64,000 nt of DNA, taken from Hellea sp. Lineage in GTDB: Bacteria > Pseudomonadota > Alphaproteobacteria > Caulobacterales > Maricaulaceae. The stretch is taken from NCBI GenBank assembly GCA_013002305.1, contig JABDKG010000087.1:124001-188000 (forward strand), given 5' to 3'. The notes under the pieces were generated by a model. The model saw only the letters and a list, made by a program, of their open reading frames with translations, was not told the origin of the DNA and did not search any database. Below, in pieces: positions 1 through 64,000 of the stretch (its first letter is position 1; every line of letters begins with the position of its first letter). Position numbers and translations under genes: made by a program.

Positions 1-178
1 AGTCTTGAGGCGGAAGGACCTGACGGCCTTTATACATGCCGGACTTCAGATCAATGTGGTGCTGACGCCGCAGTTCACCGCTATCCTGATCTTCGACGTA
101 ATTGACCTTGTTAAGGCGATCATGGGCTCGGCGCATGCCACGGCGAGAATTCGAAATTTTACTCTTTGGGACAGCCAT
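1..178 (-). CDS. rpmF: 50S ribosomal protein L32 (C-terminus cut by window edge)
   Basis: Structural protein of the large ribosomal subunit. Translating the minus strand from the ATG at 178 gives [20 protein letters not shown], then a stretch with [12 protein letters not shown] and GMYKGRQVL, the standard L32 pattern of an alphaproteobacterium. About 59 codons are visible and the stop lies beyond position 1. The start is fixed by a full Shine-Dalgarno AGGAGG about 7 nt upstream. The upstream gene on the same strand is arfB, 115 nt away; that gap holds a promoter-like sequence and a leader hairpin, so rpmF probably has its own promoter. Confidence 0.95.
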
Positions 179-205
179 CGGGGCCTCCTAATTAAATAAT
201 AAAGC

Positions 206-237
206 CGCCCAAAATGCGCTTTATAGGCACTTGGGCG
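206..237 (-). promoter_or_regulatory. hairpin in the rpmF leader
   Basis: Inverted repeat CGCCCAA / TTGGGCG (7 bp, positions 206-212 and 231-237) with an 18-nt loop lies between the putative rpmF promoter and its ribosome binding site. It has no U tract, so it is not an ordinary terminator. Ribosomal-protein leaders often carry control structures, so a regulatory role is possible but is inference only. Confidence 0.3.
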
Positions 238-250
238 TTAATTTGCGGCG

Positions 251-279
251 CTCATAACTGATTTAATGACCCGCTTCAA
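251..279 (-). promoter_or_regulatory. candidate rpmF promoter
   Basis: On the minus strand TTGAAG and TATGAG are separated by exactly 17 nt, close to the sigma-70 consensus, about 73 nt upstream of the rpmF start and downstream of the arfB stop. The call rests on motif and position only. Confidence 0.35.
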
Positions 280-293
280 GCCCTTTTGACGCC

Positions 294-734
294 TCAATCA
301 TCATCCCTAACGCGCCCTCTTTGGCTTTTGACACGACTACGGCGTGATTTTGCGTCTAAGCGTCGTTTCACAGATCCTTTTGTCGGCCTTGTCGCTCGGC
401 GCGGCTTCTGTTCGGCTATTTGCCTGCGAATCAATTGAGCCAGGCGAAAAAGCGCGTCCTCGCGATTTCTTTTCTGACTACGATAGCTTTGCGCTTTGAT
501 GATGATTTCACCAGCAGTGCTCAAGCGCTGGTCCCTCAACTGGAATAGTTTTGACTTCACAGGTTCAGGCAAACTCGACGCCGCAATTGCAAATCTTAAC
601 TGGATCGCCGAACTGGTCTTATTGACCTTTTGACCGCCCGGACCTTGTGATCGGACAGCCGAAAAATCCATTTCTTCCAGTGGAATAGATATCCGGTCGT
701 TGATGACGAGATTATCTTCCGAATCCGTCTTCAT
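294..734 (-). CDS. arfB: alternative ribosome-rescue factor ArfB (peptidyl-tRNA hydrolase, YaeJ type)
   Basis: Small release-factor-like protein that enters stalled ribosomes lacking a stop codon and hydrolyses the peptidyl-tRNA. The catalytic GGQ loop is visible in RSQGPGGQKVNKTSSA near the N-terminus, and the C-terminal third is a strongly basic tail (repeated KRR, SRRSR, RGR) that in this family occupies the mRNA channel. Length of about 146 residues fits ArfB rather than full-size RF1/RF2. An upstream in-frame TTG at 746 would add four residues; the ATG at 734 is preferred. The 5' end overlaps the upstream M16 protease gene by 23 nt, indicating translational coupling. Confidence 0.9.
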   Translation of the reverse strand: MKTDSEDNLVINDRISIPLEEMDFSAVRSQGPGGQKVNKTSSAIQLRFAIAASSLPEPVKSKLFQLRDQRLSTAGEIIIKAQSYRSQKRNREDALFRLAQLIRRQIAEQKPRRATRPTKGSVKRRLDAKSRRSRVKSQRGRVRDDD

Positions 735-3552
735 CAAGCTCAACAATAGGATATCCCAATTCGACTAAATCATCATAAACCGCCGCTTTGTCGCCGACTA
801 CCACCATGATCATTTGGCCCAGTCTTAGATGTTTTTTAGCAAGAGCATCAATTTCCGCCTTACTAATATCAGCGAGAATGGCGTTTTGCTCGTCAACGAA
901 AGACGGGTCTAGATCATAAGTCATCATACGGCCCAGAAAGCCCAGTTTTTGTCTCGGAGTTTCGTACGATCTGGCATCACTTTGACCTATGGCGCTTTTC
1001 GTGAAGCTTAGCTCTTCTTCGGTAATGCCTTTGGCCTGATATTTTTTGATTTCTTTGACAAATTCCTTGACCGAAGCCGCCGTTGCATCTGTTCTGACAC
1101 CGGAACTCGCTCGGTAAAATCCGCGATCTTCGCTCCCGTTGAAAAATCCGCGAGCCCCGTAAGTATATCCTTTGTCTTCGCGGAGGTTCAGATTGATCCG
1201 GCTGTTAAACGCACCGCCAAGAGCATAGTTCATCAACCCCAGTCGGTATTGTTCGCCGGTCGAATCATAAGGCAGTGATCGCTTGCCGATCCGAATTTCC
1301 GATTGTGCGGCCCCCGGTTTGTCGATGAAGTACAAAGTTCCAACTTCAAGCTTTGGAAAAGGTTTGGCCTTTTTGAGCCGAACTGGCTTGGCCTCCCAAC
1401 TCGAAAATGTTGCCAACGATTTCATAACATCGGCCTCATCCAAGTCGCTGACGGCAATGATTTCCGCTATTTCTGCTGAATAATTGGCTCGGTAGAATCG
1501 CCGAACGTCAGCCAGTTTCATGTTAGCTACAGAATCTTCCGTCCCCGAATTTGGCCAAGCAAAGGCGTTTTTATCACCAAACAGTTTTCTGTTAAATATT
1601 TCAGTTGCGACGCCCGCCGGCTGTTTCTTTGAGGCGCGGATATTTTGAATGGTTTGTTGCTGAAGACGCTCAAAATCGGCCTTAGCGAATTTGGGTTTGA
1701 AGATTTTTTCTGCTACGATTGCAATCGTCTCATCAAGATTTTTTGTCAGAGTTTTAACATACACAGTTGTGTAATCATCTCCGGCACTGATGGAGACGTT
1801 GGATCCGAGTTTATCGAGTCGGTTTGAAAGCTCTTCAACAGTTGAATCCAGAGTGGCTTCATTCAACATTGCAGCTGTCATCGAAGCAGCTCCGAGATTC
1901 TCGAGACGTTCTTGATTTTGTCCTGCTTTCAGGCGAATAGATATCGTCGTTGTTGGCGTTTCGCTATTGACGGCCCCCATAACTTTTATCCCGTTATTCA
2001 GAACTGCCTCATAGATTGGCGGGACTTTGATTGTCGGATTAGCACCCGCAGACGGTATAATGCTGCGATCGAAATCATCTTGCGGTAATGACCAATTGAC
2101 ATTGGCTGGCAAGCTAGCAGGGATCGTTCGCTCATAACGCTGCCAAGTGTCAGGCTTGGCGATAAGGTCGGCTTTCCCTTCCGGGACGATACTCATAATG
2201 ACGGCAGGTTTGCCTTTGATATATTGCTCATAAACACGCGTCACATCGGCTTTTGTTATCGCTTCATAACGTTTGATGTCTGCGCCAATGCGATTGGCGT
2301 CACCATCTAATGTCTCATAGGCGGCCAGACTTCTAATTTTGCCAGAAACGCTTTCAAGACCATAAATTTTATCGGATACGATATTGGCCTTAACCCTGAT
2401 TAGATCGTCATCTTCAACGCCGCGCTTTTCAAACTCGTTTAAGGAGTCGCGCAAGATATTTTCCATATCGGAAAGCGAATTTCCTTTCGCAGGGTTTGGC
2501 ATCACCAGCAATGTAAACTCACAACTCAGTTCACGACAATTATGTCCAGCGCTGGTGTTGACGGCCAAACCGTCTTTTTCGAGATTTTTGTATAGAAGCG
2601 ATGTCTTACCTTGGCCCATAATGGACATCAGCACATCAAGCGGTGCCTCATCTTCATGGTTTCGGTTAACCGTTGGCCAAGCCATATATAAGAGCGGAAT
2701 AGCAACTTTGTCTTCTAATGAAATATAGCGATCCGCGTCTAGAGTGACCGGTTCATATTTCGGTTCACCCACGTCCGGGCCAGCAGGAATCGGTCCAAAA
2801 TATTTCTCGATCCACTCAAGAGTCTGAGCTTCGTCAAAATCGCCTCCAATTGTAATCACGGCATTATTCGGACCATACCACTCAAGGAAAAACTTTTTAA
2901 GGTCATCCAAGGTCGCGCGATCTAAATCTTCAAGATATCCTATTGTCGACCAGGAATATGGATGTCCTTCCGGAAACATGGCTTCGCCGACTCGCTCCCA
3001 CAATAGCCCATAAGGGCGGTTATCGACACGTTGTCCGCGCTCATTTTTAACCGTTTCGCGCTGTACTTCAAATTTTTCCTGAGTAACAGCGTTTAGGAAG
3101 TAACCCATGCGATCGGCCTCAAGCCACAACATTTTTTCAAGCTGATTAGACGGAACAGTCTCGTAATAATTGGTTCGGTCCGAATTGGTTGATCCATTGA
3201 GGGTGCCACCGGCTTCGGTTATAATTTTAAAATGCTCTTCATCGGCGACATTTTCGGAACCTTGAAACAACATATGTTCGAAAAAATGCGCGAAGCCCGA
3301 TTTGCCAATATCTTCTCGTCCGGAGCCGACATGGTAGGTCACATCAACATGAACCAATGGATCTGACTTATCTTCGTGCAAAATGATAGTCAGCCCGTTT
3401 TCAAGTTCAAATTTTTTGAACGGAATAATAATCTCGTCGCCTCTACGTTCAACGGTCTCAACGAGTTTTATACCTTCGACGTCGGCGTTATTGCCGGAGC
3501 ATGCTGTTAACAAAATAGCGACGCACGCTGATACCAGAAACTTTTTCATCAT
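712..3552 (-). CDS. M16 family zinc metallopeptidase, predicted lipoprotein
   Basis: Pitrilysin/insulinase-type protease made of two homologous halves in one chain. The N-terminus is a lipoprotein signal: MMKKF, a hydrophobic run, then the lipobox LLTAC with Cys18. The inverted zinc motif HxxEH is present as HFFEHMLF (His89, Glu92, His93), followed downstream by the expected acidic region in ETVKNERGQ. The second half lacks the zinc motif, as is normal for this family. The start is placed at the ATG at 3552 because AAGG lies about 10 nt upstream; an ATG at 3573 would put seven residues before the signal peptide. Probable periplasmic, membrane-anchored peptide-degrading enzyme. A second, distinct M16 lipoprotein is encoded at 42870-45701. 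Confidence 0.9.
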   Translation of the reverse strand: MMKKFLVSACVAILLTACSGNNADVEGIKLVETVERRGDEIIIPFKKFELENGLTIILHEDKSDPLVHVDVTYHVGSGREDIGKSGFAHFFEHMLFQGSENVADEEHFKIITEAGGTLNGSTNSDRTNYYETVPSNQLEKMLWLEADRMGYFLNAVTQEKFEVQRETVKNERGQRVDNRPYGLLWERVGEAMFPEGHPYSWSTIGYLEDLDRATLDDLKKFFLEWYGPNNAVITIGGDFDEAQTLEWIEKYFGPIPAGPDVGEPKYEPVTLDADRYISLEDKVAIPLLYMAWPTVNRNHEDEAPLDVLMSIMGQGKTSLLYKNLEKDGLAVNTSAGHNCRELSCEFTLLVMPNPAKGNSLSDMENILRDSLNEFEKRGVEDDDLIRVKANIVSDKIYGLESVSGKIRSLAAYETLDGDANRIGADIKRYEAITKADVTRVYEQYIKGKPAVIMSIVPEGKADLIAKPDTWQRYERTIPASLPANVNWSLPQDDFDRSIIPSAGANPTIKVPPIYEAVLNNGIKVMGAVNSETPTTTISIRLKAGQNQERLENLGAASMTAAMLNEATLDSTVEELSNRLDKLGSNVSISAGDDYTTVYVKTLTKNLDETIAIVAEKIFKPKFAKADFERLQQQTIQNIRASKKQPAGVATEIFNRKLFGDKNAFAWPNSGTEDSVANMKLADVRRFYRANYSAEIAEIIAVSDLDEADVMKSLATFSSWEAKPVRLKKAKPFPKLEVGTLYFIDKPGAAQSEIRIGKRSLPYDSTGEQYRLGLMNYALGGAFNSRINLNLREDKGYTYGARGFFNGSEDRGFYRASSGVRTDATAASVKEFVKEIKKYQAKGITEEELSFTKSAIGQSDARSYETPRQKLGFLGRMMTYDLDPSFVDEQNAILADISKAEIDALAKKHLRLGQMIMVVVGDKAAVYDDLVELGYPIVELDEDGFGR

Positions 3553-3623
3553 GTTTATAGCCCTTATTGTCATTTAATGAGGCATCTATCCAATTATAAT
3601 TTGATAGTCCAATGGAATCCCGG

Positions 3624-4685
3624 CTATCGTCCCCATCGCCAAGGATTTCGACTGCGGCGCTCCTTTGGCGTCTCAGGTTCCTTTTCGAGCCGTGTTCTTG
3701 GCGCGGGCTGGCTTTCAGAATCAATTCGGCCGCCGGCAAATTTCACCAACGCATCAATACGTTTTGAAATTGGAGGATGGGTCGCAAATATTCCGGCAAA
3801 ACCAGTACGCGGGTTTTCAAATGCCATCTCCCGGACTTCGGCCGGCACACCTTTCATCTCTGCATTTCCGGATATTTTTTGCAGAGCGCGGATCATGGCA
3901 TCCGGGTTTTTTGTCAGCTCGACAGCTCCGGCATCGGCCATATATTCTCGCTTTCGAGACAACGCAAATCGGGTTAATATCGCGAAAAGGTAGGACAAGG
4001 CGATGATTGCCATTCCAAAAAATATCAGGGCCCCCGCATTGCCGCCTCCGCTGCGCCTATGGTGATCATTTCTGGGTAAATTGGTTCTCATCATACCTCG
4101 GAATACCGCTTCGCCTACGAACGAAAAAATGCCAACAAATATGACAGCGATTATCAATAACCGGACGTCATTGTTTTTAATGTGTGTGAGCTCATGGGCG
4201 ATGACCGCTTCAAGCTCTTCATCGTCGAGATTATCCAGCAGTCCCGTCGTCAAGGTAATGGTATAGTTACTGTCTTTTATACCGCTCGCATAAGCGTTCA
4301 TCACAGGTGTCCGCATTAGCTTAAGTCTGGGGACTGTCATGCCGCGGGTAATACAGAGATTTTCCAGTAATTTATATGGCCGTGGCGCATCGGACTGTGA
4401 AACAGATTTAGATTTTGTCGCTGCACTTATCATTGCCTGATGGCCGAAAAACGCGACGCCAAACCATGCAGCCGAGGCGCCGAGTGCAATTGGTGCAGCA
4501 GCGGGCATGGATTGCAGCGCGAAGTCAATACCCTGTTCCGCACCCATGTCGGTCGCGTAACCGCCCCAAAGGAGCATAATTGCAAAAGCGACAAATAAGA
4601 GCAGAACCGGGAACATAACCAGCAGAATTATGCTCCGCAGATTATTGTTCCAGATATGTGACCGAAGGCCATAGGCCTGCATCAT
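3624..4685 (-). CDS. M48 family membrane metallopeptidase (HtpX-like)
   Basis: Integral-membrane zinc protease of 353 residues. Hydrophobic segments lie at about 17-40, 62-82, 177-196 and 218-242, and the catalytic HExxH is in AVIAHELTHIKNND (His164, Glu165, His168) just before the third segment, the layout of M48B/HtpX proteases that act on misfolded or damaged membrane proteins. The C-terminus carries an extra Pro/Arg/Glu-rich tail. It lies 27 nt downstream of a lemA-like gene; the LemA-M48 pairing is common across bacteria and suggests joint membrane quality control. I do not call it htpX because the LemA-linked group is usually a distinct subfamily. Confidence 0.9.
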   Translation of the reverse strand: MMQAYGLRSHIWNNNLRSIILLVMFPVLLLFVAFAIMLLWGGYATDMGAEQGIDFALQSMPAAAPIALGASAAWFGVAFFGHQAMISAATKSKSVSQSDAPRPYKLLENLCITRGMTVPRLKLMRTPVMNAYASGIKDSNYTITLTTGLLDNLDDEELEAVIAHELTHIKNNDVRLLIIAVIFVGIFSFVGEAVFRGMMRTNLPRNDHHRRSGGGNAGALIFFGMAIIALSYLFAILTRFALSRKREYMADAGAVELTKNPDAMIRALQKISGNAEMKGVPAEVREMAFENPRTGFAGIFATHPPISKRIDALVKFAGGRIDSESQPAPRTRLEKEPETPKERRSRNPWRWGR

Positions 4686-4712
4686 AGCAGGGCTCTCCCG
4701 TGATTAATGGAC

Positions 4713-5276
4713 CTAACTAAAGTCAACCTCAACTGGGTTTTGAAGGAGCTCTCTGCCTTCAGGTGCCTCGAAGAACTCGCGCGGTTTAAAATTAAATGGA
4801 CCGGCAATAAGGTTTGCCGGAAATTGTTCACGGCCAGTATTATATTCCTGAACCGCATTATTGTAAAAACGGCGCGCAGCGGCGATCTTGTTTTCAACAT
4901 CGGAAAGCTGATCCTGGAGCTGCAGGAAATTTTCATTGGCTTTAAGGTCTGGATAAGCTTCGGCAAGTGCAAACAATTTGCCCAGTGCTTGTGTCAACAT
5001 GCCTTCGGCAACAGCTTGCGTGTCAACTGAGCCAGCGGCGACTGCCATTTGGCGGGCTTGAATGACTTCGTTGAGCGTCTCTTTCTCGTGCTTGGCATAG
5101 CCTTTGACCGTGTTGACCAATTGCGGCACCAGATCTTGACGCTGCTTAAGCTGTACTTCGATATCGGACCAAGCCTGATTACATGTTTGCCGCAGCGCGA
5201 CTAATCGGTTGTAAATTCCGATTATAATGAAAACTAAAAGGACTAGAATGCCCAGTAAAACCCAAAGAAACGTCAT
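4713..5276 (-). CDS. lemA: LemA family membrane protein
   Basis: 187 residues. Residues about 1-21 form one hydrophobic anchor (FLWVLLGILVLLVFIIIGIY), followed by NRLVALRQTCNQAWSDIEVQLKQR, the conserved LemA start of a helical bundle, and later ETLNEVIQAR and YNNAVQEYN. LemA proteins are short N-terminal-anchored helical proteins of unclear biochemical function. Its gene is directly upstream of the M48 protease gene on the same strand with a 27-nt gap, so the two are probably co-transcribed. The start has AGGGG about 6 nt upstream. Confidence 0.92.
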   Translation of the reverse strand: MTFLWVLLGILVLLVFIIIGIYNRLVALRQTCNQAWSDIEVQLKQRQDLVPQLVNTVKGYAKHEKETLNEVIQARQMAVAAGSVDTQAVAEGMLTQALGKLFALAEAYPDLKANENFLQLQDQLSDVENKIAAARRFYNNAVQEYNTGREQFPANLIAGPFNFKPREFFEAPEGRELLQNPVEVDFS

Positions 5277-5299
5277 ATGTACCCCTATAAATGGTTGAT

Positions 5300-5316
5300 C
5301 CCCCTATATTTGGGGG
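5300..5316 (-). other. C5/G5 hairpin between parC and lemA
   Basis: A CCCCC/GGGGG inverted repeat with a 7-nt AT loop sits in the 71-nt gap between the parC stop and the lemA start. It has no U tract on the minus strand, so it may be a weak parC terminator or part of the lemA leader. Confidence 0.25.
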
Positions 5317-5347
5317 GTTTAACGCTAAAATTCAAGAATAATCCCGC

Positions 5348-7603
5348 CTAGAGACGCTTATCGGGCGCAAATGCATTGGTCCGTGAAAAACCTCGAGGCG
5401 CCATTCTTCCGGCGCCGGCGCGTTTGCCTTCATGAATTTCCCAGTCTTTGACAGCATTTGTTCGCCCTGCACTATCGACGAAATTTAAACCTTCTTCGGC
5501 AGCGAATGTGGTCAAATCCGCTAACCCGCCATCCTTGTATTTTTGCAGGCGTACGCCCTTTCCTCGGCCCATAACCGGAAGCTCTTCAATGTCATAAATC
5601 AGGATTTTTCTATTTTCACCAATACAGGCAACTTTGTCGCCGCGGACTTCAACGCAACGAATAGCTTCGTTAGCGCCTTTCACGTTTAACACTTGCTTAC
5701 CGCCTCGTGTGGACGCAATCACATCTTTTTCCTGAACCCGGAAACCATATCCTTCAGTGCTTCCGACCAAAAGTTCTCTGTCCTCATCATGCACAAATAA
5801 GCCAACCGGAACATGATCATCTTGCAAATCAATCATCAAGCGGACGGGTTCGCCATTCCCGCGGCCGCCGGGTAATTTATCTGCGCTCAACGTGTAAAAC
5901 TTCCCGTTAGATCCAAATAATATGATCTTATCCGTGGTTTCGGCCGGAACAATAAAGGCAGCTTCGTCGCCTTCTTTGAATTTCAGCGTCGTAATATCGT
6001 CGACTTTGCCCTTCATGGCGCGAATCCAGCCTTTGGACGACAGAACAACGGTTATAGGTTCTTTCGTAATAAAAGCTGTCGCAAGGTCTATTTCAATTTC
6101 CGGATCGTCCGAAAACGTCGTCCGGCGTTTTCCAATGTCTGTTTTAGGCCCGTAAATTTCCTTGGTGGCTTTAACTTCGGCAGCGATCGCCGCCCATTGT
6201 TTACCGTCAGATTTTAGAAGGCTTTCAATTTCTTTCTTCTCGTCGGCGAGTTTGTCATACTCGGCCTGAATTTCGATTTCTTGAAGCTTATTAAGTGAAC
6301 GCAAACGCATATTTAAAATCGCGTCAGACTGTCGCTCGGTCAATTTAAACTTTATGATCAATTCTTTTCTGGGTTCGTCTTCAAAGCGGATTATCCGGAT
6401 CACTTCGTCTATGTTCAGATAGGCGATCCTATAGCCCTCCAAAACCTCCATCCGATCTTCAATTTTTCCGAGCCGTTGACGTGAACGGCGCTGTAGAACC
6501 TCGCGGCGGTGATCCAAAAACGCCTGGATGACCTCACGCAAATTCATGACTTGCGGGGTACGGGTTGAATCCAGAACATTCATATTCAATGAAACACGGC
6601 TCTCCAGAGAGGAAAGCTTAAAGAGGCTTTCCATTAATAATGGCGCTTCAATGTTTTTGCTTTTTGGTTCCAACACAATTCGGACGTCTTCAGCAGATTC
6701 GTCGCGCACATCAGCGAGCCAAGGCACTTTTTTAGCGTCGATCAACTCCGCCAGTTTCTCGATCAAGCGAGATTTCTGGACTTGATATGGAATTTGCGTG
6801 ACGATGATTTGATACATGCCGCGACCTAAATCCTCGACGTGCCAGCGCGCCCGTACCTTAAATCCGCCGCGTCCCGTTGCGTATGCCTCCAGCATTGAAT
6901 CTTTTGGCTCAATAATGATTCCGCCTGTCGGTAGGTCCGGCCCCTTAACATATTGCATCAACGTTTCAATTCGCGCTTTGGGCGTTTTAATCAAATGCAA
7001 CGCGGTGTCACAGATTTCAGCAACATTGTGGGGCGGAATGGAGGTTGCCATACCGACTGCGATACCGGTTGATCCGTTAGCTAGGAGATTGGGAAACCCT
7101 CCGGGCAGAACGACAGGCTCTTCATCTTCTTCATTGTAAGTCGAAATAAAATCGACTGCATCTTCATCGATTCCGGCCAATAATGCTACGCCCGCCGCGG
7201 TCATCTTTGCCTCGGTATAACGCATGGCCGCGGCACTATCGCCGTCAATATTTCCAAAATTACCCTGCCCGTCGACCAGCGGATATCGCGCAGAGAAACT
7301 CTGGGAAAGTTTGACAAGCGCATCGTAAATCGACTGGTCGCCATGGGGGTGATATTGGCCCATAACATCACCTACGATGCGGGCGCATTTCTTGTGCGCA
7401 CCTTCTGGGTTCAATTTCAGCTGCCGCATCGCATAGAGTATGCGGCGATGAACAGGTTTTAATCCGTCTCGCACGTCAGGAAGTGCGCGCTGGGTAATTG
7501 TCGAGAGTGCGTAGGCAAGATAGCGGGACGAGAGAGCATCATCGATATGCTCTTCAATAATGGAATTGGCCGGCAAGCCGTTGGTGGTGGTCGTTTCTGA
7601 CAT
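5348..7603 (-). CDS. parC: DNA topoisomerase IV subunit A
   Basis: ATP-dependent type II topoisomerase breakage-reunion subunit, partner of ParE (encoded at 23996-25987), needed to decatenate daughter chromosomes. The N-terminal winged-helix/tower domain shows [19 protein letters not shown], the [12 protein letters not shown] helix and the active-site tyrosine in AAMRYTEAK (Tyr129). The C-terminal half has the beta-pinwheel-like repeats of ParC (for example [11 protein letters not shown] and [15 protein letters not shown]). At 751 residues it matches alphaproteobacterial ParC rather than the longer GyrA. It is a single gene, separated from recO by a short gene on the opposite strand. Confidence 0.95.
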
Positions 7604-7710
7604 GGAAATCCGCGAATAGAGGGCTTTAGCGTTTGGTATATATCGTAGTTTGTTTCGTGACGATCTATCTTGTATGAGTCGGGAGTAAAACTAAAGGACT
7701 GGTTACAGAA

Positions 7711-8019
7711 ATGTTTGGTATTTTTGGCAAGAAGAGAAAATCGGGAACCATAGCTAACCCCGAACTAGCCCAGCAATGCCGGAAATATCTAGAAGCAGGT
7801 CCACCAAAATCCATGACCAATTACGTACCCGATTCTGTGACAGAAATAATTATCAGCCATGGAGCGCAGGGACGAGCGCTGGATAGTCAGTTACGGGCAG
7901 CTGGCAGTATTATCCTGCTGGAAATTGAATCCGAAGATGACGTCGAATATGAAAATGAAGAGATCAAAAACTACATGGACCGCGGCGCAGAGCTCCTGGC
8001 GTTGGTTCTAGGAATTTAG
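7711..8019 (+). CDS. small hypothetical protein, 102 aa
   Basis: I do not recognise this family. The product starts MFGIFGKKRKSGT, is mixed alpha/beta in appearance, has no signal peptide or membrane segment, and carries an acidic stretch (EIESEDDVEYENEEIK) before a hydrophobic end (ELLALVLGI). AAAGGA lies about 13 nt upstream of the ATG. It is transcribed from the 107-nt gap divergent from parC and converges on recO with a 12-nt tail-to-tail overlap. Its codon usage looks like that of its neighbours. Cytosolic location is an inference. Confidence 0.7.
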   Translation: MFGIFGKKRKSGTIANPELAQQCRKYLEAGPPKSMTNYVPDSVTEIIISHGAQGRALDSQLRAAGSIILLEIESEDDVEYENEEIKNYMDRGAELLALVLGI

Positions 8020-8742
8020 AAGCTGCTGAACCATGCGCTCGCGTGCCTCGGGTAAAGTCCGATTTACATTCCACTGAACTCGCGTTTCTAGGAAATATCC
8101 TGTTAGTTTAAGCCCGTCTTCAATGTCTTGGTTGGTGACCTCGCGATCATTGGCGCGGTCTGTACGGCGCATAAATTTTGGCAAAGCATATAATTTATCC
8201 AAATAAGGCTCAGCAGCCTCCGCGCTGACCGCGCGTCCGGAGCGCGGAGAAATATGGGTGAGGTTTTTTGTCGATCCTGTAGCCGCGCAACGGCTGATAT
8301 CGAGGCCGTACCCCATAGCCGTCAAAAGCCCCGCCTCCCACTGAATATATAGAGCGGGCCAAACTTCCGGGTTGTCGAGTGCTTCAAGCAAAATTTCAAA
8401 CGCATCATATACTCTTGGATGGGCAGACCGCTCGGGCAAGACTTCTCGCGACACTGCGCAGGCCGCATTCAGGCCTGCTAGCGATAATCTATCTTGCATG
8501 AGATCAGCAGCTCGGCTCGAAAGCGCTTCAACTGTGTAATATCCAAGATGCTCAGCCAAGCGTGCACGCCATTCGACTTTTATTTTATTCCCGGCTTGCA
8601 AAACCGGTCGCAATTTTCGACTAACGCCGCCCCGAACGAGCCCTAAATGTCGCCCATGATCACGGGTAAAAACATCAATGATTGCCGAGGTCTCACCATG
8701 TTTTTTGACCGAAAGAACATATCCTTCTCCGGACCAATCCAT
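8008..8742 (-). CDS. recO: DNA repair protein RecO
   Basis: Recombination mediator that with RecR loads RecA onto SSB-coated gaps. From the ATG at 8742 the product begins MDWSGEGYVLSVKKHGET, the N-terminal OB fold of RecO, with VFTRDHGRHLGLVRGGVSRK as the typical family signature. The length of 244 residues is normal. The open frame extends 105 nt further upstream inside era, but those residues do not fit RecO. The chosen ATG overlaps the era stop by one base (TAATG), showing translational coupling. It is the last gene of the relA-to-recO run. Confidence 0.93.
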   Translation of the reverse strand: MDWSGEGYVLSVKKHGETSAIIDVFTRDHGRHLGLVRGGVSRKLRPVLQAGNKIKVEWRARLAEHLGYYTVEALSSRAADLMQDRLSLAGLNAACAVSREVLPERSAHPRVYDAFEILLEALDNPEVWPALYIQWEAGLLTAMGYGLDISRCAATGSTKNLTHISPRSGRAVSAEAAEPYLDKLYALPKFMRRTDRANDREVTNQDIEDGLKLTGYFLETRVQWNVNRTLPEARERMVQQLLNS

Positions 8743-9695
8743 TAGACATCGAATTCCAGGCCGGATTGAATATATCGGGCCGGATCGTCGACCCATTTTT
8801 CTCGAACTTTTACAAATAAAAAAAGATGCACTTTCTTGCCAAGCCATTCTTGCATTTCTAATCTAGCTTTGGCGCCTATATCTTTGATAGTTTGACCATT
8901 TTTTCCAAGAACAATAGGCTTTTGCGATGGCCGCCTAACGTAGATAACCTGATCGATACGAATGTCACCATTTTTCTGCTTGGTCCATTTTTCGGTTTCG
9001 ACCGTCGATGCGTAAGGCAACTCATCATGCAAGCGCAGAAACAGTTTCTCGCGCGTGATTTCTGCTGCCATCAGCCGAGATGGTATATCTGCGGCCTGAT
9101 CTGAAGGGTAGAGAAATGGTCCCTCTGGCATTTCCGCGACAAGAGCTTTGGCCAAATCTCTAACGCCGTGGGTTTTTAGAGCCGAAATCAGGAAAATATG
9201 CTGATAGATACCTTTTTGATCGAAATGGGCGATAACCGGTAGAAGCTGATCGCGTTCCAGTTCATCAATTTTATTTAGTGCCAGAAAAGTTTTTTCGCGT
9301 TTTCGTAAGGCCAGTCCCGCCGAAACCCGGTCTGTATCTTCTGTCGCCAAACGGTCTTGGGCACTTCCTTCTCCATCTCTTTGGCGAATAAACGCAGGCG
9401 CGTCTACGACATGAACAATAGCATCGGCGTCATCTACACCTGTCCAAGCCGCGTGCACCATAGACTTTCCAAGCCTATCCTTTTCTTTGGCTTTAAAAAT
9501 ACCGGGCGTATCGACAAGTACGATCTGGGCATCTTCAATCATTGCGATCCCGCGGATCTGGAACCGCGTCGTTTGCACCTTATGCGTAACGATTGACACT
9601 TTTTCTCCAACCAGAGTATTTACGAGGGTCGATTTCCCTGCATTGGGCGCGCCGATAATGGCTGCAAATCCGGCTTTGGTCACGACGGCTTCCAC
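8742..9695 (-). CDS. era: GTPase Era
   Basis: Essential Ras-like GTPase that binds 16S rRNA and assists 30S maturation. G1 is GAPNAGKST, G3 is VDTPGIF, G4 is ALNKIDE, and the C-terminal KH RNA-binding domain carries VLGKNGQTIKDIGAKAR and the LFLFVKVREKW ending, all classic Era. Between G3 and G4 there is a short charged insertion (RDGEGSAQDRLATEDTDRVS) not present in enterobacterial Era. The length of 317 residues is slightly above the usual 300 because of it. It overlaps rnc by 16 nt and recO by 1 nt. Confidence 0.96.
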   Translation of the reverse strand: MEAVVTKAGFAAIIGAPNAGKSTLVNTLVGEKVSIVTHKVQTTRFQIRGIAMIEDAQIVLVDTPGIFKAKEKDRLGKSMVHAAWTGVDDADAIVHVVDAPAFIRQRDGEGSAQDRLATEDTDRVSAGLALRKREKTFLALNKIDELERDQLLPVIAHFDQKGIYQHIFLISALKTHGVRDLAKALVAEMPEGPFLYPSDQAADIPSRLMAAEITREKLFLRLHDELPYASTVETEKWTKQKNGDIRIDQVIYVRRPSQKPIVLGKNGQTIKDIGAKARLEMQEWLGKKVHLFLFVKVREKWVDDPARYIQSGLEFDV

Positions 9696-10369
9696 TTTTC
9701 AAGTAAATCAACAGCCGCCGCTCGTTCGGCTTCTTTTTTATTAAGCCCTTCACCTTCGCCGCGCCCAATTTCCTCGACAGTCACGACCACGCGGAATAAG
9801 GGGCGATGATCGGGTCCGCTTAGTTCTGCTAATGCATATTCGGGTGATGACACTTTTTCCTGTGCAGCGAGCTCTTGAAGCTTGGTTTTGGGGTCTTTCT
9901 GAGATTTTGAAAGCGCCCTTAACACGCGGGGCGACCAATATTGATCGTAAAATTTACGCGCTGTTTCCAGTCCGCCCTCGAAGTAAAGAGCGCCGAGGAT
10001 AGACTCAGTAACATCCCCTAAGATGGATGCCTTATCGCGGCCATTTTGCCGTTCTGTCGATTTTGACATTTGGATCAAAGCGCCAAGCTCCAATTCGCGC
10101 GCAACATCAGCGCAGGTCTCTTTGCGAACCAATGCATTGAGTTTCCGTGCTAAAGCGCCTTCGTCTTCGTGACTTTTTAAAAATAATTTTTCAGCCGTCA
10201 GAAGTCCCAGAACACGATCACCTAAAAATTCCAATCGCTCATAATTGTCAATTGCTCTTCGCCCATCACCGTAAGACCCGTGTGTCAATGCTCGGACCAA
10301 TAAGTCTTGGTCTATAAATTTATACCCTAATCGAACTTCCAGAGCATCTAATTTTTTCCCGTAACTCAC
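9680..10369 (-). CDS. rnc: ribonuclease III
   Basis: Double-strand-specific endoribonuclease that processes rRNA precursors and mRNAs. The catalytic signature is NYERLEFLGDRVLGLL, followed by the second acidic cluster in DVTESILGALYFEGG; the C-terminal dsRNA-binding domain contains FRVVVTVEEIGRGEGEGLNKKEAE. The length of 229 residues is standard. The start overlaps the lepB stop by 4 nt and the end overlaps era by 16 nt, so lepB-rnc-era is translated as a coupled unit. Confidence 0.96.
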   Translation of the reverse strand: MSYGKKLDALEVRLGYKFIDQDLLVRALTHGSYGDGRRAIDNYERLEFLGDRVLGLLTAEKLFLKSHEDEGALARKLNALVRKETCADVARELELGALIQMSKSTERQNGRDKASILGDVTESILGALYFEGGLETARKFYDQYWSPRVLRALSKSQKDPKTKLQELAAQEKVSSPEYALAELSGPDHRPLFRVVVTVEEIGRGEGEGLNKKEAERAAAVDLLEKWKPS

Positions 10370-11136
10370 TGTAACCCTTTAAAAAAACGATCAGCGCGAA
10401 ATTGCGACCAAGTCCACGGCTTTATAATCGAAAAGTCATCTTTCGCTGAAAATAAAATGAATTCCGCTTTGCCGATAATATTTTGCGAAGGCACAAATCC
10501 AATGCCGCCATCTGCATGGGTTTTCCGGCTGTCATCACTATTGTCGCGATTATCACCCATCATGAAATAGTGGCCTGCGGGTACATGATAGACAGGCGTG
10601 TCGCCAAGACGATTATGCTCTTTTTCAAAGATGAGATGAGCGCTTTCGCCGCGAAACGTCTCGACCATGACTTGGGCGCCATAGTCTTGAGCGCCTTTTG
10701 GGCCCTCTCGATCAGCATATGTCTGAACGATTAGCGTGTCATTTAAGTACAGTTCACCCGATTTCATCTGCACTTGATCTCCAGGTAACCCGACAACGCG
10801 TTTGATATAATGTTTTGGATTGTTAACCGGTTTAAAGACAACAATGTCGCCGCGTTCCGGCCCGCGTTCCAATAGTCTCCCCGTTTTCATCGGAAATCGC
10901 AGCGGCTCAGCTGCGTATTTTCCATAGCCAACACTATATTTCGACGTGATGATGTAGTCGCCTTTGATTAAATTTGGCTCCATAGATGCAGAGGGAATTG
11001 TGAAAGGCTGAAAGATAAAAACCCTCAATAAATAGGCTATAAGCAGAGCGACAAATATCGTCGTCAAAAGACTCTTAAACCCGCCTTGGGGTCTATCCAC
11101 GTCATTTTCGTTGATGATTTCCGTCATGCTAGACAT
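10366..11136 (-). CDS. lepB: signal peptidase I
   Basis: Inner-membrane protease that removes Sec/Tat signal peptides. One N-terminal membrane segment (about 23-45), then the nucleophile Ser in PSASMEPNL, the general-base Lys in KHYIKRVVGLPGDQV, and the late box GDNRDNSDDSR, the three classic LepB motifs. 256 residues. The ATG at 11136 directly follows the acpS stop; a second ATG at 11127 is an equally possible start. Many envelope proteins in this window would be its substrates. Confidence 0.95.
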   Translation of the reverse strand: MSSMTEIINENDVDRPQGGFKSLLTTIFVALLIAYLLRVFIFQPFTIPSASMEPNLIKGDYIITSKYSVGYGKYAAEPLRFPMKTGRLLERGPERGDIVVFKPVNNPKHYIKRVVGLPGDQVQMKSGELYLNDTLIVQTYADREGPKGAQDYGAQVMVETFRGESAHLIFEKEHNRLGDTPVYHVPAGHYFMMGDNRDNSDDSRKTHADGGIGFVPSQNIIGKAEFILFSAKDDFSIIKPWTWSQFRADRFFKGLQ

Positions 11137-11547
11137 CTATGGGCTATGTAATTTAACGGCTTCAAACACCGCAAATGCTTGTGCATATGGATAATCATCA
11201 GTCAGACTTAGATGAATATTGCCCGAAAATCCGCTAGGCATTATAGAATTCATGCGCTTTAACGCGCCGCGATGAAGGACTATTGACGGACGGCCCGATG
11301 GATCGTTACTGACTTCAACGTCCTGCCAGGATAGGCTTTTCGTGCGCGCACCGGCCAAGGCCTTCGCGACGGCTTCTTTCGCCGCCCACCGCTTCGCGTA
11401 ATAGGTCGCTGGTCCAGATTTCGGGTCGCAATAGTTTCTTTCTCTAGGCGTATAAATTTTATCCAGAAATCGTTCGCCATGCTTTTCGATTGATTCTTCG
11501 ATCCGCCGAATATCACAAATATCTGTTCCAATACCGAGGATCATCAC
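11137..11547 (-). CDS. acpS: holo-[acyl-carrier-protein] synthase
   Basis: Transfers the 4'-phosphopantetheine of CoA to apo-ACP, activating fatty-acid synthesis. The N-terminal metal site is GIGTDICDIRRIEE and the second motif is AKRWAAKEAVAKAL, both diagnostic. 136 residues. The start overlaps the pdxJ stop by 4 nt. The neighbouring pdxJ and lepB match the conserved alphaproteobacterial order. Confidence 0.95.
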   Translation of the reverse strand: MMILGIGTDICDIRRIEESIEKHGERFLDKIYTPRERNYCDPKSGPATYYAKRWAAKEAVAKALAGARTKSLSWQDVEVSNDPSGRPSIVLHRGALKRMNSIMPSGFSGNIHLSLTDDYPYAQAFAVFEAVKLHSP

Positions 11548-12305
11548 TCGCCCCTCGCATCTTCCATGCAGCGCCTCATCTCGCCAATGGCTTCTTCGAG
11601 TCCCATAAAAATAGCTTCGCCGATAATGAAATGACCAATATTAAGTTCCATCAGCTCTGGGATAGCTGCAATTTGTCCGACATTGTTAAATGTAATGCCG
11701 TGTCCTGCGTGTATTTCTAAACCAAGCGACAGCCCGAGTTTTGCGCCTTGCTGCATGGCAGTTAAAATTTCATGTGCCCGTTGTTCATCGCCGTCATCAA
11801 GCGCATGCGCGTAGGCTCCGGTGTGGATTTCAATGACCGGTGCTCCGCATGCAGCCGCCGCCCTTATCTGCCGCTCATCGGCTTCTATAAAAAGGGATAC
11901 CCGCGAACCATTATCTGTCAAATCTCTGACGATAGGAGAAATTGTGTTGTGAAGTCCTGCGACATCCAAACCGCCTTCAGTTGTTCGTTCCTCCCGTTTT
12001 TCCGGTACCAGACAAATGGCATGAGGTTTCAAACGTTTGGCGATTTCGACCATATCGTCGACGGCGGCCATTTCCATATTTAGCGGAATATTTTCACTTG
12101 CGCAGAGCATTTGCAGACGCTCCATATCGTCATCTGAAATATGTCGCCGATCTTCTCTGAGGTGTGCGGTAATGCCATCGGCCCCGGCCCTTATCGCTGC
12201 GAATGCTCCGGCCACGGGATCAGGGTGTTCCCCGCCCCTTGCATTTCGGACCGTAGCAATATGGTCAATATTCACGCCTAATCTAAGTTTGTTGGCTACG
12301 CTCAC
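11544..12305 (-). CDS. pdxJ: pyridoxine 5'-phosphate synthase
   Basis: Last step of the DXP-dependent vitamin B6 pathway: condenses 1-deoxy-xylulose 5-phosphate with 3-amino-2-oxopropyl phosphate. A TIM-barrel enzyme; the product starts [17 protein letters not shown] and contains [23 protein letters not shown] and [10 protein letters not shown], all strongly conserved. 253 residues. It overlaps pyrE upstream and acpS downstream by 4 nt each. Confidence 0.96.
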
Positions 12306-12886
12306 GAAAGCCCTCGGCTGCCCGGTTTTATAGCCGGAAGTTTTTTTAGTTCCGAGGGAAGTTCGTCCGGATCATAAGCAGGAAACTTTCGGGTTGCCAA
12401 GCTGACTAAAGGCACGCCGATGTCTGCTTCTCCGCCCGAGCGATCAAAAATACACGCACCGCCAATAACTTTTGCGCCTGTTTTTTCAATCGATGCAATA
12501 CATTCACGTGATGACAATCCAGTCGTTACGATATCTTCAACCATCAATACTTTTTGCCCGCGTTGCAGGGTGAATCCTCGACGAAGCGCAAACGCTCCGT
12601 CAACGCGTTCTGTGAATATCGATTCTAATCCAAGCTGACGGGCAGTTTCATATCCGGGGATAATACCGCCCATAGCGGGCGCAACAATTACATCCGGGAC
12701 GACTTCAATTGTTTCTTTAATTTTTTGCGCAAGCGCGGCACACAATTTTTCCGTTATGCGCGGATTTTTAAAGATAAAAGCTTTTTGCAGAAAAACCGGG
12801 CTTCGCAGGCCTGAAGACAAGATAAAATGCCCCTCGAGCAAAGCGCCCGCCTCACGGAACACGTCCAAAACTTCATCAGTATTCAT
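12302..12886 (-). CDS. pyrE: orotate phosphoribosyltransferase
   Basis: Forms OMP from orotate and PRPP in pyrimidine synthesis. The PRPP-binding loop is [14 protein letters not shown], and the N-terminal part has [15 protein letters not shown]. 194 residues, cytosolic. It sits 15 nt downstream of the relA/spoT gene and overlaps pdxJ by 4 nt. Confidence 0.95.
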
Positions 12887-12901
12887 GTTAAGCTAGTCTT
12901 T

Positions 12902-15124
12902 CTATTCAACGGCGACGGTTTCGCCCATAGTTCGCTGGGCAGCTACCACATAGGCACTCGTACGCAAAGCCGCAATGATCTGCATCAGGTGGCGATTATC
13001 AAGCACCTCAATGTCAAAAATCATGTCAAAAAATGTTTCGCTGCGACGTACCGTGTTAATATTGATTAAGTTACCCGCTGCTTCGCCGATAATTTTGGTC
13101 ACATCGGCCAAAGCTCCCGGGACATGTTCGACGGTTGCGGTTATCCTAGCCGTTGACGATGCGTGCTGCGCGGCCCGTCTCCAGCCAATATCAAGCCACT
13201 CTCCGGAGTCTTCAGCTGCCAAAACGTCACAATCTATCGTGTGGATGACTACGCCTTTACCAGGTTTCTGAAAACCGACAATTCGATCCCCGGGAATTGG
13301 CGAGCAACAATCAGACAGATGCAAACTCACGCCAGCGGTTAAACCGTCGCCTTTAACATAAAGCTTGGCCGTAGAGTCAGTGATGAATTCCCTACTCGCC
13401 ATTTCCTCTAGCGCCTTAGTGCTCTCGCGACCTGGAAATGCGGCCTGCATAAATTGTTTGATCGACAGATCGCCCCGACCGAGCGCCTCATAAAGTTCCG
13501 TAGGTGACTTGTAACCAAGTCGCTTGAGCGCGTCGCCTATCGAGCTTTCGCTGAAATCTTTTCCTTCGCGAGCAAATGCATGATCTGCAAGCATAGCGCC
13601 GACACGCTGAAATTCTTGAGATTCAGTATCGCGCGTCAAACGGCGTAAAGCAGATCGGGCTTTGCCGGTTACAACCATACTCTCCCAGCCCTGCTGAGGT
13701 TCAGGCTCACCGCCGCGCACGATCTTGACGACATCACCATTTTGCAACCGAGTCCGAAGCGGTTTTTCACGATTGTTAATGAGCGCGCCAATACAAGTGT
13801 CACCGACCTTTGTATGAACGGCATAAGCAAAATCAATCGGAGTAGCGCCGCGCGGCAAAGAAATTAGATCGCCTTTTGGCGTAAATGTGAATACCTGATC
13901 GGCAAACATCTCGAGTTTGGCATGTTCGAGGAATTCATCTGCGTCGCCGCTTTGCTCCATCATTTCCACCAATGGCCGAATACGTCTTAGCGGATCGCCG
14001 CCGGACTCCTTGGCGCGCTCAGGATCGTAAGCATAGGACTCGTTTTTGTAAGCCCAATGAGCCGCGACACCGCGCTCGGCAACATCTTCCATTCTCTCTG
14101 TTCGTATTTGTATTTCCAATCGGCGGTTCTCAGGACCCAAAATGGTTGTATGGAGTGACTGATATCCATTGGGCTTGGGAACTGAAATAAAATCCCGAAA
14201 ACGCGCAGTGACTGAGCGGAAATGGGTGTGTAGTATTCCGAGCACCCTATAACAGGTAGCTGTGTCATCGACTAAAATTCGAAACGCATAAATATCGGCA
14301 ACGTCCTCAAAGGCTATACCTTGACGCTGTAGTTTTCGCCAAATCGCATAGGCTCGTTTTTCACGACCATAGATACGAGCCTCTATGCCCTGCTTGTCCA
14401 TTATATCACGCAGAGCGACCGACATTTGCGAAATGGCGGTTTTTTGATCTGCCCGCCAAGCATCCATACGTTTATTGATACTTTCGAATGCCGAGGGATT
14501 TAGGTACCGGAATGATAGATCTTCAAGCTCAGAGCAAATACGGTCGACGCCAATACGGCGCGCTAGCGGCGCATAAATATCCAGTGTTTCGCGAGATATC
14601 CTCTCTCGGGATTCCTGTTTTGGATGGTATTCAAGCGTTCGCATATTGTGAAGACGATCGCAAAGCTTTACAATTAACACCCGAACGTCTCGGCTCATCG
14701 CCAAAACGAATTTCTGGAAATTCTCGGCTTGCCGCCTTGCGCGCGATGCATTTGGTACGGACAATTCCACCTGTCCTAGTTTTGTGACGCCATCCACTAA
14801 CTGAGCAATTTCCTCACCGAATAAGTCGACGATATCGTCATAGGTCGCGTCAGTGTCTTCCAAGACGTCATGTAATAGACCCGTGCAAATTGACTGCACA
14901 TCCATATGTAACGACGCCAAAATGCCAGCCACTTGAATCGGGTGGGCATAGTAGGGATCCCCTGAGTGGCGCATTTGAGCGCCATGAGCCTTTGTTGCAT
15001 AGACGTAAGCTTTGTTGAGAAGAGTCTCGTCGACTGACGGATCATATTCTCGGACAAGATCTACCAACTCATACTGGCGAAGGTAATTTGCTTTTTCAGC
15101 TTTAATGTCGACAGGCTTATTCAC
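12902..15124 (-). CDS. rsh: bifunctional (p)ppGpp synthetase/hydrolase (RelA/SpoT homologue)
   Basis: Single stringent-response enzyme typical of alphaproteobacteria. In order: an HD hydrolase domain (HGAQMRHSGDPYYAHP, then LLHDVLEDT), a synthetase domain (YRVLGILHTHF, PNGYQSLHTTI), a TGS domain (VFTFTPKGDLISLPRGATPIDFAYAVHT), and a C-terminal ACT domain (HVPGALADVTKIIGEAAGNL). The intact HD and synthetase motifs argue that both activities are present. 740 residues. It is the first gene of the run to recO. rpoZ, often just upstream in relatives, is not adjacent here; the sulfur genes precede it. Confidence 0.95.
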   Translation of the reverse strand: MNKPVDIKAEKANYLRQYELVDLVREYDPSVDETLLNKAYVYATKAHGAQMRHSGDPYYAHPIQVAGILASLHMDVQSICTGLLHDVLEDTDATYDDIVDLFGEEIAQLVDGVTKLGQVELSVPNASRARRQAENFQKFVLAMSRDVRVLIVKLCDRLHNMRTLEYHPKQESRERISRETLDIYAPLARRIGVDRICSELEDLSFRYLNPSAFESINKRMDAWRADQKTAISQMSVALRDIMDKQGIEARIYGREKRAYAIWRKLQRQGIAFEDVADIYAFRILVDDTATCYRVLGILHTHFRSVTARFRDFISVPKPNGYQSLHTTILGPENRRLEIQIRTERMEDVAERGVAAHWAYKNESYAYDPERAKESGGDPLRRIRPLVEMMEQSGDADEFLEHAKLEMFADQVFTFTPKGDLISLPRGATPIDFAYAVHTKVGDTCIGALINNREKPLRTRLQNGDVVKIVRGGEPEPQQGWESMVVTGKARSALRRLTRDTESQEFQRVGAMLADHAFAREGKDFSESSIGDALKRLGYKSPTELYEALGRGDLSIKQFMQAAFPGRESTKALEEMASREFITDSTAKLYVKGDGLTAGVSLHLSDCCSPIPGDRIVGFQKPGKGVVIHTIDCDVLAAEDSGEWLDIGWRRAAQHASSTARITATVEHVPGALADVTKIIGEAAGNLININTVRRSETFFDMIFDIEVLDNRHLMQIIAALRTSAYVVAAQRTMGETVAVE

Positions 15125-15167
15125 ACCGTCGATATAGGCTGAACTTTTCGACGGGGCAACGGCAAAG

Positions 15168-16358
15168 CTAAAACACTTCTAGCGTTTTCTTCTCCTTAAT
15201 CGGCGCCCATTTTCCGTCGACATAGTGAATTCCGCACTCATCTTTATCGAGATTACGCCAGCGCCCGGCCCTTGCATCTTCACCGTCAGAGACACGAGTT
15301 GTACAAGGCTGGCACCCAACAGATAGGAATCCTAGCGACAAAAGCGGGTGCGTCGGCAACTTATGCTTCCGCATATAGGCGGTCACGTCCTTGGCCGACC
15401 AATATGCCAATGGGTTGAGTTTCACCTGCTCGTCATTCGTTTGCAGAATAGGTAAATTTCGACGATCTGGTGTTTGAAATCTTTTGCGCCCCGTGATGCG
15501 CACCTTATAATCAAAGATTTTACGGGACAACGGCCTGACTTTCCGAAGGTCACAACAAGCATCTGCATTTGTTTGGTTAAGATCACTATGCGGATCCTCT
15601 GTTTTGATTTCTTGCCGATCTGGAGCGATGTTAATCAGGTTGGTTAATCCAAGCATAGATACGAGCTTGTCACGATAGTGTAAGGTTTCGCGAAAGTGTT
15701 TGCCGGTGTCGAGAAATATAATTGGCAGGTTTTTGTCGATCTCAGCGACCATGTGCAGCAACACAGAACTATCGACGCCCATGGACGAGGCCAAAACCAG
15801 GTTGCCGTCGTACTCTTTGATTGCGCGGCGAAGCGCCTCGGAAGCCGACAATCCATAATAGGGATCATTATTGTTTCGAGACGATGCCGATGTTTCGCGC
15901 GCATCAAATACACTAATCTCCGGACCATTTTTAAATTCATAGGCCCTCTGATAGGTAACCTTAAATGCGTCCAGAGCATCATACCAATGGGACTCCGCTT
16001 GCCTTTCATACGTCACGCCATCGACTTTTACAGCATCAAAACCGCATTGAAGTGCATAAACATATTGATCCGGTATAAGTGGTCCATCAGCTATCAAATC
16101 ACCGGTAAATCCATACTTCTTACGCAGCTCTCGAGCGATGGAGAACCCCCGCCCATCTGCGAAAGATGGAAAATCGATCATGATGGTTTTCAAACGCGGA
16201 AGATAATCGATCAGCAGAGATAAATCCGTATCATTGGGCAGCTTAACTTTTTCGAGTAATTGATTGCTGGATAAAAATTCCTCGAGTGGCGCGACATCAT
16301 CAATAGCGGCCGTTCCGCCAGCATGGCCATCACGGATTAGGACATCAACTTGTGCCAT
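15168..16358 (-). CDS. cysH: DUF934-CysH fusion: assimilatory adenylyl-sulfate reductase
   Basis: Reduces activated sulfate (APS/PAPS) to sulfite. Residues about 1-145 match the DUF934 family (LKTIMIDFPSFADGRGFSIA, GDLIADGPLIPDQYVYAL), normally a separate small protein encoded between cysI and cysH. Residues about 165-396 are the reductase: the P-loop is SSMGVDSS (191-198), the cluster ligands are Cys268-Cys269 and Cys349/Cys352, and the catalytic Cys375 is in ECGIH. The CC/CxxC cysteines indicate a [4Fe-4S] enzyme of the APS-reductase type rather than the cluster-free PAPS reductase of enterobacteria. It overlaps the cysI stop by 14 nt and is the last gene of the cys operon. Confidence 0.93.
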   Translation of the reverse strand: MAQVDVLIRDGHAGGTAAIDDVAPLEEFLSSNQLLEKVKLPNDTDLSLLIDYLPRLKTIMIDFPSFADGRGFSIARELRKKYGFTGDLIADGPLIPDQYVYALQCGFDAVKVDGVTYERQAESHWYDALDAFKVTYQRAYEFKNGPEISVFDARETSASSRNNNDPYYGLSASEALRRAIKEYDGNLVLASSMGVDSSVLLHMVAEIDKNLPIIFLDTGKHFRETLHYRDKLVSMLGLTNLINIAPDRQEIKTEDPHSDLNQTNADACCDLRKVRPLSRKIFDYKVRITGRKRFQTPDRRNLPILQTNDEQVKLNPLAYWSAKDVTAYMRKHKLPTHPLLSLGFLSVGCQPCTTRVSDGEDARAGRWRNLDKDECGIHYVDGKWAPIKEKKTLEVF

Positions 16359-18000
16359 AAAGCACCTCCTTAAACGGTCCCATCCCGAGGCGATTATAAG
16401 TATCTATAAACCGCTCATTGTCGTTTTTACTATCTAAATAGAAATCGACCATTCGCTCGATCCCGTCGACGAGTTCTTCTTGAGAAAATCCCGGGCCTGT
16501 AACTTTTCCCACAGCAGCATTTTCGCTAGAATCCCCGCCGAGTTTCACTTGATAAAATTCGACGCCGGCTTTTTCGAGCCCTAAAATACCGATATTTCCG
16601 ACATGATGATGACCACAAGCATTGATACACCCTGAAATCTTTATGGACATTTCGCCTATGGCTCTTTGACGGTCGGGATCGCTAAACCGCTCAGCGATTG
16701 CTTGGGATACAGGGATCGAACGCGCTGTTGCCAAAGCGCAATAATCCATGCCAGGACAACAAATAATATCCGTGATCAAACCAATATTGTCGGCAGCGAG
16801 ATCGGCCCTTTTCAGTCCTTGATAGACTTTATATAAATCGTCCTGTTGAACATGTGGAAGTACCATATTTTGCTGATGAGTAGTGCGGATTTCGGAAAAA
16901 CTATATTCATCCGCAAGGTCGGCGATGACGCGCATCTGGTCAGCCGTAATATCGCCGGGCGCCCGGTCGATTGGTTTCAGCGATATATTGGCAATCGCAT
17001 AGCCATCGACCTTATGCTTTGACACATTATTAGAAACCCAATTGTCAAAGTCTGGCTCTTCATCTCTTTGTTTTCTATAAAAATTCGAAGGTGAGAGCCC
17101 ATCCCTGAAATCGGGCGGTGCGAAATATGAGGAAATACGAGCAATCTCTTCTTCAGACACGGCGATGTCGGAAGGCTCTAACGTCTCATATTCAGCGTCG
17201 ACCATCTGCCTAAACGCATCAATTCCGGTCTCGGTTACAAGGATTTTAATTCGTGCCTTATATTTATTATCTCGGCGGCCATAACGATTGTAAACCCGCA
17301 TTACGGCCTCAAGATATGGCAGAAGCTCAGTGCGAGGTAAAAATTCTTTCAGGGTAACGCCAATTATCGGTGTCCGGCCGAGACCCCCTCCAACAATGAT
17401 ATGATAACCAATCTCTCCTTGGTCATTTTTAACGATCTCTATGCCAATATCATGGGCTTTGATCACTGCACGATCATTCGGAGCGGCGGTTACGGCTATC
17501 TTAAATTTACGCGGTAAAAAAGCAAATTCAGGATGCATGGTCGACCATTGGCGCAGCAATTCAGCCGTGGGTCTTGGATCTTCAATTTCATCTGAGGTTG
17601 CTCCTGCAAAAGGATCGGAAGTTACGTTGCGAATACAATTGCCCGAGGTTTGAAAGCAGTGCATTTCAACATCAGCCAAGTCCTGCAGTATCTCTGGGAC
17701 TTCTGGGAGTTGCGGCCAGTTGAGCTGCATGTTTTGACGAGTCGTTATATGGCCGTATCCCCGGTCATATTTTTCCGAAATCATGGCCAATTGCCGAAGT
17801 TGGCGGGAATTAAGGGTCCCGTACGGAATGGCAATTCTCAGCATATAAGCATGCAGCTGTAAATAAAGCCCGTTCTGCAAACGTAGTGGTCTAAATTGAT
17901 CTTCGGTCAAAGCGCCTTCAAGCCGCCGTTTAACCTGTCCGCGGAACTGTTTCACACGGCTTTGGACCACTTCATGGTCAAATTCATCATAACGATACAT
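16345..18000 (-). CDS. cysI: sulfite reductase (ferredoxin/hemoprotein type; nitrite/sulfite reductase family)
   Basis: Six-electron reduction of sulfite to sulfide using siroheme coupled to a [4Fe-4S] cluster. The cluster/siroheme ligands are CCPGMDYCALA and the later SGCINACGHHHVGNIG; the N-terminal half has the ferrodoxin-like ferredoxin-reductase fold with TTRQNMQLNW and SGNCIRNV. 551 residues, the length of the stand-alone alphaproteobacterial enzyme (no flavoprotein CysJ in the window). The nitrite-reductase alternative is unlikely given cysG upstream and the APS reductase downstream. It lies 2 nt from the DUF2849 gene. Confidence 0.93.
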   Translation of the reverse strand: MYRYDEFDHEVVQSRVKQFRGQVKRRLEGALTEDQFRPLRLQNGLYLQLHAYMLRIAIPYGTLNSRQLRQLAMISEKYDRGYGHITTRQNMQLNWPQLPEVPEILQDLADVEMHCFQTSGNCIRNVTSDPFAGATSDEIEDPRPTAELLRQWSTMHPEFAFLPRKFKIAVTAAPNDRAVIKAHDIGIEIVKNDQGEIGYHIIVGGGLGRTPIIGVTLKEFLPRTELLPYLEAVMRVYNRYGRRDNKYKARIKILVTETGIDAFRQMVDAEYETLEPSDIAVSEEEIARISSYFAPPDFRDGLSPSNFYRKQRDEEPDFDNWVSNNVSKHKVDGYAIANISLKPIDRAPGDITADQMRVIADLADEYSFSEIRTTHQQNMVLPHVQQDDLYKVYQGLKRADLAADNIGLITDIICCPGMDYCALATARSIPVSQAIAERFSDPDRQRAIGEMSIKISGCINACGHHHVGNIGILGLEKAGVEFYQVKLGGDSSENAAVGKVTGPGFSQEELVDGIERMVDFYLDSKNDNERFIDTYNRLGMGPFKEVLYGTS

Positions 18001-18002
18001 GG

Positions 18003-18314
18003 TTAGTCTTTCTGCAAATCTTCACCCAGATCTTTTGACGGACCTGTTACCCGAAATCGCTCGCGATAGCGCGCGGGCAACCCTGTTTCTGTGTCAATAT
18101 CAATAAAATAAGCACCTACAATTTCGTTGGCCGCAACGTCACGGTCTGCAATAAGTTGCATCTTTTCAATTAAATCGGCGTCTTCTGTCAAAAGCGCTTT
18201 GCTATATTGGGTTGTCCACACCAGGTCTTGCGTCAACCATACTGAATAACCCTCGCGCAGCTCGTTAGCCGTCATGCTTTGAGGACCCTTGCCTTTATGT
18301 TTTAAGCTGCTCAT
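18003..18314 (-). CDS. DUF2849 domain protein in the sulfite-reductase operon
   Basis: 103 residues with the pattern ANELREGYSVWLTQDLVW typical of DUF2849. These short proteins sit between cysG and cysI in many alphaproteobacteria; their biochemical role is not established, and a link to sulfite reduction is inferred from this constant position. No membrane segment or signal. It overlaps cysG by 4 nt and cysI follows after 2 nt, so it is co-translated with both. Confidence 0.88.
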   Translation of the reverse strand: MSSLKHKGKGPQSMTANELREGYSVWLTQDLVWTTQYSKALLTEDADLIEKMQLIADRDVAANEIVGAYFIDIDTETGLPARYRERFRVTGPSKDLGEDLQKD

Positions 18315-19708
18315 GAACGTGCACTTCTAATTTTGATGTCAGCTTGACCGGCCTGCTTCGGACAAAATCCCAGAAGCACAACTGCTGGACCCTTTATTCC
18401 ATACTTTTCAATATCTTGAACCAAGGCACCTAATGTCGTTGCGACTATTTTTTCGTCTGATCTGGACGCGTTTTCTACCACCGTTACGCGATATTCTTCC
18501 TTGGCTCCGTGAAGCATTAGGCGTCCTTGAATGAAACGCGCAGCGCCAAGTCCCATATATATAGCCGCGCGCGATTCAGGTCGGGCTAGAGATGCCCAAT
18601 CATGTTCGGCAAATCCCTTAGTGTCATGCCCGGTCAGAAGCGCAATTGAGCGATTATGGCCCCTACTCGTTAAAGAGGCTCCGATAGAGGCTGCCGCGGC
18701 GGCGGCTGCAGTGATTCCCGGTATAATTTCGTAGGAAATCGCCGCCATTTCCAATGCCTCAATTTCCTCGTCGGCACGGCCGAAAATAAGCGGATCCCCA
18801 CCTTTCAGCCTAACAACATCATAACCGGATAATGCCTCTTCAACCAAAATTCGATTGATTTCTTCTTGTCGCGTCGTGTGATCGCCAGGAGCTTTGCCTA
18901 CATATATATACCGCGCTTCCCGGCGCCCCATATCCAGAATTTCCTGGCTGACCAATCGGTCATAAACGATCACATCGGCCGCATGTAGCTTGCGCTGCGC
19001 GCCGATCGTGAGAAGGTCCAAATTTCCAGGCCCGGCGCCCACTAAAGTGACTGTACCAATCATAATTTCGGGTTGGGCCGCAATCTTCTGCTCGAAAAGA
19101 CTTTCGATGCTTTCTGGCGACTTTCGCAGAAATGCCTCAAGTTTTTGTCCCCGCGGAAAAAACTCTGCCCAGAATCTTTGACGGTTTGGCACAGCGGCAA
19201 ACTTTCTCGACAAGCGGCTGCGTAATTCTTTAATTTTGAAGGCTATTTTACCGGTTGATGTCGGCAGCCTAGCTTCTATATCGGCTTTTATAGTACGCGC
19301 TAACCCAGGCGCCGCTCCTTCAGATCCAATCGCCACAACAACCGGACTGCGGTCGACAATTGCCGGAGAAATAAAACTGCAATCCTGTTTCTGATCCGCG
19401 ACATTGACCATCAAGCCCCGGTCTATAGCAAGTTTCGATAACCGTTTATTTTCTTCAGCGTCAGTAGTCGCGATATAAACGAAATCTACACTGTCAAAAT
19501 CGTTATTCTGTATTGAGCGGTATTCTATCGATAGTTTTGCATTTTCCGACGCGTATTTTTTGATGTCCGCCGTTACCGTGGGTGAGACGATCTTTATAGT
19601 CGCTTCGGTTTTGATGAGCGTGCGAATTTTTGCTGCTGCAGGGGCGCCACCGCCGACTACCAGAATTGTCTTGTTTTCAGTATCAACAAATATAGGCAAA
19701 TATCGCAT
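18311..19708 (-). CDS. cysG: siroheme synthase (multifunctional CysG)
   Basis: Makes siroheme for CysI. The N-terminal part (about 1-205) is the precorrin-2 dehydrogenase/ferrochelatase with the nucleotide-binding ILVVGGGAPAAAK; the C-terminal part (about 218-460) is uroporphyrinogen-III C-methyltransferase with VTLVGAGPGNLDLLTIGA, VVRLKGGDPLIFGR and EIIPGITAAAAAAA. 465 residues, normal for CysG. It is the first gene of the cysG-DUF2849-cysI-cysH operon. Upstream lies a 120-nt region shared with the divergent XRE-cupin regulator, containing a perfect palindrome and, on the minus strand, a consensus TTGACA. Confidence 0.95.
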   Translation of the reverse strand: MRYLPIFVDTENKTILVVGGGAPAAAKIRTLIKTEATIKIVSPTVTADIKKYASENAKLSIEYRSIQNNDFDSVDFVYIATTDAEENKRLSKLAIDRGLMVNVADQKQDCSFISPAIVDRSPVVVAIGSEGAAPGLARTIKADIEARLPTSTGKIAFKIKELRSRLSRKFAAVPNRQRFWAEFFPRGQKLEAFLRKSPESIESLFEQKIAAQPEIMIGTVTLVGAGPGNLDLLTIGAQRKLHAADVIVYDRLVSQEILDMGRREARYIYVGKAPGDHTTRQEEINRILVEEALSGYDVVRLKGGDPLIFGRADEEIEALEMAAISYEIIPGITAAAAAAASIGASLTSRGHNRSIALLTGHDTKGFAEHDWASLARPESRAAIYMGLGAARFIQGRLMLHGAKEEYRVTVVENASRSDEKIVATTLGALVQDIEKYGIKGPAVVLLGFCPKQAGQADIKIRSARS

Positions 19709-19745
19709 GGATTGACTTTCAGGTCAGGACTTGAACTTACGCTTC

Positions 19746-19761
19746 GTTCTATATATAGAAC
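19746..19761. promoter_or_regulatory. 16-bp perfect palindrome, candidate operator of the cys operon/XRE regulator
   Basis: GTTCTATATATAGAAC reads the same on both strands and lies midway in the short divergent region between cysG and the XRE-cupin gene. Its position between the two start codons (37 nt from cysG, 67 nt from the regulator) makes it a likely binding site of the adjacent dimeric HTH regulator, which is inference. Confidence 0.45.
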
Positions 19762-19828
19762 AATTGACCAATATACCAGACCCCTTGTCAAAAAATGGGT
19801 AAAAATTTTGTGAGACTTAAAATTAGAT

Positions 19829-20437
19829 ATGGCCCGTCAAAAAAGAACTCCCTGTCCTGAAACAGACGCCCTTGGTGAAAAGCTTGGCAAAACAGTTCAA
19901 AGACTAAGAACCGCCGGCAATTTGTCACTTGGCGACCTATCGGAAATGTCTGGTGTCGCCAAGTCAATGATTTCACAAATTGAGAAGAACGAATCCAATC
20001 CGACAATAGGAACGCTTTCAAGGCTTGGTCAGGCCCTGGGTATTAGCGTTGAAACCTTTTTGTCGGGCCCGAACGGTCAGCAAAATCTCGTCCAGCACGC
20101 CAGCGTTCAGGACATACCCGTTATCAAAAGCGAAGATGGATTGTGCGAACTAAAAATTGTCGGATGGATTGAGACCGTGCAATGGGTCCAGTGGTATGAG
20201 TTTAAAGCATCTTGCGGCGGTGTTCTCGAAAGCTCCCCGCACCCATGCGGTTCAATAGAAAATCTCAGTGTCTTATCTGGCGAAGCGCGTGTGACAGTGG
20301 GTGATCAGTCATGGACAGTTAAACAAGGCGAAACCCTGCGTTATAGGGCCGACCTTGAGCACAAAATCGAAAATGTCAGCGACGTGCTGCTTCAGGCGAC
20401 CATGGTAAACATTCTCGCGACAGCCCTAAAGGGCTAA
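19829..20437 (+). CDS. XRE-family HTH regulator with C-terminal cupin domain
   Basis: 202 residues. The N-terminal helix-turn-helix is about residues 12-70: LGKTVQRLRTAGNLSLGDLS, then GVAKSMISQIEKNESNP and TLSRLGQALG. The C-terminal half (about 110-200) is a cupin barrel with the ENLSVLSGEARVTVGD and VKQGETLRYRADLEH strands and can be expected to bind a small effector. It is divergent from cysG across a 120-nt region with a perfect palindrome, so it is a good candidate for the regulator of siroheme/sulfite assimilation and possibly of itself. Neither the effector nor the sign of regulation can be read from the sequence. Confidence 0.9.
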   Translation: MARQKRTPCPETDALGEKLGKTVQRLRTAGNLSLGDLSEMSGVAKSMISQIEKNESNPTIGTLSRLGQALGISVETFLSGPNGQQNLVQHASVQDIPVIKSEDGLCELKIVGWIETVQWVQWYEFKASCGGVLESSPHPCGSIENLSVLSGEARVTVGDQSWTVKQGETLRYRADLEHKIENVSDVLLQATMVNILATALKG

Positions 20438-20545
20438 GATTACTGTAAAATTACGTAAAAAATAACCATTCTTTCATTGGCCTTTGCGCAAGAGTTGTTT
20501 AGAACGCTCTGAATCGCGAAATTTTAATCTGCGCCGGGAAAAATA

Positions 20546-23500
20546 ATGTCCTTAAAAATCCGCCTAATGACCGCCAGCTTTCCTGTGCTGGCTTCAGTAT
20601 TATCGATGGCGTATGCCGCCCCTTCCATGGCTCAAGAAGCCTGCGAAGTTGTCGACGCGGAAGGCAATGTTACTGGCGGCCTCGACGGCACGTTGACATC
20701 GGGAATTTCGACATCAAATGCAGATGATGGCGCAGCCTGTAATATTTTGATCAATCCCACCGGCACAATTACGATAACCGAAGGAACCGGGATAACTGTC
20801 GATTCAAGTAATAATGTAGGCCACACTGGCGCCATTAACTCTCTCGATGTCGACAATGTTACGGGCATTGAGCTTCAAGGCGGCAATGCGGGCGAACTTA
20901 ATTTAGCGGGCGCTATAAACTTAACTGAATCGACCGAACCCGTTGATGAGGATGGCGACTTAACCGTCGACGGTCCTTTTGCGACAGGTTCAGGACGTAC
21001 AGGAATTTTGATTTCTGGATCTGCGCCGTTTGAGGGCACAGTCAACGCCTTGGCCGGCAGCTCTATAGAGATTGAAGGCAATGATAGTTATGGGTTCCGG
21101 TTGATGGAAACCTCAAGCTTTACGGGAGATATAAACCTGGGCGGAACGATTCGAGTAATTGGCGGCATAGGCTATGATGTTGACGGCAATCCTATAGGAC
21201 CGGCGTCTCGCGCTGTAATGCTTGAAGGATCTGTAACGGGTGACGTTAATCAAAATGGCAGTGTCGTTACCCAGGGTGAAGGCACAAGCGCAATCTATCA
21301 GTCGGGTGATATTACAGGCGGCATGACAAATGGCGGCTCAATATCGAATACTGGCTACCGATTTACCAGCCGAGGGACAGTTACAGCGGTACCGGACGCT
21401 ATTGATGAAACAGATATGCTTCAGGCTGGCGCTGCAATCCACATCGGCGGCAATCTGACACAAGGCCTTCATCTACAACGGGAATTTGTTACGACTACTG
21501 ATGCAGAGGGCGTCGAAACCACTGAGCAAATTGGCAATAGCCAAATCAATCAGTTTGGCAGTGCCGCAGCGATATTATTCGATGGCGACGGAACCACCAT
21601 CAACATTGGAATGATTGTCCCGATTACAAATACTGAGAGCCCCGAATTACAATTTGCCTTCGTCAATCAAGGCACAATCAGTTCAGACGCGATTTTTGAC
21701 GATCTCACGGCAACTACAATGGAAGTGCGTGATGCGATATTGGAAGGCGGCATCAGCAATTCCGGAGCAATGACTTCACAGACATATCGCGGCAGTGAAA
21801 ACGGCACCGAAACCACTGCCCTATCACGGGTAATTGTTCTCGGAAGCGGCGGGATGGCCGAACAAATTCAAAATTCCGGATTGATCCGTGCAATAGTAAG
21901 CGAAAACACAAACGAAATCTACGCAGATGTAAACAGACCATTATCGCCACAATCATTAATCGCGGTTGCTATCGACATTGAAGCCAATGCTTCACTCACG
22001 AACATAGTCAATTCCGGCGTAATTCAGGCCTCGCTGGTTGGACGTGAAGGCACGGCCATCGCCATTCGCGATGCTTCCGGTACTTTGACGACAATCGATA
22101 ATACGGGGACGATTTTGGCAGTCGGGACAACCTCCGACCCTCTGGGAAATCAAGGTTTGAATTTCACAACGATTGCGATTGATCTCTCGGCAAACACGTC
22201 GGGCGTTACTATCAATCAAACTTTAGGACCTGATGATGATCCGGAAGATGATATCACCCCGACCGAGCCCCAAATAGTTGGTAATATATTGCTCGGTGAC
22301 GGCAACGATGTCGTCAATTTAGAATCAGGGGGCGTTACTGGCGACCTTGATTTTGCTGGCGGCGACGATGTTTTGGCTTTATCAGGCGGAGCAAGTTATG
22401 AGGGCACACTCACCAACACGGGCGGCCTGATCATAACGGCGGTAGATGGCAGTAGCCTAACACAGACAACAGCAACTCCAATCGACGCGACAAGCGCCTC
22501 ATTTGATGCGACATCAGCGTTCAATCCTACAATTGACGGTCAGACAGGCGATGTCTCTACTCTCAATACGACGGGTGATATTTTCTTTGGTAACGGCGCT
22601 ACGATAGTGCCAATTCTGACCAATGTTATCGACCCCACAAATAATTCTTTCACACTTTTATATGCGGGCGGCGCGCTAACGCTCGAAGGAACTGTTAATT
22701 CATTGGTCTCGTTTGAGTCGCCCTTTATGTATGAAACCAATTTTGCGCTAGATCCAAATAATGCTAACGCGTTGTTGATTACACTGGATCTACGCTCCGC
22801 AGAGGCCATGGGGCTTGACGGGGCGCAATCTGCGGCATTTGGGACCACATTTGACGCTTTGATCGCCAATCCGACATTAGCTCAGGCTTTTGTCAATATC
22901 ACGGATGGCGATGAATTTAGAGGATCCCTCAATCAGCTTCTCCCTGAATTTGCAGCTGCGGCGCGGCATTTCGTTGTCGCCAATGTCGACGGTGCTGTTG
23001 GCGCAGTTGGGTCCCATCTTGATAATGCAAGACAGTCCCAAGACCAAGGCGGCGGAGCTTGGGTCCAAGAATTTACTTATTTCGCGGACCGTGACCTTGC
23101 AGGATTATCTGAACAATATCGCGGCTTTGGGTTTGGATTTACCGGCGGTCTCGACACGTCGTTTGGACCGTTCCACACGGCTGGCGTGAACTTTGGCTTC
23201 GCATCGACAGAGATCGAGGATGTACTTGGCATTGATGAACCGCTTGACGTCATGACGTTCCAAGGTGGTCTATATGGCGGGTTTGAAGCTGGTGATTTCA
23301 GCCTCGATATCTATGGCGGCGGCGGATTTAACGAATTTGATCAGAATAGATTGGTTGAAATTGGTAATTTTTCTGATTCTGCGCAAGGCAGCTGGTCAGG
23401 CACTCATGTCAACGCTTCTCTCCGGGGCGGATATGATTTGGCTTTGAGCAAAAAATTATGGGCACGTCCGTCTTTTTCAATCGATTATTTGCGGATGTCG

Positions 23501-23887
23501 GAAAATGCCTACACTGAAACCGGCACTGCTGGAACTTCAGCCATCGCACTGGATGTCGATGGACGAACTTCAGAATTGGCCGGTGCAACAGCAATGCTGA
23601 ATATAGGCGCAAACTTCGAAGGCAAACGCACATGGATCAGGCCTTCAATTCGGGCTGGTTATCGCTCTGAATTTATCAATGACGGCGTTGTGACGTCCTA
23701 TGGGTTCGCAGGGTTACCGTCTCGCTCTACCATTATCTCCGAAGCTTTCCCTGAACAGGGTTTCTTGCTCGGATTTAGCGTCGCGGCAGGCAGTGGATAT
23801 TCTTCATTCGGATTTGATTTTGACTCAGATATCCGCGATGGGTTTGTTCGTCACACCGGCCGGTTCGTTCTTCGGATGATCTTCTAG
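20546..23887 (+). CDS. autotransporter (type V secreted) outer-membrane protein
   Basis: 1113 residues. A signal peptide (about 1-29, ending PSMAQ|EA) is followed by a long passenger of short beta-repeat sequences of the form N-x-G-x-I and GDINLGG, typical of a beta-helix; around residue 585 it also has GDGNDVVNLESGG and GGDDVLALSGG, resembling calcium-binding RTX turns. From about residue 840 (GGGAWVQEFTYFADRD) to the end is an autotransporter beta-barrel with alternating aromatic strands and a C-terminal phenylalanine (FVLRMIF), the outer-membrane insertion signal. Function (adhesion, surface structure) is unknown. It stands alone between the cys regulator and parE; no terminator is obvious after it. 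Confidence 0.9.
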   Translation: MSLKIRLMTASFPVLASVLSMAYAAPSMAQEACEVVDAEGNVTGGLDGTLTSGISTSNADDGAACNILINPTGTITITEGTGITVDSSNNVGHTGAINSLDVDNVTGIELQGGNAGELNLAGAINLTESTEPVDEDGDLTVDGPFATGSGRTGILISGSAPFEGTVNALAGSSIEIEGNDSYGFRLMETSSFTGDINLGGTIRVIGGIGYDVDGNPIGPASRAVMLEGSVTGDVNQNGSVVTQGEGTSAIYQSGDITGGMTNGGSISNTGYRFTSRGTVTAVPDAIDETDMLQAGAAIHIGGNLTQGLHLQREFVTTTDAEGVETTEQIGNSQINQFGSAAAILFDGDGTTINIGMIVPITNTESPELQFAFVNQGTISSDAIFDDLTATTMEVRDAILEGGISNSGAMTSQTYRGSENGTETTALSRVIVLGSGGMAEQIQNSGLIRAIVSENTNEIYADVNRPLSPQSLIAVAIDIEANASLTNIVNSGVIQASLVGREGTAIAIRDASGTLTTIDNTGTILAVGTTSDPLGNQGLNFTTIAIDLSANTSGVTINQTLGPDDDPEDDITPTEPQIVGNILLGDGNDVVNLESGGVTGDLDFAGGDDVLALSGGASYEGTLTNTGGLIITAVDGSSLTQTTATPIDATSASFDATSAFNPTIDGQTGDVSTLNTTGDIFFGNGATIVPILTNVIDPTNNSFTLLYAGGALTLEGTVNSLVSFESPFMYETNFALDPNNANALLITLDLRSAEAMGLDGAQSAAFGTTFDALIANPTLAQAFVNITDGDEFRGSLNQLLPEFAAAARHFVVANVDGAVGAVGSHLDNARQSQDQGGGAWVQEFTYFADRDLAGLSEQYRGFGFGFTGGLDTSFGPFHTAGVNFGFASTEIEDVLGIDEPLDVMTFQGGLYGGFEAGDFSLDIYGGGGFNEFDQNRLVEIGNFSDSAQGSWSGTHVNASLRGGYDLALSKKLWARPSFSIDYLRMSENAYTETGTAGTSAIALDVDGRTSELAGATAMLNIGANFEGKRTWIRPSIRAGYRSEFINDGVVTSYGFAGLPSRSTIISEAFPEQGFLLGFSVAAGSGYSSFGFDFDSDIRDGFVRHTGRFVLRMIF

Positions 23888-23995
23888 AATTCCTCGCAAA
23901 TTGTCCGCTTCATCCTTGCAAGGCGCGGTAAAACTTTCATAGTGAACAAAACGCGAAACTGACTCGACAGAGGACAGAGGGAATTTGGATTCACG

Positions 23996-25987
23996 ATGGC
24001 TGCATCAAAGAAAAAAGATCTACTTGCTTCAATGAGTAACGACAATTATTCCGCCAAAGATATCGAGGTTTTAGAGGGCCTGGAACCCGTCCGGATGCGA
24101 CCGGGCATGTATATTGGCGGCACAGATGATCGCGCTTTGCACCATTTATTTGCCGAAGTCATTGACAATTCGATGGACGAAGCTGTTGCCGGTCATGCCA
24201 GCAGGATTGAAGTTGAGCTTCATGCCGACGGGTTTTTGTCAGTTGCGGATAATGGCCGAGGCATTCCAGTAGATCCCCATCCAAAATATAAAGATAAGTC
24301 AGCCCTGGAAGTAATAATGACCACGCTCCATGCGGGCGGAAAATTTTCCAGTGATGCCTATGAAACATCTGGTGGACTTCACGGCGTTGGCGTCTCAGTT
24401 GTCAATGCCTTGTCGGACGCGCTTGAAGTTGAAGTTGCACGCAATAAGCAATTGTTTCGTATGAAGTTTTCCCAAGGTAAACCGATTGGAAAATTGGAAG
24501 AATTGGGCCCTATCAACAACAGACGCGGCACCAAAGTGCGCTTTCACCCTGACCCTGAAATATTCGGCGCAAAAGCCCATTTTAAGGCTGCTCGGCTATT
24601 TCGAATGACGCGCGCAAAGGCTTACCTGCAGCCCGGCGTCGAAATTCGCTGGAAATGCCCCAAAGAGTTGGTTGCTGAGCTTGACGCTGTACCTGATGAA
24701 TCGGTTTTTCATTTTCCTAACGGCCTTGCCGATTACTTGAAGGAAATTATCGGCAATAAGACAACAGTTACCCCAGAAATATTCGCCGGTCGCAGTAAAA
24801 AAGATGCCGGTCACGGGCGCGTTGAATGGGCGATAACATGGTCGCCTGAAGGATATGGTGAAGCTGACACCTTTGTCCGTTCCTATTGCAATACAATACC
24901 GACGGCCGGCGGCGGAACCCACGAACAGGGCCTCCGGGCTGCCATTACAAAAGGGTTGCGGGCATATGCCGATATTTCAGGCATGGGCAAGAAAGTGGCC
25001 CATGTGAAATCTGATGACGTCATGAACGGAGCCGGCGCCCTCGTTTCGATCTTTATTGGCAGTCCAGAATTCCAAGGTCAAACCAAGGATCGATTATCGA
25101 ATACAGAAGCCGCCCGAATTGTTGAAAGCGCTGTTCGCGATCCATTTGATCACTGGCTTGCCTCATCGCCCAAAGACGCGACGAAGCTGCTGGAATGGGT
25201 TATTGAAAAAGCCAATGAGAGAGTGCGTCGCCGCAAACAGCGGGACATTAACCGCAAATCCGCCACCAAACGGTTACGCCTTCCAGGAAAGCTAGCCGAT
25301 TGTTCGCGCAAAGACTCAACCGATACAGAGCTCTTTATTGTCGAGGGCGACAGTGCGGGCGGATCAGCCAAACAAGCCCGCAACCGGATCACGCAGGCCA
25401 TATTGCCGCTGAGAGGGAAAATCCTCAACGTCGAAAGCGCAAGCATGGACAAGATTTCCAAAAATGCGGAGATTAATGATCTAATGACGGCTATGGGCGT
25501 CGGTCTTGGGAAAAAATTTGATGTTGAAGACCTGCGCTATGAACGGGTGGTGATAATGACCGATGCTGACGTCGATGGGGCTCATATTGCCGCATTGTTG
25601 ATCACATTTTTCTATCGATACATGCCCGGTCTGATTGAACAGGGCCGTCTGTTTATGGCTATGCCGCCGCTTTATAAAATTACACAGGGCGCCAAGACAG
25701 AATATGCCATAGATGATGACCACAAGGATCAGTTGATCGAGACGGTATTTACGGGCCGCGGTAAGATCGACATTGGACGCTTTAAAGGCCTAGGTGAGAT
25801 GATGGCGTCCCAGCTTAAAGACACGACTATGAACCCCAAAACCCGGAAAATGATCCAAATAACAATCGATGATGAAAACCTTCCAACAACAGAAGCCCTC
25901 GTTGAAACATTGATGGGAAAACGTGCAGATCTTCGATATCAATTCATTCAAGACCATGCCCAGTTTGTGAATGACCTGGATATTTGA
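23996..25987 (+). CDS. parE: DNA topoisomerase IV subunit B
   Basis: ATPase subunit of topoisomerase IV. The GHKL ATP site shows RMRPGMYIGGTDDRALHHLF, EVIDNSMDEA, DNGRGIPVD and GGLHGVGVSVVNALS; the TOPRIM domain has EGDSAGGSAKQARNR and MTDADVDGAHI; the end has GRGKIDIGRFKGLGEM. 663 residues without the GyrB-specific insertion, so ParE rather than GyrB, and consistent with parC in the same window. A purine-rich AGAGGGAA lies about 17 nt before the ATG. The stop overlaps the NUDIX gene. Confidence 0.95.
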   Translation: MAASKKKDLLASMSNDNYSAKDIEVLEGLEPVRMRPGMYIGGTDDRALHHLFAEVIDNSMDEAVAGHASRIEVELHADGFLSVADNGRGIPVDPHPKYKDKSALEVIMTTLHAGGKFSSDAYETSGGLHGVGVSVVNALSDALEVEVARNKQLFRMKFSQGKPIGKLEELGPINNRRGTKVRFHPDPEIFGAKAHFKAARLFRMTRAKAYLQPGVEIRWKCPKELVAELDAVPDESVFHFPNGLADYLKEIIGNKTTVTPEIFAGRSKKDAGHGRVEWAITWSPEGYGEADTFVRSYCNTIPTAGGGTHEQGLRAAITKGLRAYADISGMGKKVAHVKSDDVMNGAGALVSIFIGSPEFQGQTKDRLSNTEAARIVESAVRDPFDHWLASSPKDATKLLEWVIEKANERVRRRKQRDINRKSATKRLRLPGKLADCSRKDSTDTELFIVEGDSAGGSAKQARNRITQAILPLRGKILNVESASMDKISKNAEINDLMTAMGVGLGKKFDVEDLRYERVVIMTDADVDGAHIAALLITFFYRYMPGLIEQGRLFMAMPPLYKITQGAKTEYAIDDDHKDQLIETVFTGRGKIDIGRFKGLGEMMASQLKDTTMNPKTRKMIQITIDDENLPTTEALVETLMGKRADLRYQFIQDHAQFVNDLDI

Positions 25988-26685
25988 CCCCGGATTTTCT
26001 CAAAGCCACGGATCAGCCTAGTCCGTTAATTCCAGCGGCGACCATTTTATTGTTGCGCGATCACGACGATGAGCTTGAAGTATTGATGGTTAGACGAAAC
26101 CGTGCACTTAAAGCGTTTGGCGGCGCTTGGGTGTTTCCCGGTGGCCGAGTCGATGTCAGTGACGGGCCAGACCTCAATCCTATAGACCGCGCGAGAGCCG
26201 CTGCTATTCGCGAAACGCGGGAAGAAACCAATCTCGATATCTCCGCCTCTAAAATGGAAGTACTATCAAACTGGATCCCGCCTAAAGCAGAAATTCGCAG
26301 GTTCTCAACCTGGTTTTTTGTGACACCGGCACCCGATCATCAAGTCACGATAGATGACGGGGAAATCCATGAATTTCAATGGGTGAAGCCACGAGACATT
26401 TTAGCTCAAACTCCAGATCCACAATTTTTGGTTATGCCGCCGACTTATATTTCCCTGCATCGCCTTTCAAATTTCCGAGACACGGATATTGCAATGGATA
26501 TCATCGGAAAAACCGAGAACGAACAGTTTACAACAAAATTTAGAAAAACGGACGATGGATTTGTAACTCTGTGGGAGGGGGACGCCGCTTATGAGAATTT
26601 AGATTTCGAAGCCCCCGGTCCTCGCCGTCGTCTCTATGCCGGCAAACGCTGGAAATATGAATCCGATTTTATTCCAGACATTTAG
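25984..26685 (+). CDS. NUDIX hydrolase
   Basis: 233 residues. The Nudix box is visible, with an insertion, from VFPGGRVDVSD to AAAIRETREETNLDI (REx2EE core). Nudix enzymes hydrolyse nucleoside diphosphates linked to another moiety; the C-terminal part (FQWVKPRDIL, FLVMPPTYISLHRL) resembles the CoA-pyrophosphatase/NUDT19-like subgroup, but the substrate cannot be fixed from sequence. The start must be the TTG at 25984, overlapping the parE stop by 4 nt (ATTTGA), because the first internal ATG is inside the fold. It converges on zapE with a 4-nt overlap. Confidence 0.85.
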   Translation: MTPDFLKATDQPSPLIPAATILLLRDHDDELEVLMVRRNRALKAFGGAWVFPGGRVDVSDGPDLNPIDRARAAAIRETREETNLDISASKMEVLSNWIPPKAEIRRFSTWFFVTPAPDHQVTIDDGEIHEFQWVKPRDILAQTPDPQFLVMPPTYISLHRLSNFRDTDIAMDIIGKTENEQFTTKFRKTDDGFVTLWEGDAAYENLDFEAPGPRRRLYAGKRWKYESDFIPDI

Positions 26686-27812
26686 GTCTGCACTCCAAAA
26701 TTTCGACGCGCCCCTAAATAATCTTCACTTCGCATCTCCATGAGACGGCTGACAGTCCGTTCAAACTCAAATGACCCATCCCCGGCCGGATATAGATTGG
26801 CGGGCTCAACGGCAGCGCTCATAACAAGTTTAGTGCGGGTTTCGTAAAGCGCGTCAATCAATGTCACGAAACGCTTGGCTTCATTGCGCATATCTTCACC
26901 CATTTGCGGGACATTCTCGAGGATTAGGGTTTGATAGCTATGTGCAAGTTTTAGATAGTCGGCAGCTCCAAGCGGCCGTCCGCATAGGCGGTCAAAAGTT
27001 GTTCTTGCGACACCTGCTGCAGTATTTTCGATTTTGAGTTCACGGCCTTGCACTTTTAGGGTCATCGGCCGGGCAATCGCGGCACCCGTCATCCGGTTCC
27101 ATGCGGCCTCAATGGCAATCTCAGACCCCTCACCCAACGGTGTATAATAAACCGGTGCCGCGGTTAGTTGCCGTAAACGATGATCTATTTCTCCCTCGAA
27201 CTCATGTATAATTAAGTGATCTTCCATTAGGTCAATGAAAGGTTCAAATAACGCCCGATTTAATCCATTTTTGTAGAGGCCTTCAGTCGGGCGATTTGAC
27301 GTTGCGACAACGACAACGCCATTATCCCAAAGCGCCGCAAATAGGCGAGATAAAATCATTGCGTCGGCTATGTCGGTGACATGAAATTCGTCGAAACACA
27401 AAACCATTGCATCACGCGCGATTGATTTCGCAACCGGCGCAATTGGATCATCACCAGCCCCTCTAACATAATTTTCCGATTTCTTACGGCCTCTTGAGGA
27501 AAGCTTCCGCCAATTCGTGATACGATCATGTACATCAAGCATGAATGCATGGAAATGGACACGTGCCTTTCGCGGCTCATCGAGTTCGTCAAAAAACCAA
27601 TCCATCAACATAGATTTACCGCGTCCAACGCCGCCCCACAGATATAACCCTTTCGGTGTTCGCTTCTTCTTCCAAAAGAACTTGTTCGAGCTGTTAACCT
27701 GTTGGAGGCGATGCAAAAGGTCATCAAGTGCCTTTGCGGCACAAATCTGTGCCTCATCGTGAATAAGCTCACCGTTTGAAATTCGTTGCTTGAGCTGAGC
27801 AAGCACGCTCAT
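26682..27812 (-). CDS. zapE: cell division ATPase ZapE (AFG1-like)
   Basis: 376 residues. Walker A is YLWGGVGRGKSMLMDWFFD, Walker B CFDEFHVTDIADAMIL, and the family signature VVVVATSNRPTEGLYKNGLNR follows. ZapE is an AAA+-like ATPase that associates with the division ring in gammaproteobacteria; the mitochondrial counterpart AFG1/LACE1 acts in membrane protein turnover. The length is typical. The start ATG is one base downstream of the stop of a possible 34-codon membrane-peptide gene on the same strand. Confidence 0.93.
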   Translation of the reverse strand: MSVLAQLKQRISNGELIHDEAQICAAKALDDLLHRLQQVNSSNKFFWKKKRTPKGLYLWGGVGRGKSMLMDWFFDELDEPRKARVHFHAFMLDVHDRITNWRKLSSRGRKKSENYVRGAGDDPIAPVAKSIARDAMVLCFDEFHVTDIADAMILSRLFAALWDNGVVVVATSNRPTEGLYKNGLNRALFEPFIDLMEDHLIIHEFEGEIDHRLRQLTAAPVYYTPLGEGSEIAIEAAWNRMTGAAIARPMTLKVQGRELKIENTAAGVARTTFDRLCGRPLGAADYLKLAHSYQTLILENVPQMGEDMRNEAKRFVTLIDALYETRTKLVMSAAVEPANLYPAGDGSFEFERTVSRLMEMRSEDYLGARRNFGVQT

Positions 27813-27813
27813 T

Positions 27814-27918
27814 TCATGACGCTCCCAATTTGATTCGAATTATCGCTGCTCCTAACAGCCCAAAAGACAAAATGGTCAGAAAAATCAGAAGCGATTTGTT
27901 TCGAATAGGCGTTTTCAT
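27814..27918 (-). CDS. possible 34-aa single-span membrane peptide upstream of zapE
   Basis: Minus-strand ATG at 27918 gives MKTPIRNKS, a hydrophobic run LLIFLTILSFGLLGAAII, then RIKLGAS and TGA: a basic N-terminus and one predicted membrane span, as in many small membrane proteins. Its stop is separated from the zapE ATG by one base, the spacing of a co-translated pair, and AGGG lies about 10 nt upstream of its ATG. No family is recognised. It is too short to be certain; conservation in relatives would settle it. Confidence 0.45.
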   Translation of the reverse strand: MKTPIRNKSLLIFLTILSFGLLGAAIIRIKLGAS

Positions 27919-28064
27919 ACAGCAATGCCCTATCATTCGCACCTGAATCGTCAAGTATCTGGGCTTTTATTCCAATCAGTAAGCGTATATGTTACCCCCG
28001 CAAATCGTTAAAAATACGGGATACCCGATCTGGGGTCGGATCCGAGTATAAGATTAAGCAGGGG

Positions 28065-28082
28065 GGCTTCTCTGGGGGAGCC
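28065..28082 (+). other. hairpin in the leader of the channel gene
   Basis: GGCTTC/GGAGCC (one G-U pair) with a 6-nt loop, 29 nt before the start of the channel gene. The rest of the 192 bases between the small peptide gene and this start shows only AT-rich promoter-like sequence and the G-rich run next to the hairpin. A role is not evident. Confidence 0.2.
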
Positions 28083-28110
28083 TTGTGAAATATTTTAGGA
28101 GGTTCCATCA

Positions 28111-29307
28111 ATGGACGGATTTATCAAACAAATTGAGGATATGTTGCCGGATTGGGCTGCCGATCCTGTCATGGCTTTAGGCATTTTAGTCGCAGGTTGG
28201 CTGATTGCTACTTTGGTTCGCGGCGTGGTTGCAGGGGCAATTAACCGAACGGGAATTGGCAAAAAAGCCAAAACGACCGGCGGTAATATTGGGAAGTCGA
28301 TCGGTAAAGCGTTGTTTTGGATCATCATACTACTCGCTTTATTAATGGCATTGGGTCGCTTCGAAGCGCTTTCTGGTCCAGATGGTCCATTAAGTTCATT
28401 AAACGGCATGATGGAAGGCATATTGGGCTATGGCGGACAAGTCATTGCTGCCATCTTGATCATGGGTATCGGTTCAATATTTGCAAAAGTCGGCAAAGAA
28501 GCAACTGAAAGCTCACTTGAAGCCGTGCAAGCTGATTCCATCGTGACAAAAATGGGACTGCGAGCAGAATCGTCAACGAGTAGCCTTCCAAAAACCGCCG
28601 GCGGCCTTGTCTTCGGAATTTTATTGTTTCTCTTCTTAGCGTCGGCTGTGAAAGTGTTGGAAATCCCGGCACTTGGTGACATCATTGACACTATCATCAA
28701 GTATCTTCCAAATGTTCTGATTGCGATGGTAATATTAGGATTGTCGGTTTGGATAGGCAAATTTGTCTCAAACTTAATTGGCGATACGCTCCCAACGCTC
28801 GGTGTGGATGACTCCATCAAAGCGATCAGCAGCCTGGACGGCGAGTCTTCGTCTACTGTCGTGCCATCTAAGATCATTGGATCAATTGTTTTTGCTGCGA
28901 TTGTTTTGTTCGGCGCCATTGGTGCAACCGAAGCCATTGGCATCCAGCAATGGAGTGACATTGCTTATAAGATCCTCGAGATTGTTGGACAGGTTTCTTT
29001 CGGTGCAGTGATCATCATTATCGGGCTATTTATCGCCAACTTCGTTTCGAAGATCGTTGCGCAAACATCAGGTGATCTCGCCGGCAAGATATTTAAGTAT
29101 GCCGCGATCATTCTGATCACTTTCATTGGCCTAGATCAGATGGAATTGGGCAATGAAATTGTCAATACAGCCTTTAGTCATTCACTTTCTGCCGCAGCTG
29201 TGGCCGCTGGCGTAGGTGGTGCGCTAGCCTTTGGTCTTGGCGGACGGGAATGGGCAGCTAAGAAGCTAAATGCTTGGTGGCCAAATTCGACGACTCGCAA
29301 AAAGTAA
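28111..29307 (+). CDS. mechanosensitive-channel-like membrane protein (TM-helix repeat, CmpX type)
   Basis: 398 residues with repeated blocks of one long hydrophobic helix plus a glycine-rich linker, at about 22-43, 67-88, 109-130, 168-190, 205-230, 250-275, 295-320 and 335-352. The N-terminal block (LGILVAGWLIATLVRGVVAG) matches the conserved TM-helix repeat found in MscS-related CmpX-like proteins. The classic MscS beta domain is not evident, so channel gating is inferred from family resemblance only. AGGAGG 8-9 nt before the ATG is a strong ribosome binding site. A terminator follows 23 nt after the stop. Confidence 0.8.
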   Translation: MDGFIKQIEDMLPDWAADPVMALGILVAGWLIATLVRGVVAGAINRTGIGKKAKTTGGNIGKSIGKALFWIIILLALLMALGRFEALSGPDGPLSSLNGMMEGILGYGGQVIAAILIMGIGSIFAKVGKEATESSLEAVQADSIVTKMGLRAESSTSSLPKTAGGLVFGILLFLFLASAVKVLEIPALGDIIDTIIKYLPNVLIAMVILGLSVWIGKFVSNLIGDTLPTLGVDDSIKAISSLDGESSSTVVPSKIIGSIVFAAIVLFGAIGATEAIGIQQWSDIAYKILEIVGQVSFGAVIIIIGLFIANFVSKIVAQTSGDLAGKIFKYAAIILITFIGLDQMELGNEIVNTAFSHSLSAAAVAAGVGGALAFGLGGREWAAKKLNAWWPNSTTRKK

Positions 29308-29330
29308 TTCCTGGCTAAATGCAATTCTGA

Positions 29331-29358
29331 AAGCCGCCTCGTTGGGCGGCTTTTTTTT
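29331..29358 (+). terminator. Rho-independent terminator after the channel gene
   Basis: AAGCCGCC-tcgttg-GGCGGCTT, an 8-bp GC-rich stem with a T8 tract on the plus strand, 23 nt after the stop codon. It also overlaps the end of the convergent arsC gene by two bases. Confidence 0.9.
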
Positions 29359-29842
29359 AAATAATTTGTTCTACCGACTGAACCGCGTCACGATTACAAA
29401 TGTCTTCGTTATCCAAAGCTATAAAAGCTTCAATTCTACGGCGGCAAATCCGGTATACGTTCGAAAAGGCTTTTTTGCGTTCAGCCCTTGGCTCGACATA
29501 GGCTGGGTTATCAATTCCCCAGTGAACCGTCATAGGCGCGTCGCCGGAATTACTTGGCCATATGGGACAGACTTCGCTTGCCGCACTGCCGCAAACCGTA
29601 ACTATGATATCCATTCTAGGGCTGTCTATGCTGGCAAATTCATCCCAGCTTTTAGACCGTATCGCCGCGGTATCATGTCCTCGAGACACAAGCTCGTTGA
29701 TACCATCTGGATGAGGTTTTCCGCTTGGGCGGCTACCCGCGGAGAATGATTGAAAACGCCCGGCACCCAGATCCCTGAGAAGCACTTCTGATATTATTGA
29801 TCGGGCAGAATTACCCGTACATAGGAAAAGGACGTTGATCAT
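29357..29842 (-). CDS. arsC: arsenate reductase / low-molecular-weight phosphatase family (ArsC)
   Basis: 161 residues from the ATG at 29842. The phosphatase loop CTGNSARS (CX5R) near the N-terminus (INVLFLCTGNSARS) and a second cysteine pair in VTVCGSAASEVCPIWP are the three-cysteine layout of thioredoxin-coupled arsenate reductases. The usual partners arsR, acr3/arsB are not in the window, so a housekeeping detoxification role or a protein-phosphatase role are both possible. The ATG overlaps the stop of the upstream lipoprotein gene (ATGA). An in-frame codon 36 nt upstream would only add residues lying inside that gene. Confidence 0.85.
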   Translation of the reverse strand: MINVLFLCTGNSARSIISEVLLRDLGAGRFQSFSAGSRPSGKPHPDGINELVSRGHDTAAIRSKSWDEFASIDSPRMDIIVTVCGSAASEVCPIWPSNSGDAPMTVHWGIDNPAYVEPRAERKKAFSNVYRICRRRIEAFIALDNEDICNRDAVQSVEQII

Positions 29843-30429
29843 TTTCGTTTGTAATGAATAACCCAGGCATCGGTCCATTCCGCGCCCTCATCAGCCTTTC
29901 CTTGCCAATGCCAGTCTAAACTGTCCTCAGAGATGTTTTTCCATATCATACGCCGAAATGGCCCTTGATTATTGATGCGTTCCATATCGAGCTTGAAAGT
30001 ACCATTTTCCTGAGGCCCTCCGTAAAGTGAATAGAAACCGCCCTGATCATCGACCCATGCTTGGCGCCACATTTTTGCGGGCTTAGAATAGGTGGAAACG
30101 CTCATGCCTTTGAAATGTTGAGACGGTGCGCCGTCAAAATTCTCGGTAATAACGCAATCACCAAATTCATTTTTTACAATGATATTTGTCCCCTGACCAA
30201 TATTGCCATCCCGTTGGTCCCAGGTTAAATCCCATTCACCCACCCAGAAATCAAGTTGCCTAAACTCCGGGTCCGAACAGTTCGCCGCTGTTTGGGTTAA
30301 ATCTGTTTCCGCCGATGTAACTTGTTGGTCCGGCTCAGATTGCGATCCGGATTTGCTTGCGGCTTCGCTACTACACCCGATAAATATGAGCGTAATGGCG
30401 GCCAGCGAATATAGGGTTTTATTTTGCAT
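29839..30429 (-). CDS. lipoprotein of unknown function (DUF1579-like fold)
   Basis: 196 residues. The N-terminus is a lipoprotein signal (SLAAITLIFIGCSSEA, lipobox Cys19), followed by a Ser/Glu-rich linker. The mature part has FRQLDFWVGEWDLTW, GQGTNIIVKNEFGDCVITENFDG and MWRQAWVDDQGGFYSLYGG, resembling lipocalin-like DUF1579 proteins (FxxGxW motif). Presumed periplasmic, membrane-anchored small-molecule binder; the ligand is unknown. Overlaps arsC by 4 nt. Confidence 0.75.
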   Translation of the reverse strand: MQNKTLYSLAAITLIFIGCSSEAASKSGSQSEPDQQVTSAETDLTQTAANCSDPEFRQLDFWVGEWDLTWDQRDGNIGQGTNIIVKNEFGDCVITENFDGAPSQHFKGMSVSTYSKPAKMWRQAWVDDQGGFYSLYGGPQENGTFKLDMERINNQGPFRRMIWKNISEDSLDWHWQGKADEGAEWTDAWVIHYKRK

Positions 30430-30484
30430 TATCGTGCTCCGCTGTTAATCGAAATAATTGTAGAATTTGAGAGCGATTGAAGCA

Positions 30485-31279
30485 ATGCATATTGTCGATC
30501 AGTTAATATCGGAACGAGCGCGGCGATTAATGTCGAGAAAAAAGTTCTTCGCTTTTATAAAACCGCTTTTATATCAGATGTTAAATTATGAGGACACTGT
30601 GGTTCTGGCCGATACTATTCGCCCGAAATCGGGCTGGGATGCATTTGATCACGTTACCAATCTCGTCAAACCGCAAATTGATATTTCTGGTTTGGAAAAT
30701 CTTCCAAAAGACGGAAAATGTATCATTATATCCAACCACCCGACCGGATTGGCGGATGGGATGGCGGTCTTTAAAGCTATCAAGGACAAACGACCGGACC
30801 ATATTTTTTTGGCGAACGCTGATGCGCTCCGCGTCATTCCTGACGGTGAAGATATTATTATTCCAGTTGAATGGGTCCTGGCGAAACGAACGATTTCTAA
30901 AACCCGGGAAACGCTTTCCAAAACTAGAAAAGCATTGTCCGACGAGCGTTGCGTAGTCATTTTTCCTTCTGGCAAACTCGCATTGTTGACCCTAAAGGGA
31001 TTAAAAGATCACGCTTGGGAAAGCTCAGCTGCCATGCTCGCTCGAAAATATGGTGCACCGATTATCCCGTTGCGCATAAAGGCCCGAAATAGCTGGCTTT
31101 ATTATCTTTACGCAAAGATCAATAACGAGTTGCGCGATATTACCTTGTTCAAAGAGGTTTTGAATAAACGCGGACAGAAATTCGAGATGGTCTTTGGAGC
31201 CCCAATTCAACCGGCTGACATTGCCAAAAACGCAGATGCGGCAACATCACATATTCGGCAGATCGTCGAAAAACTTTAG
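30485..31279 (+). CDS. PlsC-like acyltransferase
   Basis: About 264 residues. The acyltransferase motif I is IISNHPTGLADGMA, with the His and Asp one residue further apart than in the usual HX4D; motif III is VVIFPSGKLA and motif IV IIPLRIKARNSW. Such enzymes acylate lysophosphatidate or other lipid amines, and the NHPTG variant is shared with hemolysin-like/ornithine-lipid acyltransferases, so the acceptor is uncertain. The open frame begins at a TTG at 30467; the ATG at 30485 (MHIVDQLISE) is preferred. It is 8 nt upstream of the carboxylesterase gene, probably one transcript. Confidence 0.8.
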   Translation: MHIVDQLISERARRLMSRKKFFAFIKPLLYQMLNYEDTVVLADTIRPKSGWDAFDHVTNLVKPQIDISGLENLPKDGKCIIISNHPTGLADGMAVFKAIKDKRPDHIFLANADALRVIPDGEDIIIPVEWVLAKRTISKTRETLSKTRKALSDERCVVIFPSGKLALLTLKGLKDHAWESSAAMLARKYGAPIIPLRIKARNSWLYYLYAKINNELRDITLFKEVLNKRGQKFEMVFGAPIQPADIAKNADAATSHIRQIVEKL

Positions 31280-31287
31280 AGCGAATT

Positions 31288-33042
31288 ATGTTTAGAAGAA
31301 TATTCCTTATCCTGACAGCTATGGCGACGATCTGCGCTATAGCTTTGATCACAACTATCCCCAAAGACAAACCGGGAGCTATCATTCAGACGCCGCAAGG
31401 GCCCGTTAAAGGCGTAGTCACGCCTAATAGCGTACAAAATGTCAAATCAATTCCCTTTGCCGCCCCGCCTATTGGTGATCTGCGTTGGCGTCCGCCCGGC
31501 ACCGCCCCCAAATGGAAAGAAGTCAGAGCAGCCACAAAATTCTCTCCGATGTGCGTGCAGAATGTTGGCAGCGGCGATAGCTTTTTGAAGTTAATGCTGG
31601 AGCGTCACGGCATATCCAGTTTCAAGAAATTTCTGATACACCAAATTGTTGCCATGTCCGGAACACCTAGGGTCAGTGAAGACTGTCTATATCTGAATAT
31701 ACGTACCGCCAACATCAATCAAGATGGCAAAGTCAAAGATGATCTAATGCCGGTCATGGTTTGGATTCACGGCGGTGGACATCAATTTGGCTCAGGCGAC
31801 TTTGATTTCTACCAAGGTGATAACCTTCCGCTAAAAGGTGTAGTCCTAGTCACAATAAATTACCGCCTTGGTGCTTTTGGTTATATGGCCCACCCGGCCC
31901 TATCAGCGGATGATCCGCGTGGTGTATCCGGTAATTATGGAACGTTAGATCAAATCGCGGCTCTGAAGTGGGTGCGGGACAATATTAGCGCCTATGGCGG
32001 CAACCCCGACAATGTCACTATTTTTGGTGAAAGCGCAGGTGCGTGGTCGGTTACGGAAATGATGACTGCTCCGGATGCAAAAGGCTTATTTCACAAAGCG
32101 ATTGGCCAGAGCGGAGCCTCAACTTATCATCTTGGTCAGCTCGATACTAATTCAACGAGCTGGATTGACGGTTATGAGGCGGGCCTTAAGCTCGCAAAAC
32201 GGGTTGATGCCGAGAGCCCAACGGCGCAGCAATTACGGGATGTTCCCGCCGACATAATTCAAGCCGTGATAACCCCCGAGTTGGCCGATGGGTTTCATCA
32301 TGTTCGTGACGGTGTCGTATTTCCAAAAAATGTCGGCATTGCATTTCAGGACGGCGACTTCTATTCCGTGCCAACAATCTTCGGATATAATTCTGATGAG
32401 GCGACCGTATTTTTCCCAGATGACCCGGAACCGACCGTGTGGGTTGAAGGTCTGCCCCGAAGCGATCGGAATGCCCAGATTGAAGCTCTAAGACCTCACT
32501 TTGGAAAAAAAGCCGAAATATTAGTAGATCTCTATGGTCTGGATAATGACTTTGACGCTGGCGGCGAACAGATGATGGGCGATGAATTTTTCGGAACGAA
32601 TATTCGTCTCGTTACGCGCGCCAATGCCCTTAAAAGAACGCCAGCATACAGCTATGTCTTCACCCGCGTTCCTCCCAACGAGAAACAAACTATCGGCGCC
32701 TATCACGTTGCCGAGGTGCCGTTTGTCTTTGGGACAGCCGAAAAGGCATTCGGATGGTCAGATGAAGATGAAGCGCTAGCAGAGTTGATGCAATCTTATT
32801 GGACCAACTTTGCTAAAACCGGTGATCCTAACGGTGAAGGCCTCCCGACGTGGGAATTATATCGCGGCGGGAATTGGATGCAACTCGCGGCAAATAATGG
32901 GCTTGAAACCAAAACTATAAAGAACTATCGGCAAGAAAAGCTGGACGCATTGGAATATGGATTGAAACGAAAACTGGCGCTTATTCGTCCTCTTCAAACT
33001 CAGCAATCGCCTGACGTTTCCGATTCACAATCAGGCGAGTAA
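31288..33042 (+). CDS. type-B carboxylesterase
   Basis: 584 residues, alpha/beta hydrolase of the carboxylesterase/cholinesterase family. An N-terminal hydrophobic segment (FLILTAMATICAIALIT-like, about 4-22) suggests a signal anchor or secretion. The oxyanion segment is MVWIHGGGHQFGSGD, and the nucleophile elbow VTIFGESAGAWSVTE contains the catalytic Ser; the acid lies in YNSDEA and the His in IGAYHVAEVPFVFG. It hydrolyses carboxylic esters; the natural substrate is unknown. The 3' end overlaps the convergent nitrilase gene by 62 nt. Confidence 0.9.
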   Translation: MFRRIFLILTAMATICAIALITTIPKDKPGAIIQTPQGPVKGVVTPNSVQNVKSIPFAAPPIGDLRWRPPGTAPKWKEVRAATKFSPMCVQNVGSGDSFLKLMLERHGISSFKKFLIHQIVAMSGTPRVSEDCLYLNIRTANINQDGKVKDDLMPVMVWIHGGGHQFGSGDFDFYQGDNLPLKGVVLVTINYRLGAFGYMAHPALSADDPRGVSGNYGTLDQIAALKWVRDNISAYGGNPDNVTIFGESAGAWSVTEMMTAPDAKGLFHKAIGQSGASTYHLGQLDTNSTSWIDGYEAGLKLAKRVDAESPTAQQLRDVPADIIQAVITPELADGFHHVRDGVVFPKNVGIAFQDGDFYSVPTIFGYNSDEATVFFPDDPEPTVWVEGLPRSDRNAQIEALRPHFGKKAEILVDLYGLDNDFDAGGEQMMGDEFFGTNIRLVTRANALKRTPAYSYVFTRVPPNEKQTIGAYHVAEVPFVFGTAEKAFGWSDEDEALAELMQSYWTNFAKTGDPNGEGLPTWELYRGGNWMQLAANNGLETKTIKNYRQEKLDALEYGLKRKLALIRPLQTQQSPDVSDSQSGE

Positions 33043-33937
33043 CATCTGGGCGCGAGTAATGGCCCGCAGGATCGAAGTTTTGTCGCTCTTTACGGACCAA
33101 TGCGGGATCAAGCGTCGCATAGCTTAAATATTCCTTGCCCGTCACCGGTTCAAGCAGCCAGCTACCGTCTGGTGACGCTATACAGGATCCACCATCCGCC
33201 GCTATCTCGGGCATCATACCTTTAATCTCTTCGGCAAATGGAATGTCGCTCGGAATGTCTGAACGACGCATTAGACTTGAAACGGACACACAGTAGCCGC
33301 GACCTTCTTTTGCGATCATACGCGTAATATCTTCGGTATTGCGAATATTGCCCGGCCAGCACGCAATGTGGAGATCTTCACCCTGAGCGTAAAGCGCGGC
33401 CCTGGAGAGCGGCATCCAGTTCTCCCAGCAATTAAGACCGCCGACGGTGAATGCTCCCAGCCTATGGGTTACAAGCCCTGCTCCGTCACCTGGAGACCAA
33501 ACCAGACGTTCTTCATAAGTCGGCTGCAACTTTCGATGAACGGACTGAATAGTCCCGGTTTTGTCAATATATACGAATGAGGCATATAGAGAGTGACCGC
33601 TACGCTGACGCGGGCGCTCGATAATGCCGAGGTAACAAGCCATTTTCGCGCGTCTGAGCGCCGCACAAACCGTATTAAGGTGCCCGTCTTCAATCGTAAC
33701 CGACTGATCCGAATAATGGGCAAATAGATGTTTCTGCTTATCATCGTTAAAAATAGCGCCGCCTGTAAGCTCCGGCCAAAATGGATATCCAGGTACAACG
33801 CCTTCCCCGAATACAATTAAATCGGCCTGCTCTTCTGCGGCTGTTTGGATCAATCCGATAATTTTATTCAATGTTGCGTCTCGGGCCAGCCAAACCGGTG
33901 CTATTTGCGGGAGCGCTATTTTGAGTGATTTAGACAT
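32981..33937 (-). CDS. nitrilase-superfamily C-N hydrolase
   Basis: About 318 residues. The catalytic triad can be placed: Glu in VFGEGVVPGYPFWPE, Lys in HRKLQPTYEERLVW, Cys in GGLNCWENWMPLSRAALY. The NCWENxMPL form and YPFWP segment point to the true-nitrilase branch (nitrile or cyanide hydrolysis) rather than amidases. Cytosolic. The ATG at 33937 is chosen because GGAAAAA lies directly upstream; the frame continues 48 nt further. It shares 62 nt with the 3' end of the carboxylesterase gene on the other strand. Confidence 0.88.
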   Translation of the reverse strand: MSKSLKIALPQIAPVWLARDATLNKIIGLIQTAAEEQADLIVFGEGVVPGYPFWPELTGGAIFNDDKQKHLFAHYSDQSVTIEDGHLNTVCAALRRAKMACYLGIIERPRQRSGHSLYASFVYIDKTGTIQSVHRKLQPTYEERLVWSPGDGAGLVTHRLGAFTVGGLNCWENWMPLSRAALYAQGEDLHIACWPGNIRNTEDITRMIAKEGRGYCVSVSSLMRRSDIPSDIPFAEEIKGMMPEIAADGGSCIASPDGSWLLEPVTGKEYLSYATLDPALVRKERQNFDPAGHYSRPDVTRLIVNRKRQAIAEFEEDE

Positions 33938-33947
33938 GCTTTTTCCG

Positions 33948-33956
33948 TTTTCCACA
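33948..33956. promoter_or_regulatory. DnaA-box-like 9-mer
   Basis: TTTTCCACA, one mismatch from the DnaA box TTATCCACA, just upstream of the nitrilase start and 16 nt from the perfect box at 33972. It may be coincidental. Confidence 0.25.
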
Positions 33957-33971
33957 GGAATATGCGCCAAA

Positions 33972-33980
33972 TGTGGATAA
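33972..33980 (-). promoter_or_regulatory. perfect DnaA box, copy 1
   Basis: TGTGGATAA on the plus strand (TTATCCACA on the minus), 27 nt upstream of the TTGACT of candidate RNA gene 1 and repeated at the same relative place in copy 2. Confidence 0.5.
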
Positions 33981-34006
33981 GTCACCCTAAATTTTTTGCT
34001 GATTCG

Positions 34007-34035
34007 TTGACTAAATCGACGGAATGTCGCATCAA
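34007..34035 (+). promoter_or_regulatory. candidate promoter of RNA copy 1
   Basis: TTGACT-N17-CATCAA, with the spacer end GAATGTCG identical to copy 2. The -35 is near consensus; the -10 is weak, but the 17-nt spacing is kept in both copies. Confidence 0.45.
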
Positions 34036-34041
34036 ATAATT

Positions 34042-34218
34042 GTAGCTAGAGAGAAGCCGCACTGAAGAAAACCGGGAAGAGAAATGCCTAAGCTGGCACG
34101 ATCAGAACGAAAGAAACAGGAAAGCGTTGATACTATAGCAACAGAGCCCGCAAACCGAACCGCGAGCGCTTGAATTGGCAACAAGGAAAGTGGACCGGGG
34201 AAAACAGCGGGCTTTCTG
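34042..34218 (+). ncRNA. candidate structured small RNA, copy 1
   Basis: Predicted transcript of about 177 nt from the putative promoter to the end of a GC-rich 3' stem. Visible structure: hairpin TGCC-taagct-GGCA (34085-34098), whose stem differs from copy 2 but still pairs, and a closing stem GAGCCCGC (from 34144) with GCGGGCTT (34207-34214) followed by a short U-rich end. Several GGA triplets (five) occur in purine-rich stretches. I do not recognise a known RNA family; it is not tmRNA, SRP RNA or RNase P RNA by their signatures. The exact 5' end is a guess of about 7 nt after the -10. Confidence 0.5.
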
Positions 34219-34267
34219 CTATCTGCTTCACACTCAATTAAATTCGCTCAATCACTGCACGAATTCG

Positions 34268-34276
34268 TGTGGATAA
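34268..34276 (-). promoter_or_regulatory. perfect DnaA box, copy 2
   Basis: Second TGTGGATAA, 26 nt upstream of TTGACC of RNA copy 2, part of the duplicated unit. Confidence 0.5.
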
Positions 34277-34301
34277 GTGATTCGAATTTGCATTGCTCTT
34301 A

Positions 34302-34330
34302 TTGACCAAACTGCCAGAATGTCGCATCAA
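34302..34330 (+). promoter_or_regulatory. candidate promoter of RNA copy 2
   Basis: TTGACC-N17-CATCAA, the same spacing and spacer end as copy 1. Confidence 0.45.
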
Positions 34331-34336
34331 AATTAA

Positions 34337-34516
34337 GTCGCTTAAGAGAAGCTGCACTGAGGCAACCGGACCCAGGAAATAGCCAAGCTGCTATGAATGA
34401 AACGGAAAGAAATCAGGAAGGTGAAGACCCTTGAGCAACAGAGCCCGCAGATAGAACCCGCGAGCGCTAACATTGGCAACGATGAAAGTGGAACGGGGAA
34501 AACTGCGGGCTTTCTG
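34337..34516 (+). ncRNA. candidate structured small RNA, copy 2
   Basis: About 180 nt, the diverged partner of copy 1. Hairpin TAGC-caagct-GCTA (34380-34393) has the same AAGCT loop with a compensatory stem change; closing stem GAGCCCGC (34441-34448) with GCGGGCTT (34505-34512). Six GGA triplets. The 3' end lies 12 nt from the stop of the convergent SDR gene. Role unknown. Confidence 0.5.
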
Positions 34517-34528
34517 TATTCAAATCTC

Positions 34529-35488
34529 TCAAGTTCCGAACAAATTATCCGGTTTCACATAGTCTGCCGCGAGTTCCCGCGCCTTATCCCATAATCGGCC
34601 GGCGAGTTCCTGATCAAGCGCATGCCCTTTAGGTTGCTTGGGATTGCTGTCGGCAAAGTGCATCCCGTTGACGCCATCAAGCGATGGGTGAACGGCGACA
34701 AAACAATGAGTTGCTGCGCCTTGCCCAATTGTGCGAGTCCAAGGTCCCGCAAACATCGAAATAAGCTTTACCTTAAAGTCAGTTGAATCGCTGGCCAAAT
34801 TTGTCCGGATAACGCCCGGGTGGATAGAATTTGCTGTTATAGACGTGCCATCGAAGCGCCGCGCGAGCTCCAAATTCATCAACATAACTGCGAGTTTGGA
34901 ATGCCCATAGGTTTCGAGCGCATCGTAACCGCGTTTCTGACTATCCAAATCGTCTAAGGCTATCCCGACCTTTTTGGGCGCTGTCACATATCCTTCGCTG
35001 GCGACAATTGCCAAACGGGCACTTGGTGCAGCCTTAATCAGAGGCATGAGTCTGTTTATCAAAACATAGTGCCCAAGAAAATTAACAGCGAACTGGATTT
35101 CCAATGGCTCAGAATATTTGCCGCTGACGATCGTCTCAGGCGGCGCCATTATGCCGGCATTGGTTAGGACCACATCGATAACTTTAAATTTCTTGGCGAT
35201 GGCGTCCGTACAGGCAACAATCGAATCCGGATCGGCAAGGTCACAGCCATAGGCCGTTAATTGACCTTTCGACAGTCCCGCACCAGCCGCCTCGACAGAC
35301 TCCTTGGACCGATCAAGACCGATAATATGAGCACCACGTAGCGCCAAAACTCGCATAGATTCTTGCCCAAGGCCTCCGGCTGCGCCGGTGATCAATACAG
35401 TCTTGCCGGATAGGTCAACACCTTCTGTAACGTCTTCCGCCGTCGACTTTCGGTTAAACCCTGATTTGAAATTATCCGGCAGTCTCAT
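34529..35488 (-). CDS. short-chain dehydrogenase/reductase
   Basis: About 319 residues from the ATG at 35488, chosen because AGGGGAAAT lies just upstream. The NAD(P) site is VLITGAAGGLGQESMRVLA, the second motif VVLTNAGIMAPPE (NAG), the catalytic YGHSKLAVMLMN contains a Tyr-x3-Lys pair, and Ser is in LAIVASEGYVT. It resembles the retinol-dehydrogenase/oxidoreductase-like extended SDRs with a long C-terminal part. The substrate is unknown. The gene is minus-strand with its stop next to RNA copy 2, so read-through would be antisense to that RNA pair. Confidence 0.88.
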   Translation of the reverse strand: MRLPDNFKSGFNRKSTAEDVTEGVDLSGKTVLITGAAGGLGQESMRVLALRGAHIIGLDRSKESVEAAGAGLSKGQLTAYGCDLADPDSIVACTDAIAKKFKVIDVVLTNAGIMAPPETIVSGKYSEPLEIQFAVNFLGHYVLINRLMPLIKAAPSARLAIVASEGYVTAPKKVGIALDDLDSQKRGYDALETYGHSKLAVMLMNLELARRFDGTSITANSIHPGVIRTNLASDSTDFKVKLISMFAGPWTRTIGQGAATHCFVAVHPSLDGVNGMHFADSNPKQPKGHALDQELAGRLWDKARELAADYVKPDNLFGT

Positions 35489-35542
35489 TCCATTTCCCCT
35501 GCTATAAGAATGCACTGGTTAGAAACATTATTGAGGGAGCGG

Positions 35543-36511
35543 TCAAGAGGACAGAATATCCTCCAAAAAACCCAGGGTCTGAGGCGATGTCATCGCCGTC
35601 AATCTCAAAGTCTTGGCCACACCTTTTTTATCGAGCACCCAACTTCCGATCAAAACCGTATCCGACATCCTTAAGAAAAAACATTGATCTACTTTCAGTT
35701 TTCTACCTTTTTTGATCAAAGCCGCCAAAGACAATCCCAGTTTAGCGCTCATAAAGGCATTTACGATTGACTGACCATCCAATGTCAAAACTCGACCGGC
35801 ATCCAATAAGTCGAGTTTTTTCAATGATTTCAAGCCTTTGTCTATGGACTTTGACCAATTGGCAGTTTCTGTCGATCCGTTGCTTAATTGACTCATCAAT
35901 AGGCGATATGACGATCTCTCCACATGGGTTTGGTTGGCCAAGGTCTGCAATGCACCGGGCAGGATCGGATTAAGCCAAATGTCGGCCAAATCCAGATTTA
36001 GGGCGTTCGCTTGAATTTTACGAAGGCGGAAATCTTCGAGAATAAGAGTTAAAGCAACTACGGTATCGAGGGTCATGTCCAAAAGAAAGGATTGCTCAAA
36101 GGCCCTTAGGTTTTCGAGTTCCAGCAAATCGCTAATAAACACCAAGGCTTGTCCGTGGCTGGTTAGCAATGCCAAATCCCAGACCTGATCCGGACTTTGG
36201 CTTATGACAACCCAGTTGTCATCTTTTTGGGATCCAGCCAGCCGGATTTCCAATCCGCCGGATAACGATGGAATAAAGCTCCGCAGAATTATGACGTTCG
36301 CAGGAGCTGACAAAATATAAAAAATTGCAGCTAATTCCTCGACAAGCGATCCTGAAGGATCAACCATTGTCGACGGAGGCTGTTCATTTGCGGCTGGCAG
36401 ACCCGCGTAAAATGAAGATTGCGGCGGAATTTTACCTATCGCGGCAAAACAAGCGGAAACATGTTTAGCCTCCATAATAAACCGTGCCGGAGTCAAATTA
36501 ATATCGGCCAT
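35543..36511 (-). CDS. hypothetical protein, 322 aa, coupled to the giant membrane protein gene
   Basis: No family recognised. Mostly soluble: no signal peptide and no clear membrane span; Leu-rich helical stretches such as ALVFISDLLELENLRAFEQ and LKSLKKLDLLDAG, with a beta-rich N-terminal third (VIILRSFIPSLSGGLEIRL, NWVVISQSPDQVWDLALLT). Its ATG directly abuts the stop of the large upstream gene (TAGATG), so the two are almost certainly translated together and may act together. Transcription ends somewhere before the SDR gene 54 nt on; no terminator is obvious. Confidence 0.75.
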   Translation of the reverse strand: MADINLTPARFIMEAKHVSACFAAIGKIPPQSSFYAGLPAANEQPPSTMVDPSGSLVEELAAIFYILSAPANVIILRSFIPSLSGGLEIRLAGSQKDDNWVVISQSPDQVWDLALLTSHGQALVFISDLLELENLRAFEQSFLLDMTLDTVVALTLILEDFRLRKIQANALNLDLADIWLNPILPGALQTLANQTHVERSSYRLLMSQLSNGSTETANWSKSIDKGLKSLKKLDLLDAGRVLTLDGQSIVNAFMSAKLGLSLAALIKKGRKLKVDQCFFLRMSDTVLIGSWVLDKKGVAKTLRLTAMTSPQTLGFLEDILSS

Positions 36512-39500
36512 CTAACCGTCCTTTTTAAATTCATCTTGCCAGCCTTGGAAAACCACGGTTGGACGATTTAAAGATGGCGAACGTGCTTTTTCAAGCCCTT
36601 CGACATAAGCACTTAATTGCCTAGACAATTGCTGAGTATCGGTCCCCATAGCTTTTAGAGTAGCTTCGGCTTGTGCTGGCGTAACCTTTGGATTTCCATT
36701 GAAAACCCGGTCCAATACATTCATGCGTTCTGCTAATTCTCTTGGAATGCGCGCGCCGTGGGCATTGAGAGCATTTTGCATGGCTCCTGTCCGTTTGATA
36801 GCCATGTTTTTATATTGTTTATGGAGCTGTCTTTGTCCTTCTTCCATATGCGCCGCCGATTGTTCAAGCAGTTCTAATTTCGCGGCAGGGCTTTCCGCCT
36901 TTTTTGCTAGTTCACGAAATCTCTCCGCTTCATTGACCCAATGATCAACTTTATACTCAATGGTTTTTCCGGTTCCAGCAGCGTCAGAAAGATCCCGCCC
37001 GCGATACGGGTCTTTGGTCGCTGCATCTAGATCTGCTTGACCTGTTCCATATGCTTCAGCATGTAGGCGGTCCGTCGTTGCCTGATCCATTCTTCGAGCA
37101 AATGCATGTGGATCGTTCAAATTCAATATATCGTCGGTCATGTCGTTTGAACTTAAATGAACGTCTTTGAAATCCGTCGGTGTGCCCGCGCCGGAAGAAG
37201 CACTTTTCGAAGGTAGTTGTTTTCCCGTCGCGACCTCAAAAAATTCCTCATTATAAATGCGCCCGGTCGTGCTTGAAGGAATATCGCGATAAACAATTCT
37301 GGTCTCAAGAACTTTTCCAGTTGCTTTATCAACTCGAACAACTTCGGTCGTTCGTACCCTCATCGTAGCATCTCGATCCATACCCGCTTTATCAGCTCTT
37401 GGAGCCGACGGTTCCGCATCCGGTAACCGCCCCGTTTCAGGGCCATCGATAGTTCCCGGGGCGCTACGCGTCGCTTTTGAATCAATAATGGCCCCGTCTT
37501 CTGTCCAAACTGACGCGTGTCCACCGGCGTCGGGCCGACCAGGATTTGATGGATCTATTACAACTCGATTGCCGCTCGAATTCGTAATAGTGACGACTTG
37601 AATATCTTCAGGACGAACGTTTAATTCCTCAGCGAGCCGATTGATCGTGCGTCTATCCGCTTCAGCATACATACCGCCCAATTCCTGATTAAATCGCTCA
37701 ATAGTTGGATGGTTGCCCCCTGCGCCGCCCAGCGCGTTTAATTCGTTCATCGCATGTTTATCAGATTGAACTCGAGCAAGGTTGTCCTTCACATCTTGTT
37801 GCAATATTTCGAGCTCCCTTGGGCTTGCCTTGCCTGTAGCTCGAGCGTTTTCAAGCTCTTGCAATGAATTTTGAAATTGATCAACACGCGCACGACCGCG
37901 CCCTCTTCCACGTTCAAATGCTTCGCTCAGTTCGGCTGTCGCGGCATCTGGATTCCGAACCGTGTTTTGAAGAATATCTTCGGTTTCTCCGCGCAGTTGT
38001 CCGCTATTCATTAAACGTTCGGCTTGCGCAGATGTTAACCGGCTTGAATCATTGCGTATTCCGAGACGGTCCAATACTCGATTCATAATGTCGGTCCCCG
38101 CAGCGTCTGCTCGATCGACATTTTGACCCAATTGACCGAGACGAGATTCAACCTCAAGCCTCGCATTGGCGAGAGCGTCTGTTGCCTGATTATAGGTTCC
38201 TTCTGGTAAAACTCGCCGGGCAGCACTGGAAACAGCGTCTCCCGGTTGAAGGCCGGTTACTCGCGTCCCTCCTTCCACAACATCCGAAAGTGCAAAGATG
38301 TCCGCGAGCACATTTGCCCCTACCTCGAGCATGCTTACCTCCTCGCCGGATTGGATACGGGCCGCGACGCCATATGTATTGACTGGGAGATTGTCAGCTG
38401 CGAATTGAGCGCCGACGGCGCGTAATGCATCCGTTCGGCTTAAGTTTTGGCCACTATCTTCAGCGGTATGCGCAGCTTGTTCAACGACTCGAACAATCTC
38501 TCGTCCTTGAAAGAATCCTTCGCTCATTCCGCCTGTCGCATAACCTGCCCCCATTCTAACGACCATGCTATTGCTGGCGTCATCAAGCGACGCGCTCGTG
38601 GATTCTTGAATGATCCGGCTCCAGCTATTATCTTCAAAATCGGGGGCCGTTGTCGCCATATCTCGCCCGATCCGAGATCGCATGATATCGCGAAGTTGTC
38701 CCATATAATCAGTGTTGATAGATCCGTCTTCATTATAAATCCGGTCGCTGGACGAGCGCAGCAACACATCTTCTTCACCGCGTCGCAAAGCGGCATTCTC
38801 GACAGCCTCCATACTGGCCATCGCTTCTTCGCGTTCGGCGCGGGCTCGAGCTTCTTCTGCGCGTTCTTGACCGTAATCTTCCTGTCTTTCTTCGCGGGCT
38901 CTTTGCATATCATCCGCAGCAGCACGGTCATGGTCAGCTTGTTCTTGTGATCTTTGTCTTGCTTCCTCGCGAAGAGCCGCCGAAGCCTCCTGCGCTTCAT
39001 CACGAGACATAAACCGCCAATCGCCTTTGTCATCGGGCGCCAAATACTCACCTTTATCATTGGTTTCGAAAGCATTTCCTTGTTCGTCATAAATCGGTGT
39101 AGGCGCTCTGACCCGATCCGAAGACCGAACATTGGGAGGCGCATTACCGCCGCGCGCCATTCCCTCCCGGCTGTAATCAAAAGCGCCGCCACCGTTGTCT
39201 GCGCCGTCGTTAAAGCCATCCCAATTAGGCTCTCTCTGATCTGAACCGCTGGATGCCGAACCTGAACTGTCACCCGCGGCAGGCCTGACGCGTTCGCTGG
39301 ATCGGACATTTGGAGGTGCACTCCCTTTGCTGGGTCGCATCTGATCTCTGCTATAATCAAATGCCTGGTTCGGATTGCGCATTCGATCTTGCCGAATGCC
39401 TTCTTCAACATAATCGGCGATATCCTCTGTCGTGATTTGAGCGCCGGATTGAATAGCGTTGATAAGAGAAATAGAAATCGACTGTATCGTACTGACAGCA

Positions 39501-40813
39501 ACGCCAGCCCCCATGAGAAGCACCGCAACCATACCGACTACGGCAGCGGCCTGCTCAGCGTTTCTGAGTTGCGCCTCAGCGTTCCCTCCGCCAGGACGAC
39601 TAACCCGAGAACCGGACCCTTGTGCATTTATGGTTAAAATACCTGCTGCAGCTAAATCAATATACGCCTGGTCATTGAGAAAACGATCCATTTCTTGATA
39701 TAGACCCGAACTATTACTGCCGGTTTGACCGACATGAACCACGAAATTGCCTCTCACGCCCTGCAAATTCATGCCGGCAAGCAGCCTATTTTTATCCCCG
39801 TGGGCCGGACTGGCATAAGTCTGTCGATATTGGTATTTCCCCTTACCATCGCCTAGAGATATATTAAAATCTGTACCCCCAAAATTTGAAGGCTGATAAT
39901 TACCTGAAATTAGATAAGCATTTCTCATAATTTTTTGAGCATTTTGTCTCGATCCCGCGTCGACAATAAATACACTTTGAATTATTTCATATAATCCAAC
40001 CTGATAGACTAACCATTCAGTACATACCGGGATTTTCGTTCGATTACCGTCAACGATCATATCTGCTTCCCATGAACCAGGGTTTATCGTTTTTGTAACC
40101 GACCCGCCCTTTTCTAAGAAAAACGGCGCGATTACTCGCTGTACTTTGTCAACGGCGGTTGGGCAACTATCAGCCGCGTAGGCGTTTTGCGGAGATCCCA
40201 GGAATAATACACAAAGAGAAACCGTCAAAAGCGCGACTACACCCGGTCGAACTTTTCGCCAACGATCGAAAAGAACGATAGAAACGGTAGCCAGCATGGC
40301 TGTCGAAAAGGCACCAGTTAATAGCCCGCTTCGAATAACAAGCTCATTTCGCGAAAACAAAGCCAATCCTTGTGTGAGACCGTAGGCAACCGCCCAAATA
40401 CCTAAAAATAACAGAGTCTTTCGCGCGAAAACTGCGCCGTCCTGATGGAAAATGTCATGGGCCTGTCCTCTTGTATAACCCATGAACACACCCAATGATA
40501 TGACTGGTAGAAGCCATGTCACGGGCGGGGACCCTCCAAGAAACAAAATTTGAAGAAAATAGGCCAAGCCAGCCGCAATCGGCGGCAAGAGACAGCTAAT
40601 CCAGCCGAGCCGCCAAGGCTTACGATAGGTCCAAGCCAGCTGAGCAAAAGAACCACAAAACAACCATACCATTCCCGGTATAGTTTGGCCCTGGGACATT
40701 AAATAAACGCCCGGCGCCAAAATAAGAGCTGATATTAGAAGATTTTTCAATAGGGCTTTAAAGATGACTTTTCTGAGTGCAGGATTACTCAGTATCAAAC
40801 CTATTTTGCCCAT
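36512..40813 (-). CDS. very large multi-span membrane protein of unknown function
   Basis: No family recognised. From the ATG at 40813 (GGGG about 9 nt upstream) it has 1433 residues; an in-frame ATG at 40939 would add 42. Membrane spans at about 20-40, 45-62, 72-93, 98-112, 133-152 and 160-182 are followed by KVRPGVVALLTVSLCVLFLG and AYA|ADSC (about 188-215), which looks exactly like a signal peptide with a signal-peptidase site. Next is a domain of about 200 residues with two cysteines, one more span (about 421-442), and then about 990 hydrophilic residues: a Gly/Ser/Arg-rich part with a duplicated motif, a Glu/Arg/Ala coiled-coil-like part (DEAQEASAALREEARQRSQE), and mixed helical segments to the end. 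Its 3' neighbour is translationally coupled. Confidence 0.8.
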   Translation of the reverse strand: MGKIGLILSNPALRKVIFKALLKNLLISALILAPGVYLMSQGQTIPGMVWLFCGSFAQLAWTYRKPWRLGWISCLLPPIAAGLAYFLQILFLGGSPPVTWLLPVISLGVFMGYTRGQAHDIFHQDGAVFARKTLLFLGIWAVAYGLTQGLALFSRNELVIRSGLLTGAFSTAMLATVSIVLFDRWRKVRPGVVALLTVSLCVLFLGSPQNAYAADSCPTAVDKVQRVIAPFFLEKGGSVTKTINPGSWEADMIVDGNRTKIPVCTEWLVYQVGLYEIIQSVFIVDAGSRQNAQKIMRNAYLISGNYQPSNFGGTDFNISLGDGKGKYQYRQTYASPAHGDKNRLLAGMNLQGVRGNFVVHVGQTGSNSSGLYQEMDRFLNDQAYIDLAAAGILTINAQGSGSRVSRPGGGNAEAQLRNAEQAAAVVGMVAVLLMGAGVAVSTIQSISISLINAIQSGAQITTEDIADYVEEGIRQDRMRNPNQAFDYSRDQMRPSKGSAPPNVRSSERVRPAAGDSSGSASSGSDQREPNWDGFNDGADNGGGAFDYSREGMARGGNAPPNVRSSDRVRAPTPIYDEQGNAFETNDKGEYLAPDDKGDWRFMSRDEAQEASAALREEARQRSQEQADHDRAAADDMQRAREERQEDYGQERAEEARARAEREEAMASMEAVENAALRRGEEDVLLRSSSDRIYNEDGSINTDYMGQLRDIMRSRIGRDMATTAPDFEDNSWSRIIQESTSASLDDASNSMVVRMGAGYATGGMSEGFFQGREIVRVVEQAAHTAEDSGQNLSRTDALRAVGAQFAADNLPVNTYGVAARIQSGEEVSMLEVGANVLADIFALSDVVEGGTRVTGLQPGDAVSSAARRVLPEGTYNQATDALANARLEVESRLGQLGQNVDRADAAGTDIMNRVLDRLGIRNDSSRLTSAQAERLMNSGQLRGETEDILQNTVRNPDAATAELSEAFERGRGRGRARVDQFQNSLQELENARATGKASPRELEILQQDVKDNLARVQSDKHAMNELNALGGAGGNHPTIERFNQELGGMYAEADRRTINRLAEELNVRPEDIQVVTITNSSGNRVVIDPSNPGRPDAGGHASVWTEDGAIIDSKATRSAPGTIDGPETGRLPDAEPSAPRADKAGMDRDATMRVRTTEVVRVDKATGKVLETRIVYRDIPSSTTGRIYNEEFFEVATGKQLPSKSASSGAGTPTDFKDVHLSSNDMTDDILNLNDPHAFARRMDQATTDRLHAEAYGTGQADLDAATKDPYRGRDLSDAAGTGKTIEYKVDHWVNEAERFRELAKKAESPAAKLELLEQSAAHMEEGQRQLHKQYKNMAIKRTGAMQNALNAHGARIPRELAERMNVLDRVFNGNPKVTPAQAEATLKAMGTDTQQLSRQLSAYVEGLEKARSPSLNRPTVVFQGWQDEFKKDG

Positions 40814-40989
40814 TAATACACCCCGAACCTCGCCATTTGGAATAACCAGCCCTGTCAAGACCATAGCAGATAAACGTTGAAAAATAAATCGCTTCGCCGA
40901 TTTTAAACAAAATCCATAAGAAAAATGAACCATATCCATGCCAGCAACGACCTTTATTGTAGAAGGACACGTTCCTTTGGAGGAAATAG

Positions 40990-41547
40990 ATGCCGCTTCA
41001 GGCTGCTAAAATATTAGACGAGTATCTCGGTGCGGCGGCCCGGGCCGGCGATAAAGCAGCTTTCGGCAAACTCGCGGCGCGTTGGCAATCCAAACTCATG
41101 GCTCATGCTTACCGTCTCCTAGGAGACATAGAATCCGCTCGTGACGTTGTTCAAGATGGATGGAGCGATATCGTCAAAAACCTGAAGAGGCTCGACGATA
41201 CCGCTGCATTTCCCGCTTGGGCCTACCGTATTATTTCTAGACGGGCCGCGGATAATATTCGCAAAAAGCAACGTACGCGGAAAATCAATCAGGCCTACGC
41301 CGCCGAACCACGCGAATCCAACTCTGCCGAATATCCTATTGATATTGATGCAGATTCCTCGCCGCTGCGCCGCGCCATCGCAGGCCTGCCGTCCAAGCAG
41401 CGCGCCGCCATTGCTCTGTTTTATCTCGAAGAATTTAGCGTCGCCGAAACGGCGGTCGCCCTATCGGTTCCAGCGGGAACCGTCAAAACCCGCTTGATGA
41501 AAGCCCGCCAATCTTTGCGGGCAATTTTAGAAGGAGAAAATCCATGA
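40990..41547 (+). CDS. ECF-type RNA polymerase sigma factor
   Basis: 185 residues. Region 2 is about 12-85 (AYRLLGDIESARDVVQDGWSD, then FPAWAYRIISRRAADNIRKK) and region 4 about 118-178 (LPSKQRAAIALFYLEEFSVA, AVALSVPAGTVKTRLMKARQ). There is no region 3, as expected for ECF factors. GGAGG 7 nt before the ATG is a strong ribosome binding site. The gene is followed with a 4-nt overlap by a membrane-protein gene that is the likely regulator, and is divergent from the giant membrane protein, a possible target. Confidence 0.92.
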   Translation: MPLQAAKILDEYLGAAARAGDKAAFGKLAARWQSKLMAHAYRLLGDIESARDVVQDGWSDIVKNLKRLDDTAAFPAWAYRIISRRAADNIRKKQRTRKINQAYAAEPRESNSAEYPIDIDADSSPLRRAIAGLPSKQRAAIALFYLEEFSVAETAVALSVPAGTVKTRLMKARQSLRAILEGENP

Positions 41548-41915
41548 AAGACATTGATTTGGAGATAAAAAAGGCGTTGAGCGATGAAGATCAGGCTCTT
41601 GTCAGTCATTTCGAAGAACTTGGACTATTTAGCTATTTCAAGTCCTTGTTTCGCGGTAAAGATGCCTGGGTCACGATCCTCAGCATTTTTTTCGGTATCA
41701 TATTGCAAATATTATTCTTTTACAGCGCTTATAAATTCTTCGTCACGACTGATACGAATTTGAAAATTCTGTGGGGCGGAGGCGCATGGTTTTCCGCAAT
41801 GATGGTGGCGTTCATGAAAGTCTGGTTCTGGATGAGAATGGAATCAAATCGCGTCATTCGGGAGATCAAGCGGGTAGAACTTCAGGTCGCCCGGCTATCT
41901 TTGAACAATGCTTAA
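41544..41915 (+). CDS. DUF6768-like two-span membrane protein, probable anti-sigma factor
   Basis: 123 residues with an N-terminal cytosolic part (MKDIDLEIKKALSDEDQALV) and two hydrophobic segments at about 45-66 and 74-94. Proteins of this type (DUF6768) sit directly after ECF sigma genes, so a role as membrane-bound anti-sigma factor is inferred from position; no ZAS-type zinc motif (HxxxCxxC) is visible. It overlaps the sigma gene by 4 nt and converges on sdhB. Confidence 0.8.
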   Translation: MKDIDLEIKKALSDEDQALVSHFEELGLFSYFKSLFRGKDAWVTILSIFFGIILQILFFYSAYKFFVTTDTNLKILWGGGAWFSAMMVAFMKVWFWMRMESNRVIREIKRVELQVARLSLNNA

Positions 41916-41993
41916 CCGTTTTGGTTGTCATGGCAATGATTGCCTTGGCGGCCAAAATCAGCGGCCTCAAAAATATCAGTTTCTGCGTATTCT

Positions 41994-42773
41994 TTAAGTC
42001 CGTTCAACCATCATTTTTTTGATTTCAGCTATGGCTTTGGCGGGATTGAGGCCCTTTGGACAAACATTGGTACAATTCATAATCGTATGGCACCGATAAA
42101 GTTTGAAAGGGTCTTCTAGAGCATCGAGGCGCTCGTGTGTCGCGCCATCACGGCTATCAATTAGCCAACGATAGGCTTGAAGTAGAGCGGCAGGACCGAG
42201 ATAGCGATCACCATTCCACCAATAGCTTGGGCAACTGGTGGAACAGGAAGCACACAGAATACACTCGTAAAGGCCGTTGAGCTTCTCACGGTCTTCTGGC
42301 GATTGTTTATGTTCGGCTTTGGGCTCTGCTTCAGATGTCTGAAGCCAAGGCTGAATTTCAGCATATTGGGTATAAAATGTCGAAAGATCAGGCACCAAGT
42401 CACGGACCACAGGCATGTGAGGCAGCGGAGAAATTGTGATTGTGCCGCCATCAAGCTCATCAATGCCTTTGGTACAAGCCAGCGTATTGCGCCCCCCAAT
42501 ATTCATAGCGCAAGATCCGCACACACCTTCGCGGCATGACCGGCGAAATGCCAAAGTCGGATCGATCTCGTTTTTAATTTTGAACAGAGCATCAAGTACC
42601 ATTGGCCCACATTCATCCAGGTCTATCTTGTAAGTATCCCAGCGCGGCCCCTGCCCGTCAGAAGGATCAAAACGGTAAATCTTGAAGGTTTTCATATGCG
42701 AGCCGGAGCTTGCCGCTGGCCAGCTTGTTCCTTTGGACAATTTGGAATTTTTGGGAAGCGTCAGCTGGACCAT
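41994..42773 (-). CDS. sdhB: succinate dehydrogenase iron-sulfur subunit
   Basis: 259 residues. Carries the three clusters of complex II: 2Fe-2S ligands in [21 protein letters not shown], then [12 protein letters not shown] and [17 protein letters not shown] for the 4Fe-4S and 3Fe-4S clusters. It transfers electrons from SdhA-bound FAD to ubiquinone in the inner membrane. The sdhC, sdhD and sdhA genes are not adjacent: upstream is an M16 protease gene. An N-terminal extension of about 25 residues ([17 protein letters not shown]) precedes the usual start. Confidence 0.95.
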
Positions 42774-42869
42774 GAAAAGCTCTCTAAGTGATTTGCGCTT
42801 TTATAACGGTTTGGCGGCAAATTGCGAAGCTATATTTAGCTCAATTCATCCATTCGAATTGTCGCGGCT

Positions 42870-45701
42870 CTATTCGTCCGGAACAATATGGTAAGAAACA
42901 GCCTTATCGCGCTTGAAAATGGCCGCTGAGACGGATTTAACATCGTCGAGTGACATCGATTGGTAAGCATCATGTCGGCGTCTGTGTCGCTCTACGCGCT
43001 CAGGATCTGTTTGAGATTGTGAGATAATACCCATCCAGTAACTATTGCTCTCCAGTGTTTCCTCGATATTTTCGCGAATTGGCTGGATCGCGCGTTCAAA
43101 TAGGTCTCGATCCAAGTCACCTGAAGCAAACTCGTTCGCAAGCGCATGAATCCGGGCTTCAGCTTTGTCGATCTCGTCGGGGGCGACCTCCAAAGAAACA
43201 CCGAGATATCCATAATTAGGATAAACACGCGGCGCATTGAAAAAGGCTGAAGGCGAATAAGATGCGCCGAGTTCTTCCCGGATAATCTCTGTCAATCGGA
43301 GCTGGAACATAGATTTGGCTACATTGACCCGGCGGAGCATCATGTCATCGCGCCCATCATATGACGGCCAATAGACGCGTAGCATCGCAGTATTTTCCTC
43401 TCCAGCATGTGTAAGGACAGTTGGCCGGGTTTTACCTTCTGGAAATTTAAGGGTCACAGCTTCCTTAGACGGTAAGGGCATCGTGCGCTCAATTGCCGGT
43501 AAAGTCCCGAATGTTCTCGCAACTTCGCTGGTAATAACTTCTAAATCGATATCGCCAACCACTCCAATTTCTATTAGCGAGCCTGGAACCGAATTTTCCA
43601 TCCAAGCGCTGACTTGCGATAATTTGGCGCTCCGAAGAACTTGTTCATCGGGAATACCGAACCTCGAATCGTTTGATCGGATCAACCGATCAATATCTCG
43701 CGACGCGACGCCGCCGGGGGTCGAGTCCAGTGTCGGATAAAATGAGCTAATCAATTTGTCATATCGCGATTTTGCTTCGTCGCGAAATCCCGGCGCGGTG
43801 AAATAGGCCATCATAAGGTTCATTTGCTCACTGAGATCTTCAGGTGTCGTGGAGCCGCTCATGAACATTTGCCGAGTTCCGATGTCGTGTCCCACACCAA
43901 CTGTTTTTCCCGCCATTAAGGTCGTGATGTCGTCAGCGCTATGGGCTACCAGTCCGCCCAAGGATAAGGCGTTCCCAATGAGCCATCTGAGGCCCTGCCC
44001 ATTTTCCGGAAGCTGCAACTCGCCGTTTCCATACGCGATTTGGATCGCCATTGTGCCTTTCCGATAAGGGGTCTTTTTCATGTTTAGCCGCACACCGTTT
44101 TCAAAAACGATTTGCGTAAAATCGATGTCCTCAATCACAGTCTTCGATTCGATTTTACCGGGCTCTCCGAAATCTATATAAGCAAAGTCCACAATTTCTG
44201 ATTCAGAATTTCGTGTCAGCTCGACCGTGCGGCTTTTGTCAAAAACTGTGAGTATTTCAGACTCAGGATCCTCTAATATCGCCGACGTTGAGAGGTATAT
44301 TTGAGGATTTTCTAAGCCGGTCCAATTGATTTTGAAGGCGTTATGAATTTGCTCGGGTGTGATATCATCCGCATAGCGGTTAAAGAGCTCCAGATTGAAT
44401 GCCGGGCTAGTCTTAGTGTTATCTGCCGTGTAGCTTCCAAGGATTGAGCGGGCCAAACTCGGCGTTCTGCGCGTTGCGGCGCGTTCGACGGAAACTTCGA
44501 GTGCCCTCCGCGAATTGGCTAACTGCTCATTCAGTTCCGCTTGCGTAAAACCAAATTCATAGGCACGTCGCAGCTCTTGTTCCGCTGTTATCAAAGCATC
44601 GGCCCAACGTTCGGGCTGCGTGCTCATCGTCACTGAAGATATTCGAGCCGCGTCGTAAGCAGTCGAAGTCGAAGCGCCGCCGGAAATAAAACTCGCTTCT
44701 GTCGTTTGGGCCAGTTTGGCCAGTCGACGGGATAAGATACGGTTCCCCAATGCTTCGATATAAAAATCTCTGCGGTTTGCTTTGCTATCTCCACGCAAAT
44801 CAGGTGGGCCGAAAATATTTAGGGACACTGAAGTCTGAATTTCAGGGTCCGAATAATATTCAGCTGACTTACCTCTCGCCTTCAATGGTTTGATTTCATA
44901 AGATTTTTTGGCAGTTCCCTGACCTTCCCAATCTGCAAAATATTGTGCTATCTTGGCCGCAGCATAATCGGTTTCAAAATCTCCAACTAGAACGATGAAG
45001 GCATTCTCAGGCCTATAATAGCCGTCATAAAACGCCCGAAATTGGTCAGCCGTCACAGACTGAATGGTCTCGATTTCTCCTATGGGTAATCTGTCCGGGA
45101 TTAATGTTCCCTCGAGGAAATAGGACAATTGAGCAATTGACGCGTTGTAAGCGGCATTCGTGCGCGCTCTTTTCTCCGCTAGAATGACACCGCGCTCTTT
45201 GTCGATCGCTTCAGGATCCAAGAGCAGGTTAGAGGCGGTCTCGCGCATTATGAACAAAGCTTCGTCGATAATCTCATCATTAACTTCGGGAAGCTCGAGT
45301 TGGTAATTTGTGTCCTGAAACCCGGTCGAAGCATTGGTGTCCGGCCCAAATGCTAAGCCAAACTTTTCCAGTCTGGGTATCATTTCCCCTTCTGGAATAT
45401 TTTTTGAGCCGTTGAAGGCCATATGTTCTAAAAAATGTGCCAACCCGCGTTCCTCATCTGCTTCATTAATCGACCCTGTATCAATATGCATTAATAGGCT
45501 GGCAGTATTTGAAGGGGTGGCGTTATGCATGACAGCGTAACGCAGGCCGTTATCGAGACGTCCATAGGCGATAGCCGCCTCTGGTTCCATATCACTAATG
45601 TCATGCGGGAAATATGCTTCCTTTTTGCCGGAACATCCGGCCAAGATGAGCATCGCTGCAGCAAGTAAAAAAGCGGAGATAACCCGCTGAGAATCAAACA
45701 T
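42870..45701 (-). CDS. second M16 family zinc metallopeptidase, predicted lipoprotein
   Basis: About 943 residues from the ATG at 45701, selected because GGGGAAA precedes it and the next residues form a lipoprotein signal (FLLAAAMLILAGCSGKK). The inverted zinc motif is AHFLEHMAFNGSKN (HxxEH) with a downstream Glu in KERGVILAEKRA. The C-terminal half lacks the motif but keeps the partner fold (FQLRLTEIIREELGASYSPS), which includes the R/Y pair used for substrate binding. Distinct in sequence from the M16 protease at 712-3552, so not a recent duplicate. Lies between putA and sdhB. Confidence 0.9.
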   Translation of the reverse strand: MFDSQRVISAFLLAAAMLILAGCSGKKEAYFPHDISDMEPEAAIAYGRLDNGLRYAVMHNATPSNTASLLMHIDTGSINEADEERGLAHFLEHMAFNGSKNIPEGEMIPRLEKFGLAFGPDTNASTGFQDTNYQLELPEVNDEIIDEALFIMRETASNLLLDPEAIDKERGVILAEKRARTNAAYNASIAQLSYFLEGTLIPDRLPIGEIETIQSVTADQFRAFYDGYYRPENAFIVLVGDFETDYAAAKIAQYFADWEGQGTAKKSYEIKPLKARGKSAEYYSDPEIQTSVSLNIFGPPDLRGDSKANRRDFYIEALGNRILSRRLAKLAQTTEASFISGGASTSTAYDAARISSVTMSTQPERWADALITAEQELRRAYEFGFTQAELNEQLANSRRALEVSVERAATRRTPSLARSILGSYTADNTKTSPAFNLELFNRYADDITPEQIHNAFKINWTGLENPQIYLSTSAILEDPESEILTVFDKSRTVELTRNSESEIVDFAYIDFGEPGKIESKTVIEDIDFTQIVFENGVRLNMKKTPYRKGTMAIQIAYGNGELQLPENGQGLRWLIGNALSLGGLVAHSADDITTLMAGKTVGVGHDIGTRQMFMSGSTTPEDLSEQMNLMMAYFTAPGFRDEAKSRYDKLISSFYPTLDSTPGGVASRDIDRLIRSNDSRFGIPDEQVLRSAKLSQVSAWMENSVPGSLIEIGVVGDIDLEVITSEVARTFGTLPAIERTMPLPSKEAVTLKFPEGKTRPTVLTHAGEENTAMLRVYWPSYDGRDDMMLRRVNVAKSMFQLRLTEIIREELGASYSPSAFFNAPRVYPNYGYLGVSLEVAPDEIDKAEARIHALANEFASGDLDRDLFERAIQPIRENIEETLESNSYWMGIISQSQTDPERVERHRRRHDAYQSMSLDDVKSVSAAIFKRDKAVSYHIVPDE

Positions 45702-45759
45702 AGTTTCCCCAAAGCAATCCGAACTATCAGTGCCGAATATTTTGCCTATCGACAAGGGT

Positions 45760-48700
45760 CTATTCGCCGAGATTTAAAAGCGCAGGATCGCCCCCCTGCG
45801 CGGTGATATTATTTGTGATTGTCACTTCTGCGGCAAATCGATGGAGGTAATGCGGGCCTCCGGCTTTGGGGCCGGTACCGGATAGACCTAAACCACCGAA
45901 AGGCTGTACACCGACTACGGCACCGATGATATTGCGATTTATATAGATATTTCCTGCCGGCACCGCTTTTCGAATTTTCTCCGCAAAGCTTTCAAGACGA
46001 CTATGGACACCTAAGGTCAAGCCAAATCCTTTTCCGGCAAATTCTTTGGCGAGCTTCTCGAGGTTCTTATGTTTGTAACGGATGACATGGAGAATAGGCC
46101 CAAATTGTTCTTTATTGATATGTTTTAACGAATTTGCCTCAATGAGTGTTGGTGCCATGAAAAACCCGTCATCGCAAAAAGACGGCAAATGGCATTGCTT
46201 TAAAAGCCTCATCGATTGCGGAAGATTGCCGACATAGTCTTGGAGACCGTTTAAAGCCTCGGCATCGATGACAGGGCCGACATCGGTTTCTCTCGCGGCA
46301 GGATTGCCGATATGAAGACAATCCATTGCGCCTTTTATACCCTCAATCATATGGTCTGCCGTTTCCTCAGGCAGAAACAATATGCGCAAGGCCGAGCATC
46401 TCTGTCCGGCCGCGTTAAAGGCTGAGGCAACGACATCATCCAGGACCTGTTCACGTAGCGCTGTTGTATCAACGAACATTCCATTGAGACCGCCAGTTTC
46501 TGCAACAAGAATTGGGATTGCACCGTCCTTGGCCGCCAAATTTCGGTTAATTATTTTGGCAACATCTGTCGATCCTGTAAAACAGACTCCCGCAATATCT
46601 GGAAATTTGACCAGCTGGTCGCCAACGATTTCGCCTGATCCCGGCAGCAAGTGAAGGACGTTTTTCGGCAGGCCGGCTTTGATAAAGAGCTGCACGGCCA
46701 TGAAGGCCGTCAAAGGCGTCTGCTCGGCAGGTTTAGCCAGCACAGTATTCCCTGCCGCTAAGGCGGCCATAACTTGTCCTGTGAAAATCGCCAGAGGGAA
46801 ATTCCAAGGACTAATGCAAACGAACACGCCTCGGCCCATTAGATAAAGGTCGTTTGTTTCACCGGCAGGGCCTGGCAATCTTTGTCCCTTGTCAAATTCA
46901 CTTGATGCTTGGGCAGCATAATAACGTATGAAATCAACCGCTTCTCTGACTTCATTAATGCTGTCAGAGAAGCATTTCCCGGCCTCCAACGCCATCAGGG
47001 TGACGAATTCTTCCATTTTTCCTTCAAGAGCATCAGCACATTTGCGAAGGATTTTTGCCCTGCCCGATCCGCCCAAATCATTCCATTTAATTTGCGCTTT
47101 TACAGCCGATTTGTGCGCCGTTGCAATATCGCTTCCGCTTGCCTCTCTGACGGTCCCTACTTTTTGGCTGTCAAACGGCGAAAAAACCGCATGACCTTTT
47201 GAATTGGAAATTTTACCGTTGACTATAGGGCCAGCCGCAATTGCGAACTGGTTTGAAGCTCTTTTTTCAAGCGCCATGACATTGCTTTCTTGATAGATAT
47301 CAATTGAAGTTGAATTTGGGCGTGTTTTGCCAAACATGTCTCTCGGCAACGCAATTTTATCATGCCGTGCTGGCGTGAAAAAAGCGAAAGGTGATCGCGC
47401 CACATGTTCCGGCAGCTCATCATCATCCAAAAATCGATGGACAAATGACGTATTGGCACCGTTTTCCAGCAATCGCCTGACCAAATAGGGCAAAAGATCT
47501 TCATGGGCGCCAACCGGCGCATAAATACGGACGGGTCGCCGCGGGCCCACGGCACGATATAACGCTTCACCCATACCGTGCAGGCGTTGAAATTCAAATC
47601 CTGCTCCCGCGTCGCCTGCCATTGCCTCAATCGCTGCAACTGTGTGAGCATTGTGGGTTGCAAATTGAGGGTAAACATGGGGACGTGCGTCAAGCAGAAG
47701 CCGCGCACAGGCAAGGAAAGACAGATCGGTCGTTGGCTTTCGGGTCCAAACCGGATAATCTGGATGAGCTTCAATTTGACTGTGTTTAATCTCGCTATCC
47801 CAGTACGCCCCCTTGACCAACCTAATCATTAAGCGCCGATTGGTTTTCTTGGCTCTTTCAATCAATTTTCGACATACAATCCTAGCGCGTTTTTGGTAGG
47901 CTTGGACGGCAAGTCCCAATCCTTGCCAGTCCTTTAGTGTCGGCTCAGTTAATAGTTTATCTAATAATTTCAATGAAATAACGAGTCGATCTGCTTCTTC
48001 AGCGTCCAGACATAAATTAATGTCTCCGCGCGCTGCCTCCTGACACAGATTGAGCAGTAACGGATATAGTTCCGTCATCACAGAGCTTTCATGAAGCACG
48101 TCGTACTGAGCATGAAGCGCAGAAAGCTTAACTGAAATCCCGTTTATTCTTTCGGGCCGCGCATCCTCCATTTTCTCGCCGCCGCGAGCGGCGTTAAGCG
48201 CTTCAATTGCGTCTAAATAGGCATTGTAGTATCGAACTGCATCGGACTTGGTTCGCGCACCTTCTCCGAGCATGTCAAATGAACACAGTCCAGGGATTGA
48301 TTTATCCAGTCCGAGCTTCTCCGAGCGATGGATAGCGGCATCGATCGTACGTCCGACGACGAATTGTTCGCCCATAATGCGCATAGCCTGCATCATCGCC
48401 GCCCTTATGACCGGTTCACCGAGGCGCCGGGTTATATTGTGCATAAATGTGCCAACATCCGCTTGCGCAGTCTCATCGACATCCACGATTTTCCCCGTTA
48501 ACATCAGGCCCAATGTTGAAGCATTAACGAGCCAGCTATCTGATTGACCCTTATGGCTGGCCCACGCCCCAGAGCTGATCTTCTCAGCGATGAGTTTATC
48601 GGCTGTCCGGTTGTCAGGGACGCGCAAAAGTGACTCAGCCAGACACATAAGGGCCAGTCCTTCATTGTTAGAAAGACCAAATTCCTCCAAAAAGGTCTCC

Positions 48701-48870
48701 ATCAGACCTTTTTTCTTGGTTTGGGACCGCGCTTTTCGGACGTAAGCGATAGCGGTTTGATCGATTTCGGACTGCTGGGCGTTTGTTAGCCCTATCAATT
48801 TCGGTAGATCGACCGCGGATTCGGCCTCGGGCTCATATTTGATCTGATCAATTTCAGCCCAATAATTCAT
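45760..48870 (-). CDS. putA: bifunctional proline dehydrogenase / glutamate-semialdehyde dehydrogenase
   Basis: 1036 residues. The N-terminal half is FAD-dependent proline dehydrogenase (ISVKLSALHAQYDVLH, RLMIRLVKGAYWDSEIK, FATHNAHTVAAIE), the C-terminal half NAD-dependent aldehyde dehydrogenase (CISPWNFPLAIFTGQVMAAL, FTGSTDVAK, GQRCSALRILFLPE with the catalytic Cys). Oxidises proline to glutamate. It lacks the N-terminal ribbon-helix-helix DNA-binding domain of the 1320-residue trifunctional form, so it should not be autoregulatory by that means. Proline synthesis genes proB-proA are also in this window. Confidence 0.95.
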   Translation of the reverse strand: MNYWAEIDQIKYEPEAESAVDLPKLIGLTNAQQSEIDQTAIAYVRKARSQTKKKGLMETFLEEFGLSNNEGLALMCLAESLLRVPDNRTADKLIAEKISSGAWASHKGQSDSWLVNASTLGLMLTGKIVDVDETAQADVGTFMHNITRRLGEPVIRAAMMQAMRIMGEQFVVGRTIDAAIHRSEKLGLDKSIPGLCSFDMLGEGARTKSDAVRYYNAYLDAIEALNAARGGEKMEDARPERINGISVKLSALHAQYDVLHESSVMTELYPLLLNLCQEAARGDINLCLDAEEADRLVISLKLLDKLLTEPTLKDWQGLGLAVQAYQKRARIVCRKLIERAKKTNRRLMIRLVKGAYWDSEIKHSQIEAHPDYPVWTRKPTTDLSFLACARLLLDARPHVYPQFATHNAHTVAAIEAMAGDAGAGFEFQRLHGMGEALYRAVGPRRPVRIYAPVGAHEDLLPYLVRRLLENGANTSFVHRFLDDDELPEHVARSPFAFFTPARHDKIALPRDMFGKTRPNSTSIDIYQESNVMALEKRASNQFAIAAGPIVNGKISNSKGHAVFSPFDSQKVGTVREASGSDIATAHKSAVKAQIKWNDLGGSGRAKILRKCADALEGKMEEFVTLMALEAGKCFSDSINEVREAVDFIRYYAAQASSEFDKGQRLPGPAGETNDLYLMGRGVFVCISPWNFPLAIFTGQVMAALAAGNTVLAKPAEQTPLTAFMAVQLFIKAGLPKNVLHLLPGSGEIVGDQLVKFPDIAGVCFTGSTDVAKIINRNLAAKDGAIPILVAETGGLNGMFVDTTALREQVLDDVVASAFNAAGQRCSALRILFLPEETADHMIEGIKGAMDCLHIGNPAARETDVGPVIDAEALNGLQDYVGNLPQSMRLLKQCHLPSFCDDGFFMAPTLIEANSLKHINKEQFGPILHVIRYKHKNLEKLAKEFAGKGFGLTLGVHSRLESFAEKIRKAVPAGNIYINRNIIGAVVGVQPFGGLGLSGTGPKAGGPHYLHRFAAEVTITNNITAQGGDPALLNLGE

Positions 48871-49121
48871 AAAAAATAGATCCGCAAAACTCTATTCCCC
48901 ATTTAGTATAATTTTGCGCACAATACATTCGTTTTCTATCTATATTATGCGATTTTATTCCCTCAAATTAGGCATAGATCGTAAGATACCATTCCAGTCA
49001 GCTTTTGTTCACATTAAGAGGCCTACGCGCTTGCCAACAATGAATCATATCTATAATTCGAGACCAGTTTGAAAATATCGTCCAAATGCAAATTTTCTAA
49101 CGCCATTGGCGTGAGATCCTA

Positions 49122-49754
49122 ATGTCGCAAAAGTCGGCAGCCCATTTTAATGAGATAATTGTCTTCGATTTTGATGGCACGATAACTACCCGCGATACAT
49201 TTGCTTTATTCCTCCGATATTACGCCGGCACAGCGCGCTGGGCGTTTAAAATCCTGCAATTATCGCCCATTTTCTTAGCTTATGGTCTAAAACTGATTGA
49301 TCGAAACCGTGTAAAAGCAAAAGTGATCTACAAGTTTTTTAAGGGCGAAAAAGTTGAGGCCGTAGAAGTAGCAGCCGCAAAGTTTGCAAATGAAGTGATT
49401 CCACACCTAATTCGACCCGCAGCTCAGGCCGCTCTCGATGAGGCGAAAAACAAGCCCGAGTCTTTATATATATGCAGCGCATCAATAACGCCCTATTTGA
49501 AGACATGGTGCGAAAATCAAAACATCCCGAATCTTCTAGCAACTGACTTAGAACAGGAAAACGGTGTATACACCGGACGAATCAAAGGTTGGAATATTTG
49601 GGGTCCGGGCAAAATTCGCCGCATTTTGGCCGAATTTGCTCCATATTCAGTTAGAATCCGAGAAGCCTATGGCGATAGCAGAGGAGATAAAGAACTATTA
49701 CACGCGGCAGAGGTGTCTAATTGGCGGCCTTTTCGCCTAATTGCACATCAATGA
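49122..49754 (+). CDS. HAD-superfamily subclass IB phosphatase
   Basis: 210 residues. Motif I FDFDGTITTRDTF, motif II YICSASITPYL and motif III GDSRGDKELL are all visible, the layout of phosphoserine-phosphatase-like HAD-IB enzymes. The cap region between motifs I and II is helical and contains RNRVKAKVIYKFFKGEK. Substrate not determined; family members act on phosphoserine or lipid phosphates. It is followed by the 129-nt region that leads to the giant repeat gene. Upstream (251 nt back to putA) are only AT-rich divergent promoter-like sequences. Confidence 0.88.
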   Translation: MSQKSAAHFNEIIVFDFDGTITTRDTFALFLRYYAGTARWAFKILQLSPIFLAYGLKLIDRNRVKAKVIYKFFKGEKVEAVEVAAAKFANEVIPHLIRPAAQAALDEAKNKPESLYICSASITPYLKTWCENQNIPNLLATDLEQENGVYTGRIKGWNIWGPGKIRRILAEFAPYSVRIREAYGDSRGDKELLHAAEVSNWRPFRLIAHQ

Positions 49755-49805
49755 TTGAAATTATATTTTAACCGATTAAAGAGAGACCAACGCCTAGCCA
49801 AATCA

Positions 49806-49820
49806 TTAAAGATTGGTTAA
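49806..49820 (+). promoter_or_regulatory. CtrA-type box (TTAA-N7-TTAA) upstream of the giant repeat gene
   Basis: TTAA at 49806-49809 and TTAA at 49817-49820 with exactly 7 nt between them, the consensus of the alphaproteobacterial cell-cycle regulator CtrA, 63 nt before the start codon. Regulation is inferred from the motif. Confidence 0.5.
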
Positions 49821-49883
49821 GGTGCGAGTAACTGTACCTAACAGTTTGGATTGAACATAAATGAGAGTTTGGGGGTTTTTTAA

Positions 49884-52800
49884 ATGAAACGTACTCTATT
49901 AATGGCCGTAAGTGCCGTGGTGTTAACAGCACCAACCATCGCTCAGGAATTACCACCTGGTAATCCATTACCTGGCGAATGCTTTGCCCGCGTTTTAGTG
50001 CCGGCAACCTATGAAACATCAACCGAGCAGGTTGTGCAGCGCGCTGCTTCTGAAGAACTCAGAAAAATTCCAGCTCGCTATGAAACCGTAACCGAGCGGG
50101 TTCTCGTTCAGGAAGAAAGCTATCAGCTCGTTCCTGTTGGAACTTCCGGCTACCGTTATCCGTCGAACGTTACCTTTGGTGGCGCGACATACTCTATAGA
50201 TGCGAACGGAATGGTCCGGACTCAATCTGCAGGGTCCGCAGGTGCCGCAGGCACTGTGATTGGTCGTGTTGACGCTAATGGCAATGTGGTTGGATCAGAT
50301 GGTTCAATGCTCGCAAGAAGCGCCGTTCGCGTAACGGCCACAAGCACAGGCAGCCAAACCGGCGCCTTGTCTCCAACATTCCGGACCGTTACCGAAACTG
50401 TCGTCGTTCAAGAAGCGTCAACAGAATTATTTACAGTTCCCGCAGTTTACGGAACGGAAACTGAAACAGTTGTCGTAAAGCCTGAGACCGTTGAATATGT
50501 TACGGTACCAGCCACTTACGAAACTTATAACGAAACTGTTGTGGTGCAAGAAGCATCGACTGAACTCGTTACTGTACCCCCTGTATTCGAGACAGTCACA
50601 GAAACAGTTGTCGTACAAGATGCTACAACTCAACTCGTAACAATCCCTGCTGAGTATGGAACGGTCTCCGAGACGGTAGTCGTTCAGCCACAAAGTGTAG
50701 ACTATGTGACTGTGCCGCCGACATATGAGACTGTAACTGAAACTGTTGTCGTTCAGGACGCTTCGACCCAATTGGTCTCTGTTCCTGCAACTTTTGACAC
50801 CGTAACAGAAACAATGGTGGTCAAAGACGCCTCAACTGAGCTGGTAACTATTCCGGCAACTTTTGAAACAGTCACTGAGACTGTTGTAGTCCAAGACGCC
50901 ACGACACAGCTTGTAACCGTCCCGCCTGTATTTGAAACTGTATCTGAAACAGTCGTCGTTCAGCCGCAAACGGTTACCTATGAAAGCATCCCGGCGACTT
51001 ACGGAACGGTTACTGAAACAATCGTCGTTCAGGAAGCTTCAACCGAGCTTGTCACTGTCCCAGCTGTATATGAAACTGTTTCCGAAACAGTTGTCGTTCA
51101 GCCACAAACAACTGAACTCGTAACAGTGCCCGCCGTATTTGGTTCGGTTACTGAAACGATCGTTGTTCAAGACGCTTCAACTGAGCTGGTCACTGTGCCG
51201 CCTGTGTTTGGTACCGTTTCTGAAACTGTTGTTGTTCAGCCTCAAACAGTTGAATATGCTGTATTACCTGCTGAGTATGAAACCTATAACGAGACTATCG
51301 TTGTGCAAGAAGCCTCTACTGAGCTGGCGACTATCCCAGCCGAGTTTGGCACCGTTTCTGAAACAGTGGTCGTTCAGCCAGCATCTGTCGAATATGTGAC
51401 AATGCCAGCTGTATTTGAAACTGTGCAAGAAGCTGTTATTGTTCAGGAAGCATCTTCTGAGCTTGTTACTGTACCACCTGTCTACGAGACAGTCTCTGAA
51501 ACCGTTGTCGTCCAGCCTCAAACTGTTGAATATGTAACAGTACCGCCGGTTTATGACACTGTTACGGAAACCGTCGTTGTTCAGGAAGCATCTACAGAAC
51601 TTGTTACAGTACCGGCCGTTTACGGAACTGTGACTGAAACAGTCGTCGTTCAGCCAGCATCTGTCACTTATGAGACAATACCTGCTGTATACGAAACCGT
51701 TCAGCGCCCTGTCGTTGTTCAGGAAGCCTCAACAGAGCTCGTAACAATACCGCCAGTCTTTGAGACCGTAACTGAGACCGTCGTTGTGACGCCACAAACC
51801 GTTACGTACAAAGTCATTCCGGCCGTATATGAAACTGTTCAAGAGGCTGTCGTTGTTCAAGCCGCTTCAACAGAACTTGTTACAGTGCCGCCTGTTTATG
51901 AGACCGTTACTGAAACCGTCATGGTACAAGCACAGTCAGTTGATTATGCGACTATTCCAGCGACATATGAGACCTACAATGAAACAATCGTTGTTCAGGA
52001 AGCCTCAAATGAGCTGATCACTGTCCCAGCGACTTTCGAAACTGTTACGGAAACAGTTGTCGTACAGCCACAATCCGTGACTTACACAACTCTACCGCCA
52101 GTATTTGATACTGTGACTGAAACCGTTGTTGTTCAGGAAGCATCTACTGAGTTGGTCATTGTACCGCCAGTATTTGAAACTGTTTCTGAAACTGTCGTCG
52201 TACAGCCGCAGACCGTTGACTATGTCGCTGTTCCAGCGACTTACGAAACCGTTCAGGAAACAGTCATTGTCCAGGAAGCGTCCACACAATTGGTCACTGT
52301 ACCGCCTGTGTTTGAAACAGTGTCGGAAACTGTTGTCGTTCAGCCAGCATCCGTCACCTATACTACGGTTCCAGCGGTATTCGAAACCGTCACTGAAACC
52401 GTTGTCGTTCAAGAAGCGTCTACAGAGTTGGTAACTGTGCCAGCCAAGTATAAGACTGTTACTGAAACCGTTGTTGTTCAAGAAGCATCAACAGAGCTGG
52501 TCACGATCCCGGCTGTGTTTGAAACTGTTGAAGAATCGGTTGTGGTTCAGGAAGCATCGACCGAATTGGTCACTATGCCACCTGTGTTCGAAACCGTTAC
52601 AGAAACGGTTGTTGTTCAAGCGCAATCTGTCGACTATGTTACTGTTCCAGCGACATATGAAACTTACAATGAAACTGTAGTCGTACAGGAAGCATCAACT
52701 GAACTCGTAACTGTGCCAGCCGAATACGGTACGGTGACAGAGACCGTTGTTGTACAAGATGCCTCAACGGAGCTGGTAACTATCCCAGCGGAATATGGAA

Positions 52801-55800
52801 CAGTTTCTGAAACAGTCGTTGTTCGCGAAGCCTCAACTGAGCTTGTCAGCGTACCGGCAACGTTCAAGACTGTAACTGAAACTGTTGTCGTTCAGCCACA
52901 ATCTGTCACCTATGAATCAGTGCCAGCAACATATGAAACATATGAAGAAGCTGTTATTGTACAGGAAGCCAGTTCAGAACTGATCGCCGTTCCAGCGACT
53001 TACAAAACCGTCAATGAGACGATTGTTGTCCAGGAAGCGACTACTGAGCTTGTCACTATTCCCGCGGAATATGAAACTGTCACTGAGACAGTCATTGTTC
53101 AGCCCCAAACCGTCGAATACGTCACCACTCCGGCGAAGTTCCAATCGGTACAGCAAACATATGTTGCTGAAGACGGCGCCGAGCAATTGGTTGTTGTTCC
53201 AGCCACTTTTGAAACAGTGACTGAAACGATTGTTGTTCAAGAAGCCTCCATGCGTCTCGAAGTTGTTCCAGCGACTTATAGAACGGTTACTGAAACCGTC
53301 GTTGTTCGTCCTGAGACAACGGATATTGATATTATCCCGGCGACTTACGAAACTCGCTCCGAGCAGGTCTTGATTACCCCGGCTCGTCAAGAGTGGAAGT
53401 CCTCGGCCCAAGCAGTCAATGCAGGTCAATTCCACTCAGGTACGGTCAATTCCAATACTCGTGGTCAATTCACTGTCTTTGATGGCGTTAATGAGCGCAT
53501 CGTAGAGTCTACACAAACAACGGTTTCTCAAACTGGCGAAATTCTGTGTCTTGTTCAGATACCGGCTGTGTACGAAACTATTACCAAGCAGGTTGTAAAG
53601 ACACCGGCTCGTACAGTTGAAAAACGCATCCCGGCGGTGACGAAAACCATCACACGCCGCGTTGTCGACACGCCAGCCAGCACACGTGAGATCGCGGTAC
53701 CGGCAATCACTGATACAATTACACGCCGCGTTGTTAAAACGCCGGCTCGCGTTGTTACTCAGGCAGCTTCGGGTAGTAAGACAGGCACGTTTACGCGATC
53801 AGAAATCGCGCAAGAAGCGCGTATAGCAGAACGTGTCATTCCAGCTGTTACCAAGCAAGTCTCTCGCCGCGTCGTCAAAACACCGGCCCGGACTGTGGAA
53901 AAAGTCGTCCCGGCTGTTACTCAGACAGTAACCCGCCGTGTGGTTGATACGCCTGCGACGACGCGCCAACGTACCATCCCGGCTGTGACGAAGATGGAAA
54001 CACGTCGACGTATCAAAACGCCAGCGCGTACAGTTGAGAAGGTCATTCCGGCCGTCACAAAGACTGTTACCCGCCGTGTGGTTGATAAGCCGGCCGCGAC
54101 GCAAGAACGCGTTATTCCAGCTGTCACTAAGACCGAAACCCGTCGCGTCGTAAAGACGCCAGCTCGGACAATGGAAAAAACCATTCCAGCTGTTACTCAG
54201 CAAATCACGCGTCGTGTTGTTAAGACACCGGCCCGAACTGTTGAGAAAGTCATTCCGGCTGTCACGAAAACGGAAACTCGCCGTCGCATCAAGACACCAG
54301 CTCGCACTGCCGAGAAGGTGATCCCAGCTGTGACCAAGCAGGTAACCCGTCGTGTCGTTAAGGAACCTGCTCGTACCGTCGAAAAGGTCATCCCGGCTGT
54401 CACTCGGATGCGTCAGCGTCGTGTTGTTAAAACACCGGCGGCGACTCAAGAGCGCGTTATTCCAGCAGTAACCAAGCAGGTTACACGCCGCGTTGTTGAC
54501 GTACCAGCACGGACAATGGAAAAAGTTATCCCAGCGATCACCAAGCAGGAAACACGCCGCGTCGTGAAAACGCCTGCTCGGACCGTTGAGAAGACTGTCC
54601 CGGCTGTAACTAAAACGGTTTCCCGTCGCGTCGTTAAGACACCAGCGGCGACAATGGAAAAAGTTGTTCCAGCAATCACCAAAGTGGAAACACGCCGTGT
54701 GATCAAGGATGCAGCTCGAACCGTTGAGAAGGTTGTTCCTGCGGTAACGAAGACTGTGTCCCGACGTGTCGTTAAGACTCCGGCTCGGACAATGGAAAAA
54801 GTTATCCCAGCTGTAACCAAGCAGGAAACTCGCCGCGTCGTGAAAACGCCAGGCCGGACCGTTGAGAAGGTTATTCCAGCGGTTACCAAGCAAGTAACTC
54901 GCCGTGTGGTGAAAGATCCAGCTCGGACCGTTCAGAAAGCCATCCCGGCGATTACGAAGACTGAAACACGTCGTCGCATCAAGACACCAGCTCGCACCGT
55001 CGAGAAGGTAATCCCGGCTGTAACTAAGCAGGTAACACGTCGCATCGTGAAAACACCGGCTCGGACTGTTGAGAAAGTCATTCCAGCGATTACAAAGATG
55101 GAACAGCGCCGCGTGATCAAGACGCCAGCTCGGACTGTCGAACAGGTTATCCCAGCTGTTACCAAGCAGGTTTCACGTCGCATTGTGAAAACTCCGGCTT
55201 CAACCATGGAAAAAGTTATTCCAGCGGTTACGAAGATGGAAACATCACGTGTCGTGAAGACACCGGCTCGGACTGTTGAGAAAACTGTTCCAGCGGTTAC
55301 CAAGCAAGTCTCCCGCCGTGTTGTTAAAACGCCTGCTCGCTCTGTCGAGAAGGTTGTTCCAGCGATCACTAAGCAGGAAACTCGCCGTATTGTGAAAACT
55401 CCGGCGTCAACAATCGAGAAAGTTATCCCAGCTGTGACGAAGACATTGTCTCGCCGCGTTGTGAAAACACCAGCTCGTACCGTTGAAAAGGTCATTCCAG
55501 CGATTACCAAGATGGAAACCCGCCGTGTTGTGAAGACACCAGCTCGCACCGTCGAGAAGGCTGTCCCAGCCGTAACTAAGACCGTTACGCGCCGCGTTGT
55601 TAAGACACCGGCTCGCACGATGGAAAAAACTATCCCGGCTGTTACGAAAACTGAAACCCGTCGTCGCATCAAGACGCCAGCTCGCACTGTCGAGAAGGTG
55701 GTTCCAGCGGTAACAAAGACAGTTACTCGTCGCGTTGTTAAAGAACCGGCACGATCAGTTGAGAAAGTCATTCCGGCTATCACAAAAACTGAAACACGCC

Positions 55801-57386
55801 GTGTTGTGAAAACACCAGCTCGGACCGTTGAGAAGGTCGTACCGGCCATCACTAAAACTGAAACTCGCCGAATTGTGAAAACACCGGCGCGGGCAGTAGA
55901 AAAAGTGATCCCGGCTATCACCAAGACTGAAACACGCCGCGTCGTGAAGGAACCAGCCCGCACAGTAGAGCGTGTTGTTCCAGCCGTGACGAAGCAGGTT
56001 TCCCGTCGTGTAGTTAAAACGCCAGCTTCAACTGTTGAGAAAGTTATCCCAGCAGTGACTAAGCAGGTTACACGCCGCGTGGTGAAGGATCCGGCCCGTA
56101 CAGTTGAGAAAGTAATTCCAGCTGTCACGAAAACCGTGTCTCGCCAGGTTGTTAAGACGCCAGCTCGTACGATGGAAAAAGTTATTCCAGCCGTTACGCA
56201 GCAGGTTCAACGCCGCGTCGTTAAGGAACCAGCCCGGACAGTCGAGAAAGTAATCCCGGCCGTTACGAAAACTGTGACCCGTCGCGTTGAGAAGACCCCT
56301 GCTCGCTCTGTCGAGAAAGTCATCCCAGCTGTGACCAAGCAAGTTACTCGCCGCGTCGTCAAGACACCGGCCAGGACTGTTGAAAAGGTTATTCCAGCAG
56401 TGACGAAGACGGAAACTCGTCGTCGGATCAAAACGCCGGCCAGTACCCAACAGCGAGTCATCCCAGCGGTTACCAAACAGGTTACCCGCCGGGTAGTGAA
56501 AACGCCAATGCGGACTGAAGAACGTGTTATTCCAGCTGTGACCAAAACCATCACACGTCGTGTTGTTGACGGGACACCAGCAATGGAACGCCGCGTCATC
56601 CCAGCTGTCTATGATACGATTGAAGTCACCCGACTGGTTGAACCAGCGCGGACTGAGTCAGTCGTAACGCCAGCCGCGTACAAAACGGTCGTTAAGGAAA
56701 CACTGTTAACTCCTGAGAAAATCGAGTGGCGTCAGGTTCTTTGCGAAGCCAACGCGACATCGACCGTCATAATGGCTATCCAGCGAGCGCTGAAAACGGA
56801 AGGATATTACACTCACACGATTGATGGTGTCCTTGGTCAGCAGACATACGCAGCGGTTGAGGCCTATCAAAAAGCCAATGGCCTATCCACAGGCGGTGTG
56901 ACATTGACAACGGTTGAACGTCTCGGCGTCGATTGGAGATCGATGGTCTCACGCCGGTCAGGTGCAGTCTCTGGAACAGTTGGTTCAGGCGGATTTTCGA
57001 CAGGAACGTCAACTGGAACCTTCTCAGGCGGACAATCCGTAACGATAGGTTCGGCGACTTACTCCATCAATAGCTCAGGCCAAGTCCTGGATGCCGGTGG
57101 TGCTGTTATTGGCCGTGTTGACGGAAACGGAAACATTGTGAATGCTTCCGGGCAGATCATCGGACGTATGTCATCTATGACGACAACGACGACTACCGGT
57201 TCAGGAATGGCTTCTGGCGCAACAGGCGGCGGATCATCCATGAGCTTGGGTTCAGCTGGCGGTTACACGCTACGGGCCGATGGCATGGTCGTTAGCTCCT
57301 CAGGTGCTGTAATTGGTCGTGTTGACGAAAACGGCAACATCATCAATACTGCCGGTCAGATCATTGGACGCTGGGTTAGAAACTAA
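49884..57386 (+). CDS. giant secreted 23-residue-repeat protein with peptidoglycan-binding domain
   Basis: 2500 residues. Signal peptide about 1-20 (TLLMAVSAVVLTAPTIA). Cys33 begins the mature repeat region: two units at 39-84, a Gly/Ser-rich linker with a GRVD motif (85-161), array 1 of 44 units (162-1173), a linker with Cys1222 (1174-1225), array 2 of 45 units (1226-2284, with one 24-residue insert), then a PG_binding_1-type domain (about 2287-2350: IMAIQRALKTEGYYTHTIDG, TYAAVEAYQKANGL) and a Gly/Ser-rich tail with two more GRVD motifs. Every unit is 23 residues. I know of short envelope proteins with the same plan, a few such units and an EWR...C...PG-binding end; this looks like an extreme expansion. 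Presumably periplasmic or surface-located and wall-bound. GGGGG lies 8 nt before the ATG. Confidence 0.9.
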   Translation: MKRTLLMAVSAVVLTAPTIAQELPPGNPLPGECFARVLVPATYETSTEQVVQRAASEELRKIPARYETVTERVLVQEESYQLVPVGTSGYRYPSNVTFGGATYSIDANGMVRTQSAGSAGAAGTVIGRVDANGNVVGSDGSMLARSAVRVTATSTGSQTGALSPTFRTVTETVVVQEASTELFTVPAVYGTETETVVVKPETVEYVTVPATYETYNETVVVQEASTELVTVPPVFETVTETVVVQDATTQLVTIPAEYGTVSETVVVQPQSVDYVTVPPTYETVTETVVVQDASTQLVSVPATFDTVTETMVVKDASTELVTIPATFETVTETVVVQDATTQLVTVPPVFETVSETVVVQPQTVTYESIPATYGTVTETIVVQEASTELVTVPAVYETVSETVVVQPQTTELVTVPAVFGSVTETIVVQDASTELVTVPPVFGTVSETVVVQPQTVEYAVLPAEYETYNETIVVQEASTELATIPAEFGTVSETVVVQPASVEYVTMPAVFETVQEAVIVQEASSELVTVPPVYETVSETVVVQPQTVEYVTVPPVYDTVTETVVVQEASTELVTVPAVYGTVTETVVVQPASVTYETIPAVYETVQRPVVVQEASTELVTIPPVFETVTETVVVTPQTVTYKVIPAVYETVQEAVVVQAASTELVTVPPVYETVTETVMVQAQSVDYATIPATYETYNETIVVQEASNELITVPATFETVTETVVVQPQSVTYTTLPPVFDTVTETVVVQEASTELVIVPPVFETVSETVVVQPQTVDYVAVPATYETVQETVIVQEASTQLVTVPPVFETVSETVVVQPASVTYTTVPAVFETVTETVVVQEASTELVTVPAKYKTVTETVVVQEASTELVTIPAVFETVEESVVVQEASTELVTMPPVFETVTETVVVQAQSVDYVTVPATYETYNETVVVQEASTELVTVPAEYGTVTETVVVQDASTELVTIPAEYGTVSETVVVREASTELVSVPATFKTVTETVVVQPQSVTYESVPATYETYEEAVIVQEASSELIAVPATYKTVNETIVVQEATTELVTIPAEYETVTETVIVQPQTVEYVTTPAKFQSVQQTYVAEDGAEQLVVVPATFETVTETIVVQEASMRLEVVPATYRTVTETVVVRPETTDIDIIPATYETRSEQVLITPARQEWKSSAQAVNAGQFHSGTVNSNTRGQFTVFDGVNERIVESTQTTVSQTGEILCLVQIPAVYETITKQVVKTPARTVEKRIPAVTKTITRRVVDTPASTREIAVPAITDTITRRVVKTPARVVTQAASGSKTGTFTRSEIAQEARIAERVIPAVTKQVSRRVVKTPARTVEKVVPAVTQTVTRRVVDTPATTRQRTIPAVTKMETRRRIKTPARTVEKVIPAVTKTVTRRVVDKPAATQERVIPAVTKTETRRVVKTPARTMEKTIPAVTQQITRRVVKTPARTVEKVIPAVTKTETRRRIKTPARTAEKVIPAVTKQVTRRVVKEPARTVEKVIPAVTRMRQRRVVKTPAATQERVIPAVTKQVTRRVVDVPARTMEKVIPAITKQETRRVVKTPARTVEKTVPAVTKTVSRRVVKTPAATMEKVVPAITKVETRRVIKDAARTVEKVVPAVTKTVSRRVVKTPARTMEKVIPAVTKQETRRVVKTPGRTVEKVIPAVTKQVTRRVVKDPARTVQKAIPAITKTETRRRIKTPARTVEKVIPAVTKQVTRRIVKTPARTVEKVIPAITKMEQRRVIKTPARTVEQVIPAVTKQVSRRIVKTPASTMEKVIPAVTKMETSRVVKTPARTVEKTVPAVTKQVSRRVVKTPARSVEKVVPAITKQETRRIVKTPASTIEKVIPAVTKTLSRRVVKTPARTVEKVIPAITKMETRRVVKTPARTVEKAVPAVTKTVTRRVVKTPARTMEKTIPAVTKTETRRRIKTPARTVEKVVPAVTKTVTRRVVKEPARSVEKVIPAITKTETRRVVKTPARTVEKVVPAITKTETRRIVKTPARAVEKVIPAITKTETRRVVKEPARTVERVVPAVTKQVSRRVVKTPASTVEKVIPAVTKQVTRRVVKDPARTVEKVIPAVTKTVSRQVVKTPARTMEKVIPAVTQQVQRRVVKEPARTVEKVIPAVTKTVTRRVEKTPARSVEKVIPAVTKQVTRRVVKTPARTVEKVIPAVTKTETRRRIKTPASTQQRVIPAVTKQVTRRVVKTPMRTEERVIPAVTKTITRRVVDGTPAMERRVIPAVYDTIEVTRLVEPARTESVVTPAAYKTVVKETLLTPEKIEWRQVLCEANATSTVIMAIQRALKTEGYYTHTIDGVLGQQTYAAVEAYQKANGLSTGGVTLTTVERLGVDWRSMVSRRSGAVSGTVGSGGFSTGTSTGTFSGGQSVTIGSATYSINSSGQVLDAGGAVIGRVDGNGNIVNASGQIIGRMSSMTTTTTTGSGMASGATGGGSSMSLGSAGGYTLRADGMVVSSSGAVIGRVDENGNIINTAGQIIGRWVRN
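50367..53402 (+). repeat. array 1: 44 in-frame 69-bp units (acidic 23-residue repeats)
   Basis: 44 contiguous units with no indel. Positions 1-7 are V/I-P-A/P-x-Y/F-E-T, 8-14 VTETVVV, 15-23 either QEASTELVT (type A) or QPQTVEYVT (type B). Each typical unit has four Glu and no Lys or Arg, so about -4. The last unit degenerates to TPARQEWKS. Confidence 0.95.
53559..56735 (+). repeat. array 2: 45 in-frame 69-bp units (basic 23-residue repeats)
   Basis: Three units (53559-53765), a 72-nt insert (53766-53837), then 42 contiguous units (53838-56735). Positions 1-7 are I/V-P-A-V/I-T-K-x, 8-14 V/E-T/S-RRVVK-like, 15-23 TPARTVEKV-like. Typical charge about +5 per unit. The last units drift to TPEKIEWRQ, like the end of array 1. 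Confidence 0.95.
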
Positions 57387-57408
57387 CCTAATCCCAGTCT
57401 AAATTTTT

Positions 57409-57437
57409 AACCCGCGCGTCTCTCGCGCGGGTTTTTT
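57409..57437 (+). terminator. Rho-independent terminator of the giant gene
   Basis: AACCCGCGCG-tctct-CGCGCGGGTT, a 10-bp perfect stem followed by a T run, 23 nt after the stop codon. Confidence 0.92.
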
Positions 57438-57486
57438 CTTGGGAAATTCTAAGTAAAAAGAATTCTCAGGAAACATCAAAGCGGCG

Positions 57487-57515
57487 TTGACAAGAAAACG
57501 CCCGTCTGTATATAA
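57487..57515 (+). promoter_or_regulatory. sigma-70-type promoter of rplU-rpmA
   Basis: TTGACA, 17-nt spacer, ATATAA (overlapping TATATA and TATAAG), 107 nt before the rplU start. The consensus -35 and spacing make it convincing. Confidence 0.65.
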
Positions 57516-57621
57516 GCCCTCGAATTGGCCGCCATGACTCGCACATGTGAATCAATCTGGGCGGCCTCAATCTATTTTAAGCGCAGCCGCCCTTAAGGTT
57601 GCCATTGATAAGGATAAGACC

Positions 57622-57933
57622 ATGTTTGCAGTCATTCAGACAGGCGGTAAACAATACAAAGTTGCCAAAGACGATATAATTATTGTCGAAAAACTCGATG
57701 CCGAAGCCGGTAAATCTGTGTCTTTCAAGGACGTATTGGCCTGTGGTGAAGGCGCCAAAGTTAAAATTGGTGAGCCTTTAGTAAAAGGTGCCGAAGTTAA
57801 AGGCGAAGTATTGGAACAGCGTAAAGGCGAAAAAGTTATCGTCTTCAAGAAAAAGCGTCGTCAGACATATCGCCGTAAGCGCGGTCATCGTCAAAACGAA
57901 ACTGTTGTAAAGATTACGTCCATTACGGCCTAA
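57622..57933 (+). CDS. rplU: 50S ribosomal protein L21
   Basis: 103 residues starting [18 protein letters not shown] and containing [20 protein letters not shown], the standard L21. The frame is open 75 nt further upstream but the ATG at 57622 begins the conserved protein. Co-transcribed with rpmA 27 nt downstream. Confidence 0.96.
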
Positions 57934-57960
57934 GGCCCTGGACTAGAGAAGGAGACTCAA

Positions 57961-58230
57961 ATGGCTCATAAAAAAGCAGGTGGTTCATCCAATAATGGTC
58001 GCGATAGTGCTGGCCGTCGATTAGGCGTTAAGAAATTTGGCGGCGAAGTCGTCATTCCGGGAAATATTATTGTTCGTCAACGTGGAACTAAATTTTATCC
58101 AGGTGCCAATGTCGGCATGGGTAAAGACCACACTCTTTATGCTTTAACCGAAGGTAAAATTGAATTTGCGACAAAACGCAATAAGCGCACTTATGTTACT
58201 GTAGCTCCTCTGGAAAAAGCAGCAGAATAG
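57961..58230 (+). CDS. rpmA: 50S ribosomal protein L27
   Basis: 89 residues, [20 protein letters not shown] then [23 protein letters not shown], canonical L27 whose N-terminal tail reaches the peptidyl-transferase centre. AAGGAGA about 7 nt upstream is a strong ribosome binding site. Followed by a hairpin and then a terminator. Confidence 0.97.
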
Positions 58231-58254
58231 CGACCTTTCTGATTATCAGGTCGC
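58230..58254 (+). other. hairpin just after the rpmA stop
   Basis: GCGACCT/AGGTCGC, 7-bp perfect stem with an 11-nt loop, starting at the last base of the stop codon. No U tract follows; it may protect the 3' end or assist the terminator at 58275. Confidence 0.4.
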
Positions 58255-58274
58255 CGCGGCGATCTGAATTTTGT

Positions 58275-58309
58275 AGGGAAATCGGATTGCCGGTTTCCCT
58301 TCTTTTTTG
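58275..58309 (+). terminator. Rho-independent terminator after rpmA
   Basis: AGGGAAATCGG-attg-CCGGTTTCCCT, an 11-bp stem with one T-G pair, followed by TTCTTTTTT. Confidence 0.85.
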
Positions 58310-58332
58310 CCCTGCGTTTGAGGACCGAAGCG

Positions 58333-58914
58333 ATGCGGGACATCATACATTCAGAACGGTTAGTCTTACGAGACTTAGAACTTAGTGATGCCGAGCGCTT
58401 CTCCAAATTCACCAGTGATTGGGAAATTGCCCGCATGACAGGCAGCATCCCTCACCCAATGCCCGTAATTTCAACCGAGATTAAGATCCTAACGATGCGT
58501 TCACAACGACGCCGCGGACTCGCTTACCCTTATGCCATTACGCTCGACGGACGCGATATTATTGGCGTTATGGACTTGTTTCGTAGATCCGACACGTCCG
58601 ACCATGAACTCGGGTATTGGGTCGCCCGGCCATATTGGGGCCTTGGGTACGCCAAAGAGGCCGGACAAGCGTTTATTCGCGAAGCTGTTAAATCGCTTAA
58701 AATTTCAAAAATTGTTGCTGGCGTATTTGCCGACAATCCAGCTTCCATGCGCGTTCTACGAAGTTTGGGATTCAAAAACATCGGCTCTGAAGGTGACTTT
58801 TTTTCCATGGCACGACTTGGTCATATGGAGAGTATCGGTTTTGAACTTGACCTGACTGCGCCCAGCGCAAAAAGCTTGCATCAGGACGGCGGCAAAGCCA
58901 TAGAAGCTTGCTAA
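58333..58914 (+). CDS. GNAT-family N-acetyltransferase (RimJ/RimL-like)
   Basis: 193 residues from the ATG at 58333 (AGGA 10 nt upstream; the frame is open from a TTG at 58318). Pattern RLVLRDLELSDAERFSKF, VMDLFRRSDTSDHELGYWVA, PYWGLGYAKEAGQAFIREA and ADNPASMRVLRSLGFKNIGS is that of RimJ/RimL-type acetyltransferases that modify alpha-amino groups or small molecules with acetyl-CoA. Substrate not determined. It lies between rpmA and obgE, 12 nt before obgE. Confidence 0.88.
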   Translation: MRDIIHSERLVLRDLELSDAERFSKFTSDWEIARMTGSIPHPMPVISTEIKILTMRSQRRRGLAYPYAITLDGRDIIGVMDLFRRSDTSDHELGYWVARPYWGLGYAKEAGQAFIREAVKSLKISKIVAGVFADNPASMRVLRSLGFKNIGSEGDFFSMARLGHMESIGFELDLTAPSAKSLHQDGGKAIEAC

Positions 58915-58920
58915 GGCTAA

Positions 58921-60009
<1,089 letters not shown>

Positions 60010-60020
60010 ATCCGTTTTCG

Positions 60021-61127
60021 ATGACCCGCCGATTAATAATTAAGGTCGGATCTGCCCTTCTTTATGATCAGAGCTCTCAAAGCTTTCGCGCAGAGTGGTT
60101 GTCTGAATTGGCAAGCGATATTGCTATGCTGCGTGAACACGATATTGACGTGGCAATCGTGTCATCAGGCGCGATAGCGCTGGGATGTCACCGACTGGGC
60201 CTACCGCGGGACAATCTAAGCTTGCCTCAGAAACAAGCCTGCGCGGCAACGGGTCAGGTTATACTTACACAGGCCTATGAAGCGGCGTTTGCCGAACATG
60301 GGATTCTCAGCGCCCAGATCCTGCTTACACTCAATGATACTGAAAACAGGCGCCGATGGCTCAATGCCCGCGCTACACTGTCAGAGTTAATAGCCTTGGG
60401 AATAGTCCCCATTATCAATGAAAACGACACGGTTGCGACCGATGAAATAAGATATGGCGACAATGATCGTTTGGCCGCCCGTACCGCTCAAATGACAGGC
60501 GCCGATACGCTCATTTTACTCTCCGATATCAACGGCCTCTATACAGAAGATCCACGCATTGAGAAATCGGCGCAGCATATTGAAATTATAAACAAAATCA
60601 CCCCAGATATCAGTGCAATGGGCGGCGACGCAAATGCCGTTGGCGGTCTCGGGTCGGGCGGAATGGCAACCAAGCTTATGGCCGCCCAAATTGCGACACA
60701 AGCGGGATGCTCTATGTGTATTATGGACGGCCGCGAGAGCCGGCCGATCAAACGGCTTTTAGGCGACGAAAAAGCGAGCTGGTTTCAAGCGGCCCGTAAC
60801 CCCAAAGACGCCAGACGACAATGGATAATGGGCCATCTTGATATAAAAGGCACGATTACAATTGACGATGGCGCTCTTACAGCACTTAAAGCAGGGAAAA
60901 GCCTATTGGCTGCAGGTATTACCGCGCAACACGGGGAGTTTATCAAAGGCGACACTGTTTCGGTATTGTCGCGTGAAAAAGTGGAAGTCGCCCGCGGAAT
61001 TATAGCCTATAACGCCGCTGAAACAGAAAAAATCGCCGGTCGAAAATCTTCGGAGTTTCAAAGCATATTGGGCTATGACAATGGTATGGCGTTGATCCAT
61101 AGAGATAATTTGGTGATGACAGGCTAA
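60021..61127 (+). CDS. proB: glutamate 5-kinase
   Basis: First step of proline synthesis: phosphorylates glutamate. 368 residues from the ATG at 60021; a GTG at 59997 inside obgE would add eight. The amino-acid kinase domain shows LIIKVGSALL, AIVSSGAIALGCHRLGL, INENDTVATDEIRYGDNDRL and GSGGMATKLMAA; a C-terminal PUA domain starts about residue 275 (KGTITIDDGALTALKAGKSL). The stop overlaps the proA start by one base. Confidence 0.93.
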   Translation: MTRRLIIKVGSALLYDQSSQSFRAEWLSELASDIAMLREHDIDVAIVSSGAIALGCHRLGLPRDNLSLPQKQACAATGQVILTQAYEAAFAEHGILSAQILLTLNDTENRRRWLNARATLSELIALGIVPIINENDTVATDEIRYGDNDRLAARTAQMTGADTLILLSDINGLYTEDPRIEKSAQHIEIINKITPDISAMGGDANAVGGLGSGGMATKLMAAQIATQAGCSMCIMDGRESRPIKRLLGDEKASWFQAARNPKDARRQWIMGHLDIKGTITIDDGALTALKAGKSLLAAGITAQHGEFIKGDTVSVLSREKVEVARGIIAYNAAETEKIAGRKSSEFQSILGYDNGMALIHRDNLVMTG

Positions 61128-62398
61128 TGACAACGACACTGACGGATATGATGGCGGACATTGGCCGCGAGGCGCGGCAGGCCAGCCAAATACTCGCGCT
61201 CGCCACCGCATCGCAAAAAAATCAAGCGCTAATCGAGATGGCTCGAAGGTTGCGCCAATCGAGCGAGGAAATTTGCGAGGCAAACCGGCAAGACGTGACT
61301 GCCGCTGCTGAAAAAGGCCTAAGCCCGGCTATGATTGACCGTTTATTGCTATCTGACAATCGAATTGAATCCATGGCTTCTAGCCTTGAGTCTATATCGG
61401 CAATGGACGACCCAGTTGGCAAACTTGAAGCGAGCTGGCAACAGCCAAACGGCCTTAAATTCTCAAAGGTCAAAATTCCCATAGGCGTAATCGGCATGAT
61501 CTATGAAAGCCGGCCAAATGTGACGGCTGATGCCGGGGCATTGTGTCTGAAAGCCGGGAACGCCTGCATTTTAAGAGGCGGGTCAGAAAGTCTAGGTTCC
61601 AACAAAGCAATTTACAAAGCCCTGCTTGGTGGGCTTAAGGCCGCGGGCTTGCCCGAGACCTCAATACAGCTCATACCAACGTCTGACCGGTCAGCTGTCG
61701 GCATGTTGCTCGGCGGACTAAACGACAATGTTGATTTGATCATTCCGCGCGGCGGAAAAGGGCTGATCGCGCGCGTGCAAAGCGATGCTCGCGTGCCAGT
61801 ATTGGCGCATTTAGAAGGGCTGTGCCATAGCTATATTCATCAAGATGCAGATCCCGCCATGGCCCAGTCCATTGTCGTCAACGCGAAAATGCGGCGCACC
61901 GGAGTATGCGGCTCAACTGAAACTCTGTTAATCGACCGCGCGATTGCAGGCTCTGTATTGCCTGAAATTGTAGTGGCATTGGTTGATTCGGGGTGTGAAA
62001 TTAGGGGTGATGACGCTTCCAGAGCTATTGCATCATCAATCACCAAAAGAGCTACGGAAGAAGATTTTCGGACTGAATATTTAGCTCCGGTTATCAGCGT
62101 GAAAATCGTCGAAGGCGTGATTGAGGCTATTGGCCATATAAATAGCTATGGCAGCGGCCACACTGATGCGATTATCACTGAAAATCAGGCCATTGCCGAT
62201 CAGTTTCAGCGCGAGGTGGATAGCTCTATTGTAATGCACAACGCCTCGACACAATTTGCTGATGGCGGCGAATTTGGGTTTGGCGCCGAGATCGGAATAT
62301 CGACCGGGCGTCTCCATGCGAGAGGACCTGTTGGTGCTGAGCATCTCACGACGTTTAAATATCTCGTGCACGGTTCCGGCCAGGTGCGCCCCGAATGA
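61127..62398 (+). CDS. proA: gamma-glutamyl phosphate reductase
   Basis: Second proline-synthesis step, NADPH-dependent reduction of gamma-glutamyl phosphate. 423 residues with IGVIGMIYESRPNVTADAGA, CILRGGSES, VNAKMRRTGVCGSTETLLI (catalytic Cys) and TGRLHARGPVGAEHLTTFKY. Overlaps proB (TAATG) and nadD by 4 nt. Confidence 0.96.
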   Translation: MTTTLTDMMADIGREARQASQILALATASQKNQALIEMARRLRQSSEEICEANRQDVTAAAEKGLSPAMIDRLLLSDNRIESMASSLESISAMDDPVGKLEASWQQPNGLKFSKVKIPIGVIGMIYESRPNVTADAGALCLKAGNACILRGGSESLGSNKAIYKALLGGLKAAGLPETSIQLIPTSDRSAVGMLLGGLNDNVDLIIPRGGKGLIARVQSDARVPVLAHLEGLCHSYIHQDADPAMAQSIVVNAKMRRTGVCGSTETLLIDRAIAGSVLPEIVVALVDSGCEIRGDDASRAIASSITKRATEEDFRTEYLAPVISVKIVEGVIEAIGHINSYGSGHTDAIITENQAIADQFQREVDSSIVMHNASTQFADGGEFGFGAEIGISTGRLHARGPVGAEHLTTFKYLVHGSGQVRPE

Positions 62399-62982
62399 AT
62401 TATGAAGGTCTGTCCATCGGCCTTTTTGGCGGCTCGTTTAATCCGGCACATGCAGGACATTTGCACGTTGCTCGAACCGGCCTAAGGGCATTGGGACTTG
62501 ATCAAGTCTGGTGGATGGTCAGCCCGCAAAATCCGTTAAAACCGGCCCAACCTAGCTATGAGAGCCGCGTTGCGACTGTTGAAGCGTTAGACCTTCCTTA
62601 CGACATGAAAATTTCTCATATGGAAATGATGTTTGGCACCCAATATACCGTCGACACACTTCGCGCCGCACGGCAAAAATGGCCGAACGCCAATTTCGTT
62701 TTTTTAATGGGCGCGGATAATTTTCTTCAACTTCCAAAATGGAGGTCATGGAAAACCATCATGGAAACTGTACCAGTAGCCGTTATCGCCCGCCCCGGAA
62801 AAAATCATAGTGCTATTCGTTCTCGCTTGGGCAAAGCAGCTCAGATTTATCGGAATTACCGAATTAGCGAAAGAGATGCTGATGTTTTGAAATATTATCT
62901 GCCTCCCGCCTGGACCTACCTCACGCCGCCAATGAACGCATTATCGTCCACGGCCATTCGCAAGTCGCGGTCAAAACGGTAG
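62395..62982 (+). CDS. nadD: nicotinate-nucleotide adenylyltransferase
   Basis: Converts nicotinate mononucleotide and ATP to deamido-NAD. 195 residues: GLFGGSFNPAHAGHLHVA holds the HxGH adenylyltransferase motif, VWWMVSPQNPLKP follows, and the end has LSSTAIRKS (SxTxxR). Overlaps proA by 4 nt; the next gene rsfS starts 44 nt later. nadD-rsfS-rlmH is a conserved group. Confidence 0.95.
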   Translation: MNYEGLSIGLFGGSFNPAHAGHLHVARTGLRALGLDQVWWMVSPQNPLKPAQPSYESRVATVEALDLPYDMKISHMEMMFGTQYTVDTLRAARQKWPNANFVFLMGADNFLQLPKWRSWKTIMETVPVAVIARPGKNHSAIRSRLGKAAQIYRNYRISERDADVLKYYLPPAWTYLTPPMNALSSTAIRKSRSKR

Positions 62983-63026
62983 ACCCGTGTGAAGCGCTGT
63001 GGTAAAAGATACATACGTCAGAGAAA

Positions 63027-63458
63027 ATGGAGCCTAAGCTGACCCAAAAGAAAATCGCGAGTTCAAAAAAGAAACTCCCCGAAGCTGATCCTGCAAAGGA
63101 AATATCGGACATTGTGCTTGATGTTTTAAATGATAACTCCGCCCAAGACACACTCACCATAGACATAAGAGGCAAATCATCAGTCGCAGATATGATGATC
63201 GTGACCTGTGGTCGGTCTAACCGCCATGTCGGCGCGCTAGCCGACTACGTCGTAAAAGAGCTCAAGGAAAAAGATTTTCGTCCGCGTGGCGTTGAAGGCC
63301 AAATGGGCAATGATTGGGTCTTGATCGATGTGGGTGATGTTATTGTTCATATCTTCAGACCAGAAGTTCGCGCCTTCTATAATCTCGAAAAAATATGGTC
63401 TGTACCCCTTCCAGACTCTGTGCAAAAAATTAGCGACAGCTCTTACGATCCCGAATGA
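63027..63458 (+). CDS. rsfS: ribosome silencing factor RsfS
   Basis: 143 residues. The core starts ISDIVLDVLNDNSAQDTLTI and includes DMMIVTCGRSNRHVGALADY, EGQMGNDWVLIDVGDVIVHI and FRPEVRAFYNLEKIW. Binds L14 on the 50S subunit and blocks joining under starvation. The first about 28 residues are a Lys-rich extension (KLTQKKIASSKKKLPEA). Overlaps rlmH by 4 nt. Confidence 0.95.
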   Translation: MEPKLTQKKIASSKKKLPEADPAKEISDIVLDVLNDNSAQDTLTIDIRGKSSVADMMIVTCGRSNRHVGALADYVVKELKEKDFRPRGVEGQMGNDWVLIDVGDVIVHIFRPEVRAFYNLEKIWSVPLPDSVQKISDSSYDPE

Positions 63459-63925
63459 AAATTTTCATTCGTTGCGGCGGCGTGATTCGCTCAGGGTCTG
63501 AGCGGGAACTTATCGACGAATACCTCAAACGCGCTTCTGGATTGGTCCAGAATTGCGGCATTCATTCAATCGTCGAACAACAGGTGGATTTGCGAAAATT
63601 CGATAGCCGCGCCGCCGGGACGCGAAAACTATTCGAAGATATTTCCGCCGGCTCACAAATCATCGCGATGGATGAACGCGGTAAAGACCTGACGTCCCGA
63701 AAAATCAGCCAATTCATTCAGTCCCAAAGCTTGGATGGATGCCCGGCTCTATATTTTGTGATCGGCGGCGCTGACGGTTTTGACCCTGAGTTTATTCCAA
63801 ACAATGCCCGCAAATGGTCTTTGGGGTCACAAACATGGCCGCATAAATTGCTGCGGGCGATGCTGTGCGAACAAATGTATCGAGCGCTGTCAATTTTATC
63901 GGGTTCGCCCTATCATCGAGATTGA
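63455..63925 (+). CDS. rlmH: 23S rRNA pseudouridine-1915 N3-methyltransferase
   Basis: SPOUT-class methyltransferase for helix 69 of 23S rRNA. 156 residues: FVIGGADGFDPEF, KWSLGSQTWPHKLLRAMLCEQMYRALSILSGSPYHRD is the typical C-terminal end, including the knot and substrate loop. Normal length. Confidence 0.95.
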   Translation: MKIFIRCGGVIRSGSERELIDEYLKRASGLVQNCGIHSIVEQQVDLRKFDSRAAGTRKLFEDISAGSQIIAMDERGKDLTSRKISQFIQSQSLDGCPALYFVIGGADGFDPEFIPNNARKWSLGSQTWPHKLLRAMLCEQMYRALSILSGSPYHRD

Positions 63926-63943
63926 TCTTGGTCTGGGAATTTC

Positions 63944-64000
63944 ATGTTTCGTTTTTACATATTCATTGGGGCTTTACTGGCAATGCCCTCGCTGAGCACG
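63944..64000 (+). CDS. start of a secreted protein (cut by window edge)
   Basis: The ATG at 63944, 18 nt after the rlmH stop, opens MFRFYIFIGALLAMPSLST, a likely signal peptide; 19 codons are visible. In relatives the gene after rlmH is often an EnvC-type murein hydrolase activator, but nothing here can confirm that. Confidence 0.5.
   Translation, partial: MFRFYIFIGALLAMPSLST

What the first reader, a model, noticed from the sequence alone, without database searches (positions are those of the whole stretch)
49884..57386. 2500-residue secreted protein built of about 91 in-phase 23-residue units ending in a peptidoglycan-binding domain
Two N-terminal units, 44 contiguous units without a single indel, then 45 units with one 24-residue insert; signal peptide at the start, PG_binding_1-type domain at the end. 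The shared layout (Cys before each array, a final unit ending in EW[K/R], Cys and the PG domain after the last unit) matches, from memory, short alphaproteobacterial envelope proteins with a few units, so this looks like an extreme repeat expansion into a long wall-attached fibre or periplasmic spanner. The length in units, if constant between strains, would imply a measured distance; if variable, phase-like variation.
Basis: partly seen in the sequence, partly recalled or inferred. Interest (0 to 1): 0.93.

Follow-up and report, generated by a model that had tools for sequence, protein, structure and literature searches.

The report
Giant zippered hairpin on bacterial wall
One bacterial gene encodes a 2,500-residue protein, predicted to be exported, whose two oppositely charged chains of 46 repeats match each other unit for unit in reverse order, so it likely zips into a single hairpin that would be about a third of a micrometre long and is predicted to be fixed to the cell wall at its base.

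Summary
It is not two rods in series. In 18 relatives with 54 + 54 units, array 1 and array 2 covary in one antiparallel register (the three best of 460 registers lie together), in each third of the length; no parallel register stands out. An independent set of 132 short relatives (4 + 4 units) peaks within three residues of it. Array 1 is acidic, array 2 basic: position 6 of array 1 faces position 14 of array 2; of 144 Lys/Arg at the former 132 face Asp/Glu, and like charges meet 6 times in 1220 pairs. In the window protein all five reversals are matched. Unit counts are equal in 23 of 26 complete giants and in nearly all short relatives (4/4, 5/5, 6/6). Most likely a giant two-stranded beta hairpin (about 350 nm if extended), closed at its base beside the peptidoglycan-binding domain. 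Pairing would by itself freeze array length, so neither ruler nor phase variation is needed. Localisation, oligomeric state and cellular role are untested.

The parts
49884..57386 (+). gene of the giant protein, 2500 aa
   Evidence: orthologues
49884..49943 (+). signal peptide, res 1-20 (by eye)
   Evidence: sequence; MKRTLL...IAQ start shared by the complete orthologues fetched
49980..49982 (+). Cys33, at the base before array 1
   Evidence: invariant in 69 short forms
49998..50135 (+). array 1 units 1-2
50136..50366 (+). insert before array-1 unit 3; resembles the protein's own C-terminal repeats (47% over 69 residues)
   Evidence: no Pfam family on its own
50367..53402 (+). array 1 units 3-46, acidic arm
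   Evidence: array 1 net charge -131
53127..53195 (+). degenerate array-1 unit 43, fourth from the tip, opposite array-2 unit 4
   Evidence: pLDDT dip
53403..53558 (+). tip linker between the arms, with Cys1222
   Evidence: W to Cys2 is 51-52 residues in 29 of 32 giants measured, 58-59 in three
53559..53765 (+). array 2 units 1-3
53838..56735 (+). array 2 units 5-46, basic arm
   Evidence: array 2 net charge +172
56742..56744 (+). Cys2287, at the base after array 2; possible partner of Cys33
   Evidence: pairing inferred
56769..56924 (+). PG_binding_1 domain, res 2296-2347
   Evidence: 40.9 bits, cut-off 23
57117..57323 (+). C-terminal DUF3659 / beta-flower-like repeats

Best explanation
The window protein consists of two arrays of 46 units with opposite charge whose charged positions match in exact antiparallel register, so it likely folds as one giant two-stranded beta hairpin that is predicted to be fixed to the peptidoglycan at its base. 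Shown: unit i of array 1 and unit N+1-i of array 2 covary in the family, and salt-bridge partners swap sign together. Inferred: the arms hydrogen-bond as a beta ribbon of alternating 12- and 7-residue stretches with a two-residue kink after each; the tip is the 50-residue linker with the middle Cys; at the base Cys33 and Cys2287 would close a disulphide beside the PG_binding_1 domain. Extended, 46 units x 23 residues x about 0.33 nm gives about 350 nm (410 nm for 54 units), far more than a periplasm is deep, so the ribbon would have to run along the wall, as a reinforcing or scaffolding fibre, unless it coils or leaves the cell. An unequal change of one arm would break the register, which would explain why both arms keep equal, nearly frozen lengths.
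For: Giants: of 460 antiparallel registers the three best lie together (offsets -2, -3, -5; best is 5.4 SD above the mean); best parallel register 2.9 SD. Signal in base, middle and tip thirds. Short forms: peak at the neighbouring offsets -5, -4, -3, -6, best 4.0 SD. Charge swap A1-6/A2-14: 811 acidic-basic, 132 of 144 basic ones face acidic, 6 like-charged of 1220; log odds 2.81 at the right unit against -0.18 to 1.17 for shifts of 1-8 units. Window protein: Lys/Arg at array-1 units 3, 33, 39, 41, 45 face exactly the five Asp of array 2. Equal unit counts 54/54, 46/46, 4/4, 5/5, 6/6 by eye (L124). The most irregular units are partners, 51 + 4 = 55. AlphaFold2: strand limits of both arms of a short form mirror each other; the window piece has the same strands, and confidence dips at the two facing irregular units. 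Net charges; PG_binding_1.
Against: No coordinates were returned, so the predicted contacts were not seen; pTM is low (0.37, 0.23) and Foldseek found no significant fold match. Three of 26 complete giants have unequal arms (42/41, 52/48, 54/50), although in them the swaps stay in register when counted from the tip, so the surplus lies mid-arm. The peaks of the two data sets differ by three residues. One charge correlation (A1-16/A2-8, r -0.63) is out of register; I put it down to the two-unit alternation. The middle third's band is weak (z 1.76). Covariation cannot tell a hairpin from a swapped dimer. Periplasmic site and wall binding rest on sequence only.
Confidence: 0.8

Rival explanations
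1. Swapped antiparallel dimer: two extended molecules pair array 1 with the partner's array 2, giving one ribbon about twice as long with a peptidoglycan-binding domain at each end.
For: Gives the same covariation register, equal unit counts and charge swaps and would place the middle Cys of both chains near the twofold centre.
Against: A 51-59 residue linker between the arms allows a simple hairpin, which needs no partner; the prediction tools were given one chain only.
Confidence: 0.13
2. Two independent rods (for instance solenoids) in series that do not touch each other, forming a long spanner or periscope-like stalk.
For: Tandem units; covariation within an array at lags 46, 92 and 138 residues.
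Against: No reason for equal counts, for opposite charge or for a register-exact antiparallel charge swap. The within-array lags are multiples of the two-unit alternation and fit homogenisation among units.
Confidence: 0.04
3. Length itself is selected: the fibre is a ruler for a fixed distance, and pairing is only how it is built.
For: 18 of 26 complete giants have exactly 54/54 across several genera; positional orthology of units.
Against: 46/46 and 42/41 exist in the same family, and 52/48 and 54/50 occur; the pairing constraint alone predicts frozen lengths.
Confidence: 0.15

Closest known systems
Short 'peptidoglycan-binding domain-containing protein' family of Henriciella, Hyphomonas, Ponticaulis and kin (4/4 and 5/5 units; names)
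   Same: Same order of parts: Cys, array 1, W, linker with Cys, array 2, EWR, Cys, PG_binding_1; same antiparallel register within three residues
   Different: About a tenth of the units; weak charge separation; charge swap at positions 6/14 absent; 15 of the 22 short forms fetched first have an extra N-terminal Cys that reads by eye as a lipobox
Periscope Proteins (PMC8201768; abstract, opening text and outline seen)
   Same: Long repeat-built envelope proteins attached to the wall
   Different: Those are rods of folded, highly similar domains whose number varies and which project a ligand-binding domain; here units are divergent, counts are nearly fixed and two arrays are matched to each other
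Giant repeat adhesins such as MpAFP (PMC4083281; start of abstract in a listing)
   Same: Very long repeat protein of a Gram-negative bacterium
   Different: MpAFP: roughly 120 identical 104-residue Ca-dependent Ig-like domains in one array; here two complementary arrays of 23-residue units

Membership tests
short 4/4 peptidoglycan-binding repeat family | Cys - array 1 - W - linker - GEIxC - array 2 - EWR - Cys - PG_binding_1 | tested here: met
short 4/4 peptidoglycan-binding repeat family | equal unit number in both arrays | tested here: met
   window 46/46; 113 of 120 listed database forms 4/4 and 6 are 5/5, one unparsed
PG_binding_1 proteins | Pfam PF01471 over gathering score | tested here: met
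   actual binding to peptidoglycan not testable here
Periscope Proteins | tandem array of highly similar domains | tested here: not met
   units are 65-80% alike as DNA, longest exact repeat 29 bp
Periscope Proteins | repeat number varies between strains | not testable with these tools
   one genome per species is held; between species 54, 52, 46 or 42 units in array 1
known beta-hairpin or beta-fibre folds of the PDB | significant fold match of the arms | tested here: inconclusive
   no match at E <= 0.001 for either model; weak top matches are long-hairpin pore and phage proteins

The most novel reading that the evidence does not exclude
A new class of fibrous protein: two oppositely charged repeat arrays in one chain, kept equal in number, that zip together unit for unit into a beta hairpin of about 350-410 nm; by edge-to-edge pairing of acidic and basic arms such hairpins could tile into a wall-anchored periplasmic sheet or hoop.
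Probability: 0.4. Interest if true: 0.95.

Novelty: categorically new. Interest (0 to 1): 0.9.

Why it matters
It would be a protein whose repeat number is set by self-complementarity, as in the two strands of a stem-loop, with sign-swapped salt bridges readable over more than a thousand residues per arm. It turns a family that databases call only 'peptidoglycan-binding domain-containing protein' or 'hypothetical protein' into a testable structural class, with short 30-nm versions suited to crystallography, and offers a reason why a tandem array of about 50 units can stay frozen across genera. A wall-bound fibre of a third of a micrometre would be a new structural element of the Gram-negative envelope.

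Tried and rejected
Two rods in series, parallel pairing and a solenoid: parallel registers show no peak; lag-23 covariation within arrays is weak (0.009 and 0.050). Assembly artefact: rejected on repeat lengths, single-contig relatives (G010, G113) and agreement between species. Pfam UFL1_C (67.6 bits) on the basic arm taken as compositional, not tested further. Protein searches with the giant returned none of the giants (candidate lists capped at about 7990) and so say nothing on its rarity. The named-genome scan gave only four distant loci, so the host has no name here; 16S was not found in the genome. Placing the missing unit blocks of the 46/46 forms to test the geometry was ambiguous. Fold searches gave nothing significant.

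Full report
OBSERVATION. The ORF at 49884-57386 is intact and its protein is made of 23-residue units in two arrays. Counting the 24-residue piece at res 1295-1318 as a unit gives 46 + 46. That piece is a real unit: most relatives carry a longer interruption there (total gap 56-84 residues; 24-31 in G000, G033, G113 and G117), its C-terminal half aligns with units, and charge pairs on both sides of it are in register only if it counts. The longest exact repeat in the gene is 29 bp, so read length is not a concern.

RELATIVES. Searching 99 related genomes with the last 285 residues gave 63 with a match; in the family, 54 of 137 genomes have one at E <= 1e-20. By genus and frame length 38 of these hold the giant or a contig-cut piece and 16 a short form. 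I fetched 34 of the 37 other giants (not G116, G121, G154). With the window that is 35, of which 26 have both arms complete; 7 are cut by contig ends (G009, G025, G036, G105, G119, G158, G160) and 2 are broken or filled by N (G112, G155). Of the 34 fetched loci 32 show rplU close by and 22 the upstream HAD gene (several loci are cut); G010 shows putA but neither. A short form of relative G079 is identical to a database protein named from Henriciella, so the order is that of Hyphomonadaceae; that the family is Maricaulaceae-like is a guess. A contig length of another relative (G225) equals, from recall, the Hirschia baltica chromosome.

UNIT COUNTS. Arrays of 18 complete giants count 54/54, five 46/46 (the window, three of its genus, and G021), and three differ: G028 42/41 (a 73% complete draft), G122 52/48, G117 54/50 (with unit 4 counted). 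Short forms: of the best 120 of 1649 database hits 113 are 4/4, six 5/5, one unparsed; of 22 fetched loci 19 are 4/4 by script, L124 is 6/6 by eye with an insert, L125 and L126 are 4/4 by eye; of 50 further frames 45 are 4/4, one 5/5, one 3/4 through a frameshift in the draft (L162) and three have units below threshold at spacings that fit 4/4. These sets overlap in part.

ARRAYS ARE OLD AND FROZEN. Between genera, units at the same index are most alike (for example G010-G017 0.80 against 0.60 off-diagonal in array 1), with a two-unit and a four-unit superperiod. So the arrays were not re-expanded in each lineage.

PAIRING. In 132 short forms (of 142; the rest not indel-free 4/4) mean-field couplings averaged by register peak at x+y = 87 (0.276; all registers mean -0.004, SD 0.070), followed by 88, 89 and 86; the best parallel register is 0.150 (effective number of sequences only 20). 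In the 18 giants with 54/54 a different measure, with overall relatedness regressed out, peaks at offset -2 (0.0893), -3 and -5 from x+y = 1242 (mean 0.0014, SD 0.0162); parallel maximum 0.0446. The short forms' peak corresponds to offset -5, so the two sets agree within three residues; by segment the long stretches give k+l = 20, 21, 18 and the short ones 19. Base, middle and tip thirds each have -3 or -2 as best register (band z 2.3, 1.8, 2.6), and nine genomes chosen for divergence give -2 and -3 again. Some weaker peaks at multiples of 46 residues away reflect similar units.

CHARGE. In complete giants array 1 carries net -116 to -200 and array 2 +94 to +217. Over 1220 partner pairs of 24 giants, array-1 position 6 and array-2 position 14 are acidic/basic in 811, basic/acidic in 132, like-charged in 6. 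This count includes G028 laid out as 42/42 from its base, although its array 2 has 41 units; without it the correlation over 23 giants is -0.80. In the window protein Lys/Arg at units 3, 33, 39, 41 and 45 face the five Asp of array 2; chance of full coincidence about 1 in 1.2 million. In the three unequal giants the swaps near the tip stay in register when counted from the tip, and Arg3-Asp3 at the base is kept in G028 and G122. The second strongest charge correlation (-0.63) is out of register. Short forms lack this charge pair.

STRUCTURE. AlphaFold2 of the 4/4 form L032 (69 sequences, pLDDT 80.7, pTM 0.37) gives nine strands in each arm, 12 and 7 long with two-residue breaks; the limits of one arm map on the other by x+y = 88, including the short end strand. 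Most of this follows from the shared period; the end strands are the informative part. The window piece res 967-1436 (28 sequences, pLDDT 74.4, pTM 0.23) has the same strands, its unpartnered last stretch is coil, and confidence falls at residues 124-134 and 328-335, the two irregular units that would face each other. Foldseek's best but non-significant matches are to proteins with long hairpins, such as lysenin. The two Cys that flank the paired arms are invariant in 69 short forms, the middle one in 90% or more; L034, L035 and L126 lack only the middle one, which fits a disulphide between the outer two.

WORKING MODEL. Exported by Sec, held to peptidoglycan by the PG_binding_1 domain at the base, the chain zips back on itself; the tip lies about 350 nm away if the ribbon is straight. 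Since a periplasm is a few tens of nanometres deep (recalled), the ribbon would run along the wall. Export, wall binding, straightness and role are inferred. Some short forms carry a lipobox by eye (g7), so short members may join outer membrane and wall.

NOVELTY. Seven paper searches found no description of this family or of paired repeat arms; the library holds open-licence papers only.

Noticed in passing
L136, L139, L146 (giant-bearing relatives G020, G033, G028): A second, short protein with the same two arrays (4 + 4 by eye) but no peptidoglycan-binding domain and a Gly/Ser/His-rich tail; none found in the window's own genome.
   Followed up: partly
array-2 unit 4 of relatives (alignment); absent from the window at 53766-53837: The interruption holds a conserved DxNxDGxDDRDG stretch that looks like a calcium-binding loop, close to the hairpin tip.
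   Followed up: no
window 50136-50366 and 57117-57323: The insert near the start of array 1 resembles the C-terminal repeats (47%); both would lie at the hairpin base. C-terminal repeats match DUF3659 and, below cut-off, a 'beta-flower' family.
   Followed up: partly
arrays of 18 giants: Within-array covariation at lags of 46, 92 and 138 residues but hardly at 23 or 69: homogenisation between same-phase units, or a coil of the ribbon.
   Followed up: no
window 54932-56128 and other minus-strand ORFs in the gene: Long antisense open frames (up to 398 aa) arise from the repetitive codons; not taken as genes.
   Followed up: no
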